In this document: piece by piece, positions 1-64,000 of the stretch | How the letters are laid out: every line of letters begins with the position of its first letter | How positions within the stretch are numbered: position 1 is the first letter of the stretch | NCBI RefSeq assembly: GCF_030718995.1 | Contig: NZ_CP132204.1 | Coordinates: forward strand, 3,224,001-3,288,000 | Length of the DNA: 64,000 bases | Source of the DNA: Arthrobacter oryzae | Lineage (GTDB): Bacteria; Actinomycetota; Actinomycetes; Actinomycetales; Micrococcaceae | Direction: 5' to 3' | The notes under the pieces: generated by a model | What the model was told of the DNA's origin: nothing | The model's database searches: none | What the model saw: only the letters and a program-made list of their open reading frames with translations | Program-made: the position numbers and the translations under genes

Positions 1-1151
1 TGGAAGCACGCGTCTACGCCGAAATCCCGGAACGGAACTTCCTGCCGTCCACCGGCGAAGTGGTTGTCCTGGACGAGCGCGGGGAAATCTTCACCGCCAT
101 GGACGATCCGGACTCCTTGACTCCGGCGGCCGCCGATCCGGACATCCGCATCGACTCCGCCCTGCTCAAGGGACTCGAAATTTCCAGCGATTACGATCCC
201 ATGGTGTCCAAAGTGATCGCCTGGGGCAGGGACCGCACAGCTGCGCTGGACAAGCTCGACACGGCACTTTCGCGCTACACGGCGCTGGGCATCGACACCA
301 ACGTTGAATACCTGCGGCTGCTGATCAACGACGCCGATGTCCGCGCCGGCCGCCTCGACACCGGCCTGATCGAACGAAAAATGCCGGACTTCACCTTCCG
401 GCTGGTCGCGGACGCCGAGCTCATCGCCGCCGCCATGCAGTTCTGGGTCCTGGCGGAGGCCCCGGTCACGGTGCGGTCCCCCTGGGATACCACCACCGGC
501 TGGCGCCTCGGTGCATCCGCGCCGTGGCGGATGAGCTTCGGAACGCCCGGCGGGGGAGTGGCCACCGTGGCCGTCACCTGGTTGAGCAACCTCGATCTGG
601 GCCACGCCCTTGTCCGCGTCAACGATGGTCCCGCGCACAAGGTGATTGTGATCGGTCTGTCCGGTGACGACGTCTACCTGGAAATCGATGGTGAAGAAGT
701 CCGGTACGCGCTGGGTAGTTTCTGGAACTCCTACCCTCCACAGGGCAATCCGCAGACGATCTTCCTCGGCAACGAGGGCTGGTCCTGCCGGCTCGAGGTG
801 CTGACCCGCGAGTCCCGGCTGGCCCGCGTCCTGGCTGCGGTGCAGCGCGAGGAGGGCGCCGCGGACCCGGCAGTGCGCTCGCCGATGCCCGGCACGGTGG
901 TCTCCGTCTCCGTCAGCGACGGCGACCATGTGGAGGCCGGCCAGGTCCTGCTCTCGGTGGAGGCGATGAAGATGGAGCACCAGCTCGTTGCACCGCTCGA
1001 GGGCACGGTCCACATCAGCTCCGCGTCCGGCGACCTGGTCAAGGCGGACCAGGTGCTTGCCACCGTCCACCCCGCGGCGCCGCCATCGGCGTCGGACGCA
1101 GCCGAGGACGCGGTGGAGGAATCCGTCATCGCCATGGGCGCGGCAGAGTAG
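1..1151 (+). CDS. Acyl-CoA carboxylase biotin-carrying subunit, C-terminal part (5' end outside window)
   Basis: The reading frame is open from base 3 and enters the window mid-gene. It holds the end of the biotin carboxylase domain (EARVYAE, then ERNFLPSTGEV), a linker of about 200 residues, and a C-terminal biotinyl domain with the attachment motif EAMKMEHQ, whose central Lys carries biotin. The subunit carboxylates enzyme-bound biotin for a partner carboxyltransferase. Next to an acyl-CoA dehydrogenase, CoA-transferase, MaoC and HpcH genes it best fits the methylcrotonyl-CoA carboxylase alpha chain of leucine breakdown; a propionyl- or geranyl-CoA type cannot be excluded from this fragment. 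The carboxyltransferase gene is presumably upstream, outside the window. Family membership is certain; the substrate is inferred from context. Confidence 0.93.
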   Translation, partial: EARVYAEIPERNFLPSTGEVVVLDERGEIFTAMDDPDSLTPAAADPDIRIDSALLKGLEISSDYDPMVSKVIAWGRDRTAALDKLDTALSRYTALGIDTNVEYLRLLINDADVRAGRLDTGLIERKMPDFTFRLVADAELIAAAMQFWVLAEAPVTVRSPWDTTTGWRLGASAPWRMSFGTPGGGVATVAVTWLSNLDLGHALVRVNDGPAHKVIVIGLSGDDVYLEIDGEEVRYALGSFWNSYPPQGNPQTIFLGNEGWSCRLEVLTRESRLARVLAAVQREEGAADPAVRSPMPGTVVSVSVSDGDHVEAGQVLLSVEAMKMEHQLVAPLEGTVHISSASGDLVKADQVLATVHPAAPPSASDAAEDAVEESVIAMGAAE

Positions 1152-1219
1152 CCGTCCCGCATCTTCACCTTCAGTACACCAACAGACCCGTTACAGACTT
1201 AAGACAAGGAAATCCCAAC

Positions 1220-2383
1220 ATGGCTGATTTTGAGCTCAGCGAGGAATACCAGGACCTCAGCAACACCGTCCGCGAATTCGCCGACGAAGTGGTGGCACCG
1301 GTTTCCGCAAAACACGACGAGGAACACAGCTTCCCCTACGAGGTGGTCTCCCAGATGGCGGACATGGGCCTGTTCGGCCTGCCGTTCCCGGAAGAGTTCG
1401 GCGGCATGGGCGGGGACTACTTCGCCCTCGCCCTCGCCCTGGAGCAGCTGGGCCGGGTGGACCAGTCCGTGGCCATCACGCTGGAAGCCGGCGTCTCCCT
1501 CGGCGCCATGCCCGTGTACCGGTTCGGCACCGACGCCCAGAAAGAGGAATGGCTGCCCTCCCTGGCGTCCGGCAAGGCGCTCGCCGGGTTCGGCCTGACC
1601 GAACCCGAGGCCGGCTCCGACGCGGGCGGAACCAAGACCACCGCCCGGCTCGAAGGGGGTGAGTGGATCATCAACGGCAACAAGGAGTTCATCACCAACT
1701 CCGGCACGGACATCACCAGCCTTGTCACCGTGACGGCCGTCACCGCCAAGCACGAGCGCGAAGACGGCAGCATCAAGAAGGAAATCTCCACCATCCTCGT
1801 GCCCACCGGCACCCCCGGGTTCAAGGCCGAGAAGGCCTACAACAAGGTGGGCTGGAACGCCTCGGACACCCACCCGCTCACGCTCAAGGACGTCCGCGTA
1901 CCGGAGGCGAACCTCCTCGGCGAGCAGGGCCGCGGCTACGCGAACTTCCTGTCCATCCTGGACGAGGGCCGCATCGCCATCGCCGCACTCGCCACCGGAG
2001 CGGCCCAGGGCTGCGTGGACCTGTCCGTGAAATACGCCAAGGAACGCAGCGCGTTCGGGCAGAACATCGGCAAGTACCAGGCCGTCGCGTTCAAGATCGC
2101 CCGGATGGAAGCCCGGGCCCACACGGCGCGGCTGGCCTACTACGACGCGGCCGCCAGGATGCTCGCCGGGAAGCCGTTCAAGACCCAGGCGGCCATCGCT
2201 AAGATGGTCGCAGGCGAGGCAGCCATGGACAACGCGCGGGACGCCACCCAGGTGTTCGGCGGCTATGGCTTCATCAACGAATTCACCGTGGCACGCCACT
2301 ACCGCGACTCCAAGATCCTTGAAGTGGGGGAGGGCACCACGGAGGTCCAGCTGATGCTGATCGCCCGCGAACTGGGACTGTAG
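1220..2383 (+). CDS. Acyl-CoA dehydrogenase (probably isovaleryl-CoA or short-branched-chain type)
   Basis: A 387-residue FAD enzyme of normal family length that oxidises an acyl-CoA to the 2-enoyl-CoA and passes electrons to ETF. Visible signatures are [14 protein letters not shown] (FAD and substrate loop), [14 protein letters not shown], the helix beginning [10 protein letters not shown], and C-terminal [10 protein letters not shown]. The Glu in GEGT sits where most family members keep the catalytic base, unlike human isovaleryl-CoA dehydrogenase, which uses another Glu. It lies 68 bp after the carboxylase subunit and 20 bp before the CoA-transferase, in one operon. By analogy with M. tuberculosis fadE19 beside accA1/accD1 I infer isovaleryl-CoA as substrate. 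The start ATG follows an AAGGAA-type ribosome site. Confidence 0.93.
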
Positions 2384-2403
2384 CCGGCCTGAAAGGATCA
2401 CTG

Positions 2404-3222
2404 ATGATTAACAAGGTTGTTGCCAGCGCAGAGGAGGCCGTCGCGGACATCCCCGACGGCGCCTCGCTCGCCGTCGGCGGTTTTGGACTGTGCGGCATCC
2501 CGGTTGCCCTCATCGATGCCCTCCACCGGCACGGGACCACCGGCCTGGAAACTGTCAGCAACAACTGCGGCGTGGACGACTGGGGGCTGGGGATCCTGCT
2601 GAAGGACGGCAGGATCCGCCGCACCATCAGCTCGTACGTCGGTGAGAACAAGGAGTTCGCCCGGCAGTACCTCTCCGGCGAACTCGAGGTGGTGCTCACC
2701 CCGCAGGGCACGCTCGCGGAAAAACTGCGCGCCGGCGGCGCCGGCATCCCGGCGTTCTACACACCGGCGGGCGTGGGAACCCAGGTGTCCGACGGCGGCC
2801 TCCCGCAGAAGTACGACGCCGACGGGACCGTCGCCATCGCCTCCGCACCCAAGGAAGTCCGCACCTTCAACGGTGCCGACTATGTGCTGGAGGAATCGCT
2901 CACCCCGGATTTCGGCCTCGTCCACGCCTGGAAGGGCGACCGGCACGGGAATCTCGTCTTCCACGCCACGGCCATGAACTTCAACCCGCTCTGCGCCATG
3001 GCCGGGCGGATCACCATCGCCGAGGTTGAGGAACTGGTGGAGCCCGGCGAGCTTGATCCGGAGCACGTCCACGTTCCCGGCATTTTCGTCCAGCGGGTTG
3101 TCCTGGCAGCCCAGGGCGAGAAGCGCATCGAAAAGCGGACGGTCGCGGTGGCCGCCGCCGGCACCCAGGCAACCGGCCAGCAGGCAACCGACCAGCAGGC
3201 AACCGACCAGGCAGGAGCATGA
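2404..3222 (+). CDS. scoA: 3-oxoacid CoA-transferase subunit A
   Basis: The alpha subunit of a two-subunit class I CoA-transferase, which probably moves CoA from succinyl-CoA to acetoacetate. The N-terminus has the glycine-rich GGFGLCGIP motif of the SCOT/ScoA/PcaI family, and [12 protein letters not shown] follows. At 272 residues it is longer than most relatives; the excess is a Gln/Ala/Thr tail encoded by a 15-bp tandem repeat. Its stop overlaps the start of subunit B (ATGA), so translation is probably coupled. In this operon its likely job is to activate the acetoacetate released by the HpcH-type lyase. Confidence 0.9.
3166..3210 (+). repeat. Three tandem 15-bp units in the 3' end of scoA
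   Basis: Units begin at 3166, 3181 and 3196 and read CAGGCAACCGRCCAG. The first has G and the other two have A at the variable base. They encode [15 protein letters not shown] in frame just before the stop codon. Because the unit is a multiple of three, copy-number change would only lengthen or shorten the tail. Confidence 0.9.
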
Positions 3223-3992
3223 CCGTGGAATCGAACAGCACGCCGGACGCACCGCCCCGCCCCGAAGCCGTCCGCCACGAATACCGGCCGCCCGCCGTCG
3301 GGCATCCGGAGGGGACCCTGCCCGATACGAAAGGCTGGACCCGCAACGAACTCGCCGCCCGGGTGGCCCGCGAACTCCACAACGGGCAGTACGTCAACCT
3401 CGGCATCGGGATGCCCACGCTGATCCCCAACTACATCCCCGCCGGCGTCGAAGTGGTCCTGCACTCCGAGAACGGCATCCTGGGCGTGGGGCCGTACCCC
3501 GCTGAAGACCAGGTGGATCCGGACCTGATCAACGCCGGCAAGGAAACCGTCACCGTCAACAAAGGCGCCGCATTCTTCGACTCCGCGTCCTCCTTCGGCA
3601 TGATCCGCGGCGGACACGTTGACGTTGCCGTGCTCGGCGCCATGGAAGTGGCCCAGAACGGTGACCTGGCCAACTGGATGATTCCCGGAAAGATGGTCAA
3701 GGGCATGGGCGGTGCCATGGACCTGGTGTTCGGGGCCAAGAAGGTAATCGTGATGATGGAGCACGTGGACCGCAACGGCAAGCCCAAGATCGTGCAGCAG
3801 TGCACACTACCGTTGACCGGCAAGGGGTGCGTGGACCGGATCATCACCGACCTCGCCGTGATCGACGTCGTCACCGAAAACGGATCCTCCCGGCTCGTGC
3901 TGCGCGAACTGGCCCCCAACGTGACCGCCGAGGAAGTGGCTGCGGCCACCGGAGCGGAACTCTTCGAAGAAGACCAGGAACTGACCGTATGA
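3219..3992 (+). CDS. scoB: 3-oxoacid CoA-transferase subunit B
   Basis: The beta subunit, partner of the preceding gene. It contains [13 protein letters not shown], where the Glu of SENG is the residue that forms the acyl-glutamyl/CoA intermediate in class I CoA-transferases, and [14 protein letters not shown] further on. The 257 residues include about 35 extra N-terminal residues before the conserved domain begins at [26 protein letters not shown]. It starts at the ATGA overlap with subunit A and ends in an ATGA overlap with the MaoC gene, so all three are translationally linked. Confidence 0.92.
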
Positions 3993-4528
3993 CCAGTGCT
4001 GACGAGGTTTCGACGGGCCCAACCACCGGCCGGCCCAGGGTGGTTGAACAGCGCGGCCTTTACTTCGACGAGCTGGAGGAAGGCGTCGTCTACGCCCACC
4101 GCCCCGGACGGACCGTCACCGAGACGGACAACGTCCTGTTCACCACCATGACCATGAACACCCAGGCGCTGCACCTGGACGCTGCCTGGAGCGCCGGGCA
4201 GCCGTTCGGCCAGCGGCTGGTGAACTCCATGTTCACCCTGGCCACCGTGGTGGGGCAGTCGGTCCCGCAGCTGACCCAGGGGACCATCATCGCGCAGTTG
4301 GGACTGACAGATGTGTCGTTCCCGCACCCGCTGTACCACGGCGACACCCTGTACACGGAGACTGTCATCACCGGCAAGCGGCCGTCGGCGTCGCGTCCGG
4401 GGCAGGGCATCGTGACCATGCAGCACACGGGCAGGAACCAGGACGGCACTGTGGTGGCACTTGCCTCGCGCAGCTGCCTGATGTGGACGCGGGAGGCGCA
4501 CGAAGCGGCCGGAAAGGGGACAATCTAA
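3989..4528 (+). CDS. MaoC-family hot-dog hydratase
   Basis: A 179-residue MaoC-like (R)-specific enoyl-CoA hydratase. The hydratase region reads [14 protein letters not shown], matching the NxxxxH part of the hydratase-2 signature, although the usual GD before it is replaced by MTM as in a distinct MaoC subgroup. In M. tuberculosis the homologous position next to citE (Rv2499c beside Rv2498c) is linked to methylglutaconyl/itaconyl-CoA hydration. I infer methylglutaconyl-CoA hydratase in leucine catabolism. The start codon overlaps the scoB stop (ATGA) and the stop lies 2 bp before the lyase start. Confidence 0.85.
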
Positions 4529-4530
4529 AC

Positions 4531-5364
4531 ATGACTTTCCTGATGGGGCCCGCCCTGCTCTTCTGTCCTGCCGACCGGCCCGAGCGCTACCAGAAAGCCG
4601 CGGAACGTTCCGACGCCGTCATCGTGGACCTGGAGGACGCCGTCGCCCCTGCCGACAAGCAGCGGGCCCGGGGCGCGATCCTCGCCCAGCTCGGCGCCAC
4701 CGGCGACGTTCCGGAGCTGGACCCCAGCCGGACGATCATCAGGATCAATCCGGCGGGAACGGACGAGTTCGAGAAGGACCTGCACTGCCTCAAGCACACC
4801 CCGTACCGCCACGTGATGCTGGCCAAGGCCGAAAACGCCGAGCAGCTTAAGGCGCTTGAGGGCTACAGCGTCATTGCCCTGTGCGAAACGGCCGCCGGAG
4901 TCATCAACGCCGCCGCCATCGCCGCCGAACCCAACGTGGTGGGCCTGATGTGGGGTGCCGAGGACCTGCTCGCGTCACTCGGAGGCACCTCCAGCAGGAA
5001 CGACGACGGCGGCTACCGGGCAGTGGCGCTGCACGCCCGGTCCACCGTGCTGCTGGCGGCGGCGGCTTTCGGCAAGGAAGCCATTGACGCCGTCTATGTC
5101 AACATTCCGGACCTTGAAGGGCTGGCGGCGGAGTCACGCGACGCTGTCGCCTCCGGGTTCGGTTCCAAGGCCTGCATCCACCCCAGCCAGGTGGCTGTGG
5201 TCCGGGGAGCATACGCGCCCGCCGAATCAGACGTTGCCGCGGCCAAGGAGCTCCTGGAGGCCGCCGCTGCTGCCGGTAGCGGCGTTTTCCAGTTCAACGG
5301 AAAGATGATCGACGGCCCCATCTTGAAGCACGCGGAGTCAACCCTGCGGCGGGCCGCCCGCTAG
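4531..5364 (+). CDS. HpcH/HpaI (CitE-like) aldolase/lyase, candidate 3-hydroxy-3-methylglutaryl-CoA lyase
   Basis: A 277-residue Mg-dependent TIM-barrel lyase of the CitE-like family. Motifs seen are VDLEDAVAP (metal-binding and substrate Glu/Asp), LMWGAEDLLASLGG and GFGSKACIHPSQV. It lacks the other citrate lyase subunits nearby, so it is a stand-alone CoA-thioester lyase. The M. tuberculosis homologue Rv2498c in the same gene neighbourhood was described as acting in both leucine catabolism and itaconate dissimilation; the same role is the best inference here. It is the last gene of the operon and is followed by a strong hairpin. Confidence 0.88.
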   Translation: MTFLMGPALLFCPADRPERYQKAAERSDAVIVDLEDAVAPADKQRARGAILAQLGATGDVPELDPSRTIIRINPAGTDEFEKDLHCLKHTPYRHVMLAKAENAEQLKALEGYSVIALCETAAGVINAAAIAAEPNVVGLMWGAEDLLASLGGTSSRNDDGGYRAVALHARSTVLLAAAAFGKEAIDAVYVNIPDLEGLAAESRDAVASGFGSKACIHPSQVAVVRGAYAPAESDVAAAKELLEAAAAAGSGVFQFNGKMIDGPILKHAESTLRRAAR

Positions 5365-5409
5365 CTGTCCTAGCCCGCTTTCGCCGCCAGGAATAGGACT
5401 GAACCACAG

Positions 5410-5443
5410 CAGAGGCCGGGTGTCGAATGACTCCCGGCCTCTG
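5410..5443. terminator. Bidirectional terminator between the lyase and usp genes
   Basis: The arms CAGAGGCCGGG and CCCGGCCTCTG form a perfect 11-bp stem around a 12-nt loop, centred between two convergent genes. There is no strong T-tract, which is common in high-GC actinobacteria. Confidence 0.75.
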
Positions 5444-5462
5444 GCATGTTGAGCTGTACCGC

Positions 5463-5855
5463 TTAGCCGGCCTTCACGGCGAGAACAGGGCAGTCCGCTT
5501 CAAGGAGTATCCGCTGGGACGTGCTGCCCATGATCAGCTTGCCGACGGGCGTGCGCCGCCGCAGCCCGATCACAATCAAATCGGCCCGGTGTGCCTCCGC
5601 CGCTTCCAGGACCTCATTGGCGGCGTCGTGGCCGCGGACCGGCTGGAGGATGATGTGCTCGATCCCTTCCTTGCCGAGGCGCTGGTCGATGCCCTCGATT
5701 TCGGCTTCCCCGGCATACCGCTTGTCCACCAGGGCATCGCCCCGGGAGGAATTGATGACCACCAGCTTGGACTGTGCCTTCCGTGCCTCCTTGATGGCCT
5801 GGTCAAAGGCCGCTTCGCCCTCCGGGGTTGGTACGTAGCCCACAACGATGGTCAT
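5463..5855 (-). CDS. Universal stress protein (UspA family)
   Basis: A 130-residue single-domain Usp. It begins [13 protein letters not shown] and carries the ATP-binding pattern [17 protein letters not shown] near the C-terminus (G-2x-G-9x-G-S/T type), followed by [10 protein letters not shown]. Its start overlaps the tctA stop by 4 bp, so it is the last gene of the tctCBA-usp operon. A role tied to transporter expression or activity is possible but only inferred from that coupling. Confidence 0.9.
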
Positions 5856-7504
5856 GGTTTCTCCTTATCGTGCTGGATGGTGTCACGGGGGACAGTGTCA
5901 TGGGGAACCGTGCTGCGGTGCGCGGCGTCGCCGTCGTCGGTGGTGCTGTGGGTCCCGGGTGCGGACGGATCCTGGCGCTGCCCCGTGTGGTCTGCAGCTG
6001 CAGGCGGGACTGCAGCTGCGGGCCGGCTCCGGCGGATCAGCTTGAACAGCAGCGGCCACAGGAGAATGAGCGCCACGATGATGTAGACGGTGACGGCGAT
6101 CGGCTCGCTCCAGAGGCCGGCAGGGTCGCCGGCGCTGAGCTGCAGCGTCTGGCGGAGCTGCTTTTCCAGGCGCGGTCCGAGGATGACACCGAGGATGAGC
6201 GGCAGGACGGGAAGCCCGAAGCGCCGCATCATGAAGCCCAGCGCGCCGAGCGCCAGCAGGAGGACCAGATCGAACGCCTGCAGGTTCACCGAGTAGGCGC
6301 CCAGCGTGGCGAAGAACAGGATGCCGGCGTAAAGGTAAGGCCGGGGGATCTGCAGGAGCTTCGCCCACATCGGTGCCAGCGGCAGGTTGATGATCAGCAG
6401 CAGCAGGTTGCCGATGAAGAGGCTGGCGATGAGTGCCCACACCAGCGGCCCTTCGCTTTCGAACAGCTGCGGCCCGGGCTGGATGCCGTACTGCGTGAAC
6501 GCTGCCAGCATCACTGCGGCCGTGGCATTGGTGGGCAGGCCCAGTGCCAACATGGGCGTCAGCGTGCCTGCAGCTGCAGCGTTGTTGGCTGCTTCCGGAC
6601 CGGCCACACCCTCGATTGCGCCTTTGCCGAACTCTTCGGGGTGTTTACTGAGGCGCTTTTCCGTGACGTAGGAGAGGAACGTGGGAATCTCGGCGCCGCC
6701 GGCGGGCAGCGCACCGAAAGGGAAGCCGAAGGCAGTGCCGCGGAGCCAGGGTTTCCAGGACCGCTTCCAGTCCTGCTTGCCCATCCACGGGCGCCCCACA
6801 GGAATAACCTGCAGGGGGTTGCGGCGGAGGTGCGCGGCCACCCAGAGTGCCTCGCCCACGGCGAATATGGCTACAGCCACCACCACGATGTCCAGACCGT
6901 CCGCCAGGAGCGGCACGCCGAAGGTGAGCCGGGCCTGGCCGGTGACGACGTCCAGGCCCACCAGGCCGATGGCGAGGCCAAGGCCCAGGGATGCGAACCC
7001 CCGGAGGCGCGAGGAGCCCAGGACTGCGGTGACCGCCAGCAGGGCCAGGACCATGATGGCGAAGTAGCTCGGAGCACCCAGGCTGACGGCGAAGTCCACC
7101 ACGATCGGAGCGCAGACTGCCAGGAGGGTGGTGCCGATGGTGCCGGCCACAAACGAGCCGATGGCCGCCGTGGCAAGTGCCTGTGCGGCCCTGCCGGCTT
7201 TCGCCATCTTGTTGCCTTCGATGGCGGTGACCACCGACGACGATTCGCCGGGCGTGTTAAGCAGGATGGAGGTGGTCGAGCCGCCGTACATGCCGCCGTA
7301 GTAGATGCCGGCGAACATGATGAAGGCGCTGGTGGGTTCCAGTGCGTACGTGACCGGAAGCAGCAGTGCCACGGTCATGGCCGGGCCGAGGCCCGGGAGA
7401 ACCCCGACGGCGGTACCCAGGACGACGCCGATGACGGCGTAGAGGAAATTCATGGGGGTCAGGGCGGTGGCAAAACCGTCCATCAGGGAGGAAAAGACAT
7501 CCAT
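5852..7504 (-). CDS. tctA: Tripartite tricarboxylate transporter, large membrane subunit TctA
   Basis: A 550-residue polytopic membrane protein with the TctA signatures [17 protein letters not shown] and [19 protein letters not shown] near the N-terminus, and a second GLPTNATAA-type loop later. It is the transport subunit that works with TctB and the periplasmic-type binding lipoprotein TctC to import citrate or related carboxylates. The last roughly 60 residues are a hydrophilic His/Pro/Thr-rich tail. The start codon abuts the end of tctB (one base shared). Confidence 0.95.
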
Positions 7505-8016
7505 CAGAGAATCCCTTCCAGGAGACCGGCGGGCAGCGCAATGCCGAGGCCAAGGTAGAAGCCATAAAAGGTCAGGAGGGACAAGGCCACGGAGATGAGG
7601 CCGTCACGGATGTACCTCCGGCCACCCAGGGCCCAGACGCTGCCCCAGAACAGGATGGTTCCCGAGATAACCCAGCCTGCCCAATCGATCAGCAGGATGT
7701 TGGCAACGAAGGCTCCCACCAGCGGCAGGATGGTCTTCCAGTCGGCGGGGTGGGTGAGGTCCACGTCCTCGCCGCCTTCGGCTTCGCCCTGGCCGCCGCG
7801 GAGCACGTTGACGGCCAGCAGGACAGAGCAGACCAGCAGCAGGCCGCCCACAATGAACGGCAGGGTTTTCGGTCCTACGGGATCAGACTGGGAATAGGGG
7901 GTGACGATGCGGGCCGCGTCCGCGATGACCAATGCCCCGGCCGCCCCGAGCAGGAGGGCAACCCCCAGCTCGGAGCGGCCTTTGAGCCGTGAGGCCAGTG
8001 TTGGTGAGGAGCTCAC
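7504..8016 (-). CDS. tctB: Tripartite tricarboxylate transporter, small membrane subunit TctB
   Basis: A 170-residue protein with four predicted membrane segments in the pattern of TctB, including an N-terminal segment after [15 protein letters not shown]. Sequence conservation in this family is weak; the call rests on size, topology and its position between tctC and tctA. Its first bases overlap the tctC stop, so the three subunits are translationally coupled. Confidence 0.88.
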
Positions 8017-9023
8017 GCCAGGCCAAGCTTCGTGAGGACGTCCGCCACCCGCTTGTCCTGCTCGGCCAGGAAGCTTTCGAACTCAGCGCCGGTGATGAAG
8101 GCGTCGCTCCAGCTGTTGGTCTTCAGGGCTTCTTTCCAGGCTGCCGTGCCGTGCATCTTTTCGAGCGCGCCGATCAGCTTGGCCTTGTCAGCGTCGGTGA
8201 TGCCCGGAGGGGCCACGATGCCGCGCCAGTTGGTGAACACCAGGTCGATGTTGGATTCCTTCAGAGTGGGGGCATCCACGCCTTCGAGCCGCTTCTCGCC
8301 GCTGGTGGCCAGGACGCGGACCGCGCCTGATTCGATCTGCTTGAGGTACTCACCTGCACCGGAGGCCGCGAAGCCCACCTTGTTGCCCAGGATGGCCGGG
8401 AGGAGGTCTCCACCGCCGTCGTAGGACACAAAGTTCACTTTGGTGGCGTCGATGCCCAGGGCGCCGGCAAGCTGCATGGGTAGCAGGTGGTCCGGGCCGC
8501 CCGGCGAGGAGCCGCCGCCGACGCTGATGGAACCGGGGTCAGCCTTCCAGGCGGCAACCAGGTCGTCGATGGTCTTGTAGGGCGAATCCTTGCTGACCAT
8601 GATGGCGCCGGGCTCTTCAATGAGCTTGGCCAGGGGAGTGGTGGCCGTCAGCTTGGACTCGGACTTGTTGGTGTAGCTCGCGCCCACCACGCCCAGGCCC
8701 ATCAGCATGGTGAGGTCGCCGTTGCCCTTTTCGTTAACGATGCGGGCGAGGCCAACGGTGCCACCGGCGCCGGCAAGGTTGAAGACTTCGGGGTTTGTGG
8801 CGATTTTCTCGTCTTCGAGGACCTTGGCCGCCACGCGGGCGGTGGTGTCGTAGCCGCCACCCGCAGTGTTGGGGACCATGATCTGGAGGCCGGTCAGCGG
8901 GCCGGCAGGGGCGCCGGAGGTGGCACCCTCGGTGGAGCTTTTCCCGGTGGCACCGCAGCCGGTGGCCATCAGGGCGATGCCGGCGGCGACGGCGGCAATA
9001 CGCAATGCGCGGATCTGGCGCAT
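8013..9023 (-). CDS. tctC: Tripartite tricarboxylate transporter solute-binding lipoprotein TctC
   Basis: A 336-residue secreted binding protein. The chosen start gives MRQIRALRIAAVAAGIALMATGC, a lipoprotein signal with the modified Cys at residue 23. A GAGG ribosome site lies just upstream of this ATG, so longer versions starting further upstream are unlikely. The family features VPNTAGGGYDTTAR and GAGGTVGLARI are present. It captures the carboxylate substrate outside the membrane and delivers it to TctAB. It is first in the operon and divergent from the sensor kinase gene. Confidence 0.93.
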   Translation of the reverse strand: MRQIRALRIAAVAAGIALMATGCGATGKSSTEGATSGAPAGPLTGLQIMVPNTAGGGYDTTARVAAKVLEDEKIATNPEVFNLAGAGGTVGLARIVNEKGNGDLTMLMGLGVVGASYTNKSESKLTATTPLAKLIEEPGAIMVSKDSPYKTIDDLVAAWKADPGSISVGGGSSPGGPDHLLPMQLAGALGIDATKVNFVSYDGGGDLLPAILGNKVGFAASGAGEYLKQIESGAVRVLATSGEKRLEGVDAPTLKESNIDLVFTNWRGIVAPPGITDADKAKLIGALEKMHGTAAWKEALKTNSWSDAFITGAEFESFLAEQDKRVADVLTKLGLA

Positions 9024-9327
9024 GGTGTTCCTCTTCTCAGTAAAGTTCTCGGTAAAGCGGGTCAGCAAACTGACCGGTGATTTGATGCTAGGTCCGAAAG
9101 TGACGACCATCACTCTTGTGTACGCAGAGAAAGTTAAGTTCATTTCGTTCACGTTTCCGGTTCTCCACCGTCGCACCGTCTGCCTTGGAACCGGCCCGGG
9201 TTCCGGCATTCAGCCGTGAGGTATAGTTCACCCCACCGCGGCGGATCGGGAGCCCCGCGGATGCACGCCGGCCCCCTTGTTTCACGAAGCCGGCCGAACG
9301 ATCACTCTGAAATAGGAAAGACGGCAC
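9024..9327. promoter_or_regulatory. Divergent control region between tctC and the two-component genes
   Basis: About 300 bp without a gene. It holds the inverted repeat GGTCAG-CAAA-CTGACC (9060-9075), a second one AGTGA-N6-TCACT (9099-9114), and the direct repeats GTTCATTTC/GTTCACGTT downstream of them. These sit where a CitB-type response regulator would be expected to bind to drive tctCBA. The sites are seen; the regulator assignment is inferred. Confidence 0.5.
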
Positions 9328-10953
9328 GTGACTCGACGAAGAGGAATGTCCCTCGCCGGGCAATACCTGGTCCTGCAGTTGTTAATTGTCCTGGCCGTCC
9401 TCGTGGCCGTCGTCGCCATCTCCCTGGCACAATCAGCCGCCGCCTTTGAACGGATCGAAGGACGCCGCGCACTGTCGGCCGCGGAAGCACTGGGCAACAA
9501 CCCCACGGTCCGCGCACTGCTGCCTTCGGCAGAGCCGCGCGGCGGCTCTGCCCTGCCCGCGGTCGCGGAGTCGGTCCGTACCGTCTCCGGATCCGCGCAC
9601 GTGGCCCTTGCCAGAGCGGACCGCACGGTGGTGGCCTCCTCGGACCCCGGACTGCTGGGCCTTCCGCTGGAACTTGGCGAGAGCCTCGTGATGGAGGGAC
9701 GCGCGTGGACCGGCGTGGTGGACGGCAATGCTGCTCCGGTTCTGTCTGCCCACGTCCCGGTCCTGGACGACACCGGGAAAATGATCGGCATCGCCTCCAT
9801 CAGCCGGAGCTACCCCTCCACCTGGGAGCGGCTGGGCGATGCCGTCCCCAACCTGCTCACCTACCTGGGCGTGGCCAGCGTGCTGGGCGTGGCAGGCTCG
9901 CTGCTGCTGGCCCGCCGCGTCAAACGGCAGACCCTGGGCATGGAACCCAGTGAAATCACCGGGCTGGTGGAGAACCGGGAAGCCATGCTGCACGGCCTGA
10001 AGGAAGGCGTGGTGGCTCTCGACCCGCACGAACGCGTTACCGTGGCCAATGACAGCGCCCGCGAACTGCTTGGCTTGCCGGCAGACTGCGTAGGCAAGGT
10101 CCTTGCTGTCCTGCCGGTGGATCCGGCGTTGAAGGACGTCCTGACCCGGGAGCAGCCCGGGCCGGACCAGCTGGTGCTGGTGGGAGAGCGGCTGGTGGTG
10201 CTGAACCGTGTGCCCATCCGTTCACGGGGCCGCGACATCGGTTCCGTCACCACGCTGCGCGACCGGACCGAGCTCTCGTCCCTGGAGCGGGAACTGGGCG
10301 CCACCCGGACCGCCACCGATACCCTGCGCGCGCAGGCCCATGAGTTCGCCAACCAGCTGCACGTGATTTCCGGCCTGATCCAGATCGGCGAGTACGATTC
10401 CGTGGTGCAGTTTGTTAATGGCGCCACCGTGGACAGGACCCGGCTCAACGATGAGGTGACCAGCCGCATCCAGGATCCGGCGCTGGCCGCCCTGCTGATC
10501 GCCAAGTCCAGCCTCGCCACAGAGCGGGGAGTCACCCTCCAGCTCGACCCGAAGTCCGCGCTGGAGCGGGTTGACGACGAGCTCTCCCGGGACCTGACCA
10601 CCGTGGTGGGCAACCTCGTGGACAACGCCCTCGACGCCGTCACCGGAGCCGCGGAGGCGTCTGTCCGGGTCCTCGTCGAGGATGGTCCGGAACAAGTGGT
10701 TCTCACAGTCCGGGACAACGGCCCGGGCATTGACGCTTCGGCCACAGAAGAAATCTTCCGGCAGGGCTTCACCACAAAAAAGCCGGGCCCCGCGGGCGGC
10801 AGGGGCTTTGGCCTGGCACTCTCGCGCGTCGTGTGCCGGCGCAGCGGCGGCGAGCTCGCCGTTGCCAACGACGGCGGTGCGATCTTCACCGCGAGACTGA
10901 AAAGAGCGCCGCTGAAACGAACGCCCACCAACGAAAAGGTGGCCAGGCCATGA
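9328..10953 (+). CDS. Sensor histidine kinase, DcuS/CitA type
   Basis: A 541-residue membrane kinase. It has an N-terminal membrane helix (about residues 10-35), an extracytoplasmic sensor of about 130 residues, a second helix near 170-190, a PAS-like region, then the SpoOB-like H-box AHEFANQLHVISGLIQ with the phospho-His. N-box GNLVDNALDAV, DNGPGID and GGRGFGLALS complete the ATPase domain. Family members sense extracellular C4-dicarboxylates or citrate. GTG at 9328 is used here; ATG at 9346 is an alternative. The response regulator follows with an ATGA overlap, and tctCBA is divergent, so carboxylate sensing is likely. Confidence 0.93.
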   Translation: MTRRRGMSLAGQYLVLQLLIVLAVLVAVVAISLAQSAAAFERIEGRRALSAAEALGNNPTVRALLPSAEPRGGSALPAVAESVRTVSGSAHVALARADRTVVASSDPGLLGLPLELGESLVMEGRAWTGVVDGNAAPVLSAHVPVLDDTGKMIGIASISRSYPSTWERLGDAVPNLLTYLGVASVLGVAGSLLLARRVKRQTLGMEPSEITGLVENREAMLHGLKEGVVALDPHERVTVANDSARELLGLPADCVGKVLAVLPVDPALKDVLTREQPGPDQLVLVGERLVVLNRVPIRSRGRDIGSVTTLRDRTELSSLERELGATRTATDTLRAQAHEFANQLHVISGLIQIGEYDSVVQFVNGATVDRTRLNDEVTSRIQDPALAALLIAKSSLATERGVTLQLDPKSALERVDDELSRDLTTVVGNLVDNALDAVTGAAEASVRVLVEDGPEQVVLTVRDNGPGIDASATEEIFRQGFTTKKPGPAGGRGFGLALSRVVCRRSGGELAVANDGGAIFTARLKRAPLKRTPTNEKVARP

Positions 10954-11627
10954 TCAACGTCCTGATCGTCGACGACGACTTCATGGTGGCCAAAGTCCAT
11001 GCCGGCTTTATCCAGCGCACGCCGGGATTCGCCGTCGTCGGCGTTGCGCATACCGGAGCCCAGGCGATGGCGGAAACCGCCCGCCTGCAGCCTGACCTGG
11101 TCCTGCTGGACATCCACCTGCCCGATATCAACGGGCTGGACCTCATGACCAAGCTGCGGGAAGCGGCGCCTGAACTGGACGTGCTGGTGATCAGTGCAGC
11201 CCGCGAGGTGGAGACGGTCCGCCGTGCGCTGCGCGGCGGGATTGTCCACTACCTGATCAAGCCGTTTTCGCAGACGGACCTGCAGGAACGCCTGGAGCAC
11301 TATCGCAGCGCCTACCAGGGCCTGGACCTCGCCAAGGACGTTGCTGAGCAATCGGACGTCAACCGTGTCTTCGGGCTGGAAAGCGCCGAACGCACCGAGC
11401 AGCACCTTCCCAAGGGTTGCAGCCCGGAAACCCTCAAGCGCGTGGTGGACGTGCTCAACTCCACTGAGGCGGACCTATCGGCGGCCGAGGTGGCCGACCT
11501 GCTGGGCACGTCCCGGGTCAGCGCCCGCCGGTACCTCGAATACCTGCACGACGAGTCCAGGGTGGAGGTACGGCTCAAGTACGGTGCGGGCCGTCCAGAG
11601 CGCCGTTATGCGCTGAAGCCGGTGTGA
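10950..11627 (+). CDS. Response regulator, CitB/DcuR type
   Basis: A 225-residue regulator that starts inside the kinase stop (ATGA). The receiver domain shows VDDDF, the phosphorylated Asp in LLDIHLPD, ISA and LIKPF. The C-terminal HTH region reads VADLLGTSRVSARRYLEYL, typical of CitB-type regulators. It most likely activates the divergent tctCBA-usp operon in response to the kinase. Confidence 0.92.
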   Translation: MINVLIVDDDFMVAKVHAGFIQRTPGFAVVGVAHTGAQAMAETARLQPDLVLLDIHLPDINGLDLMTKLREAAPELDVLVISAAREVETVRRALRGGIVHYLIKPFSQTDLQERLEHYRSAYQGLDLAKDVAEQSDVNRVFGLESAERTEQHLPKGCSPETLKRVVDVLNSTEADLSAAEVADLLGTSRVSARRYLEYLHDESRVEVRLKYGAGRPERRYALKPV

Positions 11628-11654
11628 CACCAGCCCGGCGCCAATGCCCCGGCG

Positions 11655-13145
11655 TCAGCGCCCCGGCGGCAGGGACAACGGCGGAATGGCCTCATACAGC
11701 CTGGTCCTGATCCATCGCTGTCCCGTCTCCCGGTATTCCGCCCTGCTGGCGAAGCGGTACAGGTAGCTGTGGACACGCACCCAGCGGGGGCGGGCGCCGT
11801 CGAACGGGTCCTTGCGCAGGAGCCGCAGCACCGCCCGGTCAGCTTCCAGCAGCTTGGCCAGGAAGGCATAGAACCATTCCTCGTGGACGGTGCGCAGGGG
11901 CAGGAACCACATCAGCCAGTCCAGCCGGAGGTGGTAGGGGGCCCACTGGCGCGGCAGCCGGCGGACGTCACCGGGCTTGCCGCGGAAACCGTACTCGCGC
12001 CAGTCGGAGTCGTCGTCGGGCTCGTCGTCGAGGGTGCCTTCGACCACAATCTCGATCCGCAGTTTGGTCACCGTGCCGAACGCCCCGTAGGTGTTGACCA
12101 GCTGCCAGCGGTTGAAACTGGCGTTCATGAGCTGCCGGTGCTGCAGGAGGTTCCGGGCGGGCCAGTAGCTGAGCACCAGAAGGAGTACCGTCACCGCAAG
12201 TACGACGGCAAGCCACCATACCGGGGTCTGCGCACCGCCCGCACCGGAGCCGTCCGTGTGCCAGTCCAGCGGGATAACGGGGAGGACGGCGTGGGCCACC
12301 GGATCGCTGACCGCGGCGAAGGCCAGCAGGATTGCCATCCAGTTCAGCCAGGCAAAGTTTCCGCTTGCCACGAGCCACAGCTGGGTGAAGATGATGATGC
12401 CTGCGGCGATACCGGCCAGCGGCTGCGGGGCGAACAGGAAGAACGGCACCACCAGCTGCGCGAAATGGTTCCCCAGGACCTCCATCCGGTGCAGGGGTTT
12501 GGGCAGGAGGTGTGCCTGCCGGCTCAGGGGACCCGGCATCGGCTGGGTTTCGTGGTGGTAATACAGTGCGGTCAGGTCGCGCCATTCGCTGCCCCCGCGG
12601 ATCTTGATCATCCCTGCGCCGAACTCCAGCCTGAACAGCAGCCACGCCAGCAGGATCAGGATGGTCCGGGGCGGCGGGGTCTGGTCGGAGCCGAGGAAGG
12701 CCACGGTGAAGCCGGCCTCCAGCAGCAGCATCTCCCAGCCAAACCCGTAGAACGGCTGGCCCACATTGACGATCGACATGTACAGCAGCCACAGGGCCAG
12801 GAAAGCGATCATCGGCAGCCAGGGCGGTCCCAGCTGCGGAAGTCCCAGGATGAGCGTGGCCGAGATGGCCATGCCGCACCAGCAGACCACGTGCAGCAGG
12901 CGGTCGGAGTAGCGCCACAGGAAGAGGCTGGGCCGGCGGCGGCGCCTGAAGCTGTCCAGGTAGTCGGGGACCGGAAGGAGGCCGCGCTCGCCGAGCAGCG
13001 CCGGGAACTGGTTGCGGCAGGAAAGGAACGCCACAAAGAAAATCGTGGCAATGCCGCGCTGCAGCACCTGCCGGGCGAACTCGTACTCCGGCGCGTCGAA
13101 CCATGCGGCCCACTCCACGTTGTTCACGTTACGCCTGCCGCGCAC
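11655..13145 (-). CDS. Lipase maturation factor (LMF1-like) family membrane protein
   Basis: A 496-residue polytopic membrane protein. The N-terminus has WFDAPEYEFARQVLQRG, the middle has KIRGGSEWRDLTALYYHHETQPMP, and the C-terminal half contains YGAFGTVTKLRIEIVVEG and RRLPRQWAPYHLRLDWLMWF, all typical of the LMF/DUF1222 family. Vertebrate LMF1 folds lipoprotein lipase in the ER; the bacterial members have no established role that I know of. The GTG at 13145 gives the longest form; GTG at 13127 (VNNVEW) is an alternative start. No lipase gene is adjacent. Confidence 0.87.
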   Translation of the reverse strand: MRGRRNVNNVEWAAWFDAPEYEFARQVLQRGIATIFFVAFLSCRNQFPALLGERGLLPVPDYLDSFRRRRRPSLFLWRYSDRLLHVVCWCGMAISATLILGLPQLGPPWLPMIAFLALWLLYMSIVNVGQPFYGFGWEMLLLEAGFTVAFLGSDQTPPPRTILILLAWLLFRLEFGAGMIKIRGGSEWRDLTALYYHHETQPMPGPLSRQAHLLPKPLHRMEVLGNHFAQLVVPFFLFAPQPLAGIAAGIIIFTQLWLVASGNFAWLNWMAILLAFAAVSDPVAHAVLPVIPLDWHTDGSGAGGAQTPVWWLAVVLAVTVLLLVLSYWPARNLLQHRQLMNASFNRWQLVNTYGAFGTVTKLRIEIVVEGTLDDEPDDDSDWREYGFRGKPGDVRRLPRQWAPYHLRLDWLMWFLPLRTVHEEWFYAFLAKLLEADRAVLRLLRKDPFDGARPRWVRVHSYLYRFASRAEYRETGQRWIRTRLYEAIPPLSLPPGR

Positions 13146-13181
13146 GGCGTCAACGGCAGGGGGCCTATGACGCGAAACAGC

Positions 13182-13244
13182 CGGCCGTTTGCCCTATTTT
13201 GTCGGATTGGGCGGCCAATTCCGACATTTTGTGTCAAACGGCCG
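13182..13244. repeat. Nested inverted repeats between the LMF-like gene and the DUF3883 remnant
   Basis: The outer arms CGGCCGTTTG (13182-13191) and CAAACGGCCG (13235-13244) enclose inner arms TGTCGGATTGG (13200-13210) and CCAATTCCGACA (13215-13226, one extra T) around a GCGG loop. T-tracts flank the inner hairpin on both sides. It may terminate transcription of the broken gene or be a regulator site for the LMF-like gene. Confidence 0.6.
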
Positions 13245-13262
13245 CAGCCGGCTCGTGCCGGG

Positions 13263-13726
13263 TCAGGCAGGCTTCGGCAGGGCTGTGAAGTCGTTAGGCT
13301 CCAGGACAGAGGTGGCGTCCAGGCTGCCGCTCAGCGGAAACCATCCCGGGGCATGTCCAAAGTTGAAAACGCGGACGAGGTGGTAAATTTCCGCACGTTC
13401 CTTGGAGACCTTCAGTTCATTTCGGCTGACAAAGAACGGCGTTTCGGCCCGCGACCTAGTGGTCTTCACTTCGATGAGCCTTTCTTTTCCATTTTCCTCG
13501 AAAGACAAGATGTCGAAGCCGCGCCCGTCCCCGTCGGTCTGGCTGACGTGATCAATCCGGGCAGCGAGCTTGCTCTTTCCGGCCTTCGTTAGACGCCGGT
13601 ATTCCAAGTCCTGAAATGGCTTTTCACATATAGCTGGCCCGAGACCTCGAGTCGAAGCATCTCCAAGTAGCTCCGGACAGTGGCCGCTACCTCGGCGTCG
13701 GACCAAGCCGTTTGTCTTCCGGCCAA
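13263..13726 (-). pseudogene. DUF3883-domain protein, deleted and frameshifted remnant
   Basis: Two pieces of one protein lie in different minus-strand frames. The upstream piece (WSDAEVAATVRSYLEMLRLE to VKSHF) matches the usual N-terminus of actinobacterial DUF3883 proteins. The downstream piece (DLEYRRLTKAGKSKLAARI to the end at 13263) holds the conserved GRGFDILSFEENG, LIEVKTT and FFVSRNE segments. They meet near 13612-13616, where the middle of the family's length is missing and the frame shifts, so the first piece stops at once. DUF3883 is a PD-(D/E)XK-like nuclease-related domain often found in defence loci; this copy is probably dead. The 5' boundary is approximate. Confidence 0.75.
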
Positions 13727-13831
13727 GGCCGCCCCCAATCTTTTGACACTTTCCGCCCAGGTACAACACACCCTCCCGCATCGCGCCGCCGTCTGCTGCT
13801 GTCCTTCGACGAGCCGGCCTTTTGCGTGCGG

Positions 13832-13837
13832 GATACT
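13832..13837 (+). promoter_or_regulatory. Candidate -10 element for leaderless dxr
   Basis: GATACT followed by 6 bases and the dxr ATG. No ribosome site precedes the ATG, which fits a leaderless mRNA. The element deviates from TANNNT at its first base. Confidence 0.4.
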
Positions 13838-13843
13838 TAACGG

Positions 13844-15028
13844 ATGCAGCCACGCAGAATCGTTCTCCTTGGATCCACCGGTTCCATCGGCACCCAGGCG
13901 ATTGACGTCGTCGACGGCGCCCCGCACCTTTTCGAGGTTGTGGCGCTAAGTGCAGGCGGCGGCAACCTGGAGCTTCTCGCCCGCCAGGCCGTCCATACGC
14001 AGGCCAAGGCCGTCGGCACCGCCAGCGGGGATCCTGCCGCCTTGCAGGACATGATCGACGACGCCGCCCGCGCGGCCGGGATCACCGGCTACCGCCCGGA
14101 GATCATCGCCGGTCCGGACGCCTCCACCCGGATTGCGGCCATCGAGGCGGACGTGGTGCTCAACGGCATCACCGGTTCCATCGGCCTGGCGCCCACACTG
14201 GCTGCCCTGAAGTCCGGCGCCACGCTGGCGCTCGCCAACAAGGAATCGCTGATCGTCGGCGGCGCCCTCGTGAAGGCTGCCGCCCGCGAAGGCCAGATCG
14301 TGCCCGTCGATTCCGAGCATTCGGCCCTTGCACAGTGCCTGCGGTCCGGGACAGCTGACGAGGTGGACCGGCTGATCCTGACGGCGTCCGGCGGCCCCTT
14401 CCGCGGCAGGACCCGCGAGGAGCTCCACAACGTCTCGCCGCAGGAAGCCCTCGCGCACCCCACGTGGGACATGGGCCTGATGGTCACCACCAACTCCGCC
14501 AGCCTGGTGAACAAGGGCCTGGAGGTGATCGAGGCGCACCTGCTGTTCGACATCCCCCTGGACCGGATCGACGTGGTGGTCCACCCGCAGTCAGTGGTGC
14601 ACTCCATGGTCCAGTTTGTGGACGGCTCCATCATCGCCCAGGCTTCGCCGCCGGACATGCGCCTGCCGATCGCCCTCGGACTGGGATGGCCGGACCGCGT
14701 CCCGAAGGCGGCCGCGCCGTGCGACTGGACCCAGGCAACCAGCTGGACCTTCGAGCCGCTCGACGCCGAGGCGTTCCCGGCCGTCGGCCTTGCCAAGGAC
14801 GCCGCCAAACAGGGGAGCACCTACCCGGCCGTTTTCAACGCGGCCAATGAAGAGGCCGTGATGGCCTTCCATTCCGGCCGGATCCGGTTTACGGACATTG
14901 TGGATACCATCGAAGCGGTGCTCAGCGAACACCCAGGATCTTCCGGGCTGACAGTTGAGTCCGTGCTGGATGCTGAAACGTGGGCACGAGCGCGCACCCA
15001 CGAACGTTTAGCAGTGAGCAGTCTCTAG
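13844..15028 (+). CDS. dxr: 1-deoxy-D-xylulose 5-phosphate reductoisomerase
   Basis: A 394-residue enzyme that converts DXP to MEP with NADPH, the committed step of the non-mevalonate isoprenoid pathway. Seen are the NADPH motif [14 protein letters not shown] at the N-terminus, [10 protein letters not shown], the metal and substrate motif PVDSEHSAL, and [16 protein letters not shown]. It is the first gene of a block that continues with rip and, after an insertion, ispG. The start ATG closely follows a -10-like element. Confidence 0.97.
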
Positions 15029-15046
15029 GAAGCAGCAGATCTCAGC

Positions 15047-16378
15047 ATGAGTCCCGTCATTCTTTTTATCCTCGGTGTCGTCTTTGTGGCGATCGGCATC
15101 GCCGTCTCCATCGCGCTGCATGAAGTGGGCCACCTCGTTCCGGCCAAGCTGTTCAAGGTTCGCGTCACCAAATACATGATCGGTTTCGGTCCCACGCTCT
15201 GGTCCAAGCGCAAGGGGGAGACCGAGTACGGCGTCAAGGCCATCCCGCTGGGCGGCTACGTGTCCATGATCGGCATGTACCCCCCGAACAAGGACGACGG
15301 CACCGTGCGTCCCTCCAGCACCGGCATGTTCCAGACCCTCGCCACCGAGGCGCGTTCCATGGCGCACGAGGAAGTGGGACCCGGCGATGAGAAGCGGGTC
15401 TTCTACCGGCTGCCGGTGTGGAAGAAGATCATCGTGATGCTGGGCGGTCCCGTCATGAACCTGCTGATCGGCGTCGCCCTGACGGCGGTTCTGCTGATGG
15501 GGTTCGGGATCAGTACCCCCACCACCACCATTGCGGATGTTTCCAAATGCCAGGTCAAGGCAGGGGAGACAGTAGATCCGGATTCCGCGGACTGCAAGCT
15601 CACGCCCGCGGCCGCGGCACAACTCAAGCCCAACGACACCATTACCTCCTTCGACGGCAAGGCCGTGACCAGCTGGGAGGAACTCACCGGCTGGATCCGT
15701 GCGTCCGCGGGCCGGGAAGTCAGCATCACCGTGGAACGGGACGGCATGCCCGTCACCACCACCGTGACCCCCGTGCTCTCCGCGCGGCCGGTCATCGGCG
15801 CCGACGGCCGCCAGGCCACCGATTCCACCGGAACCCTCCAGTACCAGGAAGTCGGCTTCCTGGGCATCGGTGCCCAGACCGCCCTGGTGCCCCAGCCGGC
15901 GTCGTCCGTCCTGCCCATGGCCGGGGAAAACATCCAGCAGGTTGCCGGCGTCGTCCTGAATCTCCCCGCGCGGGTGGTGGGAGTGGCGAAGGCGGCCTTC
16001 AGCGAGGAGCCCCGCGATCCGAACGGACCCATCAGCGTGGTGGGTGTGGGCCGCGTGGCGGGTGAAGTTGCCGCCATGGAGGAAGTTCCGCTGCAGTCCA
16101 GGCTCGCCGCACTGGTGGGACTGCTGGCCGGACTGAACTTCGCGCTTGCGGTGTTCAACCTGGTTCCGCTGCTGCCGCTGGACGGCGGCCACGTGGCCGG
16201 CGCGCTGTATGAGGGAGCCCGACGGCGGCTGGCCAAGTTGTTCGGCCGCCCCGACCCCGGAGCGTTCGACCTCGCCAAGCTCCTGCCGGTGACCTACGTG
16301 GTGGCGGCGCTACTGATGGGCATGAGTGCGCTGCTGATCTACGCGGACATCGTCAAACCGGTCAATCTCTTTGGTTAA
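15047..16378 (+). CDS. rip: Site-2 intramembrane zinc metalloprotease (Rip/RseP family)
   Basis: A 443-residue membrane protease. The first membrane helix carries the zinc motif HEVGH, followed by KYMIGFGPTLWS and IPLGGYVSM. A PDZ domain occupies roughly residues 190-270 (NDTITSFDGKAVTSWEELTG), and the second active-site motif LPLDGGHV lies in a late helix. Relatives cleave anti-sigma factors within the membrane. It lies 18 bp after dxr, an arrangement shared with mycobacterial dxr-rip1. Confidence 0.95.
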   Translation: MSPVILFILGVVFVAIGIAVSIALHEVGHLVPAKLFKVRVTKYMIGFGPTLWSKRKGETEYGVKAIPLGGYVSMIGMYPPNKDDGTVRPSSTGMFQTLATEARSMAHEEVGPGDEKRVFYRLPVWKKIIVMLGGPVMNLLIGVALTAVLLMGFGISTPTTTIADVSKCQVKAGETVDPDSADCKLTPAAAAQLKPNDTITSFDGKAVTSWEELTGWIRASAGREVSITVERDGMPVTTTVTPVLSARPVIGADGRQATDSTGTLQYQEVGFLGIGAQTALVPQPASSVLPMAGENIQQVAGVVLNLPARVVGVAKAAFSEEPRDPNGPISVVGVGRVAGEVAAMEEVPLQSRLAALVGLLAGLNFALAVFNLVPLLPLDGGHVAGALYEGARRRLAKLFGRPDPGAFDLAKLLPVTYVVAALLMGMSALLIYADIVKPVNLFG

Positions 16379-16394
16379 TCACCTCTTTCTGGCT

Positions 16395-16455
16395 TATTTT
16401 GATTAATCAGCCGAAAATGATTGATCTAGCATCATCAGCCAATTATGTTTGACTT
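16395..16455 (+). promoter_or_regulatory. AT-rich promoter with palindromic operator upstream of the satD-like gene
   Basis: This short stretch is far more AT-rich than its surroundings. It contains the perfect palindrome TGATTAATCA at 16400-16409 and a -10-like TAGCAT at 16427-16432. The palindrome sits at about the -35 position, which would suit a repressor or autoregulation by the HTH of the following protein. Confidence 0.55.
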
Positions 16456-17130
16456 ATGTATGTACTGACCATCGACCAGAAGGGCAGCACGGGAGACACG
16501 GACCGCGTACCCGGGCTCCTGGCCCGGCTGCACCGGATGTCCACCGCCGGCCGGTTCGAACGCTCCGTGGGCGACGAAGTCCAGGGTGTCGTGGAAAAGC
16601 CGGCGGAAGTCGTGGAAATCGCCCTTCACAGCCTGCGCAGCGGCCAGTGGTACGTGGGAATCGGCGTGGGCGCCGTGGACCTGCCGTTGCCGGCGAGCCC
16701 GCGGGAAGGGTCCGGGGCCGCCTTCGTCGCTGCCCGCCTGGCCGTTGAAAAAGCCAAGGCCGCTGCCGCCCATGTGCCTCTGTCCGTGGTTTCTGGCGGG
16801 CTGCGCCGCGGCAGTGCGGCGCCGCCCGAAGCCGGACCCGGCATCGCGGCCTGCGCGAACGCCGAGGCTGTCCTCCGCCTCATCGGCCGGCTGGTGCAGG
16901 ACCGCACGGAGGCCCAATGGAAAGTGGTGGACGCCCTCCGTGAGCTCCAGCAGGACGCATCAGCCAGGCACGGCACCCAGAAGCTTGCGGCCGAACAACT
17001 TGGAATCACCGAGCAGTCGGTGAGCCGCGCCGTCCTGAGGTCCGGTTGGCAGGAAGAATGGGCGGCAAGGCCGGCCGCCGAGGTGCTCCTGGCACTGGCC
17101 CATGACGCAGTCCTGGAAGGACACAGGTGA
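16456..17130 (+). CDS. SatD-family-like protein: cyclase-like palm domain plus helix-turn-helix
   Basis: A 224-residue protein. The N-terminal half has, in order, an Asp in VLTIDQKGST (D7), a GD pair in RSVGDEVQG (D40), a YVGIGVGAVD strand (about 66-75) and GSGAAFVAARL (about 85-95). This order matches the metal-Asp, GD, RIGIHTG-like and G..VN.AARL elements of class III nucleotide cyclases and is also how I recall SatD-family proteins. Residues 160-190 form a helix-turn-helix (LAAEQLGITEQSVSRAVLRSGW). SatD was named from a Streptococcus acid-tolerance locus and its biochemistry is not established to my knowledge. The stop overlaps the next gene (GTGA), so the two are coupled. The family call is moderately sure; the cyclase-like fold is my inference. 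Confidence 0.7.
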   Translation: MYVLTIDQKGSTGDTDRVPGLLARLHRMSTAGRFERSVGDEVQGVVEKPAEVVEIALHSLRSGQWYVGIGVGAVDLPLPASPREGSGAAFVAARLAVEKAKAAAAHVPLSVVSGGLRRGSAAPPEAGPGIAACANAEAVLRLIGRLVQDRTEAQWKVVDALRELQQDASARHGTQKLAAEQLGITEQSVSRAVLRSGWQEEWAARPAAEVLLALAHDAVLEGHR

Positions 17131-17600
17131 ACGCTCTCTGGATTACGCTCGCCCTGCTGACGGCAGGCTTCGCTGGCTGGCCCGTCACGGCGCTGGTGTT
17201 CCGGCTGGCCCGGACCATCGACGACAAAGCTGACGCGGCCAAGGCGGCCGAGGACCGGGCCGCCGGGGAGTCCGCGGACGAGCCCGCTGCCGATGTCACG
17301 GTGGACAAGGCCGGCGCTGGAAACGCGCCCACACCCGCAGCCGCTACGCCCGCACCCGCCACGCGGATCCTTCGCGGCGGGGCCATCATCGGCGTGCTCG
17401 AAAGGCTGGCGGTGTGCCTGGCAATCCTGGGGGGCCAGCCCGTGGCCATCGCCTACGTGGTGGCTATCAAGGGCCTGGGGCGCTTCGCCGAACTGAAGGA
17501 GACCCCTGTTGCCGCCGAAAGGTTCATCATCGGTACGCTGGCATCCATGCTTTGGGCCGCCGGAGTAGCGGCCCTCGCCAAGATCCTCTTCCTCAGCTGA
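17127..17600 (+). CDS. Membrane protein, partner of the SatD-like protein (DUF3307-like C-terminus)
   Basis: A 157-residue protein. One membrane helix at the N-terminus (residues 3-23) is followed by an acidic Ala/Pro-rich linker (about 35-75) and two hydrophobic segments in the last 80 residues. The C-terminal pattern GVLERLAVCLAILGGQPVAI, then KGLGRFAELKE and ERFIIGTLASML, resembles the C-terminus of DUF3307 proteins, which I recall as neighbours of SatD in other phyla. GTG start overlaps the SatD-like stop. No function is assigned; a membrane-bound partner or sensor for the SatD-like protein is inferred. Confidence 0.6.
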   Translation: MNALWITLALLTAGFAGWPVTALVFRLARTIDDKADAAKAAEDRAAGESADEPAADVTVDKAGAGNAPTPAAATPAPATRILRGGAIIGVLERLAVCLAILGGQPVAIAYVVAIKGLGRFAELKETPVAAERFIIGTLASMLWAAGVAALAKILFLS

Positions 17601-17630
17601 GCGGGATACATACTCGGGCGGGCGGGGCGA

Positions 17631-17636
17631 TAGGGT
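17631..17636 (+). promoter_or_regulatory. -10 element TAGGGT for leaderless YciI-like gene
   Basis: TAGGGT lies 6 bases before the ATG at 17643, so transcription should start at or next to the start codon. No ribosome site is present. A GGATAC/GTATCC inverted repeat (17604-17609 and 17635-17640) overlaps it and could be an operator. Confidence 0.55.
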
Positions 17637-17642
17637 ATCCGT

Positions 17643-17936
17643 ATGACTGTTTTTGCTGTTGAGTACGTATACGCCGCCGAGTCCACCGAAGCACGCAACG
17701 CCGCCCGCCCGGCACACCGGGAATGGACCGCCCGCCTTGCCGGTGAAGGTGCGCTCCTGGCCAGCGGACCTTACGGCGACGGAGCCGGTGCACTGCTCAT
17801 CTTCAAGGCCGCCGACGAAAACGCGCTGAACGGAATCCTCAAGCTGGATCCTTTCGCTGCCGCCAACGTTATCGCGGGCACACGCACCACGGAATGGAAC
17901 CCGGTGACCGGCCTCCTGGCCGACCACGCCGCTTAG
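17643..17936 (+). CDS. YciI-like family protein
   Basis: A 97-residue single-domain protein of the YciI/YCII superfamily. It shows FAVEYVY at the start, ARPAHREWTARLAGEGALLASGPYGDG in the middle with the conserved His and Asp region, and KAADENALNGILKLDPF before the C-terminus. YciI proteins are dimeric ferredoxin-like folds and some are dehydrochlorinase-like or sensor domains; the substrate here is unknown. It has its own promoter and separates the satD-like pair from ispG. Confidence 0.85.
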   Translation: MTVFAVEYVYAAESTEARNAARPAHREWTARLAGEGALLASGPYGDGAGALLIFKAADENALNGILKLDPFAAANVIAGTRTTEWNPVTGLLADHAA

Positions 17937-17985
17937 CCCGCCGGAACCATCCACCATCGACAGTTCGATATAAAGAGGAGTCCAC

Positions 17986-19152
17986 GTGACCTCGGTCAGC
18001 CTGGGAATGCCGTCAGCACCGCCGCCCGTCCTTGCCCCGCGCAGGAAGACCCGCCAGATCAAGGTGGGTTCGGTGGGGGTCGGCTCGGATTCGCCCATCA
18101 GCGTGCAGTCGATGACCACGACGCCCACCACGGATATCAACGCCACGCTGCAGCAGATTGCTGAGCTAACGGCGTCAGGCTGCGACATTGTGCGCGTCGC
18201 CTGTCCGTCCGCGGACGACGCGGAGGCGCTGCCGATCATTGCGCGGAAGTCCCAGATCCCCGTCATTGCGGACATCCATTTCCAGCCCAAGTACGTCTTC
18301 GCTGCGATCGAAGCCGGCTGCGCGGCAGTGCGCGTCAATCCCGGCAACATCCGCAAGTTCGATGACCAGGTCAAGGAGATCGCCCGCGCCGCGAAGGACC
18401 ACGGCACGTCCATCCGGATCGGCGTGAATGCCGGGTCCCTGGAACCCGGGATCCTGAAGAAGTACGGCAAGGCGACGCCGGAGGCCCTCGTGGAGTCGGC
18501 GGTCTGGGAAGCATCGCTGTTCGAGGAGCACGGCTTCCACGACTTCAAGATTTCCGTCAAGCACAACGACCCCGTCATCATGGTTGCCGCCTACGAGATG
18601 CTGGCTGAAAAGGGCGATTGGCCGCTGCACCTTGGCGTCACCGAGGCCGGACCGGCGTTCCAGGGCACCATCAAGTCCGCCACGGCTTTCGGCGCGCTCC
18701 TGTCCAGGGGTATCGGCGACACCATCCGCGTCTCCCTTTCGGCTCCTCCGGTCGAGGAAATCAAGGTGGGAAACCAGATCCTGCAGTCGCTGAACCTGCG
18801 ACCCCGCAAGCTCGAAATCGTCTCCTGCCCGTCCTGCGGCCGCGCCCAGGTGGATGTTTACACCCTTGCCGAGCAGGTCACAGCCGGCCTCGAAGGGATG
18901 GAGATCCCGCTGCGCGTGGCCGTCATGGGCTGCGTCGTCAACGGACCCGGCGAGGCACGTGAGGCCGACCTCGGCGTGGCATCCGGCAACGGCAAGGGAC
19001 AAATATTTGTGAAGGGCGAGGTCATCAAGACTGTCCCCGAGAGCGAAATTGTTGAGACACTGATCGAAGAGGCCATGCGTATCGCTGAAGAGATGGGGGA
19101 GGCCGATGGCGAAGATGCTGTCAAGGGTAGCCCCGTGGTTAGCGTCTCGTAA
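17986..19152 (+). CDS. ispG: 4-hydroxy-3-methylbut-2-enyl diphosphate synthase (IspG/GcpE)
   Basis: A 388-residue 4Fe-4S enzyme that reduces MEcPP to HMBPP, the penultimate step of the MEP pathway begun by dxr upstream. The cluster Cys are visible in [11 protein letters not shown] and [11 protein letters not shown]. The N-terminal TIM-barrel has the typical [18 protein letters not shown] start follows an AAGAGGAG ribosome site at normal spacing. The end overlaps the downstream acetyltransferase by 47 bp. Confidence 0.97.
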
Positions 19153-20002
19153 GGAGACCACAGGGCCCGGGGTATCGATCCGGGTCCTGTCCGGGCCGGA
19201 TACCGCCACGCTGCGGGAACTGGCCCGGACGGACGTTGTAGCCAACGTCTTCATCCTGTCGCACCTGGCGGCGACGGGCACGGCCGCGCCCACCATGGGC
19301 GGGGCCAGTATCTACGGTGTGTTCGACGGCGACGCCCTGGTGGGCGCGTGCTGGGCCGGGGCGAACCTTGTCCCCGTCCAGTTGGAGCCGGAACTTGCCG
19401 GACTCGTGGCCGAGCACGCGCACCGGTCCGGCCGCCGGTTCGCCTCCATCTTCGGCCCGGCGGACACGGTCCTGGCCATGTACGGGCAGCTGGAGCAGCT
19501 CGGGCAGCCCGCCCATGAAGTCCGGGAAGACCAGCCCCTGATGACCATCACGGGGCCGCCAGCGGTCCAGGCGAACACTGAATTGGGCATCAGCCAGCTC
19601 GCGGATTTCGACAGGATCCTGCCGGCCTGCGCCGCCATGTTTGAAGAAGAAGTGGGTTACTCGCCTTTCCTTGGCGGCCGCGAGTTCTACAGCAGGCGGG
19701 TGGAAGGCCTCATCCGGCAGGGCCATTCCCTCGTCCACCTCAACGCAGACGGCCAGGTCATGTTCAAGGCCGAACTGGGCGCCGTGACTCCCGACGTGAC
19801 CCAGGTCCAGGGGGTCTGGATGAACCCCTCCTTCCGCGGACTCGGCCTCAGCGCCAGCTATATGGCCGCCGTCGTAGTCCAGGCGCAGCAGCTCGCGCCC
19901 GTCACCAGCCTGTACGTCAACGATTACAACGCGCGGGCGAGGGCCACCTACGAGCGCGTGGGCTTCCGCCAGGTGGGTACGTTCGCTACAGTTCTGTTCT
20001 AG
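19106..20002 (+). CDS. GNAT-family N-acetyltransferase (DUF4081-containing)
   Basis: A 298-residue acetyltransferase with an N-terminal accessory domain and a C-terminal GNAT domain ([21 protein letters not shown] acetyl-CoA loop, then [14 protein letters not shown]). It corresponds to the GNAT gene that follows ispG in mycobacteria. The ATG at 19106 lies inside ispG and is preceded by GGGGGAGG at good spacing, so I prefer it; the alternative would be a start near the end of ispG. The acceptor substrate is unknown. Confidence 0.85.
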
Positions 20003-20043
20003 CTGGCCGCAACCGGCCCGCATTCGAACTTATTGGGGGATAA

Positions 20044-20793
20044 ATGAATACGTCCGTTGTGCGCATTTTCGGGGCATCTGCCCTTCTGGTGCTTTGCCTG
20101 TCCGCGTGCGGCGGACCCGCGAACACCGCTGACGCCGGGGCCGCCTCGGAAACTCCGGCAGCATCCGCCACCCCAAGCCCGACCCCCACCGAAGATCCGT
20201 TCAAAATGCTGACGTCCGACGAGCTCTCGGAGATCGCCGGAGCGGTGAAGGATTCAGACGGTGTGGCCCTGACCGTGATGCCGGCGGACAAAGTCTCGCA
20301 GGCCCTGGACCAGATGATGTCCATCATGAACGAGGTGCAGGTGGAGCCCGCCGAGTGCAATTCGATCGCTACGGGCACGGCATTCAAACCGGACAGCAAC
20401 ACCACCATGGCAGTGGGCGCCTCCACGTCCTCCACGGCTGAACTAACGCAGACGCTTTCGCTGCTGTCCGGCGTGGACAAGGAAACGCTGGACCAGACGC
20501 TCACGCAGCGCAACAGTGAAATCGGAGCGTGCGGCAACATCAGCATGAACGTCGGGGGAATGGCTATGACAGCCGCCACCACCAAGCTTGACAGCGATGC
20601 AAGCACCCCGGGCGCCGTCGCCCTGCAGACGGACGTCACGCTGCCCACGGGCGCCACGCAAAGCACCATTATGATCTTCGCGGTCAAGGGCGGCGTCCTG
20701 ATTTCCGCCCAGGCGTCAGGCACGGGAGTCACCTCCGCCGACCTGGCCTCAGCAGAATCCTTCCTAGACCAGGCGGCCGCTCTTATTGACTAG
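20044..20793 (+). CDS. Secreted lipoprotein of unknown function
   Basis: A 249-residue protein. The signal peptide ends in LCLSAC, a lipobox with the modified Cys at residue 20, followed by a Thr/Pro/Ala-rich linker to about residue 55. The rest is a soluble domain of about 190 residues rich in Thr, Ser and Ala with two Cys (AECNS and GACGN) that could form a disulfide. I do not recognise the domain. A GGGGGAT ribosome site precedes the ATG. No operon partner follows; a gene-free stretch of 416 bp comes next. Confidence 0.85.
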   Translation: MNTSVVRIFGASALLVLCLSACGGPANTADAGAASETPAASATPSPTPTEDPFKMLTSDELSEIAGAVKDSDGVALTVMPADKVSQALDQMMSIMNEVQVEPAECNSIATGTAFKPDSNTTMAVGASTSSTAELTQTLSLLSGVDKETLDQTLTQRNSEIGACGNISMNVGGMAMTAATTKLDSDASTPGAVALQTDVTLPTGATQSTIMIFAVKGGVLISAQASGTGVTSADLASAESFLDQAAALID

Positions 20794-21209
20794 GCGGCCG
20801 TCACCGGGGGCGCGCACGGTAACAACGAGTCAACAACAGAAAACTGCGTGACGACTCTTGTAATGGTGCCGTGGATCACATAGGTTCTTTCCTAACCGCG
20901 CCGATGGGGTGCGTGCGGTCTCAGGGGGAAATCAGCAGATGGCACTGGACGTTGACCTTCCCAGCAGGCACGCCTAGCGCTCCTCCGGACTTGTAGGTCT
21001 GACGGACCGTAAGAGCCACGCCAAAACAGGATGACCAGCCGGCAACGGCCAGGGGCTTCCTCTAGTTCTGGCGTGGCTCTTCTCCGTCCGGCAACGGCGT
21101 CCGCCGCCCGGGAACCCGGCACCCGCCGCGCCACGGTAGATTAGTACCCAGACGAATTTGCCCAGCCCGTCATCTGAACAGGCACCTCCCAAGAAACGGA
21201 TTCCTACCC
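20794..21209 (+). promoter_or_regulatory. Gene-free region and long leader upstream of proS
   Basis: 416 bp without a convincing gene. It contains the strong hairpin annotated separately (21001-21088), a second CCG-GCAA-CGG element just after it (21088-21097), and a TAGATTAGTAC stretch near 21138-21148 that could hold a -10 for a short proS leader. No T-box antiterminator sequence is present. Confidence 0.5.
21001..21088 (+). ncRNA. Candidate structured RNA upstream of proS
   Basis: A perfect 13-bp stem AAGAGCCACGCCA (21011-21023) with TGGCGTGGCTCTT (21069-21081) is extended outward by GACGGA/TCCGTC (21001-21006 with 21083-21088) across an asymmetric internal loop. The 45-nt apical part holds GCCG-GCAA-CGGC, a stem with a GNRA tetraloop. 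I cannot match it to a known riboswitch. It could be a leader element, an sRNA or an unusual terminator for the lipoprotein gene. Confidence 0.5.
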
Positions 21210-23021
21210 GTGGTCCTTCGACTTTCCAAGCTGTTCCTGCGCACCCTGCGCGAAGATCCCGCCGACGCCGAGGTGGCCAGCCACCGGCTCCTGGTCCGGG
21301 CCGGGTACATCCGCAGGGCTGCGCCGGGCATCTACACCTGGCTGCCGATGGGCCTGAGCGTGCTGCGCAAGGTGGAAAAGGTCATCCGCGAGGAAATGTC
21401 CGCCATCGGCGCCCAGGAAGTCCACTTCCCGGCGCTCCTGCCCAAGGAGCCCTACGAGGCCACCAACCGCTGGACCGAATACGGCGAGGGCATCTTCCGG
21501 CTCAAGGACCGCAAGGGCGGGGACTACCTCCTGGCTCCCACGCACGAGGAAATGTTCACCCTCCTGGTCAAGGACCTGTACTCCTCGTACAAGGACCTTC
21601 CGCTGAGCATCTACCAAATCCAGAACAAGTACCGCGATGAGGCGCGGCCCCGCGCCGGCCTGCTGCGCGGCCGCGAGTTCATCATGAAGGACTCATACTC
21701 GTTCGACGTCGACGACGCCGGCCTGGACGCCAGCTACAACGCCCACCGCGCCGCCTACCTGAAGATCTTCGAGCGCCTCGGCCTGGAGGTCATCCCCGTG
21801 GCCGCCACGGCGGGCGCCATGGGCGGCTCCCGGAGTGAGGAGTTCCTGCACCCCACGGAGATCGGCGAGGACACCTTCGTGCGGTCCGCCGGCGGCTACG
21901 CAGCCAACGTCGAAGCCGTGACCACTGTGGTCCCCGCTGAGATCGACTTCAGCAACGCGCCGGCTGCCGAGATCCGGGACACCCCGAACACCCCCACCAT
22001 CGACACGCTCGTCGACGCAGCCAACCAGCTGGTTCCCCGCGGTGAGAACGACGGCGGGGCCTGGACTGCCGCTGACACGCTGAAGAACGTTGTCCTCGCC
22101 GTCACCCTGCCCACCGGGGAACGCCAGATCGTTGTCATCGGCGTGCCCGGTGACCGCGGCGTCGACCTGAAGCGGGTGGAGGCCAACATCGGCGCCTACC
22201 TGCCGGTGGCCGGCGAGATCACCGTGGAAGCCGCAGGCGAGGAAGACCTCGCCCGCAACCCCCTGATCGTCCGGGGATACCTCGGCCCGGGTATGACCCT
22301 GGGTACCCCCCTCCTTGGCCTGGAAGGTGCCGCCAAGCTCCTGTACCTGGTGGATCCGCGCATCGTCAGCGGCACCGCCTGGGTCACCGGAGCCAACATG
22401 GCCGGGAAGCACGTCTTCGGCCTCGTGGCCGGACGCGACTTCGGCTGGGACGGCGTGATCGAGTGCACCGAAGTGCGCGCCGGCGACGAAGCCCCGGACG
22501 GTTCCGGACCGCTGGAGACCGCACGCGGCATTGAGATGGGCCACATCTTCCAGCTCGGCCGCAAGTACGCCGAAGCCCTCGAGCTGAAGGTCCTCGACCA
22601 GAACGGCAAGCAGGTCGTGGTCACCATGGGTTCCTATGGCGTCGGCGTCACCCGCGCCGTCGCGGCCCTGGCCGAGTCCAACCACGACGCCAAGGGCCTG
22701 ATCTGGCCCCGCGCAGTGGCTCCCGCCGATGTCCACGTCGTGGCAGTGGGCCGGGGCGAGGAGATCTTCGCGGCCGCGGAGAAGCTGTCACTCGAGTTGG
22801 AAGCCGCAGGCCTCGAGGTCATCTACGACGACCGCCCCAAGGTTTCCCCGGGCGTCAAGTTTGGCGATGCCGAACTCGTCGGCGTGCCCACCATCCTCGC
22901 CGTCGGCCGCGGACTGGCGGACGGCCTCGTGGAGATCAAGGACCGGCGCAGCGGTGAGGCTGAAAACGTGGCCGTTGAGAAGGCGGTTGACTACGTGGTC
23001 AACGCCGTCCGCAGCAAGTAA
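21210..23021 (+). CDS. proS: Prolyl-tRNA synthetase (bacterial type with editing insertion)
   Basis: A 603-residue class II synthetase that charges tRNA-Pro. It has the class II core at the N-terminus ([19 protein letters not shown]), motif 2 region ([21 protein letters not shown]), a YbaK-like editing insertion at about 220-390, motif 3 ([17 protein letters not shown]) and a C-terminal anticodon-binding domain. The GTG start gives [16 protein letters not shown], the usual start of this family. It stands alone after a long leader; the next gene starts 18 bp downstream. Confidence 0.97.
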
Positions 23022-23039
23022 CTCGGCACGGCCCAAGGG

Positions 23040-23834
23040 GTGATCTCGGGATTCGAGTCGCTGGAGCCCGCCACGTTGGCCCTCATCATCGTGGCTGGCT
23101 TCGCCGCAGGGTGGATTGATGCCGTAGTGGGCGGGGGAGGGCTGATCCAGCTCCCGGCGTTGCTGCTGGTGCCGGGTATCAGCCCGGTCCAGGCACTGGC
23201 AACCAACAAGATGGGCTCGATCTTCGGGACCACCACCAGCGCTGTGACGTACTACCGCCGCGTCAGGCCGGACCTGCGGACGGCCATACCCATGGCCGTC
23301 ATCGCGCTGGCGGGAAGCTTCGGCGGTGCGGTGCTGGCCGCCACCCTGCCAGCAAGCGTTTTCAAACCCATCATCGTGGCGGCGCTGGTCGCCGTCGCCC
23401 TCTTTACTGCGTTCAAGCCCAACGTTGGTGACCTGACCTCGCTCCGCCACGACGGCAGGACGCACTATGCGGTGGCCTGCCTCATCGGCGCGGCCATCGG
23501 TTTTTACGACGGCCTGATCGGGCCCGGGACGGGATCGTTCCTGATCATCGCACTGGTATCGGCTATGGGGTACGCCTTCCTGGAAGCCAGCGCCAAAGCG
23601 AAAATCGTGAACATGGCCACCAACGCCGGCGCACTCATCTTCTTCCTGCCGCACGGCTCGCTGCTGTGGGGCGTGGGGCTGGTTCTGGGGCTCGCCAACA
23701 TGGCCGGCGGCTACCTTGGCGCGCGGACCGCAGTAAAGCAGGGCAGCACGTTCATCCGCAATGTCTTCCTGGCCGTCGTCGGCGCCCTGATCCTCAAGCT
23801 GGGCTTCGACATCTGGCAGGACACCTTCGCCTGA
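23040..23834 (+). CDS. TauE/SafE-family sulfite/anion permease
   Basis: A 264-residue membrane protein with about eight hydrophobic segments in two related halves. The conserved GWIDAVVGGGGLIQLPALLL lies in the first half and YDGLIGPGTGSFLIIALV in the second, both typical of TauE/SafE. Members export sulfite, sulfoacetate or similar anions; the substrate here is unknown. The GTG start is 18 bp after proS, so it may be cotranscribed with it. Confidence 0.9.
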   Translation: MISGFESLEPATLALIIVAGFAAGWIDAVVGGGGLIQLPALLLVPGISPVQALATNKMGSIFGTTTSAVTYYRRVRPDLRTAIPMAVIALAGSFGGAVLAATLPASVFKPIIVAALVAVALFTAFKPNVGDLTSLRHDGRTHYAVACLIGAAIGFYDGLIGPGTGSFLIIALVSAMGYAFLEASAKAKIVNMATNAGALIFFLPHGSLLWGVGLVLGLANMAGGYLGARTAVKQGSTFIRNVFLAVVGALILKLGFDIWQDTFA

Positions 23835-23895
23835 CGCCTTTCGTCCGGCCGCGTTCCGGACCGAAAGACCCTCCCTGGCGGGCGGGGAGCGGGCG

Positions 23896-23901
23896 TAGCA
23901 T
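23896..23901 (+). promoter_or_regulatory. -10 element TAGCAT for leaderless decarboxylase gene
   Basis: TAGCAT is followed by 6 bases and then ATG at 23908, with no ribosome site between them. Confidence 0.5.
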
Positions 23902-23907
23902 GCTCCT

Positions 23908-25344
23908 ATGTCAGCAGGGGACGAACCTTTCCGGGACGCCTTGGACGCAGCAGCCCGACATGCCCGGGAATGGCTGGAAAGCCAGCCGACCCGGCATGTG
24001 GGACCCCGGGCCACAGCGGGGGAGCTGGACGCCGTCTTCGGCGGCCCGATGCCCGGGAACGGCCTCCCGGCGGGCGACGTGATCGACTATCTCGCCACCA
24101 ATGCTGAACCAGGCCTGATGGCCATGCCCTCCGGTCGCTTCTTCGGCTGGGTCATCGGCGGCACCCTGCCCGCTGCCATGGCGGCCGACTGGCTGGTCAG
24201 CGCCTGGGACCAGAACACATGCGTGAGGTTCGCCACCCCCGCCACGGCGGCCATCGAAGGGGCCGCCGGGAAGTGGCTGCTCGAGCTGCTCGGCCTTCCT
24301 GCGGAGTCCGACGTCGGGTTTACCACGGGAGCAACCATGGCGAACTTCACCGGTTTGGCCGCGGCGCGGTGGCGCCTGATGGCCGACGCCGGCTGGGACT
24401 TCGACAGCGACGGCCTCGCCGGTGCGCCTCGGATCCACTGCTTCGTGGGCCAGGAACGCCATGACACGATCGACCTCGGACTTCGATACCTGGGCCTTGG
24501 CCGGCCCACTGTCGTCCCCTCCGACGGCCAGGGCCGTATCAATCCGGCAGAACTCGACTGCGCCCTGGACCGTTCCCTGGTCAGTGCCTCGCGTGGTGCA
24601 GACGGATCATCCCGGCCCCCGCTGCTGGTCTGCCTGCAGGCCGGGAACCTGCATTCCGGCGCCTTTGATCCGTTTCTTGAAGCGATCACCGTCGCCCGGT
24701 CGCACGGTGCATGGGTGCATGTGGACGGCGCTTTCGGACTCTGGGCAGCCGCCCTGCCCGAACTGGCCGCTCTGACCGCAGGAGTGCAGGGTGCCGATTC
24801 CTGGGGAACCGACGCACACAAGACCCTCAATGTGCCCTACGACTGCGGCATTGTGGTGGTCCGGGATGCGCGCGCGCTGCGTTCGGCCATGGGACTGCAC
24901 GCCAGCTACCTGGTCCAGGACGCGGACGGCGCCGCGGATCCGTTCGAGACTGTTCCGGAACTATCGCGCCGCGCACGCGGCGTCCCTGTCTGGGCGGCGC
25001 TGAAGTCCCTCGGCAGGGAGGGTGTTGCAGCACAGGTGCGCAACCTGGTCAGCCGCGCTTCGCAGCTGGCGGAGCGGCTGTCGGTGCTGGACGGCGTCGA
25101 AATCCTCAACGACGTCCAGTACACGCAGGTCTCGCTGGCTTTCGGCGACGACGCCACAACGCGGGCCGTGACGGCCCGCATCATCGAGGACGGGCTGGTG
25201 TGGATGTCCGGCTCCCGCTGGCATGGACGCGACGTCCTGCGGATTTCGGTGAGCAACTGGACCACGGACGGGTCCGACGTCGACACGGCCGTCGACGCGG
25301 TTCGGAAAGCCCTGGCGGCAGTCCGCGGCCCGGAGGGCGCCTAA
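23908..25344 (+). CDS. PLP-dependent decarboxylase/aminotransferase family (group II decarboxylase fold)
   Basis: A 478-residue fold-type I PLP enzyme. The PLP lysine lies in WGTDAHKTLNVPYDCG, and GATMANFTGLAAARW and HVDGAFGLWAA are the usual cofactor-binding stretches. The family includes aromatic amino acid, glutamate and 2,4-diaminobutyrate decarboxylases. It ends with 4 bp of overlap against the convergent kinase gene. Substrate cannot be set from the sequence alone. Confidence 0.85.
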   Translation: MSAGDEPFRDALDAAARHAREWLESQPTRHVGPRATAGELDAVFGGPMPGNGLPAGDVIDYLATNAEPGLMAMPSGRFFGWVIGGTLPAAMAADWLVSAWDQNTCVRFATPATAAIEGAAGKWLLELLGLPAESDVGFTTGATMANFTGLAAARWRLMADAGWDFDSDGLAGAPRIHCFVGQERHDTIDLGLRYLGLGRPTVVPSDGQGRINPAELDCALDRSLVSASRGADGSSRPPLLVCLQAGNLHSGAFDPFLEAITVARSHGAWVHVDGAFGLWAAALPELAALTAGVQGADSWGTDAHKTLNVPYDCGIVVVRDARALRSAMGLHASYLVQDADGAADPFETVPELSRRARGVPVWAALKSLGREGVAAQVRNLVSRASQLAERLSVLDGVEILNDVQYTQVSLAFGDDATTRAVTARIIEDGLVWMSGSRWHGRDVLRISVSNWTTDGSDVDTAVDAVRKALAAVRGPEGA

Positions 25345-26414
25345 CCGGAAGCGTGGCCCGGTGCTGCCTGGCCAGGGGCCCCTTCCGCCGATGCTGCTTG
25401 TCCCGGTTCGGGAAGATCGTGGGCCGCGGGCAATCCTGGAAGGGTGCGCCCCGCAAGCGTGCTCGCGACCCACAGGGAGCGTGCGAGGTCGCCGTCGTGG
25501 TGCGGACGGCCGGCATACGACAAGGCATTTTCAACTTCGCGGGCAAGGCTCCACTGCCGCGCCACCTCCGCATCCAGCCCCGCGGAGGCGCTGAAATCGC
25601 GGCACCTTTCCAGCAACCCCTGCCGGGGATCGGACCGGGGGAGGTCACGGAGACGGTTCCACAGGAGCGGGGCCACGGAGAACTCGGCTTCGCCGATCAT
25701 CGGCTGCGGATCTATGGCGGCAAAGCCTTCCGCGGCAGCCGAGGGCGGCTGGCACTGCGGCCGGGCCAGGATGTTCAGGTAGTGGAAGTCCGAATTCACC
25801 AGAACGTCGGTCCCGGCACGGCGGCCCACCGCTCCGCGGGTCTGGCAGACCTCCAGGGCGGCCTCCAGCAGCCAGCGCGGAAATGGCCTCCCGAGCTGCT
25901 CCCAGTCCGCGGGGAGATCATCGCTCCATTGTTCGGCGCGGGCTGCCACATGGTCGAATTCCTGCCACTCCGGGCGCTGGTCCGGCGCCAGGCTTAGCTG
26001 CCGGGTCAGCCCGCCCCATACCTCTGTGGCCGTCTCCAGCGGGACATCCTGAAGGGAGCGGCAGGCGTCCAGCCGCTCCAGCAGCATGGAACACGTTCCG
26101 GCATCTGATTCCAGGAGCCGCACTGCCCCCTGGCCGTCCCAGAGCCGGAGGGCGTAACGCTCAACCCGGGCTTCGTCGTGCGGGTAGGCAACCTTCAACG
26201 CAGCAGGAACACCTGCCCGGGTCACCGGGACAACCACGCCGCCATGACCGCTCCATGGCAGCGCGCCAGGTTCGAGGTCCAGTTCAAGGCCCCACCGCTC
26301 CAGGCGTCCGCAGATCAGTCCCTGCAGGGAGCCGAGCCAGGCTCGTCCGCCGCTGGTCCGGCTGTAGCGGCGGCTGAGGTCAGGCGGGATGGGGACGGCT
26401 GCGGGTGGTTTCAT
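25341..26414 (-). CDS. Aminoglycoside/streptomycin phosphotransferase-like kinase
   Basis: A 357-residue protein of the APH(6)/streptomycin 6-kinase group. An N-terminal lobe (PAALKVAYPHDEARVERYALRLW) is followed by the catalytic loop VNSDFHYLNIL, which keeps the Asp and Asn of the HxDxxxxN Brenner motif but has Asn for the first His, and IDPQPMIGEAEF as the metal-binding segment. The last 40 residues are a low-complexity Ala/Pro/Gly tail. Such genes are common on actinobacterial chromosomes and need not confer resistance. Start ATG at 26414. Confidence 0.83.
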   Translation of the reverse strand: MKPPAAVPIPPDLSRRYSRTSGGRAWLGSLQGLICGRLERWGLELDLEPGALPWSGHGGVVVPVTRAGVPAALKVAYPHDEARVERYALRLWDGQGAVRLLESDAGTCSMLLERLDACRSLQDVPLETATEVWGGLTRQLSLAPDQRPEWQEFDHVAARAEQWSDDLPADWEQLGRPFPRWLLEAALEVCQTRGAVGRRAGTDVLVNSDFHYLNILARPQCQPPSAAAEGFAAIDPQPMIGEAEFSVAPLLWNRLRDLPRSDPRQGLLERCRDFSASAGLDAEVARQWSLAREVENALSYAGRPHHDGDLARSLWVASTLAGRTLPGLPAAHDLPEPGQAASAEGAPGQAAPGHASG

Positions 26415-26467
26415 CGGATCCAGCGTACCGCCGGGTAGCCGGGCCGGATCGCTGGCAGCGCCGCCCG

Positions 26468-27199
26468 TCAGGCGACGACGCCGCTGGCACCCAGCAGGTT
26501 GCCGATGGCGAAGGTGGCGATGAGTGCCAGGGCGCCGCCGACCACCACCCTGAGGGCTGCCTTCGTTTTGGAGCCCCCGCCGATCCAGGCACCGAGTGCG
26601 CCGGTCAGGGCCAGCGCCACGAGCACGGCCACGAAGGTCAGGGGGACCCGGATGTTTTCCGGGGGCAGCAAAATGGCCAGCATGGGCAGGACCGCGCCGA
26701 CCAGGAAGGCTATGGCGGACGCGAAAGCGGCGTGCCACGGGCTGACGATATCGGTTTCGTCAATGTGGAGCTCGGCGGAAAGGTGGGCGCCGAGGGCATC
26801 GTGGGCCGTGAGTTCCTTGGCGACGGTGCGCGCGGTGGCGGCGCTGAGGCCCTTGCCCTGGTAGATGGCGGCGAGTTCCTCCAGCTCTTCCTCGGGCTGT
26901 TCGGCCAGTTCGCGCCGTTCCTTTTCGATCAGCGCCTGCTGGCTGTCCTTCTGGCTGCTGACGGACACATACTCGCCCAAGGCCATGGAGATGGCGCCAC
27001 CCACCACGCCGGCGGCACCGGCGATGAGGATGGGGCCCGATTCGGTGGTGACACCGGCAACACCCACCACAATTGCCGCGACGGAGACAATGCCGTCGTT
27101 CGCTCCCAGCACACCCGCGCGCAGCCAGTTCAGCCGATGGGCGATGTCGTTGTGGTGCGGTTCATTCTCGTGCTGCGTCGCGGTCCCTGCGGTATCCAT
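26468..27199 (-). CDS. VIT1/CCC1-type metal transporter
   Basis: A 243-residue membrane protein of the vacuolar iron/manganese transporter family. It opens with a hydrophilic HENEPHHNDIAHRLNWLRAGVLGANDGIVS motif region characteristic of VIT1, has MALGEYVSVSSQKD after the second helix, a charged cytoplasmic loop of about 80 residues with Glu-rich metal-binding helices, and three more helices. It probably moves Fe2+ or Mn2+ out of the cytoplasm. Confidence 0.92.
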   Translation of the reverse strand: MDTAGTATQHENEPHHNDIAHRLNWLRAGVLGANDGIVSVAAIVVGVAGVTTESGPILIAGAAGVVGGAISMALGEYVSVSSQKDSQQALIEKERRELAEQPEEELEELAAIYQGKGLSAATARTVAKELTAHDALGAHLSAELHIDETDIVSPWHAAFASAIAFLVGAVLPMLAILLPPENIRVPLTFVAVLVALALTGALGAWIGGGSKTKAALRVVVGGALALIATFAIGNLLGASGVVA

Positions 27200-27312
27200 G
27201 CCTATAGCAAACCATTGGTGTCCGGACCCTGCCACTAACACATGGCTAAGGAAGGTTAGGCAGCCCTCGGCCGGGAGCGGCCGGACGGCAACGTGCTGGA
27301 CGGGAGCTGGCC

Positions 27313-28536
27313 TTATCCGGCGTCCGACTGCCGGGGCGGTGCCGGCGGCGCCGTCGGATCCTGGCCCCGCCCGTCCTGCGGGAGTTCGGGGAGCTGCGCA
27401 GTGTTCACCACGATGCCAGGGAGGGGACCGGGGTCGGCGCCCCAGAGTATTGCGCGGTTGGCGGCGGCCAGGAGACCCGAAATGGCCCATTGCCGGGTGC
27501 TGCCGTCGCTGAGCGCCACCAGGTCCCCGTACACCGGGAGGGTTCCTGCTTCGAGGCTACCCAGGCCGGACGCGGGCGATTCGAGGAACAGCGGGCCGAG
27601 CGTGTACCCCGCCTCCCGCGGCGGAATGGCCGCACACTGTGCCCGGCTCAGCGCCTCCGCCTCGGCAAGGACTGCTTCATGCCGCGCCAAAAGCTGCGAC
27701 GCCGAGTCGGCGGCAGCGCCCTCAAGGCGGGCGACGGCCACCTGATAGCCGTAGACCGTTTCTGCTTCGGTCTTGACCGTCATCGCCAGGGCGCCTTCCG
27801 GAGTCGCTGTGGGTGCCACCGGTTCTGCAGCCGTTCCGGAAGCAGCCGGCGCCGCCCGGCATGAATCTTCGCCGGCCGCCTGCGCTCCGGCTGACGGCGT
27901 TGTTACCGGAAGGGGCGCCGTTACCGGAAGCGCGGGCGCCGGCGGTGCGGCGGCCCCCACCGCCGGCGCCAGCGAGGATGCCTGAAGAAGCTGGGCGGTG
28001 CCGACGGCGGCCAGCAGCCGTGCCATACCGCCGTCGGACGCTTCCGCATCAGTCAGGCGCTGCCCGCCGCTGGCGGACAGTGCGGCCACAAGCCCGGCGG
28101 GGGAGTCCGGCCCCGCCGTCGTACCGCCCGCTGAGGCGGAGGGAACCCCGGAGGCAGTCCCCGACGCGGCACTTGTGGCTGATTGCCCCTGATCAGATGT
28201 TTTCTGACCGGGGGCGTTCTGATCAGGGGCGGCCAATGCTCTGGCCTGGGTTGTCAGCAAAGTCACAGTGCGGAGCAGGGCCTGGCGCTCGGCACCGGAA
28301 ACGGAATCGGCCAGGCGGCTGCCAGTGGTGCGCAGCTGCAGCGTTTCGGCAAGGGCCGCGGCCCGTGCGCGTTCGGAGAAGGCTGGTTCCGGCGCCTCAG
28401 GCGGCGGGCCCGGAGTCAGCACCAGCCCGAGGCTGATGACAAGCACTGCCAATGACGCCAGGATGCCGTACCGGAAATAGCGGCCCGGCCGTCGTTTTTC
28501 CTTGGTGTCGTCTTTCACAACAGACCATGTTGTCAT
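27313..28536 (-). CDS. DUF4439 (ferritin-like) membrane-anchored protein
   Basis: About 407 residues. A basic N-terminus and one membrane helix (about 23-42, ILASLAVLVISLGLVL) are followed by a long Ala/Gly/Pro-rich region and a C-terminal ferritin-like DUF4439 domain (ETVYGYQVAVARLEG to the end). No diiron ligand set is obvious, and the function is unknown. The ATG at 28536 was chosen because it puts a short basic segment before the helix; earlier starts run into the rimP promoter. It is divergent from rimP. Confidence 0.75.
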   Translation of the reverse strand: MTTWSVVKDDTKEKRRPGRYFRYGILASLAVLVISLGLVLTPGPPPEAPEPAFSERARAAALAETLQLRTTGSRLADSVSGAERQALLRTVTLLTTQARALAAPDQNAPGQKTSDQGQSATSAASGTASGVPSASAGGTTAGPDSPAGLVAALSASGGQRLTDAEASDGGMARLLAAVGTAQLLQASSLAPAVGAAAPPAPALPVTAPLPVTTPSAGAQAAGEDSCRAAPAASGTAAEPVAPTATPEGALAMTVKTEAETVYGYQVAVARLEGAAADSASQLLARHEAVLAEAEALSRAQCAAIPPREAGYTLGPLFLESPASGLGSLEAGTLPVYGDLVALSDGSTRQWAISGLLAAANRAILWGADPGPLPGIVVNTAQLPELPQDGRGQDPTAPPAPPRQSDAG

Positions 28537-28623
28537 GCCCGGCAGCAAGCGGGTGCACCACGGCGCCCATAAAATCGCTACGCTAGTACACACAACATCA
28601 TCTAGCGGGAGGCGGCCGGCATC

Positions 28624-29241
28624 GTGAGTAATGCAGAAGCCACGACTTCATCAGACCGGACCGGGACGGGCAAGGCTGAGGCCGAATCCGTGCACAACCC
28701 GGAGGCCGAGCGCGTCCGGGCGCTGCTGGAGCCCTCGGTCCAGGCACACCGACTGTACCTGGAGGACGTTTCCATTCAGGTCGCCGGTGCCAACCGGGTG
28801 GTCCACGTAGTGGTGGACCTGCCGCAGGAGGAGACCGGCGGAGTAAGCCTGGACGTTATTGCGGAGATTTCCAAGGAGCTGTCCGGCGTCCTGGACAGCG
28901 ATCCCAGCTACGACAGCCGCCCTTACGACCTCGAGGTTTCCTCGCCCGGCGTCGGACGGCCCCTCACCGAGCAGCGCCACTGGCACCGTGCCCGCGGCCG
29001 CATGGTCAAGGTGAACGTCATTCAAGGGGACAACATCACCGGCAGGATCCAGTCCGTTGACGACGACGGCGTGACCCTCATTCCGGAGATCGCGGCCAAA
29101 AAGGGAATGAAGCCCAAGCAGGGCGAACCCGAAAAAATTCCTTTCGACAGGATCCGCAATGGAAAAGTCGAGATAGAGTTCAGCCACCTCGATGAGGTCG
29201 GTCTGGAAGATGAACACAATGGACCTTCTGAGGAGGCCTGA
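28624..29241 (+). CDS. rimP: Ribosome maturation factor RimP
   Basis: A 205-residue 30S assembly factor. The core shows [41 protein letters not shown] and [20 protein letters not shown], the family signature. Start GTG at 28624 follows GGGAGG. The stop shares one base with the nusA start, the conserved rimP-nusA order. Confidence 0.95.
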
Positions 29242-30221
29242 TGGATATTGACATGAGCGCACTGAGACTTCTGGAGCGTGAGCGTGAAATCCCGCTGGAC
29301 CTCCTGATCCCCACCATCGAGCAGGCGCTGCTGGTGGCCTACCACAAGTCTCCGGGAGCCTTCGAAAAGGCCCGCGCAGAGCTGGACCGCAAGAGCGGCC
29401 ACGTGACCATCTGGGCAACTGAAATTGACGACGACGGCGCCCCCATCGGCGAGTTCGAAGACACGCCGGCGGGGTTCGGCCGCATCGCTGCCAGCACCGC
29501 GCGGCAGATCATCCTGCAGCGTCTTCGCGACGCTGAGGACGACAACGTCCTGGGCCAGTTCAAGGGTCGCGAGGGCGAACTGGTGGCCGGCACAATCCAG
29601 CAGGGCAACAACCCGCACATGATCCAGGTCAACCTTGGAACGGTGGAGGCGCTGCTGCCCCCGCCCGAGCAGGTACCCGGCGAGAAGTACCTCCACGGCA
29701 ACCGGCTTCGCGCCTTCGTCATCGACGTGCACCGCGGCACCAAGGGTCCGTCCATCACGCTGTCCCGTTCGCACCCCGGCCTGGTCCGGAAGCTTTTCGA
29801 ACTGGAAGTCCCGGAGATCGCCGACCGCTCGGTGGAGATCGTGGCACTGGCCCGCGAGGCCGGCCACCGCACCAAGATCGCTGTCAAAGCCAACATCCCC
29901 GGCATCAATGCCAAGGGTGCCTGCATCGGCGAAATGGGTTCCCGTGTCCGGGCCGTCATGACCGAGCTCAATGACGAGAAGATCGACATTGTTGACTACA
30001 GCGAGGACCCGGCCACGTTCATCGCCAGCGCCCTGTCGCCGTCGAGGGTGAATTCCGTCACTATCACGGATGAGGCAACCCGCTCCGCACGCGTTGTAGT
30101 GCCGGACTATCAGCTGTCGCTCGCCATCGGCAAGGAGGGCCAGAACGCCCGTCTGGCCGCCAAGCTCACCGGCTGGCGCATCGACATCGTCTCCGACGCG
30201 GCGGCTCCGCGCGAAAACTAG
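29241..30221 (+). CDS. nusA: Transcription termination/antitermination protein NusA
   Basis: A 326-residue protein with the N-terminal RNA polymerase-binding domain, an S1 domain (about 110-180, [22 protein letters not shown]) and two KH domains ([19 protein letters not shown], then [18 protein letters not shown]). It lacks the C-terminal acidic repeats of E. coli NusA, as usual in actinobacteria. It modulates pausing and termination. Confidence 0.96.
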
Positions 30222-30300
30222 GCCGTCTCGGCGGCAGCAACCCCCGGATTATCCCGCCCGGTTTTGACCCGTCATTTCGGGGCCGGGGCACCGGAGGGGC

Positions 30301-30306
30301 TAGAAT
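30301..30306 (+). promoter_or_regulatory. Candidate -10 element in the nusA-ylxR gap
   Basis: GCTAGAATAGAC contains TAGAAT at 30301-30306, in a 218-bp gap otherwise without a gene. It would give ylxR-infB their own promoter. No convincing -35 was found, so support is weak. Confidence 0.35.
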
Positions 30307-30439
30307 AGACATTGACCGTGCCTTATGGCCGGTATTCGTGCGCCTTGAGCGTGCCCGCAGAATCTGCGTTCCTTTCGGACGCGTGATCCCGCAGGCGGGT
30401 TCGGGGCGGCAGATTTGCAGGGGCAGGAAGATACTCACC

Positions 30440-30781
30440 GTGGCATTAGTGCAACACCTTGAGGATCAGCCGCAACGCACCTGCATCGGATGCCGGAAGA
30501 AGGGGCCGCGGTCAGAGCTACTCCGGCTCGTCGCCGAAGGCAGCGGTTCCGCCGCTGTCGTGGTGGACGAACGACGCCGGATGGCTGGCCGGGGTGCATG
30601 GCTGCACCCCAGCGAAACGTGCCTGGCGCTGGCAATCAAGCGGCGTGCGTTCGGACGTGCCCTCCCGGGCGCCACCGGAACCGCCGCCGTCGAACGCCGG
30701 ATAACGGCAGGCACGCAAGCCGTGGACACTCCGGTGGCCGCAGCAACAACCGTCCAACCTGAAAGCGGGTCAGAAAACTGA
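30440..30781 (+). CDS. ylxR: YlxR (DUF448) RNA-binding protein
   Basis: A 113-residue protein with the diagnostic QRTCIGCRKKGPRSELLRLVA near the N-terminus and GRGAWLHPSETCLALAIKRRAFGRAL. YlxR sits between nusA and infB in many bacteria and has been linked to RNase P and to transcription regulation. GTG at 30440 after GGGGCAGGAAG is preferred over more distant starts. Confidence 0.9.
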   Translation: MALVQHLEDQPQRTCIGCRKKGPRSELLRLVAEGSGSAAVVVDERRRMAGRGAWLHPSETCLALAIKRRAFGRALPGATGTAAVERRITAGTQAVDTPVAAATTVQPESGSEN

Positions 30782-30789
30782 TGGAAACC

Positions 30790-30891
30790 CGATGAGTTCC
30801 CAGCGATGAGTGCGCAACGATGACAACTTTGTTGCGCTCTGCAATGGACCTTTCAGCTGCACTCGCGGCGGAGGTCCGCAGTAAGAAGTAG
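30790..30891 (+). other. Phased CGATGA triplet and a possible leader peptide before infB
   Basis: CGATGA occurs at 30790, 30804 and 30818, spaced exactly 14 bp, so its three ATGs fall in three frames. The first two open only tiny frames. The third (30820-30891) encodes a 23-residue peptide, MTTLLRSAMDLSAALAAEVR then SKK, which ends 42 bp before infB. Whether it is translated is unknown. Confidence 0.35.
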
Positions 30892-30933
30892 ACGGTTCGT
30901 GCCTGGCTCGGTGCGGACCGAGACAGGAGAAAT

Positions 30934-33843
30934 GTGGCCAAGGTCCGCGTACATGAGCTCGCTAAAGAGCTCGGTATTACTTCCAAAGATGCAGTAACCA
31001 AACTGCAGGAACTGGGCGAATTCGTTCGCTCTGCCTCTTCCACCATTGAGGCCCCCGTTGTGAGGAAACTCCGCAACGCCTACCCCGCCGCCGGCGCTTC
31101 GAAGTCCGAAGCTCCCGCTGCAGCGCCCAAGGCGCCCGCCAGCCCCGCGGCTTCCCGTCCGGCCCCCGCGCCGGGCCCGGCAGCACCCAAGGCTCCGGAA
31201 CCCAAGGCTGAAGCTCCGGCCGCAGCGCCCGCCCCGTCGGCGCCTGCTCCGGCAGCAGCAGCACCTGCTCCCTCGACTCCGGCTGCAGCCGCGCCCTCGG
31301 CACCGGCTCCGGCCGCACCGTCCACCGGCGCGAAGCCCGGTGCCCGTCCGGCACCGAAGGCCGAAGCTCCGGCTGCCCCCTCCCGCTCCGGCGGACAGGG
31401 CGGCTCGGCGCCCCGTCCGGGCGGTCCCCGTCCCGGCAACAACCCGTTCGCGACTTCCCAGGGCATGCCCCGCGGCCGCGGCGGCGACACCGAACGCACC
31501 TCGCGTCCGGGCAACAACCCGTTCGCTCCTTCCCAGGGCATGCCGCGTCCGGGCGGAAGCCGCACCGAGGGCGAACGCCCCGGCGGCCCGCGTCCGGCAG
31601 CCGGTGCAGGAGGTCCCCGTCCGGGTGCTCCGCGTCCCGGTGGTACCCAGGGTGCACGTCCCGGCGCTCCGCGTCCGGCCGGCGCTGCCGGCGCACGCCC
31701 CGGTGCAGGCGGCGGAAACCGTCCTACTCCCGGCATGATGCCTAACCGCACCGAACGTCCCGCACCCGCTGGTGCAGGTCGTCCCGGCGGCGGCGGCCGC
31801 GGTCCCGGACGCCCCGGTGGCGCACCGGGTACCGGTGGCGCTCCCGGCGCCGGCGGCGGTGCTCCGGCCGGCGGTGGCTTCGGCAAGGGCGGCCGCGGTC
31901 GCGGTGGCACCCAGGGTGCCTTCGGTAAGGGCGGCGCAGGCCGTGGCAAGCAGCGCAAGTCGAAGCGTGCCAAGCGCCAGGAACTCGAGCAGATGAGTGC
32001 TCCGTCGCTGGGCGGCGTCAGCGTGCCCCGCGGCGACGGCAACACCGTTGTCCGCCTCCGTCGCGGCTCGTCCATCACGGACTTTGCCGACAAGATCGAG
32101 GCGAACCCCGCCGCACTGGTGACGGTGCTCTTCCACCTCGGTGAAATGGCCACGGCCACCCAGTCGCTGGATGAGGAGACCTTCGCACTGCTGGGCGAGG
32201 AACTTGGCTACAAGCTCCAGGTTGTATCGCCGGAGGATGAGGAGCGCGAGCTGCTCTCCGGTTTCGACATCGACTTCGACGCCGAACTTGAAGCTGAAGG
32301 CGACGAGGAGCTCGAAGCACGGCCTCCGGTTGTCACCGTCATGGGTCACGTTGACCACGGTAAGACCCGCCTGCTGGATGCCATCCGTAACTCCGACGTC
32401 GTCGCGGGTGAACACGGCGGCATTACGCAGCACATCGGTGCTTACCAGATCACCACCGCGCACGAAGGCACCGACCGGAAGATCACCTTCATCGATACCC
32501 CGGGCCACGAGGCGTTCACCGCCATGCGTGCCCGTGGTGCGAAGGTCACCGACATCGCAATCCTGGTGGTCGCAGCGGACGACGGCGTGATGCCGCAGAC
32601 CGTTGAGGCCCTCAACCACGCACAGGCGGCCAACGTGCCGATCGTCGTGGCTGTGAACAAGATCGACAAGGAAGGCGCCAACCCGGACAAGGTCCGCGGC
32701 CAGCTGACCGAGTACGGACTGGTTCCCGAAGAATACGGTGGCGACACCATGTTCGTGGAGGTCTCTGCCCGCCAGAACCTCAACATCGACGAGCTGCTCG
32801 AGGCAGTCCTGCTCACCGCAGACGCAGCCCTGGACATGCGCGCCAACCCGAACAAGGACGCCCGCGGTATCGCGATCGAAGCCAACCTGGACAAGGGCCG
32901 CGGTGCGGTTGCCACCGTCCTGGTCCAGTCCGGTACCCTGCGCGTCGGCGACACCATCGTCGCAGGCACGGCCCACGGCCGCGTCCGTGCGATGTTCGAC
33001 GACGACGGCAGCGTCCTGACCGAGGCCGGCCCGTCCCGCCCCGTGCAGGTGCTGGGTCTGTCCAACGTCCCGCGCGCCGGTGACACCTTCTTCGTGACCG
33101 CTGACGAGCGCACCGCCCGCCAGATCGCCGAGAAGCGTGAAGCAGCCGACCGTAACGCCGCCCTGGCCAAGCGTCGCAAGCGCATCAGCCTTGAAGACTT
33201 CGACCAGGCCGTCGCCGAAGGCAAGATCGACACCCTCAACCTCATCCTCAAGGGTGACGTGTCCGGTGCCGTGGAAGCCCTCGAAGACGCGCTGCTCAAG
33301 ATCGACGTCGGCGAAGGTGTCCAGCTCCGCGTTATCCACCGCGGTGTCGGTGCGATCACGCAGAACGACGTCAACCTGGCAACGGTCGACTCCGCCGTCA
33401 TCATCGGCTTCAACGTCAAGCCCGCCGAGCGGGTTGCCGAACTGGCAGACCGCGAAGGCGTGGACATGCGCTTCTACTCCGTCATCTACGCAGCAATCGA
33501 TGACATTGAGATGGCCCTCAAGGGCATGCTCAAGCCGGAGTACGAAGAGGTCCAGCTTGGCACCGCCGAGGTCCGTGAAGTGTTCCGTTCCTCCAAGTTC
33601 GGCAACATTGCCGGTTCCATCGTTCGGTCGGGTGTTATCCGACGCAACACGAAGGCCCGCATCAGCCGCGACGGCAAGATCATCGGCGACAACCTCACCG
33701 TTGAGACGCTCAAGCGCTTCAAGGACGACGCCACCGAGGTCCGCACGGACTTCGAGTGTGGTATCGGTCTTGGCTCGTACAACGACATCAACGAGGGCGA
33801 CATCATCGAGACCTTCGAGATGCGCGAGAAGCCGCGCGTCTAG
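30934..33843 (+). CDS. infB: Translation initiation factor IF-2
   Basis: A 969-residue GTPase. The N-terminal IF2 helix domain ([18 protein letters not shown]) is followed by a Pro/Ala/Gly/Arg-rich disordered region of about 280 residues containing two copies of [15 protein letters not shown] (31429-31473 and 31504-31548). The G domain has [13 protein letters not shown] and NKID, then domains II, III and IV. It delivers initiator tRNA to the 30S subunit. Start GTG follows ACAGGAGA. A very long inverted repeat lies just after the stop. Confidence 0.97.
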
Positions 33844-33868
33844 TCGTGTGAGTTTCACAGGGTCGGGG

Positions 33869-33987
33869 CCGTTGGATTTTTTCCGGCGGCCCCGCCCCTT
33901 CGCTGGGTGGCCAACGTCTTACGACGTCGGCCACCCAGCTTCGGCAGGCCCGATGCCACTCCCAGGCCGCCGGAAAAAATCCAACGG
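33869..33987. repeat. 119-bp compound inverted repeat between infB and rbfA
   Basis: Perfect 23-bp arms occupy 33869-33891 and 33965-33987; the left arm starts CCGTTGGATTTTTTCC. Inside, GCTGGGTGGCC (33902-33912) pairs with GGCCACCCAGC (33929-33939) and continues as ACGTC/GACGT around a TTAC loop. A small GGCA/TGCC hairpin follows (33943-33957). As RNA it would form a long stalk topped by two hairpins. It may be a terminator/processing site or a mobile palindromic element. Confidence 0.85.
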
Positions 33988-34086
33988 GAGTCCGTCGTAG
34001 ACTCGCCTTAGGCGCGTGGCAATTACCAAACTTGAGTACGTAAGCCGCTAACGCGCCGTCGTACATCCAAATATTTAGGAGTGGAA

Positions 34087-34596
34087 ATGGCTGATCCGGC
34101 ACGCGCTGCCAAGTTGGCGCAGCGGATTAAGGTTGTTGTTGCAGAGGCTTTGGGCCGGAAGGTCAAGGATCCGCGGCTTGAAGGTATTACTGTTACCGAT
34201 GCCCGCGTGACCAATGACCTGCAGCACGCCACGATCTACTACACCGTGTTCGGGGACCAGGTTGTCCAGGCGGATGCTGCCAAGGGCCTGGAGAAGGCCA
34301 AGGGCGTCCTCCGGCAGGAAGTGGGCCGCAACATCACTGTGCGGCTGACTCCCACGCTCGAGTTCGTGGCTGACCAGATTCCGGTCAACGCCTCCAACCT
34401 GGAGGAACTGCTCCGCGCCGCCAAGAAGCGCGACGCTGAAGTGGCCGCCCTGGCTGCCGGCGCCAAGCACGCCGGCGACGCCGATCCGTACAAGAGCGAC
34501 ATTCCCGACGACGTCGAAATCGACGAAGACGACTTCGACGAAGAGGATGAAGACCTCATCGACAACGAAGAACTCGACGAGGACAACAGCAAGTAG
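34087..34596 (+). CDS. rbfA: Ribosome-binding factor A
   Basis: A 169-residue 30S maturation factor. The core DPARAAKLAQRIKVVVAEAL and VKDPRLEGITVTDARVTNDL is typical, with a KH-like fold. The C-terminal 45 residues are an acidic tail (EIDEDDFDEEDEDLID) longer than in most bacteria but usual in this group. ATG at 34087 after TTTAGGAG is the start; the GTG two codons upstream overlaps the ribosome site. Confidence 0.95.
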   Translation: MADPARAAKLAQRIKVVVAEALGRKVKDPRLEGITVTDARVTNDLQHATIYYTVFGDQVVQADAAKGLEKAKGVLRQEVGRNITVRLTPTLEFVADQIPVNASNLEELLRAAKKRDAEVAALAAGAKHAGDADPYKSDIPDDVEIDEDDFDEEDEDLIDNEELDEDNSK

Positions 34597-34609
34597 GACG
34601 TTGCGCTAC

Positions 34610-34645
34610 GAGTGTGGCCGGACCCGTAACGGGCCGGCCACACTC
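34610..34645. terminator. Terminator after rbfA
   Basis: GAGTGTGGCCGG pairs perfectly with CCGGCCACACTC, and the stem continues as CCCG/CGGG after one bulged A around a TAA loop; TTGTTTA follows. It also lies at the end of the convergent ScyD-like gene, so it may work both ways. Confidence 0.85.
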
Positions 34646-34664
34646 TTGTTTAAGGGGCGCTACG

Positions 34665-35774
34665 TCAGTGGCGGGAGTGCCTGTCAAGGTCAACGGAAAC
34701 CACTTTGCCCTCGGGCGCCTGGTTCGGCGCCGGGAGGGCATCGGTGGTTGCGTACAGCTTGGAATCCCTGATGGCGACGTCGGCAGTTACCTTGGCGGCC
34801 AGCACCGTCCGCTGCTTGTGGCGGTCTATCTTGAGCACGCCCTCACCGAACAGGGACGCGACGTACACGTCGCCGTCGTCGTCCAGTGCCAGCCCGGTGG
34901 GTGACATCACGTCGTCGGCAAAGAGCCGGACACGGCCGTTGTCCGGGTTGACCCGGTATACGGCGCCGCGGGCACCGAGTGCGGGGTCCTCCGGTCCGCC
35001 CGGGAGCACTGAAACGTACAGCCATCCGTCGTGACCCACCGCGACGTCCGTGGGAACGGGCTCAAAGTTATAAGTGAGGCCCGCAACGCAGCCCGGGAGC
35101 TGCAGGGCTGACGCCACTTCGGCCGTGACGGTATAGGGACGCGGCGGCAGGACGGCGACGGTCTCAGTGTCGCCGGAGTCGGCGTCGACGGCCACGATGC
35201 TGTTGGCCCCGGCATCTGCCACGTACACGGTGTCCCCGGACAACGCGATGCCATAGGGGTGGGAGTCGACGGTTCCGGCATACGATGCGGGCACCTCGGG
35301 CGGTAGCTGCGCCGCGCACGCCTCCGGCAGGTCCTCAAAACCGTACGTGACGTCGCCGTCGGCGTTCTCGCTTGTCTCCAGGGCGGCAAGGTCACCGAAC
35401 GTGGCTTGCTTTCCGTCGCGGGCAATGGTGCGGATATGACCGGCGAGCGGACGGGCATCCATGGGCCCTGCTCCCTGGCTTTCGGCGAAATAGGTGGTGC
35501 CCCGCCGGTAGGCGCTGCCGGCCACATCCCAGGCAGGGTCCGAATACAACTCCGATCTGGCGCCGTCAGGACCGATCCGGATCAGCCGCCCGGCGAATTC
35601 CTCACTGACGGTGACTGCACCGTCGCGGGCCGTGCTGACGTGGAGCGGACTCACCAGCCCGCCCGCAACGATAACGGGATCGGACTGTGGCGGTGCGGCA
35701 GCGCCCGCAGGGCCGGATGACAGGAAGACCGCGGCAGTAACAGCAGCCGCGGCAAGCGAAACGTGCTTTCTCAT
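34665..35774 (-). CDS. Secreted ScyD/ScyE-family (SMP-30/NHL-like beta-propeller) protein
   Basis: A 369-residue exported protein. The signal peptide (about 26 residues, LAAAAVTAAVFLSSGPAGA) is cleaved before APPQSD. The mature part has repeated propeller blades such as SHPYGIALSGDTVYVADAGANSI and VGHDGWLYVSVLPGG. The family is named from scytonemin-cluster proteins in cyanobacteria, but actinobacterial members have no assigned role. The ATG at 35774 follows TTGGAGA. Monocistronic and convergent with rbfA. Confidence 0.85.
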   Translation of the reverse strand: MRKHVSLAAAAVTAAVFLSSGPAGAAAPPQSDPVIVAGGLVSPLHVSTARDGAVTVSEEFAGRLIRIGPDGARSELYSDPAWDVAGSAYRRGTTYFAESQGAGPMDARPLAGHIRTIARDGKQATFGDLAALETSENADGDVTYGFEDLPEACAAQLPPEVPASYAGTVDSHPYGIALSGDTVYVADAGANSIVAVDADSGDTETVAVLPPRPYTVTAEVASALQLPGCVAGLTYNFEPVPTDVAVGHDGWLYVSVLPGGPEDPALGARGAVYRVNPDNGRVRLFADDVMSPTGLALDDDGDVYVASLFGEGVLKIDRHKQRTVLAAKVTADVAIRDSKLYATTDALPAPNQAPEGKVVSVDLDRHSRH

Positions 35775-35947
35775 GGTGGTCTCCAAATGGACAGGATGAT
35801 TCCCGGGAATCACTGAGACCACGGATCAGGCTGGCGGAAACACCGCCGCCCCCCCACATCGCACATTCTATTTCTTCCCCGCCGGGCACGTCGATGGTTC
35901 CCGTAAACTCCGCTGGCTTTCTGCCCGGAAAGTCGCGGCTGGCTGGC

Positions 35948-35953
35948 TATGAT
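35948..35953 (+). promoter_or_regulatory. -10 element TATGAT for leaderless deaminase gene
   Basis: TATGAT is followed by CGGAGC and ATG at 35960. The only ribosome-site-like bases (CGGAG) touch the start codon, too close to work, so a leaderless start fits better. Confidence 0.5.
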
Positions 35954-35959
35954 CGGAGC

Positions 35960-36445
35960 ATGGACGCCCAACCTTCCGCCGCTGATATCCAGGACTTCCT
36001 AGGCCAGGCCGTCAACCTCGCCATGCAGAACGTGGGTGAGGGCGGCGGGCCCTTTGGAGCGCTCGTGGTCACCGCCGACGGCGAACGCTATTTTGGCGTC
36101 AACAGGGTGACGCGGGACAACGACCCCACCGCGCATGCCGAGGTGGTGGCCATCCGCACGGCCGCGGCGGAATCCGCCAACTTCGATCTCAGCGGGGCCG
36201 TGCTCTATGCAAGCTGTGAGCCCTGCCCGCTGTGCCTGGCCGCTGCGCTGTGGGCGCGGATCGGCCGCGTCTATTTTGCCGCGGACCGGCATGGCGCCGC
36301 CGCCGCCGGGTTCGACGACGCCCTGTTTTACGAGTATTTCGAGGGGACCCGGCCGGAACTCATGCCGGTCAGGCAAACCGACATCCCGGCGTCGAACCTC
36401 CCGTTTGATGCGTGGCGCGACAACCCGGACCGCACCGAATACTGA
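35960..36445 (+). CDS. Nucleoside/nucleobase deaminase, probably guanine deaminase
   Basis: A 161-residue zinc deaminase of the cytidine deaminase superfamily. The zinc site is HAEVVA (His, catalytic Glu) and PCPLC (two Cys). The sequence FYEYFEG and the C-terminal end DPDRTEY-like NPDRTEY resemble B. subtilis GuaD, whose C-terminal Tyr closes the active site. tRNA adenosine deaminase is a less likely alternative because of that tail. It converts guanine to xanthine if the GuaD call is right. Confidence 0.82.
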   Translation: MDAQPSAADIQDFLGQAVNLAMQNVGEGGGPFGALVVTADGERYFGVNRVTRDNDPTAHAEVVAIRTAAAESANFDLSGAVLYASCEPCPLCLAAALWARIGRVYFAADRHGAAAAGFDDALFYEYFEGTRPELMPVRQTDIPASNLPFDAWRDNPDRTEY

Positions 36446-36487
36446 ACGGGCCCGGGCTTCCGGCCCGGTGGTAGGGCGGCGGGACCT

Positions 36488-36493
36488 TAGACT
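36488..36493 (+). promoter_or_regulatory. Candidate -10 element TAGACT for the thioredoxin gene
   Basis: TAGACT lies 36 bases before the ATG at 36530, which would leave a leader of about 30 nt. The region is short and no clear -35 is seen. Confidence 0.35.
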
Positions 36494-36529
36494 CTATCCG
36501 CCCCCGGCCGGCAGGCGTCCGATTAACGC

Positions 36530-37003
36530 ATGACTTCAGGAGCGACTGGACGGCCGCGCGGAGCAGTGCAACCGAGACTCATCAAGTGTCCCGGTTGTGG
36601 CAAAACGAACAGGATTCCCGCGGCTGCTCCCGGCCGTCCGCGCTGCGGCAACTGCAGCCACGACCTGCCATGGATCGTCGACGCCGGCGACTCTGACTTC
36701 AAACACATCGCGGAGGAGTCAACGGTGCCTGCCCTGATCGACTTCTGGGCCGAATGGTGCGGCCCCTGCCGGTTGGTCAGTCCGGTCCTGGACCAGCTGG
36801 CGACCGAGAAGGCGGGACGGATCAAGCTGGTCAAAGTCGACGTTGACCGGGCACCGGGGCTCTCAGCACGGTTTGCCGTGCAGGCGATCCCCACCTTGAT
36901 GGTGATTATCGGCGGCATGGTGGTCGCCCGGCAGGCGGGCGCCGCTCCGGCGCCGGCCCTGCGGACCTGGCTGGAACACGCGCTTTCCTCCAGCCTCAGC
37001 TGA
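36530..37003 (+). CDS. Thioredoxin 2-type protein with N-terminal zinc ribbon
   Basis: A 157-residue protein. The N-terminal zinc ribbon has CPGC (about residues 22-25) and CGNC (about 39-42). The thioredoxin domain follows with the active site FWAEWCGPCRLVSPVL and the cis-Pro in QAIPTLMV. This layout matches Trx2/TrxC, a zinc-linked oxidative-stress thioredoxin. It stands between the deaminase and the trypco1-like gene, all in one direction. Confidence 0.92.
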   Translation: MTSGATGRPRGAVQPRLIKCPGCGKTNRIPAAAPGRPRCGNCSHDLPWIVDAGDSDFKHIAEESTVPALIDFWAEWCGPCRLVSPVLDQLATEKAGRIKLVKVDVDRAPGLSARFAVQAIPTLMVIIGGMVVARQAGAAPAPALRTWLEHALSSSLS

Positions 37004-37071
37004 GCACCCCACGGCTGTGCTCCCGGGATTCTAGGCACATGTTCGGCACAGTTCGGCATACGGAGGAAGCG

Positions 37072-37410
37072 ATGACAGAAATACTGCGCTACGAAGTCGG
37101 GTCAGGCGTGGTCCTGGTGGAAGCCGAGGAGGACAGCTTCGGGGTGGAACACCGCTCACGTGACGAACAGGGGATCCAGGACACCGGGCGCAGGTTCGAA
37201 GATGCACTCGCAGCCGTCAGACCGGCCGCCAAGGCGGCCGCCGAAGTTTTGGGGGATCTGGCTCCCGAGCATCTGGAGCTGCAGTTCGGCGTGAAAATGG
37301 CGGGGGCGGCCGGGGCCATCATCGCCAGGAACGTGACTGAAGCGCACTTCATCGTCCGGATGTCGTGGTCGCCCGAGCAACCGCCGCCCGACGAGGAGCC
37401 TGAGTACTAG
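37072..37410 (+). CDS. Trypco1-like (CU044_2847 family) small protein
   Basis: A 112-residue protein that begins MTEILRYEVGSGVVLVEAEE and contains FEDALAAVRPAAKAAAEVL, then LELQFGVKMAGAAGAIIARN and EAHFIVRMSW. This is how I recall the trypsin-co-occurring domain 1 family, described in computational studies of actinobacterial conflict systems next to trypsin-like proteases. No such protease is adjacent here. ATG at 37072 after CGGAGGAA is the clear start. Function unknown. Confidence 0.7.
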   Translation: MTEILRYEVGSGVVLVEAEEDSFGVEHRSRDEQGIQDTGRRFEDALAAVRPAAKAAAEVLGDLAPEHLELQFGVKMAGAAGAIIARNVTEAHFIVRMSWSPEQPPPDEEPEY

Positions 37411-37480
37411 GGCGTATCTCCTGCAGCCTCGAAGTGATCCCGTCGCCGGGCCGACGACGGGCGACAGAAAGGAACACCTC

Positions 37481-38095
37481 ATGGGACTGATCCACATCGA
37501 CCTTTTCACCACGCTCGACGGCGTCGCACAGGCGCCCGGCGGGCCGAGTGAGGACCCCGAAGGCGGGTTCACGTTCGGCGGCTGGCAGGCACCCCTCATC
37601 GACGAGGTGGTCGGCGAACAGATCGACGCCGGGATGGAGGGGATGGACGCGCTGCTGCTCGGGCGCCGGACCTACGACATTTTCGCCGGGTACTGGCCAC
37701 ACGCGGACGGGGACATTGCGCGGCTGTTCAACCGCCTCCCGAAATACGTGGCCTCGCGCCGGACGCCCGCCCTCGAGTGGGCCGGCTCCACCCTGCTCGG
37801 TCCCGATGTCGCCGCCGCCGTGAGCGAACTGCGCGACCGCCACGCGAACATCCACGTGATCGGCAGCCTCGACTTCGTGCAGACCCTGTTCGCCGAGCGG
37901 CTCTTCGATCGGCTCACGCTCTGGGTGTATCCGATCCTCCTCGGCAGTGGAAAGAAGGTCTTCGCCCGCGGCGTGGTCCCGACGAACCTCAGGCTCATCG
38001 AGCCGGTGGTCGCCTCACCGAAGGGTGCGGTGTTGCAGCGCTATGCCCTCGCCGAGGGCACGCCCGGCGTCGGCGATATGTCGGCTGTCGACTGA
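37481..38095 (+). CDS. RibD C-terminal/dihydrofolate reductase-like family protein
   Basis: A 204-residue stand-alone reductase domain of the RibD_C fold. Characteristic stretches are FTTLDGVAQAPGGPSED at the start, LLLGRRTYDIFAGYWP, and HVIGSLDFVQTLFAERLFDRL, then VYPILLGSGKKVFA. Such proteins are widespread with mostly unknown substrates. An AGAAAGGA ribosome site precedes the ATG. Confidence 0.9.
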   Translation: MGLIHIDLFTTLDGVAQAPGGPSEDPEGGFTFGGWQAPLIDEVVGEQIDAGMEGMDALLLGRRTYDIFAGYWPHADGDIARLFNRLPKYVASRRTPALEWAGSTLLGPDVAAAVSELRDRHANIHVIGSLDFVQTLFAERLFDRLTLWVYPILLGSGKKVFARGVVPTNLRLIEPVVASPKGAVLQRYALAEGTPGVGDMSAVD

Positions 38096-38138
38096 TCGCG
38101 GCCCTGCTCTGCGGGGCAGGTTCGCCCTGTCCGGGGCG

Positions 38139-38348
38139 CTACGTTCGCGAACGGCGGCCGCCGCGGGCACCCAGCCCGCCGAGCAGCGGCGATCCCATCC
38201 CCAGCAGGAAACCGAAGTCATACCAGTTGCCTGCCCTGGCGGTGTTGTAGAACGGGAATTCCGCCCAAGCTCCGAACACGTGCGCGATGAGCACGATCCA
38301 CGCCGTCAAACCGTTCCAGAAGCCCCACAGCAGGTCCTGCCACCACAT
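38139..38348 (-). CDS. Small membrane protein of unknown function
   Basis: A 69-residue protein rich in Trp (MWWQDLLWGFWNGLTAW), with one clear membrane helix (about 10-28) and a possible second (about 45-60), then a Gly/Arg tail. GGAGAGGAA precedes the ATG at good spacing, which supports it as a real gene. I do not assign a function. It is convergent with the RibD-like gene. Confidence 0.65.
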   Translation of the reverse strand: MWWQDLLWGFWNGLTAWIVLIAHVFGAWAEFPFYNTARAGNWYDFGFLLGMGSPLLGGLGARGGRRSRT

Positions 38349-38463
38349 GATATTCCTCTCCGGTGCCGCCCCTGTGGACAGGTTAAGGCGCTGCCGGGTT
38401 CTGCACTAGGGACTCAGTGCCCCACTTGATCCGTGCATGCTGCGCCGGGCAGAACGTAATGCG

Positions 38464-39627
38464 TCAGTGCCGGGAGGGCAGGCGGCCCAGGCCTTCCACG
38501 AGTTCGGTCCGGGCGCCGCACAGAGCGATCCGGATCCAGCCTTCACCGATGGAACCGAAGGCCGTGCCCGGGGCGAAGGAAACCCCGGAATCGGCCAGGA
38601 ATTTCCGGACCCAGGACCGCACATCGCCACCGCTCACGTGGGAAACGTCCGCCCACAGGTAGAAGGCCCCCTGCGCCGAGAGGAACGGAATGCCTTTGGA
38701 CTCAAGCACGGCCGAGGCCGCGTCCCGGTTGGCCCGGTAGTGGGCATGGGCCTGGCTGACGTAGTCCTGCGGCCCCGTGAGCGCGGCGATCGCGGCGTAC
38801 TGGGAAGGCGAGGCGACGCAGGAGACGATCGACTCCATGACGTTGTTCATTTTCCGCTCCAGCCCGGGCGGGCAGATCAGTGCCCCGATCCGGAGTCCCG
38901 TCAGTCCATAGGTCTTGGACAACGTCAGGGACGTGAAGACCCTGGCCTCGCCGGGGACGTCGCTGTCAAAGCGGGCAGGGCTGACGTGGGGTACGTCGTA
39001 GGTGAAGGCCTCGTAGCATTCGTCGGAGATGATCCAGAGGTCGTGGCGGCGGGCCAGGTCAACGAGGCTGCGGGTCAGTTCGCCGCCCAGGACTGCGCCC
39101 AGGGGATTGGAGGGCGAATTCAGGACCAGCACCTTGGTCTGCGGCGTGATGAGGGACTCAAGGTCCTCGATCCTCGGCTGGAAGTCGTGCTCAGGGTAGA
39201 GCGGGTACCGAACGGGCACTGCGTGCAGGAGCCGGCTGGTCATGGCAAACGTGGGGTAGCCGGGGTTCGGGATCAGGATCTCGTCACCGGGGGAGAGCAA
39301 CAGGCTCATGGCGAAGTGGAGGCCCTGCTGGGCGCCGTCCACCACGTAGACCCGCTCTGTTCCGACCTCAACGCCGTTGTGCTCACGGAACCTGGCCGCG
39401 AAGGCTTCGCGGAGGGCCGGGATTCCGGCATTCGGTGTGTAGTTGGTCTCGTCGCGGTCCAGGCAGGCCATGCCCGCCTCGAGGACATGGCGGGGGAGCG
39501 CGAAGCCTGGTTCCCCGATGCTCAGCACAATGGCGCCGGGGGTGCCCCATGCGGCTTCGGTGATCTCGCGGATCTGGTTGGCGGGGAAGTCGCTGACATG
39601 GGCGGCAAGCTCGGGCATGTCTGCCAT
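38464..39627 (-). CDS. Class I/II PLP-dependent aminotransferase
   Basis: A 387-residue aspartate-aminotransferase-fold enzyme. The PLP lysine lies in LTLSKTYGLTGLRIG; NSPSNPLGAVLGG and SDECYEAFTYD are the cofactor-binding segments. Substrate is unclear; relatives act on aspartate, alanine or aromatic amino acids. Starts at 39627 (MADMPEL) and 39618 are both possible. It is divergent from truB, with about 90 bp between them. Confidence 0.9.
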   Translation of the reverse strand: MADMPELAAHVSDFPANQIREITEAAWGTPGAIVLSIGEPGFALPRHVLEAGMACLDRDETNYTPNAGIPALREAFAARFREHNGVEVGTERVYVVDGAQQGLHFAMSLLLSPGDEILIPNPGYPTFAMTSRLLHAVPVRYPLYPEHDFQPRIEDLESLITPQTKVLVLNSPSNPLGAVLGGELTRSLVDLARRHDLWIISDECYEAFTYDVPHVSPARFDSDVPGEARVFTSLTLSKTYGLTGLRIGALICPPGLERKMNNVMESIVSCVASPSQYAAIAALTGPQDYVSQAHAHYRANRDAASAVLESKGIPFLSAQGAFYLWADVSHVSGGDVRSWVRKFLADSGVSFAPGTAFGSIGEGWIRIALCGARTELVEGLGRLPSRH

Positions 39628-39704
39628 CCTAACTGCCGCCGTCGTGCTGGCCGCGGGACCCTGCCGCCCGCCGTCGGGCGAAAAGGGAGAGGCGCGGGCG
39701 CGGA

Positions 39705-39710
39705 TATACT
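39705..39710 (+). promoter_or_regulatory. -10 element TATACT for truB
   Basis: TATACT lies 7 bases before the truB GTG at 39718. GGGAGG between them is almost adjacent to the start codon, so a leaderless message is likely. It gives truB its own promoter although it belongs to the rbfA-truB-ribF family of operons. Confidence 0.55.
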
Positions 39711-39717
39711 GGGAGGC

Positions 39718-40638
39718 GTGCTTTCTGGACTGGTAATAGTGGACAAGCCGCAGGGATGGACCAGCCACGATGTGGTTGGACGGATGCGGCGGCTGGCCGG
39801 TACCCGGAAAGTGGGGCATGCCGGCACGCTGGATCCCATGGCGACGGGCGTGCTGGTTCTCGGTATCAATAAGGCCACCCGCCTGCTGACCTACATCGTC
39901 GGAACCTCCAAGACGTACACGGCCACCATCCGCCTCGGCGAATCCACCGTGACGGACGACGCCGAAGGTGAGGTAATCAGCAGCCAGTCTGCCGCTGCCA
40001 TCACCGAGGAAGCCATCCGGGCCGGCGTCGCGGCACTCACCGGCGAGATCCAGCAGGTCCCCAGCAGCGTCAGCGCCATCAAGGTCAACGGCGAACGCGC
40101 CTATGCCCGGGTCCGGTCCGGCGAAGACGTGAAACTGGCTGCGCGGCCGGTCACCATCCACCGCTTCGACGTCCATGCAGTCCGGCCCGCGGGTGACGGT
40201 GACGTCCTTGACGTGGATGTCACCGTGGAATGCTCGTCCGGAACGTATATCCGTGCCCTGGCGCGGGACCTGGGCGAAGCGCTGGGCACGGGAGGCCACC
40301 TGACGGCGCTTCGGCGGACCCAGGTCGGCCCGTACACGCTGGACCAGGCCCGGACGCTGGAGCAGTTGGCCGGGGAACTCGAAGTGCTGGAGATGTCGCA
40401 GGCGGCGCGGGCGCTCATGCCCAACCGCGAGCTCAGCGCGGAGGAGGCCACTGAAATTTCCTTCGGGCGCCGCATCGCCGCAGGTGCAGGGGCAGGAACG
40501 CCGGCCGCCGCCACCGCAGACAAGCCCGCCGCAGCTTTTGCGCCGGACGGCTCGCTGGTGGCACTGCTGGCCGACGCCGGCGGCTATGCGAAGCCGGTGC
40601 TGGTTTTCGCGCCCGGTAACGAACAGCAGGCCACGTAG
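39718..40638 (+). CDS. truB: tRNA pseudouridine(55) synthase
   Basis: A 306-residue enzyme that makes pseudouridine 55 in the T-loop of tRNAs. It begins LSGLVIVDKPQGWTSHDVV and has GTRKVGHAGTLDPMATGVL with the catalytic Asp, YTATIRLG, and SSGTYIRALARDLG. A C-terminal PUA-like part follows after an Ala-rich linker. The frame is open far upstream of 39718, but the GTG is where homology starts. Confidence 0.96.
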   Translation: MLSGLVIVDKPQGWTSHDVVGRMRRLAGTRKVGHAGTLDPMATGVLVLGINKATRLLTYIVGTSKTYTATIRLGESTVTDDAEGEVISSQSAAAITEEAIRAGVAALTGEIQQVPSSVSAIKVNGERAYARVRSGEDVKLAARPVTIHRFDVHAVRPAGDGDVLDVDVTVECSSGTYIRALARDLGEALGTGGHLTALRRTQVGPYTLDQARTLEQLAGELEVLEMSQAARALMPNRELSAEEATEISFGRRIAAGAGAGTPAAATADKPAAAFAPDGSLVALLADAGGYAKPVLVFAPGNEQQAT

Positions 40639-40639
40639 T

Positions 40640-40993
40640 TTGGACGCGTACTTTTACATCATTCTGGCGGTCGGGCTGCTTTCCACGATCATCTGCACCG
40701 TAGCGGGGATCCTGAAGAAAGCCCCGAACGATGCCACCCTCCTGTCAGTCGCCGCCGTCGAACTGGCACTCCTGGTGTACCTGGTGGGCTCCATCGTCCG
40801 CGTGGCGTCGGGAGAGCAGATCGCCGGCGAAGCGTGGGAGTTCTGGGGCTACCTGGCCACTGCCCTGATCCTGCCCATTGGCGCCGTGTACTGGTCCATC
40901 CTGGAGCGCACCCGGTGGAGCAACTTTGTCCTGGCTGCCGTGGGCGTTACCGCCCTGGTGATGGCCGCCCGCATGAACCAGATCTGGTACTGA
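40640..40993 (+). CDS. Small membrane protein, unknown function
   Basis: A 117-residue protein with four hydrophobic segments (about 5-22, 38-58, 70-88, 95-110). The TTG start at 40640 is used, one base after the truB stop. The previous frame is open but overlaps truB. It is probably cotranscribed with truB and the next membrane gene. Confidence 0.65.
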   Translation: MDAYFYIILAVGLLSTIICTVAGILKKAPNDATLLSVAAVELALLVYLVGSIVRVASGEQIAGEAWEFWGYLATALILPIGAVYWSILERTRWSNFVLAAVGVTALVMAARMNQIWY

Positions 40994-41464
40994 GTGGAAG
41001 AAGCAGACGTGACTCCGCAAACCCCCGTCAACAAGGCCGGCGCGGCTCCGAAGGCCCCGTCCAAGGACACCCGGAACACCGGCCCCGGGCGGCTGCTGAT
41101 CGCGGTTTATGCAGTGTTCGCCATCTCCGCCACCGCACGGGCGGGATACCAGATTCTCACCAAGTTCTCCGAGGCTCCGCTTGCGTACCTGCTTTCGGCG
41201 TTCGCGGCACTCGTTTACGTGGTCGCCACGGTCTCGCTGGCGAAGGCCGGCAGGACCTGGTTCAAGGTGTCAGTGGCTGCCGTGCTGGTGGAACTCGTAG
41301 GTGTGCTGGTGGTGGGGGCCCTCAGCATCTTCGACTCCGTCAGCTTCCCGCATGAAACTGTCTGGTCCCTCTTCGGCCGCGGCTACGCATTCATCCCGCT
41401 GTTGCTGCCCATTCTTGGCCTCGTCTGGCTTTACAAGCGGCGGCCTGCGCGTCGCGGGATCTAA
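40994..41464 (+). CDS. Membrane protein, unknown function
   Basis: A 156-residue protein. A hydrophilic N-terminus of about 30 residues is followed by four membrane segments and the basic tail KRRPARRGI. GTG at 40994 directly follows the stop of the preceding gene; GTG at 41009 is an alternative. It resembles the small conserved membrane proteins often found after truB or near ribF in Micrococcaceae, with no known role. Confidence 0.75.
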   Translation: MEEADVTPQTPVNKAGAAPKAPSKDTRNTGPGRLLIAVYAVFAISATARAGYQILTKFSEAPLAYLLSAFAALVYVVATVSLAKAGRTWFKVSVAAVLVELVGVLVVGALSIFDSVSFPHETVWSLFGRGYAFIPLLLPILGLVWLYKRRPARRGI

Positions 41465-41508
41465 GTCGGCGGACCTAAACTGTCAGACCCTCGAGGCAGA
41501 GTTATCCC

Positions 41509-43071
41509 ATGGAGGTCTTGGGGGAACTCGCTGACGCAGGAGGGGCGTTGCGGTGGGCCAAATTGCCCGCCGCCGCTTCTGCTGTTCGGCCCGCTTCCGG
41601 TCCTGGCCTGCGCAGCGTCCCCGCCGGACCGCAGCCTTCTCAGGCGATAGCGTCCGACGGCGGTGAGCCCGGTGATCTCGCCCGGGTCCTTGGGCTGATG
41701 GCGGCTTTGAGTTCGACGGCGGTTGCCGGCTCTGCGGTGATGAGCTTCCGGGAGGCGGCTGACTTCGCTGCGAACGTTGAGGAAATCGCCCGGTCCATGG
41801 AATACCTGCAAGTGGTCGCAGCCGGGGCTGTGGAGCGGACCCGGCGGGAGGCTGTTTCTGCGGCACGGGCTGGCTCTGGCTCCGGTTCCGGGGTTGATTG
41901 GACCACGGGGTGGGGCAGCCAGAAGTCCACAGCCCCGGATCCGGGTGACGACGGGTGCCGGAACACTACCGAGTTCCTGCGTATGAGGCTGAGGATCGGT
42001 GCCGGCGAAGCCCGCCGCCGGCTTGCGCTGGCCGAAGCGGTGCTGCCAACGACCGGGATCACCGGGCACACCGAGCCGCCGGAACGGCCCGAACTCGCCG
42101 CCGCCGTGGCCGCGGGGACCGTTGCGTCCCGCGCCGCGAGCATCATCACCCTGGCCCTGGACCGGGTCCGCCATCATGCCCCCGAAGACGCCGTGGCCCG
42201 GATGGAACACAACCTCACCAGCGCAGCGGCGGAACACGACACCGATTTCCTCTCCCGTATCGCCCGGCGCTGGGTCGACGGGCTCGACCAGGACGGCTCC
42301 GAACCGTCCGAGGAAGAACTCCGGCACCGCCAAGGCGCGTTCATCCGGAAACCTCGGCGGGGACTGCACCACGTGGAAATCTTCGCCACCCCGGACCAGT
42401 ACGAGCCCCTCCTGACCGCGATGAACACCGCCACTAACCCCCGCACCCGCCCTGGCGACACGGACACCACTTCAGCCGATGCCCTGGACCCGCGGACCAG
42501 GCCGCAGCGGCTCCTCGACGGCCTCGTCGGCGCCTCCAAAGCAGGACTCAGCACCGGAGACCTGCCCGCTGCCGGCGGGCTGCGGCCACAGGTCATGGTC
42601 ACCATCGACTACCGCGACCTGCTCGACAAACTCGAACAAGGCATCCCGGGCACGGGCTCCTTCACGTTCACGGGACCCGTCACCGCCGCCACCGTCCGGA
42701 AGATCGCCTGCGATGCGGACATCATCCCCGTCCTCCTCGGCAGCCAGGGCCGCATCCTGGACATCGGCCGCACCACCCGGATCTTCCCGCCGCACATCCG
42801 CAAAGCCATCACCGCCCGCGACCAGGGCTGCGCCTTCCCAAGCTGCACCATCCCGGCCCCCTGGTGCGAAGCCCACCACATCACCTACTGGTCACACGGC
42901 GGAGCCACCAGCACCGACAACGGCACCCTGCTCTGCAGCCATCACCACCACCTGATCCACAAAGAACAGTGGCACATCCAGGTCAAAACCGGGATCCCCT
43001 GGTTCATCCCGCCACCCCACATCGACCCGAGACAGGTTCCGCGAAGAAACAACTACTTCCGGCTCGAATGA
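41509..43071 (+). CDS. DUF222/HNH endonuclease domain protein (13E12-repeat type)
   Basis: A 520-residue protein. The DUF222 region spans about residues 70-390 (EEIARSMEYLQVVAAGAVER, TEFLRMRLRIGAGEARRRLA). The C-terminus is an HNH nuclease: CAFPSCTIPAPWCEAHHI, then TDNGTLLCSHHHHLIH, which holds the two Cys pairs and the His-Asn-His. Such genes are multicopy in actinobacteria and some mycobacterial members are LexA-regulated; no LexA box was seen in front of this one. Substrate and role are unknown. Confidence 0.93.
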   Translation: MEVLGELADAGGALRWAKLPAAASAVRPASGPGLRSVPAGPQPSQAIASDGGEPGDLARVLGLMAALSSTAVAGSAVMSFREAADFAANVEEIARSMEYLQVVAAGAVERTRREAVSAARAGSGSGSGVDWTTGWGSQKSTAPDPGDDGCRNTTEFLRMRLRIGAGEARRRLALAEAVLPTTGITGHTEPPERPELAAAVAAGTVASRAASIITLALDRVRHHAPEDAVARMEHNLTSAAAEHDTDFLSRIARRWVDGLDQDGSEPSEEELRHRQGAFIRKPRRGLHHVEIFATPDQYEPLLTAMNTATNPRTRPGDTDTTSADALDPRTRPQRLLDGLVGASKAGLSTGDLPAAGGLRPQVMVTIDYRDLLDKLEQGIPGTGSFTFTGPVTAATVRKIACDADIIPVLLGSQGRILDIGRTTRIFPPHIRKAITARDQGCAFPSCTIPAPWCEAHHITYWSHGGATSTDNGTLLCSHHHHLIHKEQWHIQVKTGIPWFIPPPHIDPRQVPRRNNYFRLE

Positions 43072-43150
43072 GACGCCAGCGGTTCAAACCACATGCCCTC
43101 GGGATCCCATGACACCAGCAAGGGATCCCGGCCGGGCCGGCACCCTCGGA

Positions 43151-43576
43151 CTACCGGAACACGGCGAACATCCTCAACGGTTCCGGTCTGAAATCCGAGC
43201 CTTCGGTGAATCCCAGGGCCTCGTAGAACGCGCGTTGTCCGGCTTCGTTGTCCGTGATGAGCACCGTCTGCCTGACGTGCCCGTATCTGGACTGGATGGC
43301 TTTCAGCATGGCACGGCCGGCGCCGGAAGCCTGAAACGCTGGATTGACCAGGATGTCCTGTATGTAGCAGATGGTGGCGTCGTCAGAGATTGCGCGCGCC
43401 AGACCCACGAGCGTCCCGGCATCGTTTCGGCAAGCCACTACGAACGCAGATCCGCGGATCGCTCGGAGGAGCACGGCGGGTTCAGCCGTGTAGCTGGTCC
43501 AACCCACTGATTCGTACAAGTCAATGACTTCCGCGTCGGAAAGCTCGCTGCTGTCGTGAATGCTGAACTCTGGCAT
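43151..43576 (-). CDS. GNAT-family N-acetyltransferase
   Basis: A 141-residue acetyltransferase. It has the usual core: VGLARAISDDATICYIQDIL, then VNPAFQASGAGRAMLKAI (acetyl-CoA loop, with QASGAG) and EAGQRAFYEALGF. Acceptor unknown. The ATG at 43576 begins MPEFSIHDSS; longer frames upstream show no homology. Divergent from the kinase-like gene. Confidence 0.88.
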   Translation of the reverse strand: MPEFSIHDSSELSDAEVIDLYESVGWTSYTAEPAVLLRAIRGSAFVVACRNDAGTLVGLARAISDDATICYIQDILVNPAFQASGAGRAMLKAIQSRYGHVRQTVLITDNEAGQRAFYEALGFTEGSDFRPEPLRMFAVFR

Positions 43577-43724
43577 CGGACCAGTGTTCCATGGCGGATG
43601 GTTGCCGCAGCAGGTCAGGGCATTTTCCGACGACGGCTGATTCAGCGGGGTGCTATCGTGGCAAATCGCCGTGCGCCAGGGTTCAGCGGACGCCAGAGTC
43701 CGAGCAAAACAGGGGGAGCAACCC

Positions 43725-44291
43725 GTGACATCCATTCCGGCAACTCCAGGCCGCGTCCTCTTCTACGGTGTGACGGGCAGCGGTAAGTCGTCGGCGGCCC
43801 GCGCTTACGCCCACGCGTCAGGGCTCCCGGAGTTTTCAGCAGATGACGACATTGGCTGGCTTCCCGGCTGGCAGCAACGCAGCGTCGAACACCAGCGGCA
43901 GCTCGCGGCTGATGTCGCGTCCCGCGACCGCTGGGTGTTGGACAGCGCCTACGGGGCCTGGCGAGACATTGTTGTACCCCGGGCCGAGCTGGTTGTCGCC
44001 TTGGACTATCCGCGGTGGCTGTCGCTTGCCAGGCTGATCCGCCGCTCGGTCCGACGAGTCATCACCAGGCAGCCCGTCTGCAATGGAAACGTGGAAACGC
44101 TGGCGAGGCTCTTCGCGGGCGACTCGATCTTCTACTGGCACTTCAATTCATTCGCCAGGAAGAGGCGCGTCTTCCGGGAATGGCAGGCCGATCCGGACAT
44201 GCCGCCGGTGTTGGTGTTTCGCAGGCCGAGGGACCTGGACAGCTGGCTGGCCCAGGTTGCCGCCGCCACGCCACGTCCTGGGCGCGGCTGA
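43725..44291 (+). CDS. P-loop nucleoside/nucleotide kinase-like protein
   Basis: A 188-residue protein with the Walker A motif GVTGSGKSSAARAYA near the N-terminus, ADDDIGWLPGW, and a RDRWVLDSAY/ELVVALDYP pair typical of the adenylate-kinase-like AAA_17/topology-modulation group. RRSVRRVITRQPVCNGN resembles the lid region of FlaR/DNA-topology-modulation kinases. Substrate unknown. GTG at 43725 is preferred (after a GGGGAG ribosome site). Confidence 0.82.
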   Translation: MTSIPATPGRVLFYGVTGSGKSSAARAYAHASGLPEFSADDDIGWLPGWQQRSVEHQRQLAADVASRDRWVLDSAYGAWRDIVVPRAELVVALDYPRWLSLARLIRRSVRRVITRQPVCNGNVETLARLFAGDSIFYWHFNSFARKRRVFREWQADPDMPPVLVFRRPRDLDSWLAQVAAATPRPGRG

Positions 44292-44302
44292 CGGTCAGGC
44301 GG

Positions 44303-45130
44303 CTATTTCTTTCCGAAGAGCCCGCCCAGCAGCCCGCCGAGCCCGCCGCCGTCGTCCTTTTTATCCTCAGGACGATCGTCGGTCCGGTTCCCGGCCCGCT
44401 CGCCCGGGAGATCGACGTCGATCACTTCGCCCGGAACGGGCGCGCCGGCCTGCGGCCTCGGCTGGCCCAGCGGCCCGGTCGGGGTTTGCGGCGCCGATTT
44501 ATTCACAGACTCCGGTACTACTGCGCCGCGGGACTGCTGGCCACCTTGCGCACCCCCGCCCAGGATGCCCCCGAGGATGTCCCCGAGCCCGCCTTGCGAC
44601 CCGCCTCCCTGCGACCCGCCGCCAAGAATGCCGCCCAGGATGCTGCCGAGGTCGATTCCACCCGGTCCGGCCGGGGTGCCTGCAGCATCGCCGCCTACCC
44701 CGCCGCCTGCCGGCGCGTTCCGGCCGCCAAGAACCTTGTTGGCGAGGTAGGACATCACGATGGGCGCCAGTATGGGCAGGAGCTTCCGGACGAGGTCGCC
44801 GCCCACTCCGCCGAGGTTGGCAGTCCCCGCGAGCTGGCTGGCCACCTGGTCCTGTTGTCCGCCGAAAACATGGCTGACGATCTTTTCGCCGTCGGCGGTG
44901 TCTACCTGCGAAGCATCCACGCCGCCGTCGATGAGGCCGTCCTGGTGCTGGGCAAGTGCTGACTCAAGGGAGGCGGCGCCATCCGGCGCCTGTGCGTTGC
45001 TCTGCATGCCGGCGAGGAGGGTGGGCACCGCAGCCTCGACGGCAGCCTGGGCGGATGCCCTGTCCGTGCCGAGCAGCCCGGCAATCTGGTCAACGGGAAT
45101 CTGTTCAAGGATCTCGCGGATGTCAGTCAT
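44303..45130 (-). CDS. DUF937-domain protein
   Basis: A 275-residue protein. The N-terminal DUF937 domain (about 1-155, LEQIPVDQIAGLLGTDRASA and LAGMQSNAQAPDG) is followed by a Gly-rich region with repeated ILGGILGGGSQGG-type units and an acidic/Asp-Arg-rich tail ending in GGLGGLLGGLFGKK. DUF937 proteins are uncharacterised, YidB-like; the Gly repeats suggest a flexible or assembly-prone tail. ATG at 45130 after GGAGAGT. Confidence 0.87.
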   Translation of the reverse strand: MTDIREILEQIPVDQIAGLLGTDRASAQAAVEAAVPTLLAGMQSNAQAPDGAASLESALAQHQDGLIDGGVDASQVDTADGEKIVSHVFGGQQDQVASQLAGTANLGGVGGDLVRKLLPILAPIVMSYLANKVLGGRNAPAGGGVGGDAAGTPAGPGGIDLGSILGGILGGGSQGGGSQGGLGDILGGILGGGAQGGQQSRGAVVPESVNKSAPQTPTGPLGQPRPQAGAPVPGEVIDVDLPGERAGNRTDDRPEDKKDDGGGLGGLLGGLFGKK

Positions 45131-45365
45131 AGCACTCTCCTTCAGCCCGCTGCGCGGCAGCGGGTGTGGTTGGCTGCGGCGCGCAGCTGCGTCGCCGGAT
45201 GCTGCCCTTGCATCCTAGTCCGGGACGCAGGGCGGTGGAAGGCCGGACGCGGGGGACCGGCCGCGACGTCGGGCGGCCCGGGCAATTGCAGGTAATCTTA
45301 GAGAGTTCCGGGGCCCGGCGCGGCATTCCGGACGAGTCAATGGCAGGCAGTAAAAGGCGAGGTTG

Positions 45366-46349
45366 ATGGTCCACATCTGGAACGATCCGTCCGAGGTCCC
45401 AGCGGACTTCGGCCCTACCGTCGTCACGTTCGGCAATTTCGACGGCGTGCATCGGGGGCATCAGCAGGTGCTCTCACAGCTCATCCGCACCGCCCGACTG
45501 AACCGTGCCCGCGCCGTCGCGATCACCTTTGACCCCCACCCCGCCCAGGTGCACCGGCCCGAATCCGCGCCCGAACTCATCATGGGCCTCGAAGACAAGC
45601 TCGTCGCCCTGGGTGAGCTGGGCCTGGATGCCGTCCTGGTGATGAAGTACTCCCTGGAACTGGCAAGCCTCACGCCGGAAGAGTTCGTTGCCAGCGTCCT
45701 CGTCGACAGCCTCAAAGTCAGCCACGTGGTGATCGGCCACGACGCCCGCTTCGGCCGCGGCAACTCCGGTGACTTGTCCACCATGCAGGAACTGGGCGAG
45801 AAGTTCGGGTTCACCGTCCAGGTCATCAGTGAGTTCGGTTCTGAAGGTTTTCCCATTCACGACGACGGCGGCACGGACCGCCGTTGTTCGTCCACCTGGG
45901 TTCGTGAGGCCTTGCGGGACGGCGACGTCTCCACGGCAGCAGCCGTCCTGGGCCGTCCCCACCGGATGCGCGGCGCGGTGGTCCACGGCGCTGCCCGCGG
46001 CCGTGCGCTCGGTTTCCCCACCGCCAATCTGGCGTCGGACGCCAGCGGCTACATTCCGGCCGACGGCATCTACGCCGGCTGGCTCGTTGACCAGGCCGGC
46101 ACCAGATGGCCGGCGGCCATCTCCGTGGGTTCCAATCCCACGTTTGACGGCGTCAGCAGGCAGGTTGAAGCACACGTCATCGACCGGCCGGAAGAGCCCG
46201 TTGAAAACTTCGATCTGTACGACCAGACAGTAGTTGTGGAGTTCGTGGCGCGCCTGCGGGGCATGGTGGCGTACCGTGGGCCGGAGGCGCTCGTCGATCA
46301 GATGCGCCTGGACGTCGTCCAGGCCCACGACATCCTGTTCCGGCGCTGA
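45366..46349 (+). CDS. ribF: Bifunctional riboflavin kinase/FAD synthetase
   Basis: A 327-residue enzyme. The N-terminal nucleotidyltransferase has FGNFDGVHRGHQQVL and the FAD-synthetase HxGH-like motif, then VIGHDARFGRGNSGD; STWVREALRDGDV marks the end. The C-terminal flavokinase domain shows GRALGFPTANL and NFDLYDQTVVVEFVARLRG. It makes FMN and FAD from riboflavin. ATG at 45366 (MVHIW) follows AAAGGCGAGG. In many bacteria it lies directly after truB; here 4.7 kb separates them. Confidence 0.96.
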   Translation: MVHIWNDPSEVPADFGPTVVTFGNFDGVHRGHQQVLSQLIRTARLNRARAVAITFDPHPAQVHRPESAPELIMGLEDKLVALGELGLDAVLVMKYSLELASLTPEEFVASVLVDSLKVSHVVIGHDARFGRGNSGDLSTMQELGEKFGFTVQVISEFGSEGFPIHDDGGTDRRCSSTWVREALRDGDVSTAAAVLGRPHRMRGAVVHGAARGRALGFPTANLASDASGYIPADGIYAGWLVDQAGTRWPAAISVGSNPTFDGVSRQVEAHVIDRPEEPVENFDLYDQTVVVEFVARLRGMVAYRGPEALVDQMRLDVVQAHDILFRR

Positions 46350-46378
46350 CCCCAGTCACTGGCAAGGAAGGCACCGCT

Positions 46379-47233
46379 GTGTCCGTAGAGAAAAACACAA
46401 GGAAACTGGAAAAGGACATTGTCCGGGATTTCAGTTCACGGATGAGCTATGCGTCGTACCTGCAACTGCCCACGCTGCTCAGCGCGCAGCAACCGGTCAG
46501 CGATCCTGAACACCACGACGAACTGCTCTTCATCATCCAGCACCAGACCACTGAGCTGTGGCTGAAGCTGGTCCTTCACGAGCTGCGCAGTGCCGCGGCC
46601 TGGCTCCGCAGCGACGACCTTGGCTCCGCGCTGAAAGCGATTGCGCGGGTCAAACACATCCAGAAGACCTTGACCGAGCAGTGGTCCGTGCTGGCCACGC
46701 TGACACCCACCGAGTATTCACAGTTCCGCGGCTTCCTGGGCAACTCGTCGGGGTTCCAGTCCAGCCAGTACCGTGCCGTGGAGTTCGTCCTCGGCAACAA
46801 AAACCGCAAGATGCTGCCGGTATTCGAGTCAGACCCGGAAGCGTATGAGCAACTGAGCCGCGTACTGGAAGCGCCGAGCATCTACGACGAATTCCTGGCC
46901 TACCTCCACCGGCAGGGCTTCGATATCCCGGCATCCCTGCTGGAACGCGACGTCACCAAGGCTCACCAGTTCTGCCCGGAACTGGTGCCGGTGTTCAAGC
47001 ACATCTACGAGAATGCGGCAAGCAACTGGGGCGCCTACGAGGCCTGCGAAGAACTCGTGGACCTGGAGGACAACTTCCAGCTGTGGAGGTTCCGGCACCT
47101 GCGGACGGTGCAACGGACCATCGGCATGAAGTCCGGGACCGGCGGGTCCAGCGGGGCCGCGTTCCTGCAGAAGGCCCTGGAACTGACCTTCTTCCCCGAG
47201 CTTTTCGCTGTCAGGACGGAGATCGGCCAGTGA
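46379..47233 (+). CDS. kynA: Tryptophan 2,3-dioxygenase
   Basis: A 284-residue heme enzyme that opens tryptophan to N-formylkynurenine. Diagnostic stretches are MSYASYLQLPTLLSAQ near the N-terminus with the catalytic His region, EHHDELLFIIQHQTTELW, and GFQSSQYRAVEFVLGNK. It ends in GMKSGTGGSSGAAFL, the TDO C-terminal motif. GTG start at 46379 after AAGGAAGG. Its stop overlaps kynU (GTGA). No formamidase gene (kynB) is adjacent. Confidence 0.95.
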   Translation: MSVEKNTRKLEKDIVRDFSSRMSYASYLQLPTLLSAQQPVSDPEHHDELLFIIQHQTTELWLKLVLHELRSAAAWLRSDDLGSALKAIARVKHIQKTLTEQWSVLATLTPTEYSQFRGFLGNSSGFQSSQYRAVEFVLGNKNRKMLPVFESDPEAYEQLSRVLEAPSIYDEFLAYLHRQGFDIPASLLERDVTKAHQFCPELVPVFKHIYENAASNWGAYEACEELVDLEDNFQLWRFRHLRTVQRTIGMKSGTGGSSGAAFLQKALELTFFPELFAVRTEIGQ

Positions 47234-48474
47234 GCACGGTTCACCAGACTCAAGAGGCCCTGCGGCAGCGCGCCGTCGAGCTCGACGCCGCGGACCCGCT
47301 GGCGGGCTACCGAGACCATTTCGTCGGAACGGACACCGACCTTTCCTATCTGGACGGGAACTCGCTGGGCCGCCCGCTGAAGCGGACCGCCAAGGACATC
47401 AACAGCTTTATCCAGCACAGCTGGGGCGGCCGGCTGATCCGCGGCTGGGACGAGGAATGGCTCCGGCTGCCGGAGGCCATCGGCGACCAGCTGGGCCGGG
47501 CGGTGCTGGGAGCTGCTCCCGGGCAGACCATCATCGCCGACTCCACCACCGTTGTCCTTTACAAGCTGATCCGTGCGGCCCTCGCGGCGGTCAAGGATCC
47601 GGCCAGAACCGAAATCGTCCTGGACACAGACAACTTCCCCACGGACCGCTACCTTCTGGAGGGCATCGCCCGGGAAGAAGGGCTGTCGCTGCGATGGATC
47701 GAAGCCGATCCCGCCGCCGGGGTGACCGTTGAACAGGTGCGGCGGGCTGCCGGGCCGGCCACCGCCGTCGTGGTTCTCAGCCAGATCGCCTACCGCTCCG
47801 GCTACCTCGCCGACCTGCCGGCGATCACTGCGGCAGTGCACGACGCCGGCGCACTGGTGGTGTGGGACCTCTGCCACTCCGCCGGGTCGGTGGAGATCAA
47901 CCTGGACGCCGCCAGCGTCGACTTCGCCGCAGGCTGCACTTATAAGTACCTCAACGGCGGACCGGGTTCACCGGCCTTCGCGTATGTCAATGCCCGGCAC
48001 CTGCCCGGGCTGAGCCAGCCGATCTGGGGATGGATGGGCCGCAAGGACGCTTTCGAGATGGCGGCAGGGTATGAGCCGGCCCCCGGCATCCGCAGCTTCC
48101 TCAGCGGAACGCCGGCCATCTTCGGGATGATCGCCATGCAGGGCACGTTGGACCTGATCGAAGAAGCCGGGATGGCCGCACTCCGCGAAAAATCCCGGAA
48201 GCTCACGGCTTTCGCGCTAGAACTCCACGACGCCTGGCTGGCACCGGCCGGCGTCGAACTGTCCACCCCGCGGGACCCGGAGCAGCGGGGGAGCCACATC
48301 ACCGTGGACCACCCCGGCTTCCGGGAGATGACCGCCGAGCTCTGGGCACAGGACGTCATCCCGGACTTCCGGGCGCCGCACGGGATCCGGATCGGGCTGT
48401 CGCCGCTGAGTACGTCGTTCCTGGAGGTCTACCGCGGTGTTGCCGCCATCCGGGATCTGCTGCCGCGCCCGTAG
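47230..48474 (+). CDS. kynU: Kynureninase
   Basis: A 414-residue PLP enzyme that cleaves kynurenine to anthranilate and alanine. It has YLDGNSLGRPLKRT near the start, the PLP lysine in CTYKYLNGGPGSPAF, and GWMGRKDAFEMAAGYEP. It starts at the GTGA overlap with kynA, so the two form one operon inserted between ribF and rpsO. The anthranilate may be used for tryptophan resynthesis or broken down elsewhere. Confidence 0.95.
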   Translation: MSTVHQTQEALRQRAVELDAADPLAGYRDHFVGTDTDLSYLDGNSLGRPLKRTAKDINSFIQHSWGGRLIRGWDEEWLRLPEAIGDQLGRAVLGAAPGQTIIADSTTVVLYKLIRAALAAVKDPARTEIVLDTDNFPTDRYLLEGIAREEGLSLRWIEADPAAGVTVEQVRRAAGPATAVVVLSQIAYRSGYLADLPAITAAVHDAGALVVWDLCHSAGSVEINLDAASVDFAAGCTYKYLNGGPGSPAFAYVNARHLPGLSQPIWGWMGRKDAFEMAAGYEPAPGIRSFLSGTPAIFGMIAMQGTLDLIEEAGMAALREKSRKLTAFALELHDAWLAPAGVELSTPRDPEQRGSHITVDHPGFREMTAELWAQDVIPDFRAPHGIRIGLSPLSTSFLEVYRGVAAIRDLLPRP

Positions 48475-48488
48475 GGGTACGGCGTGTT

Positions 48489-48518
48489 TCGACAAGATTG
48501 CGGCCGGGCCGGTAAACT
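48489..48518 (+). promoter_or_regulatory. Promoter upstream of rpsO
   Basis: TCGACA (48489-48494), an 18-bp spacer and TAAACT (48513-48518) resemble a housekeeping promoter. It is the best such candidate in the 185-bp gap after kynU, and implies rpsO is not simply read from kynU. Confidence 0.5.
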
Positions 48519-48571
48519 AAACGTTGGATCCGGCTGCAGTCCGTGGCGGCTGGTCCTTGTTATGTGCAGGA

Positions 48572-48591
48572 ATCCCCGAATTTGCGGGGAT
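48572..48591 (+). promoter_or_regulatory. Leader hairpin before rpsO
   Basis: ATCCCCG and CGGGGAT form a perfect 7-bp stem with a 6-nt loop in the rpsO leader, about 70 nt before the start. S15 represses its own mRNA in several phyla by binding leader structures, so this could be such an element. No T-tract follows. Confidence 0.4.
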
Positions 48592-48659
48592 GTCCGGCAC
48601 AGGCACACCCGGCAGTGAGTTACTGATTCGGGCCTCACGGCACATCTCTAGGAGTTATT

Positions 48660-48929
48660 GTGGCACTTGACGCCGCTGTAAAGCAGTCCATCATCAAGGA
48701 TTTCGCAACGTCCGAAGGCGACACCGGTTCGCCGGAGGTCCAGGTTGCAGTCCTGACTCAGCGGATCAAGGATCTCACTGAGCACATGAAGGAGCACAAG
48801 CACGACTTCCACACCCAGCGCGGTCTGCTGGCCATGGTTGGTCGTCGCAAGCGTATGCTCACCTACCTCAAGAACACTGACATTGCACGCTACCGTGCGC
48901 TCATCGAGCGCCTCGGCCTGCGCCGCTAG
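48660..48929 (+). CDS. rpsO: 30S ribosomal protein S15
   Basis: An 89-residue protein of normal length. It has the typical [40 protein letters not shown], and the end [17 protein letters not shown]. It binds 16S rRNA early in 30S assembly. GTG start at 48660 after TAGGAGT. It precedes pnp as in most bacteria, but a strong terminator lies between them. Confidence 0.98.
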
Positions 48930-48941
48930 TCAGCTCTAAGG

Positions 48942-48972
48942 GGCGGCCCCTTCCGTGTCGGAAAGGGCCGCC
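48942..48972 (+). terminator. Terminator or processing hairpin after rpsO
   Basis: GGCGGCCCCTTCCG and CGGAAAGGGCCGCC form a 14-bp stem with one mismatch around a TGT loop, followed by TTCTTC. It should end or attenuate rpsO transcripts, or serve as a nuclease processing site as in the E. coli rpsO-pnp gap. Confidence 0.8.
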
Positions 48973-48989
48973 TTCTTCAAACAAAACTA

Positions 48990-49166
48990 AACAGGAGGAT
49001 CAACCGCATCACGCATTCGCGGTCCTCGGTAGTGATTCCCGGGAACGGCTTCGAAGAGTGAAGCCCGGCCCGTGGGTCTCGATCGATGACCGGGTGCAGT
49101 GCAGGCCAGTAGACAGATGCTGGACTGGGTTGATGCGGCTGGACTTCCGTTAACCAAGAAACGGAG
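48990..49166 (+). ncRNA. Structured leader of pnp (candidate Actino-pnp RNA)
   Basis: About 175 nt with several self-complementary stretches, for example GGCTTC-N7-GAAGCC (49047-49065) and CCGG-rich pairs after it, running up to the pnp ribosome site. An Actino-pnp motif has been described computationally in 5' leaders of actinobacterial pnp genes, and the position fits. I could not align it to the consensus here, so the name is a proposal. Confidence 0.45.
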
Positions 49167-49175
49167 GTGACTCTC

Positions 49176-51416
49176 TTGGAGGGTCCCGAAATCCAGTTCT
49201 CAGAAGCCGTCATTGACAATGGCCGCTTCGGCAAGCGTGTAATCCGCTTCGAAACCGGCCGCCTTGCCAAGCAGGCAGCCGGCGCAGCCATGGTGTACAT
49301 CGACGAAGACACCGCGCTGCTGTCCGCAACCACCGCCGGCAAGCACCCGCGTGAAGGCTTCGACTTCTTCCCGCTGACCGTTGACGTCGAAGAGCGTATG
49401 TACGCCGCCGGCCGCATCCCGGGCTCGTTCTTCCGCCGCGAAGGCCGCCCGTCCACCGAAGCCATCCTGGCGTGCCGCCTCATGGACCGCCCGCTGCGTC
49501 CGGCCTTCATCAAGGGCCTGCGCAACGAGGTCCAGATCGTCGTCACCGTGCTGGCGATCAACCCGGACGAGCTCTACGACGTCGTGGCCATCAACGCCTC
49601 CTCGATGTCCACCCAGCTCTCCGGCCTGCCCTTCTCCGGCCCGATCGGCGGCGTCCGCGTTGCCCTCGTTGCCGACGAGAACGGCTCGCAGTGGGTTGCG
49701 TTCCCGAAGCACTCCCAGCTTGAGAACTCCGTGTTCAACATGGTTGTTGCCGGCCGCATCGCCGGTGACGACGTCGCCATCATGATGGTCGAAGCCGAAG
49801 CGACGGACAACTCCTGGAACCTGATCAAGGAACAGGGCGCCACGGCTCCCACCGAAGAGGTTGTTTCCGAAGGCCTTGAGGCTGCCAAGCCGTTCATCAA
49901 GGCGCTGTGCGATGCGCAGGCCGACCTCGCCGCCCGTGCCGCAAAGCCGACCGTCGAGTTCCCGGTCTTCCTCGACTACGAGGACGACGTTTACGCCGCC
50001 GTTGAGGCTGCCGGAGCCGAGAAGCTTGCCGCTGTCTTCCAGATCGCTGACAAGCAGGAGCGCGACACCGCTTCGGACGCCCTGAAGGACGAGGTCATCT
50101 CTTCCCTGGCCGGTCAGTTCGAAGGCCGCGAGAAGGAGCTGTCCGCAGCGTTCCGCTCGGTCACCAAGCACGTTGTGCGCCAGCGTATCCTCAAGGACCA
50201 GATCCGCATCGACGGCCGTGGCCTGACGGACATCCGCCAGCTCACCGCCGAGGTTGAGGTCCTGCCCCGCGTCCACGGTTCGGCCATCTTCGAGCGCGGC
50301 GAGACCCAGATCATGGGTGTCACCACGCTGAACATGCTGAAGATGGAACAGCAGATCGACTCGCTGTCTCCCGTGACGCGCAAGCGCTACATGCACAACT
50401 ACAACTTCCCGCCGTACTCCACCGGTGAGACCGGTCGTGTGGGCTCGCCCAAGCGCCGCGAAATCGGCCACGGTGCCCTGGCAGAGCGCGCGCTCGTGCC
50501 GGTGCTGCCGTCCCGCGAGGAATTCCCGTACGCCATCCGCCAGGTGTCTGAGGCTCTCAGCTCCAACGGTTCGACGTCGATGGGTTCCGTCTGCGCCTCC
50601 ACGCTCTCCATGCTCAACGCTGGTGTGCCGCTGAAGGCAGCTGTTGCCGGTATCGCCATGGGCCTGGTTTCCGACCAGGTTGACGGTCAGACCCGCTACG
50701 CAGCGCTGACCGATATCCTCGGCGCCGAAGACGCTTTCGGCGACATGGACTTCAAGGTTGCCGGTACGTCCGAGTTCGTCACGGCCATCCAGCTGGACAC
50801 CAAGCTCGACGGCATCCCCGCGTCCGTGCTGGCAGCAGCACTGAAGCAGGCCCGCGAAGCCCGCCTGCACATCCTGGATGTCATCAACTCCGCGATCGAC
50901 ACCCCGGATGAGCTCTCGGAGTTCGCGCCGCGCGTCATCGCGGTCAAGATCCCGGTTGACAAGATCGGCGAGGTCATTGGGCCCAAGGGCAAGATGATCA
51001 ACCAGATCCAGGAAGACACCGGCGCCGACATCTCCATCGAGGACGACGGCACGGTCTACATTGGCGCCACCAACGGTCCGTCTGCCGACGCAGCACGCTC
51101 CGCCATCAACGCCATCGCCAACCCGCAGGTTCCGGAAATCGGCGAGCGCTACCTGGGTACGGTCGTCAAGACCACCACCTTCGGTGCCTTCATTTCCCTG
51201 ACCCCGGGCAAGGATGGCCTGCTGCACATCTCCGAGCTGCGCAAGATCGCCGGCGGCAAGCGCGTTGACAACGTCGAGGACGTCGTCTCCGTGGGCCAGA
51301 AGATCCAGGTCGAGATCACCAAGATCGACGACCGCGGAAAGCTGTCCCTGTCCCCGGTTATCGCCGAGGAAGAAGGCGCTGAAAGCGCTGAGTCCGTCGA
51401 GGCTGCTGCAGAGTAG
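49176..51416 (+). CDS. pnp: Polyribonucleotide nucleotidyltransferase (PNPase)
   Basis: A 746-residue phosphorolytic 3' exoribonuclease. It has two RNase PH domains ([38 protein letters not shown]), a KH domain ([19 protein letters not shown]) and an S1 domain ([20 protein letters not shown]). The start is probably TTG at 49176 ([15 protein letters not shown]), 8 nt after ACGGAGG. The in-frame GTG at 49167 begins inside that ribosome site and so is unlikely. A strong terminator follows. Confidence 0.96.
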
Positions 51417-51446
51417 TCTGCAGAGCCTGTCGTAGTACCAGCAGGA

Positions 51447-51481
51447 CGGCGGGGCCGGTGGATCATCCACCGGCCCCGCCG
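51447..51481 (+). terminator. Terminator after pnp
   Basis: CGGCGGGGCCGGTGGA and TCCACCGGCCCCGCCG form a perfect 16-bp stem around a TCA loop, followed by CATTTAAG. It is the clearest terminator in the window. Confidence 0.9.
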
Positions 51482-51583
51482 CATTTAAGCCGAGCGATTG
51501 AACGACGGTTCCCGGAGCCGCGTGGGAATGGTCCGCTGGTACGATTGCAGGCAGATTTGGCACCGTATTCGTGAAAGGCCTTG

Positions 51584-52927
51584 ATGACTGTCGTTCCCCT
51601 GCCGCTAGTGCAGAACCATCCCGGAGACACCCTGATCCACGGAGCCGACGGCGGGTCCGTTGTCCGCCGGTCCGTGCTCCCTGGCGGCGTGCGTGTACTG
51701 ACGGAGGCCATGCCGGGCCAGCGTTCCGCGACCATCGGGTTCTGGGTGGGGGTAGGGTCCCGGGACGAAGCCCACGGACAGCACGGATCCACGCATTTCC
51801 TGGAACATCTGCTGTTCAAGGGGACCAGACGGCGCACCGCGCTGGAAATTGCGTCCGCCTTCGATGAGGTTGGCGGAGAATCCAATGCGGCCACGGCCAA
51901 GGAAAGCACCTGCTACTTTGCCCGCGTCCTGGATACCGACCTCCCGATGGCCATCGATGTCATCGCGGACATGATTACCGGCGCCGTTCTGGACCCCCAG
52001 GAGATGGAGCAGGAACGGGACGTCATCCTGGAGGAAATCGCGATGGACAGCGATGATCCCACGGACGTCGCCCATGAGCACTTCGTCGCGGCGGTGCTGG
52101 GAACGCACCCGTTGGGACGCCCCATCGGCGGAACCCCCGAGGCCATCCGGGCGGTGGCCCGCGATTCCGTCTGGGACCACTACCGCCGGTACTACCGTCC
52201 GGACGAGCTGGTCATCACCGCCGCCGGCGGGCTTGACCACGACGTCGTCTGCGGACTTGTGGTGGACGCGCTCCACCAGGCGGGCTGGGCGCTGGAACCC
52301 GGTACGGCTCCCGTGGAGCGGCGTTCCACCGAGCGGGCCGACATCACCGGCACGGCCGGGCTGCACGTGGTCAAACGGCCGGTGGAGCAGGCCAACATCA
52401 TCATGGGCTGTCCCACGATCGTGGCTACGGACGGGCGCCGCTACGTCATGAGCGTGCTCAATGCCGTCCTGGGCGGCGGCATGTCCTCGCGGCTGTTCCA
52501 GGAGGTCCGGGAAAAGCGCGGCCTGGTGTACTCCACGTACTCCTTTGCTTCGTCCTATGCCGATGCAGGCTACTTCGGCATGTATGCGGGGTGCACACCG
52601 TCGAAGGTCCGCCAGGTCGTTGAGCTGCTGGGTGCAGAACTGGACAAGCTGGCTGAGCACGGCATTTCCGGCGAGGAACTCAAGAAGGCCGTGGGCCAGC
52701 TCTGCGGCGGGATTGTGCTGGCGCTCGAGGACACCGGATCGCGGATGTCGAGGCTGGGCCGGGCCGAGCTGGTCTCCGGCGAATACCAGGACATCGAGGA
52801 GACCCTCCGGCAGATCAAGAACGTCACCGTGGAGCAGGTGCGGGAGCTCGCACAGGAGCTGGCGGCAGCGCCGCGGACGGTGACGGTCGTGGGTCCTTTC
52901 GAGGAAGACGAAACGTTCGGCCTCTGA
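51584..52927 (+). CDS. M16-family zinc protease (mitochondrial processing peptidase-like)
   Basis: A 447-residue peptidase. The inverted zinc motif lies in HGSTHFLEHLLFKGT (HxxEH), with a downstream Glu in the helix after ESNAATAKEST. The second domain carries GGGMSSRLFQEVREKRGL, the R/Y pair region of pitrilysin relatives. Actinobacterial members usually follow pnp, as here. ATG at 51584; TTG at 51581 is directly before it. Confidence 0.94.
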   Translation: MTVVPLPLVQNHPGDTLIHGADGGSVVRRSVLPGGVRVLTEAMPGQRSATIGFWVGVGSRDEAHGQHGSTHFLEHLLFKGTRRRTALEIASAFDEVGGESNAATAKESTCYFARVLDTDLPMAIDVIADMITGAVLDPQEMEQERDVILEEIAMDSDDPTDVAHEHFVAAVLGTHPLGRPIGGTPEAIRAVARDSVWDHYRRYYRPDELVITAAGGLDHDVVCGLVVDALHQAGWALEPGTAPVERRSTERADITGTAGLHVVKRPVEQANIIMGCPTIVATDGRRYVMSVLNAVLGGGMSSRLFQEVREKRGLVYSTYSFASSYADAGYFGMYAGCTPSKVRQVVELLGAELDKLAEHGISGEELKKAVGQLCGGIVLALEDTGSRMSRLGRAELVSGEYQDIEETLRQIKNVTVEQVRELAQELAAAPRTVTVVGPFEEDETFGL

Positions 52928-53009
52928 GCCGGACTTTCCAACGCTGTCCAAAGCTGGACATCCCACCGTAGCGGCGTGATGATGAAGCCGGGGCCACACT
53001 GGAGGAGCA

Positions 53010-53471
53010 ATGGACCGTCTGCACCCGGGGACTGCGCAGGAAGAGCTGCATGCTTTCCTCGGGCATTGGACGGGAACCACCAGCATCGAGGCTACGCCGC
53101 GCCGGTCCGCCAGAACGGCGGCTGCTGAACTGACCTTCACCACCGCCGCCGGCGGGTATGCCGTGCTGCAAAGCTACCGTCACACCGAAAATGACGGGAT
53201 CCGTTTCGAGCGGCATGGGATGTTCACCATGGACCCTGACCACCCGGACACCGTCTGGTATCACGTGGACAGCGTGGGACTGCCGCGGGAAGCGCCCACG
53301 CGGTGCAGCTGGCACTGCGGAGTCCTAACCGTGGAACGGCGCAACGGCCGGGATACGTCCCGGCACACCTTCCGGGTAGACGACGGCGTGCTGACGCACA
53401 CCTCCGAGGTCCGCCTTGCCGGCGCCACCGCTTTCGCTCCGTTCATGACCTCCGTCTGCCGCCGCACCTGA
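53010..53471 (+). CDS. DUF1579-like small protein
   Basis: A 153-residue protein, probably a lipocalin-like beta-barrel. It has LHAFLGHWTGTTSIEA near the start and GGYAVLQSYRHTENDG, then FTMDPDHPDTVWYHVDS and VDDGVLTHTSEVRL, as in DUF1579-type proteins. The function is unknown. ATG start after GGAGGAGCA, 82 bp after the M16 protease gene. Confidence 0.7.
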   Translation: MDRLHPGTAQEELHAFLGHWTGTTSIEATPRRSARTAAAELTFTTAAGGYAVLQSYRHTENDGIRFERHGMFTMDPDHPDTVWYHVDSVGLPREAPTRCSWHCGVLTVERRNGRDTSRHTFRVDDGVLTHTSEVRLAGATAFAPFMTSVCRRT

Positions 53472-53529
53472 GAGCGCGCGAACGGACACCTGAGGCCCCG
53501 CCGGGCGGCACTCGGAACCCCGGGACTGC

Positions 53530-53796
53530 CTAGCCGCCGGCAAACGGCGGAAGCACGTCGACGACGTCGTCCGGCTTCAGCGCCGCTGCACGGTTCCGCA
53601 CCGCCACTTCGTTGAGCAGGAAGCTGCTCCGGGACAGCAGGCGTGCCAGCGGCGGAGTTCCGGCCGGGGGCTCCGGGCGCTCGACGGCGAGGATCGCCTC
53701 CAGGAGCGAGTCGACAGTGGCGCCGGCGGGGAGCTCATAGCGCTCCTCGTCGACGCCGGCGGCAGCGCGCGCGGCAGCGAAATATCGTACGTTCAC
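53530..53796 (-). CDS. moaD: MoaD, molybdopterin synthase sulfur carrier
   Basis: An 88-residue ubiquitin-fold protein ending in DVLPPFAGG, whose C-terminal Gly-Gly is thiocarboxylated and donates sulfur to MoaE. It begins NVRYFAAARAAAGVDEERY. It lies 7 bp after moaA on the same strand, so the two share an operon, while moaE is at the end of the opposite-strand cluster. Confidence 0.93.
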   Translation of the reverse strand: MNVRYFAAARAAAGVDEERYELPAGATVDSLLEAILAVERPEPPAGTPPLARLLSRSSFLLNEVAVRNRAAALKPDDVVDVLPPFAGG

Positions 53797-53803
53797 AGGT
53801 GGT

Positions 53804-54925
53804 TCAGCCTCCGATGGCGCTCATGCTGCGGTCCGGCTGGACGAAGTCCGGAGCGTCCAAACCGACGTGGTCCATGCCGTGGGCCTTGGGCTTGATCCAC
53901 ATGGCGTCCTGCCAGCGCTCGGCGAGCTGCTGGTCCGTGGCGCCCTCACGCAGCAGCCCCAGGAGATCAAATTCCTCGCGGGAGAACAGGCAGCTCATGA
54001 TCTTGCCCTCGGCCGTGATGCGGGTGCGGCGGCAATCGGAGCAGAACGGCTCGGTGACGGAGGCGATGATCCCCACCGTTCCCAGCACGGGGCCGGCGGC
54101 CCCGGCCGTGCCGGGTACACGGGACCGGACTTCGAAGCGTTCGGCGGGGGCGCCGTCACGGTCCCTCGGATCGGCGCTGAGCACATAGTCGACGGACAGG
54201 AGTTCGCGGATTTCGGCCGCGGTGATCATGTTGCGGCGGGTCCACCCGTGGTCGGCGTCGAGCGGCATCTGTTCGATGAAGCGGAGTTCGTACCCCCGGT
54301 CCAGCGCCCAGGCGAGCAGTGACGGGGACTCGGCGTCGTTGATTCCGCGCATCAGGACGGCGTTGAGTTTCACGGGGCCCAGGCCCGCGGCCCAGGCGGC
54401 GTCCACCCCGGCCAGGACCTTGTCCAGGAACGGCCGGCGCGTCAGCTTGGTGAATGTCTCCTCGTGCAGGGAATCCAGTGAGACGTTGATCCGGGAGAGC
54501 CCGGCGGCTTTGAGCCCGGCCGCCTTCTTGTCCAGGCCGACGGCGTTCGTGGTCATGGAGATCGGCAGGTCGGGGTGGGCCCGGCGCAGGGCAGAGATGA
54601 TGTCGAGCAGGTCGGCCCGGACAAGGGGCTCCCCGCCGGTGAGGCGCAGTTCGCGCACCCCCAGCATGTCAACGCCGATCCGCACGATCCGGACGATTTC
54701 CTCAGCGGACATCACGGCCTGCTTGGCCAGCCATTCAAGGCCCTCGGCGGGCATGCAGTAGGTGCAGCGCAGATTGCATTTGTCGGTCAGGGAGAGGCGC
54801 ATGTCCGTGGCGCGGCGTCCGTAACGGTCCATCAGGCCCGCGGGCATGCCCGCCGGCCGCGGCGGTACTCCCGGACCGGAACCGGCACCGTCCCTGGGCT
54901 GTGGCATACCAAGCTGAACACTCAT
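53804..54925 (-). CDS. moaA: GTP 3',8-cyclase MoaA
   Basis: A 373-residue radical-SAM enzyme for the first step of molybdopterin synthesis. The N-terminal SAM cluster is LTDKCNLRCTYCMP (CxxxCxxC), with ELRLTGGEPLVR after it. The C-terminal GTP-binding cluster is CSDCRRTRITAEGKIMSCLF, and the protein ends in SAIGG. It starts with a Gly/Pro-rich extension before DRYGRRATDMRLSL. Confidence 0.97.
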   Translation of the reverse strand: MSVQLGMPQPRDGAGSGPGVPPRPAGMPAGLMDRYGRRATDMRLSLTDKCNLRCTYCMPAEGLEWLAKQAVMSAEEIVRIVRIGVDMLGVRELRLTGGEPLVRADLLDIISALRRAHPDLPISMTTNAVGLDKKAAGLKAAGLSRINVSLDSLHEETFTKLTRRPFLDKVLAGVDAAWAAGLGPVKLNAVLMRGINDAESPSLLAWALDRGYELRFIEQMPLDADHGWTRRNMITAAEIRELLSVDYVLSADPRDRDGAPAERFEVRSRVPGTAGAAGPVLGTVGIIASVTEPFCSDCRRTRITAEGKIMSCLFSREEFDLLGLLREGATDQQLAERWQDAMWIKPKAHGMDHVGLDAPDFVQPDRSMSAIGG

Positions 54926-54931
54926 AAATTC

Positions 54932-54937
54932 AGGCTA
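54932..54937 (-). promoter_or_regulatory. -10 element TAGCCT for leaderless moaA
   Basis: On the minus strand TAGCCT is followed by GAATTT and ATG, with no ribosome site. The 68-bp gap to the divergent oxidoreductase must hold both promoters. Confidence 0.5.
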
Positions 54938-54993
54938 CGCCACCTTTGGTCCAACCATCACGCCTATGACAGCTGCGAACCTATGCTGGAGGG

Positions 54994-56577
54994 GTGAACA
55001 AGTCCCAGCCGGCGCCGCCCCAGGCCGCTGCCGCAGGCGTTGTGTCGGTGGCCGCGGGGGTGGTCGCCGGCGAACTCGCCGCAGCCTTCGTGAGCCCGGC
55101 GCTGTCGCCCATGACAGGGGTCGGCGGTGCGGTGATCGATGCTGTTCCGCCGGCCGTCAAGGACTGGGCCGTCGCCGTGTTCGGAACTGCTGACAAAGTG
55201 GCGCTGCTCATCGGCATGGGCCTGGTTATAGCTGCCATGGCCGGGCTTGCCGGTGTCGTGGAATGGCGGCGCCGCTTTGCCGGGGCTGCGGTCATTGCAG
55301 TTTTCGGCGTGGTGGGCCTGGTGGCGGTCCTGGGCCGGGCCCAGGTGACCGGTAATGCTGTGGTGCTGCCGCTGCTGGCCGCCGGAACCGCGATCCTGAT
55401 GCTGCACTGGCTCATGTCGCGCCTCCGGGACTGGAAGACGACTGGCACGGTGGCGGAGCGGTCCGCCCCGGAGCGGCCAGTACCTGAGCGGCCGCCGGCC
55501 GCCGCGGCAGGCCGCCGCCGGTTCCTGCAGGCATTGGGCGGGGGCGCCGTCGTCGCAGCCGCCGGGGGAATGCTTGCCGCAGCACTGCGCGGAGCCGCTG
55601 CCGGCGTCACTGAGTTCCGGAGCAGCCTGGCCCTGCCGTCCGCTGCTTCGCTGGCTCCGCCGCTTCCGGCCGGTGCTGAGCTGGACCTTGGCGGCATCAG
55701 TCCGCTGGTAACGCCCAACCGGGACTTCTACCGGATCGATACCGCGCTCACGGTGCCGGCCGTCGATCCGGAAACCTGGGTCCTTAAGGTCACGGGCATG
55801 GTGGACCGGGACATCGAGCTGGATTTCGCCAGCCTGCTTTCCAAACCCATGACTGAACGCCACGTGACCATCGCCTGCGTCTCCAACGAAGTGGGCGGGG
55901 ACCTGATCGGTAATGCGCTGTGGCTGGGCTGGCCCGTCCGGGAGCTGCTGGCGATGGCCGGGCCACAGAGCGGAGCGGACATGGTGTTGTCCCGGAGCAC
56001 GGACGGCTGGACGGCCGGCACGCCGCTGGAGGTCCTCACTGATGACCGGGATGCCCTGCTTGCCATCGGGATGAACGGCGAGCCGCTGCCACTGGAGCAC
56101 GGCTTCCCGGTGCGGCTAGTCGTCCCCGGCCTGTACGGCTACGTATCCGCCACCAAGTGGCTCACAGAACTGAAAGTGACCAGGTTCGCGGACGACGCCG
56201 GATACTGGACGCCCCGCGGCTGGAGCGAGCGCGGACCCATCAAGATGTCGTCGCGCATCGACGTGCCGCGCGCCGGGCGTCCCGTGCGTGCCGGAACGGT
56301 GGCATTCGGCGGCGTCGCGTGGGCCCAGCACACCGGAATCGGCAAAGTGGAACTGCGCGTCAACCGTGGAGACTGGCAGGCCGCGGAACTTGCTCCCGGT
56401 ATTTCCCGGGACACCTGGTACCAGTGGCAACTGCCGCTGGCATTGACGCCCGGGCAGTACGAAATCCAGGTCCGCGCCACGGACCTGAACGGTGCGCCGC
56501 AGATCGAAGACCGTGCCCGGGTGGCGCCTGACGGCGCCACCGGATTCCACACCATTAGAGTTGACGTGACGCCGTAG
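54994..56577 (+). CDS. Membrane-anchored molybdopterin oxidoreductase (sulfite oxidase fold)
   Basis: A 527-residue protein. The N-terminus (about 1-145) has four hydrophobic segments, then a linker and a short RRRFLQALGGGAVVAA segment that resembles a twin-arginine signal. The C-terminal part is the Moco domain of the sulfite oxidase/YedY family, with the Mo ligand Cys in VTIACVSNEVGG and GYVSATKWLTELKVTRF. An Ig-like dimerisation domain ends it. It is the likely client of the surrounding moa/moe genes. The GTG start has GGAGGG almost touching it, so the exact start is uncertain. Confidence 0.9.
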   Translation: MNKSQPAPPQAAAAGVVSVAAGVVAGELAAAFVSPALSPMTGVGGAVIDAVPPAVKDWAVAVFGTADKVALLIGMGLVIAAMAGLAGVVEWRRRFAGAAVIAVFGVVGLVAVLGRAQVTGNAVVLPLLAAGTAILMLHWLMSRLRDWKTTGTVAERSAPERPVPERPPAAAAGRRRFLQALGGGAVVAAAGGMLAAALRGAAAGVTEFRSSLALPSAASLAPPLPAGAELDLGGISPLVTPNRDFYRIDTALTVPAVDPETWVLKVTGMVDRDIELDFASLLSKPMTERHVTIACVSNEVGGDLIGNALWLGWPVRELLAMAGPQSGADMVLSRSTDGWTAGTPLEVLTDDRDALLAIGMNGEPLPLEHGFPVRLVVPGLYGYVSATKWLTELKVTRFADDAGYWTPRGWSERGPIKMSSRIDVPRAGRPVRAGTVAFGGVAWAQHTGIGKVELRVNRGDWQAAELAPGISRDTWYQWQLPLALTPGQYEIQVRATDLNGAPQIEDRARVAPDGATGFHTIRVDVTP

Positions 56578-56663
56578 CGGGGCGCACGTCGCATAGGAAG
56601 ACCGCAGCAGGCGGAACGCCGCAATGAGCCCGACAGCAATGCCCGGACCGAGGTAAGGAACGC

Positions 56664-57893
56664 ATGCACAGCACCGACGACAGGCATCACGCCCGCACTG
56701 TGGAGGACCACCGCGACGCCGTGCGGCAGCTGCTGGCGGGCCTCAACGGTCCCGGCCGTACCGAACAGCTCCCGCTGCTGGCGGCCCTGGGACGAGGGCT
56801 GGCCGGGGATATCCCCGCTCCCGTGGACCTGCCGCCGTTCGCGAATTCCCAAATGGACGGCTTTGCCGTGCGCAGCAGCGACATATCCGACGGCGGGACG
56901 CTCCTTGCGGTGGCGGCGCCGATCCCGGCCGGGGCCACCGCGGCCGTGCTTGAACCGGGCACGGCAGCCCCGATCATGACCGGAGCCATGATGCCCCCGG
57001 GAGCCGACGCCGTCGTGCCTATTGAAAGGGCCGTTCCCGATTCCTTCCCGGACCCCGGAACGGCAGCCACCGTCCGGCTGCCGGCAACACAGCCAGGCAC
57101 CTATGTCCGCAACGCAGGCAGCGATATCTGCTCGGGGGAGCTGGCACTGGCCGGCGGAACCTTCCTGGGCCCGGGCCAGCTGGGGCTCCTGGCGGCCCTG
57201 GGCATCACCCAGGTCAGGGTGCACCGAAGGCTGAAAGTTCTGCTCGCCACCACGGGGGACGAAGTGGTGGAGCCCGGTAACCCGCTGGAACCCGGAAAGA
57301 TCTACGACTCCAACGGCACGCTACTCGAATCAGCCATGAGCCAGGCCGGGGTGGACGTCCTTCGGGCAGCCATCTCGACAGACAACCCCGATGAACTTAC
57401 GGCGATGTTGCGGGAGCACGCCCCGCACGTAGACCTGATCGTCACCACGGGCGGCGTCAGCAAGGGCGCCTACGAAGTGGTCCGGCAGGCTGCAGCCGGG
57501 CAGGACGTTGAATTCCTGCATGTGGCCATGCAGCCCGGCGGTCCCCAGGGGATCGGGCGGTTCGACGGCGTTCCGTTTGTTGGTTTTCCGGGTAACCCGG
57601 TCAGCTGCCTGGTTTCCTTCGAGATGTTCCTGCGGCCGGCGCTCAGTTCGCTGTTCGGGGCACCGGCGCCGCGGCCGGCCATCCGGGCCAGGCTGGCGGA
57701 GCCGGTGGAATCACCCGAGGGCAAGCACCAGCTCCGGCGCGGCAGGCTCCTTCCGGACGGCACGGTCCGGCTGGAGGGGGGAGCGGGCTCGCATCTCGTT
57801 CACGCCCTGGCCAGTTCCAACGCCCTGATCCATGTCCCGGTGGGGACATCTGCGCTCTCCGCGGGCGCAGAAGTGGAAGTATGGACGCTGTGA
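56664..57893 (+). CDS. moeA: Molybdopterin molybdenumtransferase MoeA
   Basis: A 409-residue enzyme that inserts molybdate into adenylated molybdopterin. Seen are [72 protein letters not shown] and [12 protein letters not shown]. The C-terminal domain IV is complete. AAGGAA precedes the ATG. It overlaps moaC by 13 bp. Confidence 0.96.
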
Positions 57894-58375
57894 ATAATGA
57901 AGAAACTGCTGCCGGCCTGACGCATCTGCGCCGGGACGGGACAGCCCAGATGGTTGATGTTTCCGGCAAGGCCGAAACTACGCGGGAGGCTACAGCCACC
58001 GCCACGGTCCGCACCACCGCGGAAGTGCTCGCCCTCCTGGGCGCGGGGGACCTGCCGAAGGGCGATGCCCTGGCCGTTGCCCGCGTGGCCGGAATCATGG
58101 CGGCAAAGAAGACCCCCGAGCTCATCCCGTTGTGCCACCCGTTGCCCATCTCCAAAGTCACCGTCGACTTCGAACTGGGCCGGGACTCCGTCGCGGTGCT
58201 GGCGACCGTCAAGACCCGCGGCGTCACGGGCGTCGAAATGGAAGCGCTCACCGCCGCCTCGGTGGCGGCGCTGAGCGTGTACGACATGATCAAAGCAGTG
58301 GACAAGCACGCCGTGTTGACCGACATCAGGGTGCTGGCCAAAAGCGGCGGCAAGAGCGGGGACTGGACAGCATGA
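57881..58375 (+). CDS. moaC: Cyclic pyranopterin monophosphate synthase MoaC
   Basis: A 164-residue enzyme acting with MoaA. It has [55 protein letters not shown], and [20 protein letters not shown] with the catalytic Asp and Lys. ATG at 57881 is inside moeA; GTG at 57890 would shorten the overlap. Confidence 0.96.
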
Positions 58376-58896
58376 ACAGCTTTGGACAGCAGCCCGAACC
58401 GCACCGCCACGGAGAGGCCACCGGCCGGAAGGCCGGCGTCGTCATTGCCTCCAACCGGGCCGCAGCGGGCATCTACCGCGACGAAACCGGTCCGGTGATC
58501 ACCGACTGGCTGACGGAGCACGGCTTCGAAACGTTCCCGGCCATGGTGGTGCCCGATGGCGAACCCGTGGGCGCAGCGCTGCGCGCCCTGCTGACGCAGC
58601 ATCCCGCCGTGATCATCACCAGCGGCGGAACCGGGCTGAGCCCCGATGACCTGACCCCGGAGATGACGGTCCCCCTGCTGGACCGCGAGATTCCCGGGAT
58701 CATGGAGGGCATCAGGCAGGCCGGCCTCGCGAAGACGCCCATGGCAATGCTAAGCCGCGGACACGCCGGCGCGGCCGGACGGACCTTCATAGTTAACCTT
58801 CCCGGATCACCCAAAGGCGTTATGGACGGCCTGAGCGTGCTTGATCCGGTGATCAGCCACCTTTGCGACCAATTGGAAGGCAGCCATGAGCACTGA
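58372..58896 (+). CDS. mog: Molybdopterin adenylyltransferase (MogA/MoaB family)
   Basis: A 174-residue protein that adenylates molybdopterin before MoeA. It has a short N-terminal extension, then [20 protein letters not shown] and the family motif [17 protein letters not shown]. It starts at the ATGA overlap with moaC and overlaps moaE by 11 bp. The class (MogA or MoaB) is not separable by eye. Confidence 0.92.
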
Positions 58897-59341
58897 AACC
58901 GGATTTGAGATAGTGAATGCCGTGCTGAGCGCGGAGCCCATCTCCGTGGCGCAGGCCATCGCCGCTGTGGAATCGGACACGGCGGGCGCCGTCGTCAGCT
59001 TCAGCGGCGTAGTCAGGAACCACGACGGCGGCAAGCCGGTTGAGCGGCTCAGTTACAGTGCGCATCCCACGGCCCACCAGGTGATGGCCGACGTCGTCGC
59101 CCGGCTCGTCGCCGAACATGCGGGCGACGGCGGCGAAACAGTGCGGATCTGGGCCGCGCACCGGGTGGGCATGCTGGAAATCGGCGACCCCGCCCTGGTG
59201 TGCGCCGTGTCCGCCTCTCACCGCGGCCAGGCGTTCGAGGTGTGCTCGGAGCTTGTTGACCGGATCAAGGCGGAGGTGCCCATCTGGAAGGAACAGTTCT
59301 TCAGCGACGGGACCGTTGAATGGGTCGGGGCCGGGGCGTAA
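58886..59341 (+). CDS. moaE: Molybdopterin synthase catalytic subunit MoaE
   Basis: A 151-residue subunit that transfers sulfur from MoaD to cyclic pyranopterin monophosphate. Conserved stretches are AGAVVSFSGVVRNHDGGKPV, VWAAHRVG-like IWAAHRVGMLEIGDPAL, and VPIWKEQFFSDGTVEWVG with the catalytic Lys. It closes the moeA-moaC-mog-moaE cluster. Confidence 0.95.
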   Translation: MSTETGFEIVNAVLSAEPISVAQAIAAVESDTAGAVVSFSGVVRNHDGGKPVERLSYSAHPTAHQVMADVVARLVAEHAGDGGETVRIWAAHRVGMLEIGDPALVCAVSASHRGQAFEVCSELVDRIKAEVPIWKEQFFSDGTVEWVGAGA

Positions 59342-59405
59342 GGAAGTCCGGGGCCGGAGCCTAGTAACCTCCCGTCCCGGTTCAACCCGGCGGCCGGCCC
59401 GACGG

Positions 59406-59411
59406 TAGGGT
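59406..59411 (+). promoter_or_regulatory. -10 element TAGGGT for leaderless dapB
   Basis: TAGGGT is followed by 7 bases and the dapB ATG at 59419. No ribosome site is present. Confidence 0.55.
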
Positions 59412-59418
59412 TAAGTCC

Positions 59419-60177
59419 ATGACCGAACAACTTGCCGTCGCCGTCCTGGGCGCGAACGGGCGCATGGGCGCCGAGGCCGTGAAAGCCGTGGAAGCGGCCC
59501 CCGACATGAAGCTTGTAGCGGCCCTTGGACGCGGTGATTCCCTGGATGAACTGGTCACCGCCGGCGCCCGCGTTGTGGTGGACCTGACGGTTCCGGAAAG
59601 CACCGAAGCGAACGTCCGTTTCGCCGTCGAACACGGCATGCACGCCGTCGTCGGCACCACCGGCTGGGATGCCGGCAGGCTCGGCGAACTTGAGGAACTG
59701 CTAGGCCGGAGCGCCGGCGTGGGCGTGCTCATTGCCCCGAACTTCGCGCTCGGTTCCGTGCTGGCGTCGGCCTTTGCCGCCAAGGCCGCCAAATACTTCG
59801 AATCGGTGGAAGTTATCGAGCTGCACCACCCGGACAAGGTTGACGCACCGTCCGGCACCGCGGTCCGCACTGCACAGCTGATCGCAGCCGAACGCGCCGC
59901 CGCCGGCATCGGCGCCAGCCCGGACGCCACCACCAGCGAACTTGCCGGTGCCCGTGGCTGCGAAGTGGACGGCATCCGCGTCCACAGCGTGCGCCTCCGC
60001 GGCCTGGTGGCCCACCAGGAAGTCCTCCTTGGTGGCCCGGGGGAACAGCTGACCCTACGCCACGACTCCTTCGACCGTGCCTCTTTCATGCCGGGCGTGC
60101 TGCTGGGAGTGCGGAACGTTGCCGGCCACCCCGGGCTGACCGTGGGCCTGGACGGCTACCTGGACCTCGGAGTCTGA
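59419..60177 (+). CDS. dapB: 4-hydroxy-tetrahydrodipicolinate reductase
   Basis: A 252-residue enzyme of the lysine/diaminopimelate pathway. The NAD(P)H motif is VLGANGRMGAEAV, TVPESTEANVRFAVEHG follows, and the catalytic/substrate region is VIELHHPDKVDAPSGTAVRT. It acts on the product of DapA, encoded downstream at 62386. The start follows a leaderless-type -10. Confidence 0.97.
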   Translation: MTEQLAVAVLGANGRMGAEAVKAVEAAPDMKLVAALGRGDSLDELVTAGARVVVDLTVPESTEANVRFAVEHGMHAVVGTTGWDAGRLGELEELLGRSAGVGVLIAPNFALGSVLASAFAAKAAKYFESVEVIELHHPDKVDAPSGTAVRTAQLIAAERAAAGIGASPDATTSELAGARGCEVDGIRVHSVRLRGLVAHQEVLLGGPGEQLTLRHDSFDRASFMPGVLLGVRNVAGHPGLTVGLDGYLDLGV

Positions 60178-60182
60178 CGGCA

Positions 60183-60665
60183 ATGGGCAACGTCCTCGCC
60201 GGCCTGAAGAAGAACCGCACCAAGATCTGGGTCGGCGCGGTAACGCTCCTGCTGGTCTTCTACCTGGTGGTGTCCTTCCAGCGCTCCGTGCTGCTCATCA
60301 CCGACCCCAACCCTGTGGCGAAGGCCATTGGCGCCGCCTACCTGATCCTGCCCGTGATCGGCGCCTGGGCGCTGGTCCGCGAACTGATGTTTGGTGCCCG
60401 GACGGAGCAGATGGCCAAGGTCCTCGAAGCGGAAGGCGGCCTGCCTGTCGACAACCTGCAGCGCACCCCCGCCGGAAGGATCGTGCGGGAATCCGCGGAC
60501 GCCGAGTTTGAAAAGTACCGGACAGAAGCAGAATCAGCGCCGGAGGACTGGCGCTCGTGGTTCCGGCTCAGCTGCGCCTACGATGCCGCAGGAGACCGCA
60601 AGCGCGCCCGGGCCTCCATGCGTGATGCCGTGAAGCTGTTCCGCGGGGGCGGCAGCCCCGCCTAG
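60183..60665 (+). CDS. Membrane protein with TPR-like C-terminus, unknown function
   Basis: A 160-residue protein with two membrane helices (about 17-36 and 55-73) and a soluble C-terminal part WRSWFRLSCAYDAAGDRKRA that resembles a single tetratricopeptide repeat. It is 5 bp after dapB and probably cotranscribed; the role is unknown. Its 3' end overlaps the convergent gene by 4 bp. Confidence 0.8.
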   Translation: MGNVLAGLKKNRTKIWVGAVTLLLVFYLVVSFQRSVLLITDPNPVAKAIGAAYLILPVIGAWALVRELMFGARTEQMAKVLEAEGGLPVDNLQRTPAGRIVRESADAEFEKYRTEAESAPEDWRSWFRLSCAYDAAGDRKRARASMRDAVKLFRGGGSPA

Positions 60666-61897
60666 CGGACGCCCGACCGCTGGTAGCGGCCCACCTCGCT
60701 GGCTGCGTGGGCCACCCACTCCAGCGGCCCCCGCCAGCTGAGCACCGCGACCGACCCTCCGATGAGCACCGCGGTCAGCGCCTGGGCCGCATACACGCCT
60801 TCCTCAGTCCACCCGGCCGGCAGCGGCTGCAGGTACATGGCGGCCACCAGGCAAACATGCGCCGTGTACAGGCTGAGGGTCATGGCACCTGCACCCCGCA
60901 GCGGCAGCAACAGGTCCAGGGCGAGCCATTCGCCCAGCCTCCCCAGCAGCAGGCAGGCACCCACCACGGCGGCGGCCACGGCGGATGTATGGAGCAGGTC
61001 CAGCGTGGTGCCCGAGTGCGGCGCGCTGCTCGCAAGCCACCACCACGAGCCGGACTGATCGATCCCCGCAAGATTCACCTGCAGGAGGCTGTCCAGTGGG
61101 TAACGGGGGTCCGCCAGCCGGGCCTGCAGCGCTTCCTTGCCGCCCCACGCATCCATCGCCAGCACGCCCAGCCATTTGGCCAGCACGGCCACCACGGTTC
61201 CGCCGGCCAGCAGCAGCACCTGGATGGTTGCCTTCGCCAGTGCCAGCCGCCCGATCAGCAGCCCGATCAGCAGGTAGCTCAGCCACTGCAGGACGGGGTA
61301 GTAGCCGGTCAGGAAGATATCCCCGAGCAGGCGCCCTGGCGTGGCGAGGTCGTCCCAGTTGGGGTTGTGGCCCAGCTTGAGCGCCGGGGAAGGTGCCAGG
61401 AGCCACGGCCGCAGCAGGTAGGCCAGGACCGGCGAACCCACCACCCAGCCGGCAGCCAGCGCACAGAGCGGTTTGATGCCGAGCCCGATGAACGGAAGGA
61501 CGCACAGGAACAACACGGCATAGTGGACCAGGATCACCGCGACGTTCACTTCCAGGCCGCCCAGGAAAAGTCCGACGACGGCGATCACCAGGGCGCGGAG
61601 CGCTATTCCCCGGCGTGCGCCGCTCAGTTCCTGGCCTTGCAGCGGACGCTGCTTGCCGGTGGACAGGGCCAGTCCGATCCCGGCCAGGACGGCAAAAAGT
61701 GCAGCCGCCCGTCCCGAGAAGGTCAGGCCGATCCAGGTGGGCGTCAACTGTGCGTCGGCTTCGAAGGTGGGAAGCAGGTGCGTGGCCATCATGCCGAGCA
61801 GCGCCAGTCCCCGGGCCGCGTCGATTCCGGTGAGTCTCGTCGTCTTAGTGGTGCCTGGGGCGGTCCGCGATGGTGAAGCAGTGCCACGGGAGGTCAT
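60662..61897 (-). CDS. DUF418/DUF1624-type membrane protein (acyltransferase-3-like)
   Basis: A 411-residue polytopic protein with about ten membrane segments. It starts with RLTGIDAARGLALLGMMATH, the N-terminus shared by heparan-alpha-glucosaminide acetyltransferase-like and DUF418 proteins, and ends with GAGAMTLSLYTAHVCLVAA, typical of DUF418. A role in modifying an envelope sugar is possible but not shown. Start ATG at 61897. Confidence 0.85.
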   Translation of the reverse strand: MTSRGTASPSRTAPGTTKTTRLTGIDAARGLALLGMMATHLLPTFEADAQLTPTWIGLTFSGRAAALFAVLAGIGLALSTGKQRPLQGQELSGARRGIALRALVIAVVGLFLGGLEVNVAVILVHYAVLFLCVLPFIGLGIKPLCALAAGWVVGSPVLAYLLRPWLLAPSPALKLGHNPNWDDLATPGRLLGDIFLTGYYPVLQWLSYLLIGLLIGRLALAKATIQVLLLAGGTVVAVLAKWLGVLAMDAWGGKEALQARLADPRYPLDSLLQVNLAGIDQSGSWWWLASSAPHSGTTLDLLHTSAVAAAVVGACLLLGRLGEWLALDLLLPLRGAGAMTLSLYTAHVCLVAAMYLQPLPAGWTEEGVYAAQALTAVLIGGSVAVLSWRGPLEWVAHAASEVGRYQRSGVR

Positions 61898-61935
61898 GAG
61901 CCGATGGTCTCATATCCGGCTGGAAGCCCTTGTAT

Positions 61936-61951
61936 TCGAATATATGTTCGA
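61936..61951 (+). promoter_or_regulatory. LexA (SOS) box
   Basis: TCGAAT-ATAT-GTTCGA matches the actinobacterial LexA consensus TCGAACNNNNGTTCGA with one mismatch. It lies 14 bp before the ATG at 61965 and 39 bp from the divergent DUF418-type gene, so it should repress the small gene and possibly both. Confidence 0.8.
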
Positions 61952-61964
61952 ATAGCATCGTTCC

Positions 61965-62306
61965 ATGAATAATGCACCAGAACGTGGAACTGCTGCTTCG
62001 GGGCCCCTTCGGGCGATGAGCCCCGGCGTGGTCGATTTCCTCTTCAGGCAACTTGTGGCCGGAGAGCCCGCAGAGGACATCCAGTGGAGCAGTGAGGGTG
62101 TGGCCCTCTCGGCCCAGCCTCCGGGCGCGGAACTGGCGCGCAGGCTCTCCGAATGCGACCTTGAAGCCCTCACGCCCACGGAACTCTTTGACTACGTCCG
62201 CGCCGCCCAGCGGCTGGCCGCCTGGGCGGAGTCGCTCCGCCAGGACGCTGTGGGCCGTTACTGCGGCACCGGCCGCCCGGAACCGTCCAGCAGTCCAAAA
62301 AAGTGA
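61965..62306 (+). CDS. Small protein resembling the N-terminus of DUF222 proteins
   Basis: A 113-residue protein. The segment LSECDLEALTPTELFDYVRA then AQRLAAWAESLRQDAVGRY matches the opening helices of DUF222/13E12 proteins, but the rest of DUF222 and the HNH domain are absent. It ends in the basic PEPSSSPKK. It may be a truncated remnant or a small stand-alone member. The LexA box immediately upstream suggests DNA-damage induction. No function is assigned. Confidence 0.6.
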   Translation: MNNAPERGTAASGPLRAMSPGVVDFLFRQLVAGEPAEDIQWSSEGVALSAQPPGAELARRLSECDLEALTPTELFDYVRAAQRLAAWAESLRQDAVGRYCGTGRPEPSSSPKK

Positions 62307-62372
62307 CGGCCTCCGGCGCGAATTTGACGATGATCACGCCGCCGCCATTGTCCTAACAAGCCGGGGACAAGG

Positions 62373-62378
62373 TAACGT
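62373..62378 (+). promoter_or_regulatory. -10 element TAACGT for leaderless dapA
   Basis: TAACGT is followed by 7 bases and the dapA ATG at 62386, with no ribosome site. Confidence 0.5.
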
Positions 62379-62385
62379 TTTTCCT

Positions 62386-63294
62386 ATGGCTGACACTTCC
62401 GCGAATATCCCTGCTTTCGGTACCCTCCTGACCGCAATGGTCACGCCGTTTTTCGAAGACGGCAAAGTGGACTACCAGCAGGCGGCAGAACTGGCTGTCA
62501 AGCTTGTCGACGACGGCTGCGACGGCCTCGTCGTCACCGGAACCACGGGAGAAACGTCCACCCTCACCGACGAGGAGAACGTGGGCATGTTCCGTGCGGT
62601 CAAGGAAGCTGTCGGCGGCCGCGCCGCGATCATCGCCGGCACCGGAACGAACGACACCGCACACTCCGTGCACCTTTCCAAGCAGGCAGCCGAGGTCGGC
62701 GTCGACGGACTGCTGCTCGTCACGCCGTACTACAACAAGCCCAGCCAGGCCGGTGTCCGCGCCCACTTTGAGACGATCGCCTCCGCCACCGACGTTCCCG
62801 TGATGCTCTACGACATCCCCGGCCGTTCCTCAATCCAGATTGCTCCGGAGACGATGATCCGCCTCTCCGAGCACCCGAACATCGTTGCGGTCAAAGATGC
62901 CAAGGCCGATTTCGCCGCCGCCACCCGCGTCATGGCGAACACCGACCTTCTTTTTTACTCCGGGGACGACGGACTGACCCTGCAGTGGATGGCGCTGGGC
63001 GCCGTCGGGCTCGTGGGCGTCACCACGCACGTTGCCACTCGCCGGTTCCGCGAGCTCATCGACGCCGTCAACGCGAACGACCTCGGCACCGCCCGGAAGA
63101 TCAATTTTGAACTTGAACCTGTTGTCCGGGCCACGATGACCCGCGTGCAGGGTGCCGTTGCGGCCAAGCAGATTCTTAAATGGCAGGGAGTCCTGCCCAA
63201 CTCGGTTGTCCGTTTGCCCCTCGTGGAGCCGGACGAAGCTGAGATCGCAATCATCCGCGAGGATTTGGCGGAAGCAGGAATGGTCTTTTCCTGA
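62386..63294 (+). CDS. dapA: 4-hydroxy-tetrahydrodipicolinate synthase
   Basis: A 302-residue TIM-barrel lyase that condenses pyruvate with aspartate semialdehyde. It has FGTLLTAMVTPFFEDGKVDY, VTGTTGETSTLTDEE, and YDIPGRSSIQIAPET. The Schiff-base lysine lies in NIVAVKDAKAD. It supplies the substrate of DapB upstream. The ATG at 62386 has a leaderless-type -10; the longer open frame upstream shows no homology. Confidence 0.97.
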   Translation: MADTSANIPAFGTLLTAMVTPFFEDGKVDYQQAAELAVKLVDDGCDGLVVTGTTGETSTLTDEENVGMFRAVKEAVGGRAAIIAGTGTNDTAHSVHLSKQAAEVGVDGLLLVTPYYNKPSQAGVRAHFETIASATDVPVMLYDIPGRSSIQIAPETMIRLSEHPNIVAVKDAKADFAAATRVMANTDLLFYSGDDGLTLQWMALGAVGLVGVTTHVATRRFRELIDAVNANDLGTARKINFELEPVVRATMTRVQGAVAAKQILKWQGVLPNSVVRLPLVEPDEAEIAIIREDLAEAGMVFS

Positions 63295-63337
63295 TCGGCA
63301 AAGACCTCTCCTGCTTTCGCCCGGAAAGTAGTGCACT

Positions 63338-64000
63338 ATGACCCAAACCGCCCTTCCCGGCCTTGTTACGCCGCCAAAACTGCCCAAGGACACCCTGCGG
63401 ATCGTTCCGCTCGGTGGCCTCGGGGAGATCGGCCGCAACATGACCGTTTTCGAAATCGACGGCAAGCTGCTCATCGTTGACTGCGGCGTCCTCTTCCCGG
63501 AGGAGACCCAGCCCGGCGTCGACCTGATCCTGCCTGATTTCTCCTACATCGAGAACCGCCTCAATGACATCGTCGCCGTCGTCCTGACGCACGGCCACGA
63601 GGACCACATCGGTGCCGTTCCGTACCTGCTGCGCCTGCGCGCCGACATTCCCCTGATTGGTTCCCAGCTGACGCTGGCCCTGATCGAGGCGAAGCTGCAG
63701 GAACACCGGATCAAGCCGATCACCCAGATTGTCACCGAGGGACAGGTGCAGAAGTTCGGCCCGTTCGAATGCGAATTCGTGGCCGTCAACCACTCGATCC
63801 CTGACGCCCTGGCCGTGTTCCTCCGTACTTCCGGCGGCACCGTGCTGCACACCGGCGACTTCAAAATGGACCAGTTGCCCCTGGACGGCCGCATCACCGA
63901 CCTCCGCCACTTCGCCAAGCTGGGCGAAGAAGGCGTGGACCTGTTCATGTCGGACTCCACCAACGCCGACGTGCCGGGCTTCACCACCGCCGAGAAGGAA
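63338..64000 (+). CDS. rnj: Ribonuclease J, N-terminal part (continues past the window)
   Basis: The first 221 codons of an RNase J. The metallo-beta-lactamase domain starts RIVPLGGLGEIGRNMTVFEI and holds the zinc motif LTHGHEDHIGAVPY (HxHxDH), then HTGDFKMDQ and SDSTNAD. The enzyme combines 5' exonuclease and endonuclease activity in RNA turnover. dapA-rnj adjacency is common in actinobacteria. The beta-CASP and C-terminal domains lie outside the window. Confidence 0.96.
   Translation, partial: MTQTALPGLVTPPKLPKDTLRIVPLGGLGEIGRNMTVFEIDGKLLIVDCGVLFPEETQPGVDLILPDFSYIENRLNDIVAVVLTHGHEDHIGAVPYLLRLRADIPLIGSQLTLALIEAKLQEHRIKPITQIVTEGQVQKFGPFECEFVAVNHSIPDALAVFLRTSGGTVLHTGDFKMDQLPLDGRITDLRHFAKLGEEGVDLFMSDSTNADVPGFTTAEKE

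Follow-up and report, generated by a model that had tools for sequence, protein, structure and literature searches.

The rip–ispG interval of Arthrobacter oryzae contains two overlapping genes, one for a protein in which cyclase-like motifs precede a helix-turn-helix and one for a membrane protein, and the question raised by this locus is what such a pair does. SatD and DUF3307, the families to which these proteins were compared, are annotated names without a function. A common logic is now proposed for them: a regulator with a cyclase fold that binds metal and very likely acts on no operon but its own, and that in bacteria and archaea alike is coupled with a membrane module. The reading favored here, to which we assign a probability of roughly 0.6, is that the pair is a self-contained, autoregulated signaling module in which a metal-nucleotide cyclase-fold switch is combined with a membrane module. 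All coordinates refer to the window, the whole stretch of 64,000 nucleotides that was analyzed (NZ_CP132204.1, positions 3,224,001 to 3,288,000).

Organization of the locus

The open reading frames for 224 and 157 residues described in an earlier note, which was made from the sequence alone, were both present and overlapped by GTGA at positions 17127-17130. Also found where that note had placed them were D7 in TIDQKGST, D40 in RSVGDEVQG, the strand YVGIGVGAVD (in full, WYVGIGVGAVD), the segment GSGAAFVAARL and the C-terminal helix-turn-helix. A 4-nt overlap of the two genes was noted in most near relatives. The pair had been described as inserted between rip and ispG; this order is conserved, but a YCII-domain gene also precedes ispG. 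The full order rip-satD-partner-YCII-ispG was found in 76 of 80 named loci of the Arthrobacter type, the exceptions being three loci on contigs that end early and one (L125) in which ispG was not matched. Features of the locus are listed in Table 1.

Table 1. Coordinates of genes, motifs and regulatory elements in the window.
Feature	Position	Strand	Remark
rip (membrane protease gene), 5' of the pair	15047-16378
Upstream inverted repeat GGCTTATTTTGATTAATCAGCC	16391-16412		contains TGATTAATCA (16400-16409)
Central palindrome ATCAGCC-N6-GATTGAT	16406-16425		putative dimer operator overlapping the -35 element
Downstream inverted repeat GATTGATCTAGCATCATCAGCC	16419-16440		over the -35 element and spacer
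-35 element TTGATC	16421-16426	+	-35 to -30 from ATG; alignment of 70 non-redundant upstream regions
-10 element TATGTT	16444-16449	+	-12 to -7 from ATG; 70 upstream regions
SatD-family-like protein, 224 aa	16456-17130	+	predicted minimal class III cyclase-fold domain, then C-terminal helix-turn-helix
Asp7 codon	16474-16476	+	first putative metal-binding aspartate
Gly39-Asp40-Glu41-Val42-Gln43 (GDEVQ) codons	16570-16584	+	second putative metal-binding motif
Arg94 codon	16735-16737	+	class III transition-state arginine position, inferred from spacing in PMC4174876
Helix-turn-helix, residues about 174-196	16975-17043	+	recognition helix EQSVSRAVLRSG
Membrane partner, 157 aa	17127-17600	+	N-terminal transmembrane segment, variable linker, conserved C-terminal membrane module
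Conserved C-terminal module (LRGGxIIGxLER ... KGLGRxxEL ... ERFIIGT)	17370-17546	+	common to SatD-linked DUF3307 proteins

The YCII-domain gene, at 17643-17936, is conserved and sits between the pair and ispG. At two loci (L012 and L124), the SatD-like gene and its partner are both intact although some 1.5 kb of unrelated sequence lies between them. A typical Arthrobacter-type rip-satD order was also noted on a contig titled Acidobacteria bacterium isolate G2_11 (L122), which is probably a mis-binned actinobacterial contig.

Relationship to the SatD family

A single-sequence Pfam scan of the 224-residue protein returned only weak helix-turn-helix matches, with no SatD (PF16264) match at E ≤ 10 and the gathering cut-off of 29 bits not reached. 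The SatD model had no match in the whole host genome, and NCBIfam and PHROGs scans yielded nothing useful. Against 246 actinobacterial genomes, the SatD model identified 15 loci over the cut-off. A bridge between the two groups was provided by L064, from the same order as the host, which encodes a plain relative of the window protein that is nevertheless over the Pfam SatD cut-off. When a profile of 23 window-protein relatives (including L064) was compared by hhalign with a profile of 13 Pfam-level SatD proteins, the match had a probability of 99.8% and an E value of 9.7e-29 over 190 columns. On the strength of this comparison, assignment of the window protein as a divergent member of the SatD family is well supported. 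The likeness extends over the whole length of the proteins, with D, GDE-Q, GxGxG, G..(F/W).AAR and the helix-turn-helix in the same order, while the window protein differs in being too divergent for the Pfam threshold from one sequence and its gene in lying outside any ffh operon. The family takes its name from the sat (secretion and acid tolerance) operon of Streptococcus mutans (PMC12077213, PMC10326533).

Predicted fold

The resemblance to class III cyclases proposed earlier from the order of motifs was borne out by profile and structure comparisons. A profile of 13 SatD proteins, from which the window protein was left out, had the catalytic domain of the M. tuberculosis adenylyl cyclase Rv1900c (1ybt) as its first match among all PDB sequences (E 2e-4), with the D...GD motifs aligned. 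An AlphaFold2 model based on the window protein and 45 homologues (pLDDT 92.7, pTM 0.89) gave mycobacterial class III adenylyl cyclases at all of Foldseek ranks 1-8 with probabilities of 0.99-1.00, the matches being modest in E value (8e-3) and TM-score (0.33/0.43). Nucleotidyl cyclases were also on top in VIA-align of the model (Z up to 9.8) with GGDEF domains close behind (Z up to 8.9), the window motif VGDEV being one Gly short of GG(D/E)EF. Since the sequence profile and the predicted fold both lead to class III cyclases, the two results agree independently, and the predicted class III nucleotidyl-cyclase palm fold of the 224-residue protein is well supported. Cas10 and other CRISPR palms and mCpol were absent from the best 50 Foldseek matches listed, which is no evidence against kinship.

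Compared with the class III adenylyl cyclases Rv1900c (1YBT/1YBU), Rv1264 and Ma1120, the window protein has in common the fold, the two metal aspartates and an Arg at the transition-state position but differs in its shorter domain, in replacement of Lys by Arg and of Asn by Phe, Trp or Tyr, and in the extra C-terminal helix-turn-helix. DUF2652, to which class III cyclases have been extended (PMC4886424), was considered as the family of the window protein and rejected as a different family; PMC4886424 does not mention SatD.

Putative active site

Residues were assigned to the positions of Arg36, Phe90 and Arg94 by the residue spacing of Rv1625c, for which the metal aspartates Asp256 and Asp300 as well as Lys296, Asp365, Asn372 and Arg376 have been described (PMC4174876). 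Among partner-linked proteins, D7 and S11 were identical in all 172 with the column aligned and G39, D40 and E41 in all 173; Q43 was nearly invariant, and R94 was kept in 172 of 174. Thus, D7 and D40, the residues on which the earlier note had staked its cyclase-like reading, are both conserved over the SatD family and invariant in every partner-linked homologue checked. This invariance of the metal residues is well supported, and metal-nucleotide binding by the window protein is likely. At the site of the base-selecting Lys, which lies four residues ahead of the second Asp, the window protein has Arg36 (Arg in 147/174, the rest mixed), and at that of the transition-state Asn it has Phe90 (Phe, Trp or Tyr in 168/174 partnered proteins). 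Because both of these residues are replaced, canonical cAMP synthesis is not predicted, and some other chemistry is possible.

Promoter and putative operator

In an alignment at ATG of 70 non-redundant upstream regions, the consensus was TTGATT for the -35 element and TAnGGT for the -10 element, the corresponding elements of the window being separated by a 17-bp spacer. These elements are spaced exactly as required for transcription to begin at the A of the ATG, so that a leaderless transcript is predicted for the pair. The TAGCAT proposed earlier as a -10 element was not conserved in position among the 70 regions, and TATGTT takes its place. The perfect palindrome TGATTAATCA noted earlier in the gap before the pair is present; however, it was dismissed as the operator because it is not conserved as such; what the orthologues share are inverted repeats of greater length (16391-16412, 16406-16425 and 16419-16440). 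This predicted leaderless promoter overlain by inverted repeats is new in the present analysis.

In searches of the 4.65-Mb genome, the sole perfect match to ATCARYC-N6-GRYTGAT was the central palindrome and the sole perfect match to GRYTGAT-N8-ATCARYC was the downstream repeat; the latter pattern with at most one mismatch occurred at two sites upstream of the satD-like gene of the pair and at one site elsewhere. The type of repeat also changed with the recognition helix. At least two CTTCA motifs (CTTCA/TGAAG pairs) were present in 9 of 10 promoters of proteins with SAVSQR-type helices, none of which had TTGAT pairs, whereas TTGAT pairs were present in 57 and CTTCA in 3 of 115 promoters of proteins with QAVSK-type helices (Q(A/S)VS(K/R)); shuffled sequences gave 0.6-3.4%. 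The core of the N6 palindrome was found in 44 of the latter 115 promoters, compared with 0.04 expected. As there is a single perfect central site in the genome and the repeat type tracks the recognition helix, regulation by the protein is very likely limited to its own operon, in line with the earlier suggestion that it might bind its own promoter. The assignments of promoter and operator are both well supported by these comparisons. We infer repression because the repeats overlap the -35 element and spacer.

Membrane partner

No part of the pair is better conserved than the C-terminal membrane module of the partner. Comparison by hhalign of this module with the C-terminal part of membrane proteins encoded after true SatD genes gave a match of 98.8% (E 1e-16, 74 columns), and the module was present in proteins of L058 and L061 and in the Fusobacterium protein. 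The C-terminus of the partner had been called DUF3307-like, which is correct insofar as the module (G..IG..ER..K(G/S)..R..E..GT) matches that of SatD-adjacent DUF3307 (PF11750) proteins; however, the partner had no match to any Pfam family at E ≤ 10 and hence contains no DUF3307 domain. In those SatD-linked membrane proteins that have it, the Pfam domain lies in the N-terminal half, the part absent from the window partner. Moreover, most of the DUF3307 proteins found in the phylum are without a SatD neighbor: among 12 genomes with DUF3307, such neighbors were found in the two that also encode SatD. In view of the N-terminal location of DUF3307 and the general lack of SatD next to it, the conserved partner is the C-terminal module and not DUF3307 as such. 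By positive-inside reasoning, the segment KGLGRxxELKxxPxxAERF should lie on the cytoplasmic side of the membrane. The structure model of the partner had a pTM of 0.65, and nothing significant was found with it by Foldseek.

Occurrence of the pair

Of 149 genomes in the host family (Micrococcaceae), 145 encode a homologue, as do 179 of 248 in the host order (Actinomycetales). The adjacency of SatD and DUF3307 expected in the earlier note recurred in actinobacteria, in a fusobacterium and in haloarchaea. Thus, among the 15 SatD loci that passed the Pfam cut-off in other actinobacteria, 10 adjoin a gene for the C-terminal module, a fusobacterial locus (L334) contains SatD and the module as a pair, and two haloarchaeal plasmids carry genes for an annotated SatD family protein and DUF3307 with a 4-nt overlap. 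An Arthrobacter plasmid also carries the pair. From their occurrence in these three groups, the pairing, which is well supported, spans bacteria and archaea, and the two-gene module is old, widespread and uncharacterized. Intact-motif SatD genes with no partner detected in the genome were noted at L226, L053 and L065 and in one genus with L051, L052 and L054.

At the actinobacterial locus L065, about 700 bp separate two types of SatD gene, a Pfam-like and a window-like one, and no partner was detected in the genome.

Partner-less paralogues

The host genome contains a second SatD-like gene, near serS (L031:5289-5888, minus strand), which is without a partner and in which TINQ and SVEDE replace TIDQ and SVGDE, i.e., N7 and EDE in place of D7 and GDE. 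Following removal of identical sequences, 258 distinct sequences remained. The motif was intact in 173 with a partner and in 8 without, and degenerate in 75 without a partner and in 2 with one. The last two are artefacts, one from a clipped alignment (L111) and the other from L172, where a degenerate copy stands in tandem with an intact gene. At L273 and L296, a convergent partner lies next door. As independent evidence, the Fisher test of this table (p 6e-53) is meaningless, for the tree yielded just three independent pairs of motif loss versus partner loss (sign test p 0.5). The contrast amounts to approximately one ancient duplication and therefore describes that lineage without proving coupling. 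Within the partner-less lineage, D7 has drifted to N, T or K and G39 to E, A, S or P.

Proposed mechanism and alternatives

In the mechanism proposed, the first protein would combine a helix-turn-helix with a minimal class III cyclase-fold domain whose metal site is formed by two aspartates, D7 and D40. As a dimer, this protein would bind the inverted repeats over its own leaderless promoter and repress its own operon only. The co-translated membrane protein would contribute the module conserved from bacteria to archaea, with its charged segment predicted to be cytoplasmic. A signal would pass between the two proteins by way of a nucleotide that the cyclase-fold domain binds together with metal and may also synthesize, such that the state of the membrane and nucleotide occupancy would set expression of the operon and activity of the partner. 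If this scheme is right, the protein should bind or make a nucleotide and recognize a defined operator, and its mRNA should be leaderless.

Whether the cyclase-fold domain acts as an enzyme divides the principal alternatives. A non-enzymatic, one-component regulator, in which this domain would only bind a metal-nucleotide while the partner either tethers and releases the regulator or is a transporter set by it, is a real possibility, at somewhat less than even odds. Such a regulator is consistent with the replaced catalytic residues, the operator at its own promoter only and translational coupling by GTGA, although invariance of D7, S11, G39, D40 and E41 in partnered copies exceeds the usual demand of ligand binding. 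The same invariance, which extends nearly without exception to the arginine, favors together with the cyclase fold and the loss of metal residues from the partner-less lineage a second-messenger pair in which the first protein would make a cyclic or linear nucleotide, the membrane partner would be its receptor or effector and the helix-turn-helix would add autoregulation. The arrangement itself is proven in Panoptes (mCpol and 2TM-beta), where a tiny palm enzyme and a membrane protein can be a complete signaling unit (PMC12657230). By analogy only, the window pair likewise has the gene of a small palm-fold protein, possibly an enzyme, beside that of a membrane protein, but no sequence relation between the systems was detected (no Pfam match), the membrane protein is different, a helix-turn-helix with its own operator is added, and the pair is in the core genome with no evidence of defence. 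Replacement of the transition-state Asn and base-selecting Lys also argues against a second-messenger pair, as does the constant position of the pair in the core genome, between rip and ispG, a setting unlike that of a defence island. Membership in a known defence family and a phage or mobile origin were each considered and set aside: the pair matched no family in PADLOC (2023), a release that predates Panoptes, no phage match was found and two scans of viral contigs were without a relative. Altogether, a second-messenger pair appears rather unlikely, and the more specific proposal that SatD proteins are active nucleotidyl transferases making an undescribed second messenger sensed by the adjacent membrane module, with the helix-turn-helix holding the dose of the pair constant, is a degree more doubtful. 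If true, however, that proposal would mean a new and ancient two-protein signaling or guard system in bacteria and archaea.

An accessory role in membrane stress or secretion, as the name SatD implies and with the cyclase fold as a relic, is improbable. Such a role is in keeping with the position of the pair after rip and with the link of the S. mutans sat operon, with ffh, to acid tolerance (as cited in PMC12077213), but the title of a work cited there ascribes the acid phenotype to Ffh, not SatD. Moreover, the metal residues of a relic should drift, and drift was seen only in the partner-less paralogues. That the two genes are chance neighbors with unrelated roles can hardly be entertained: a few intact SatD genes are indeed without a partner, but this view is strongly contradicted by the recurrence of coupled pairs, often with the 4-nt overlap, in actinobacteria, a fusobacterium and haloarchaea. 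Neither the fold assignment of SatD nor its pairing with a membrane partner was described in the literature searched, most subscription journals being outside that search.

Tandem copies and paralogue promoters

Tandem SatD-like genes were noted at L154, L172 and L179, where a degenerate copy directly precedes an intact gene and its partner. By analogy with class III cyclases, the products of these tandem copies might form a heterodimer. The promoter of the serS-side paralogue in the host (L031:5289-5888) is without the operator of the pair. At four other loci (L178, L183, L187 and L188), palindromes of the form ATCAACC-N6-GGTTGAT occur about 40 bp before the start of partner-less paralogues, and the half-sites that these palindromes share with the promoter of the pair suggest operator cross-talk or common ancestry.
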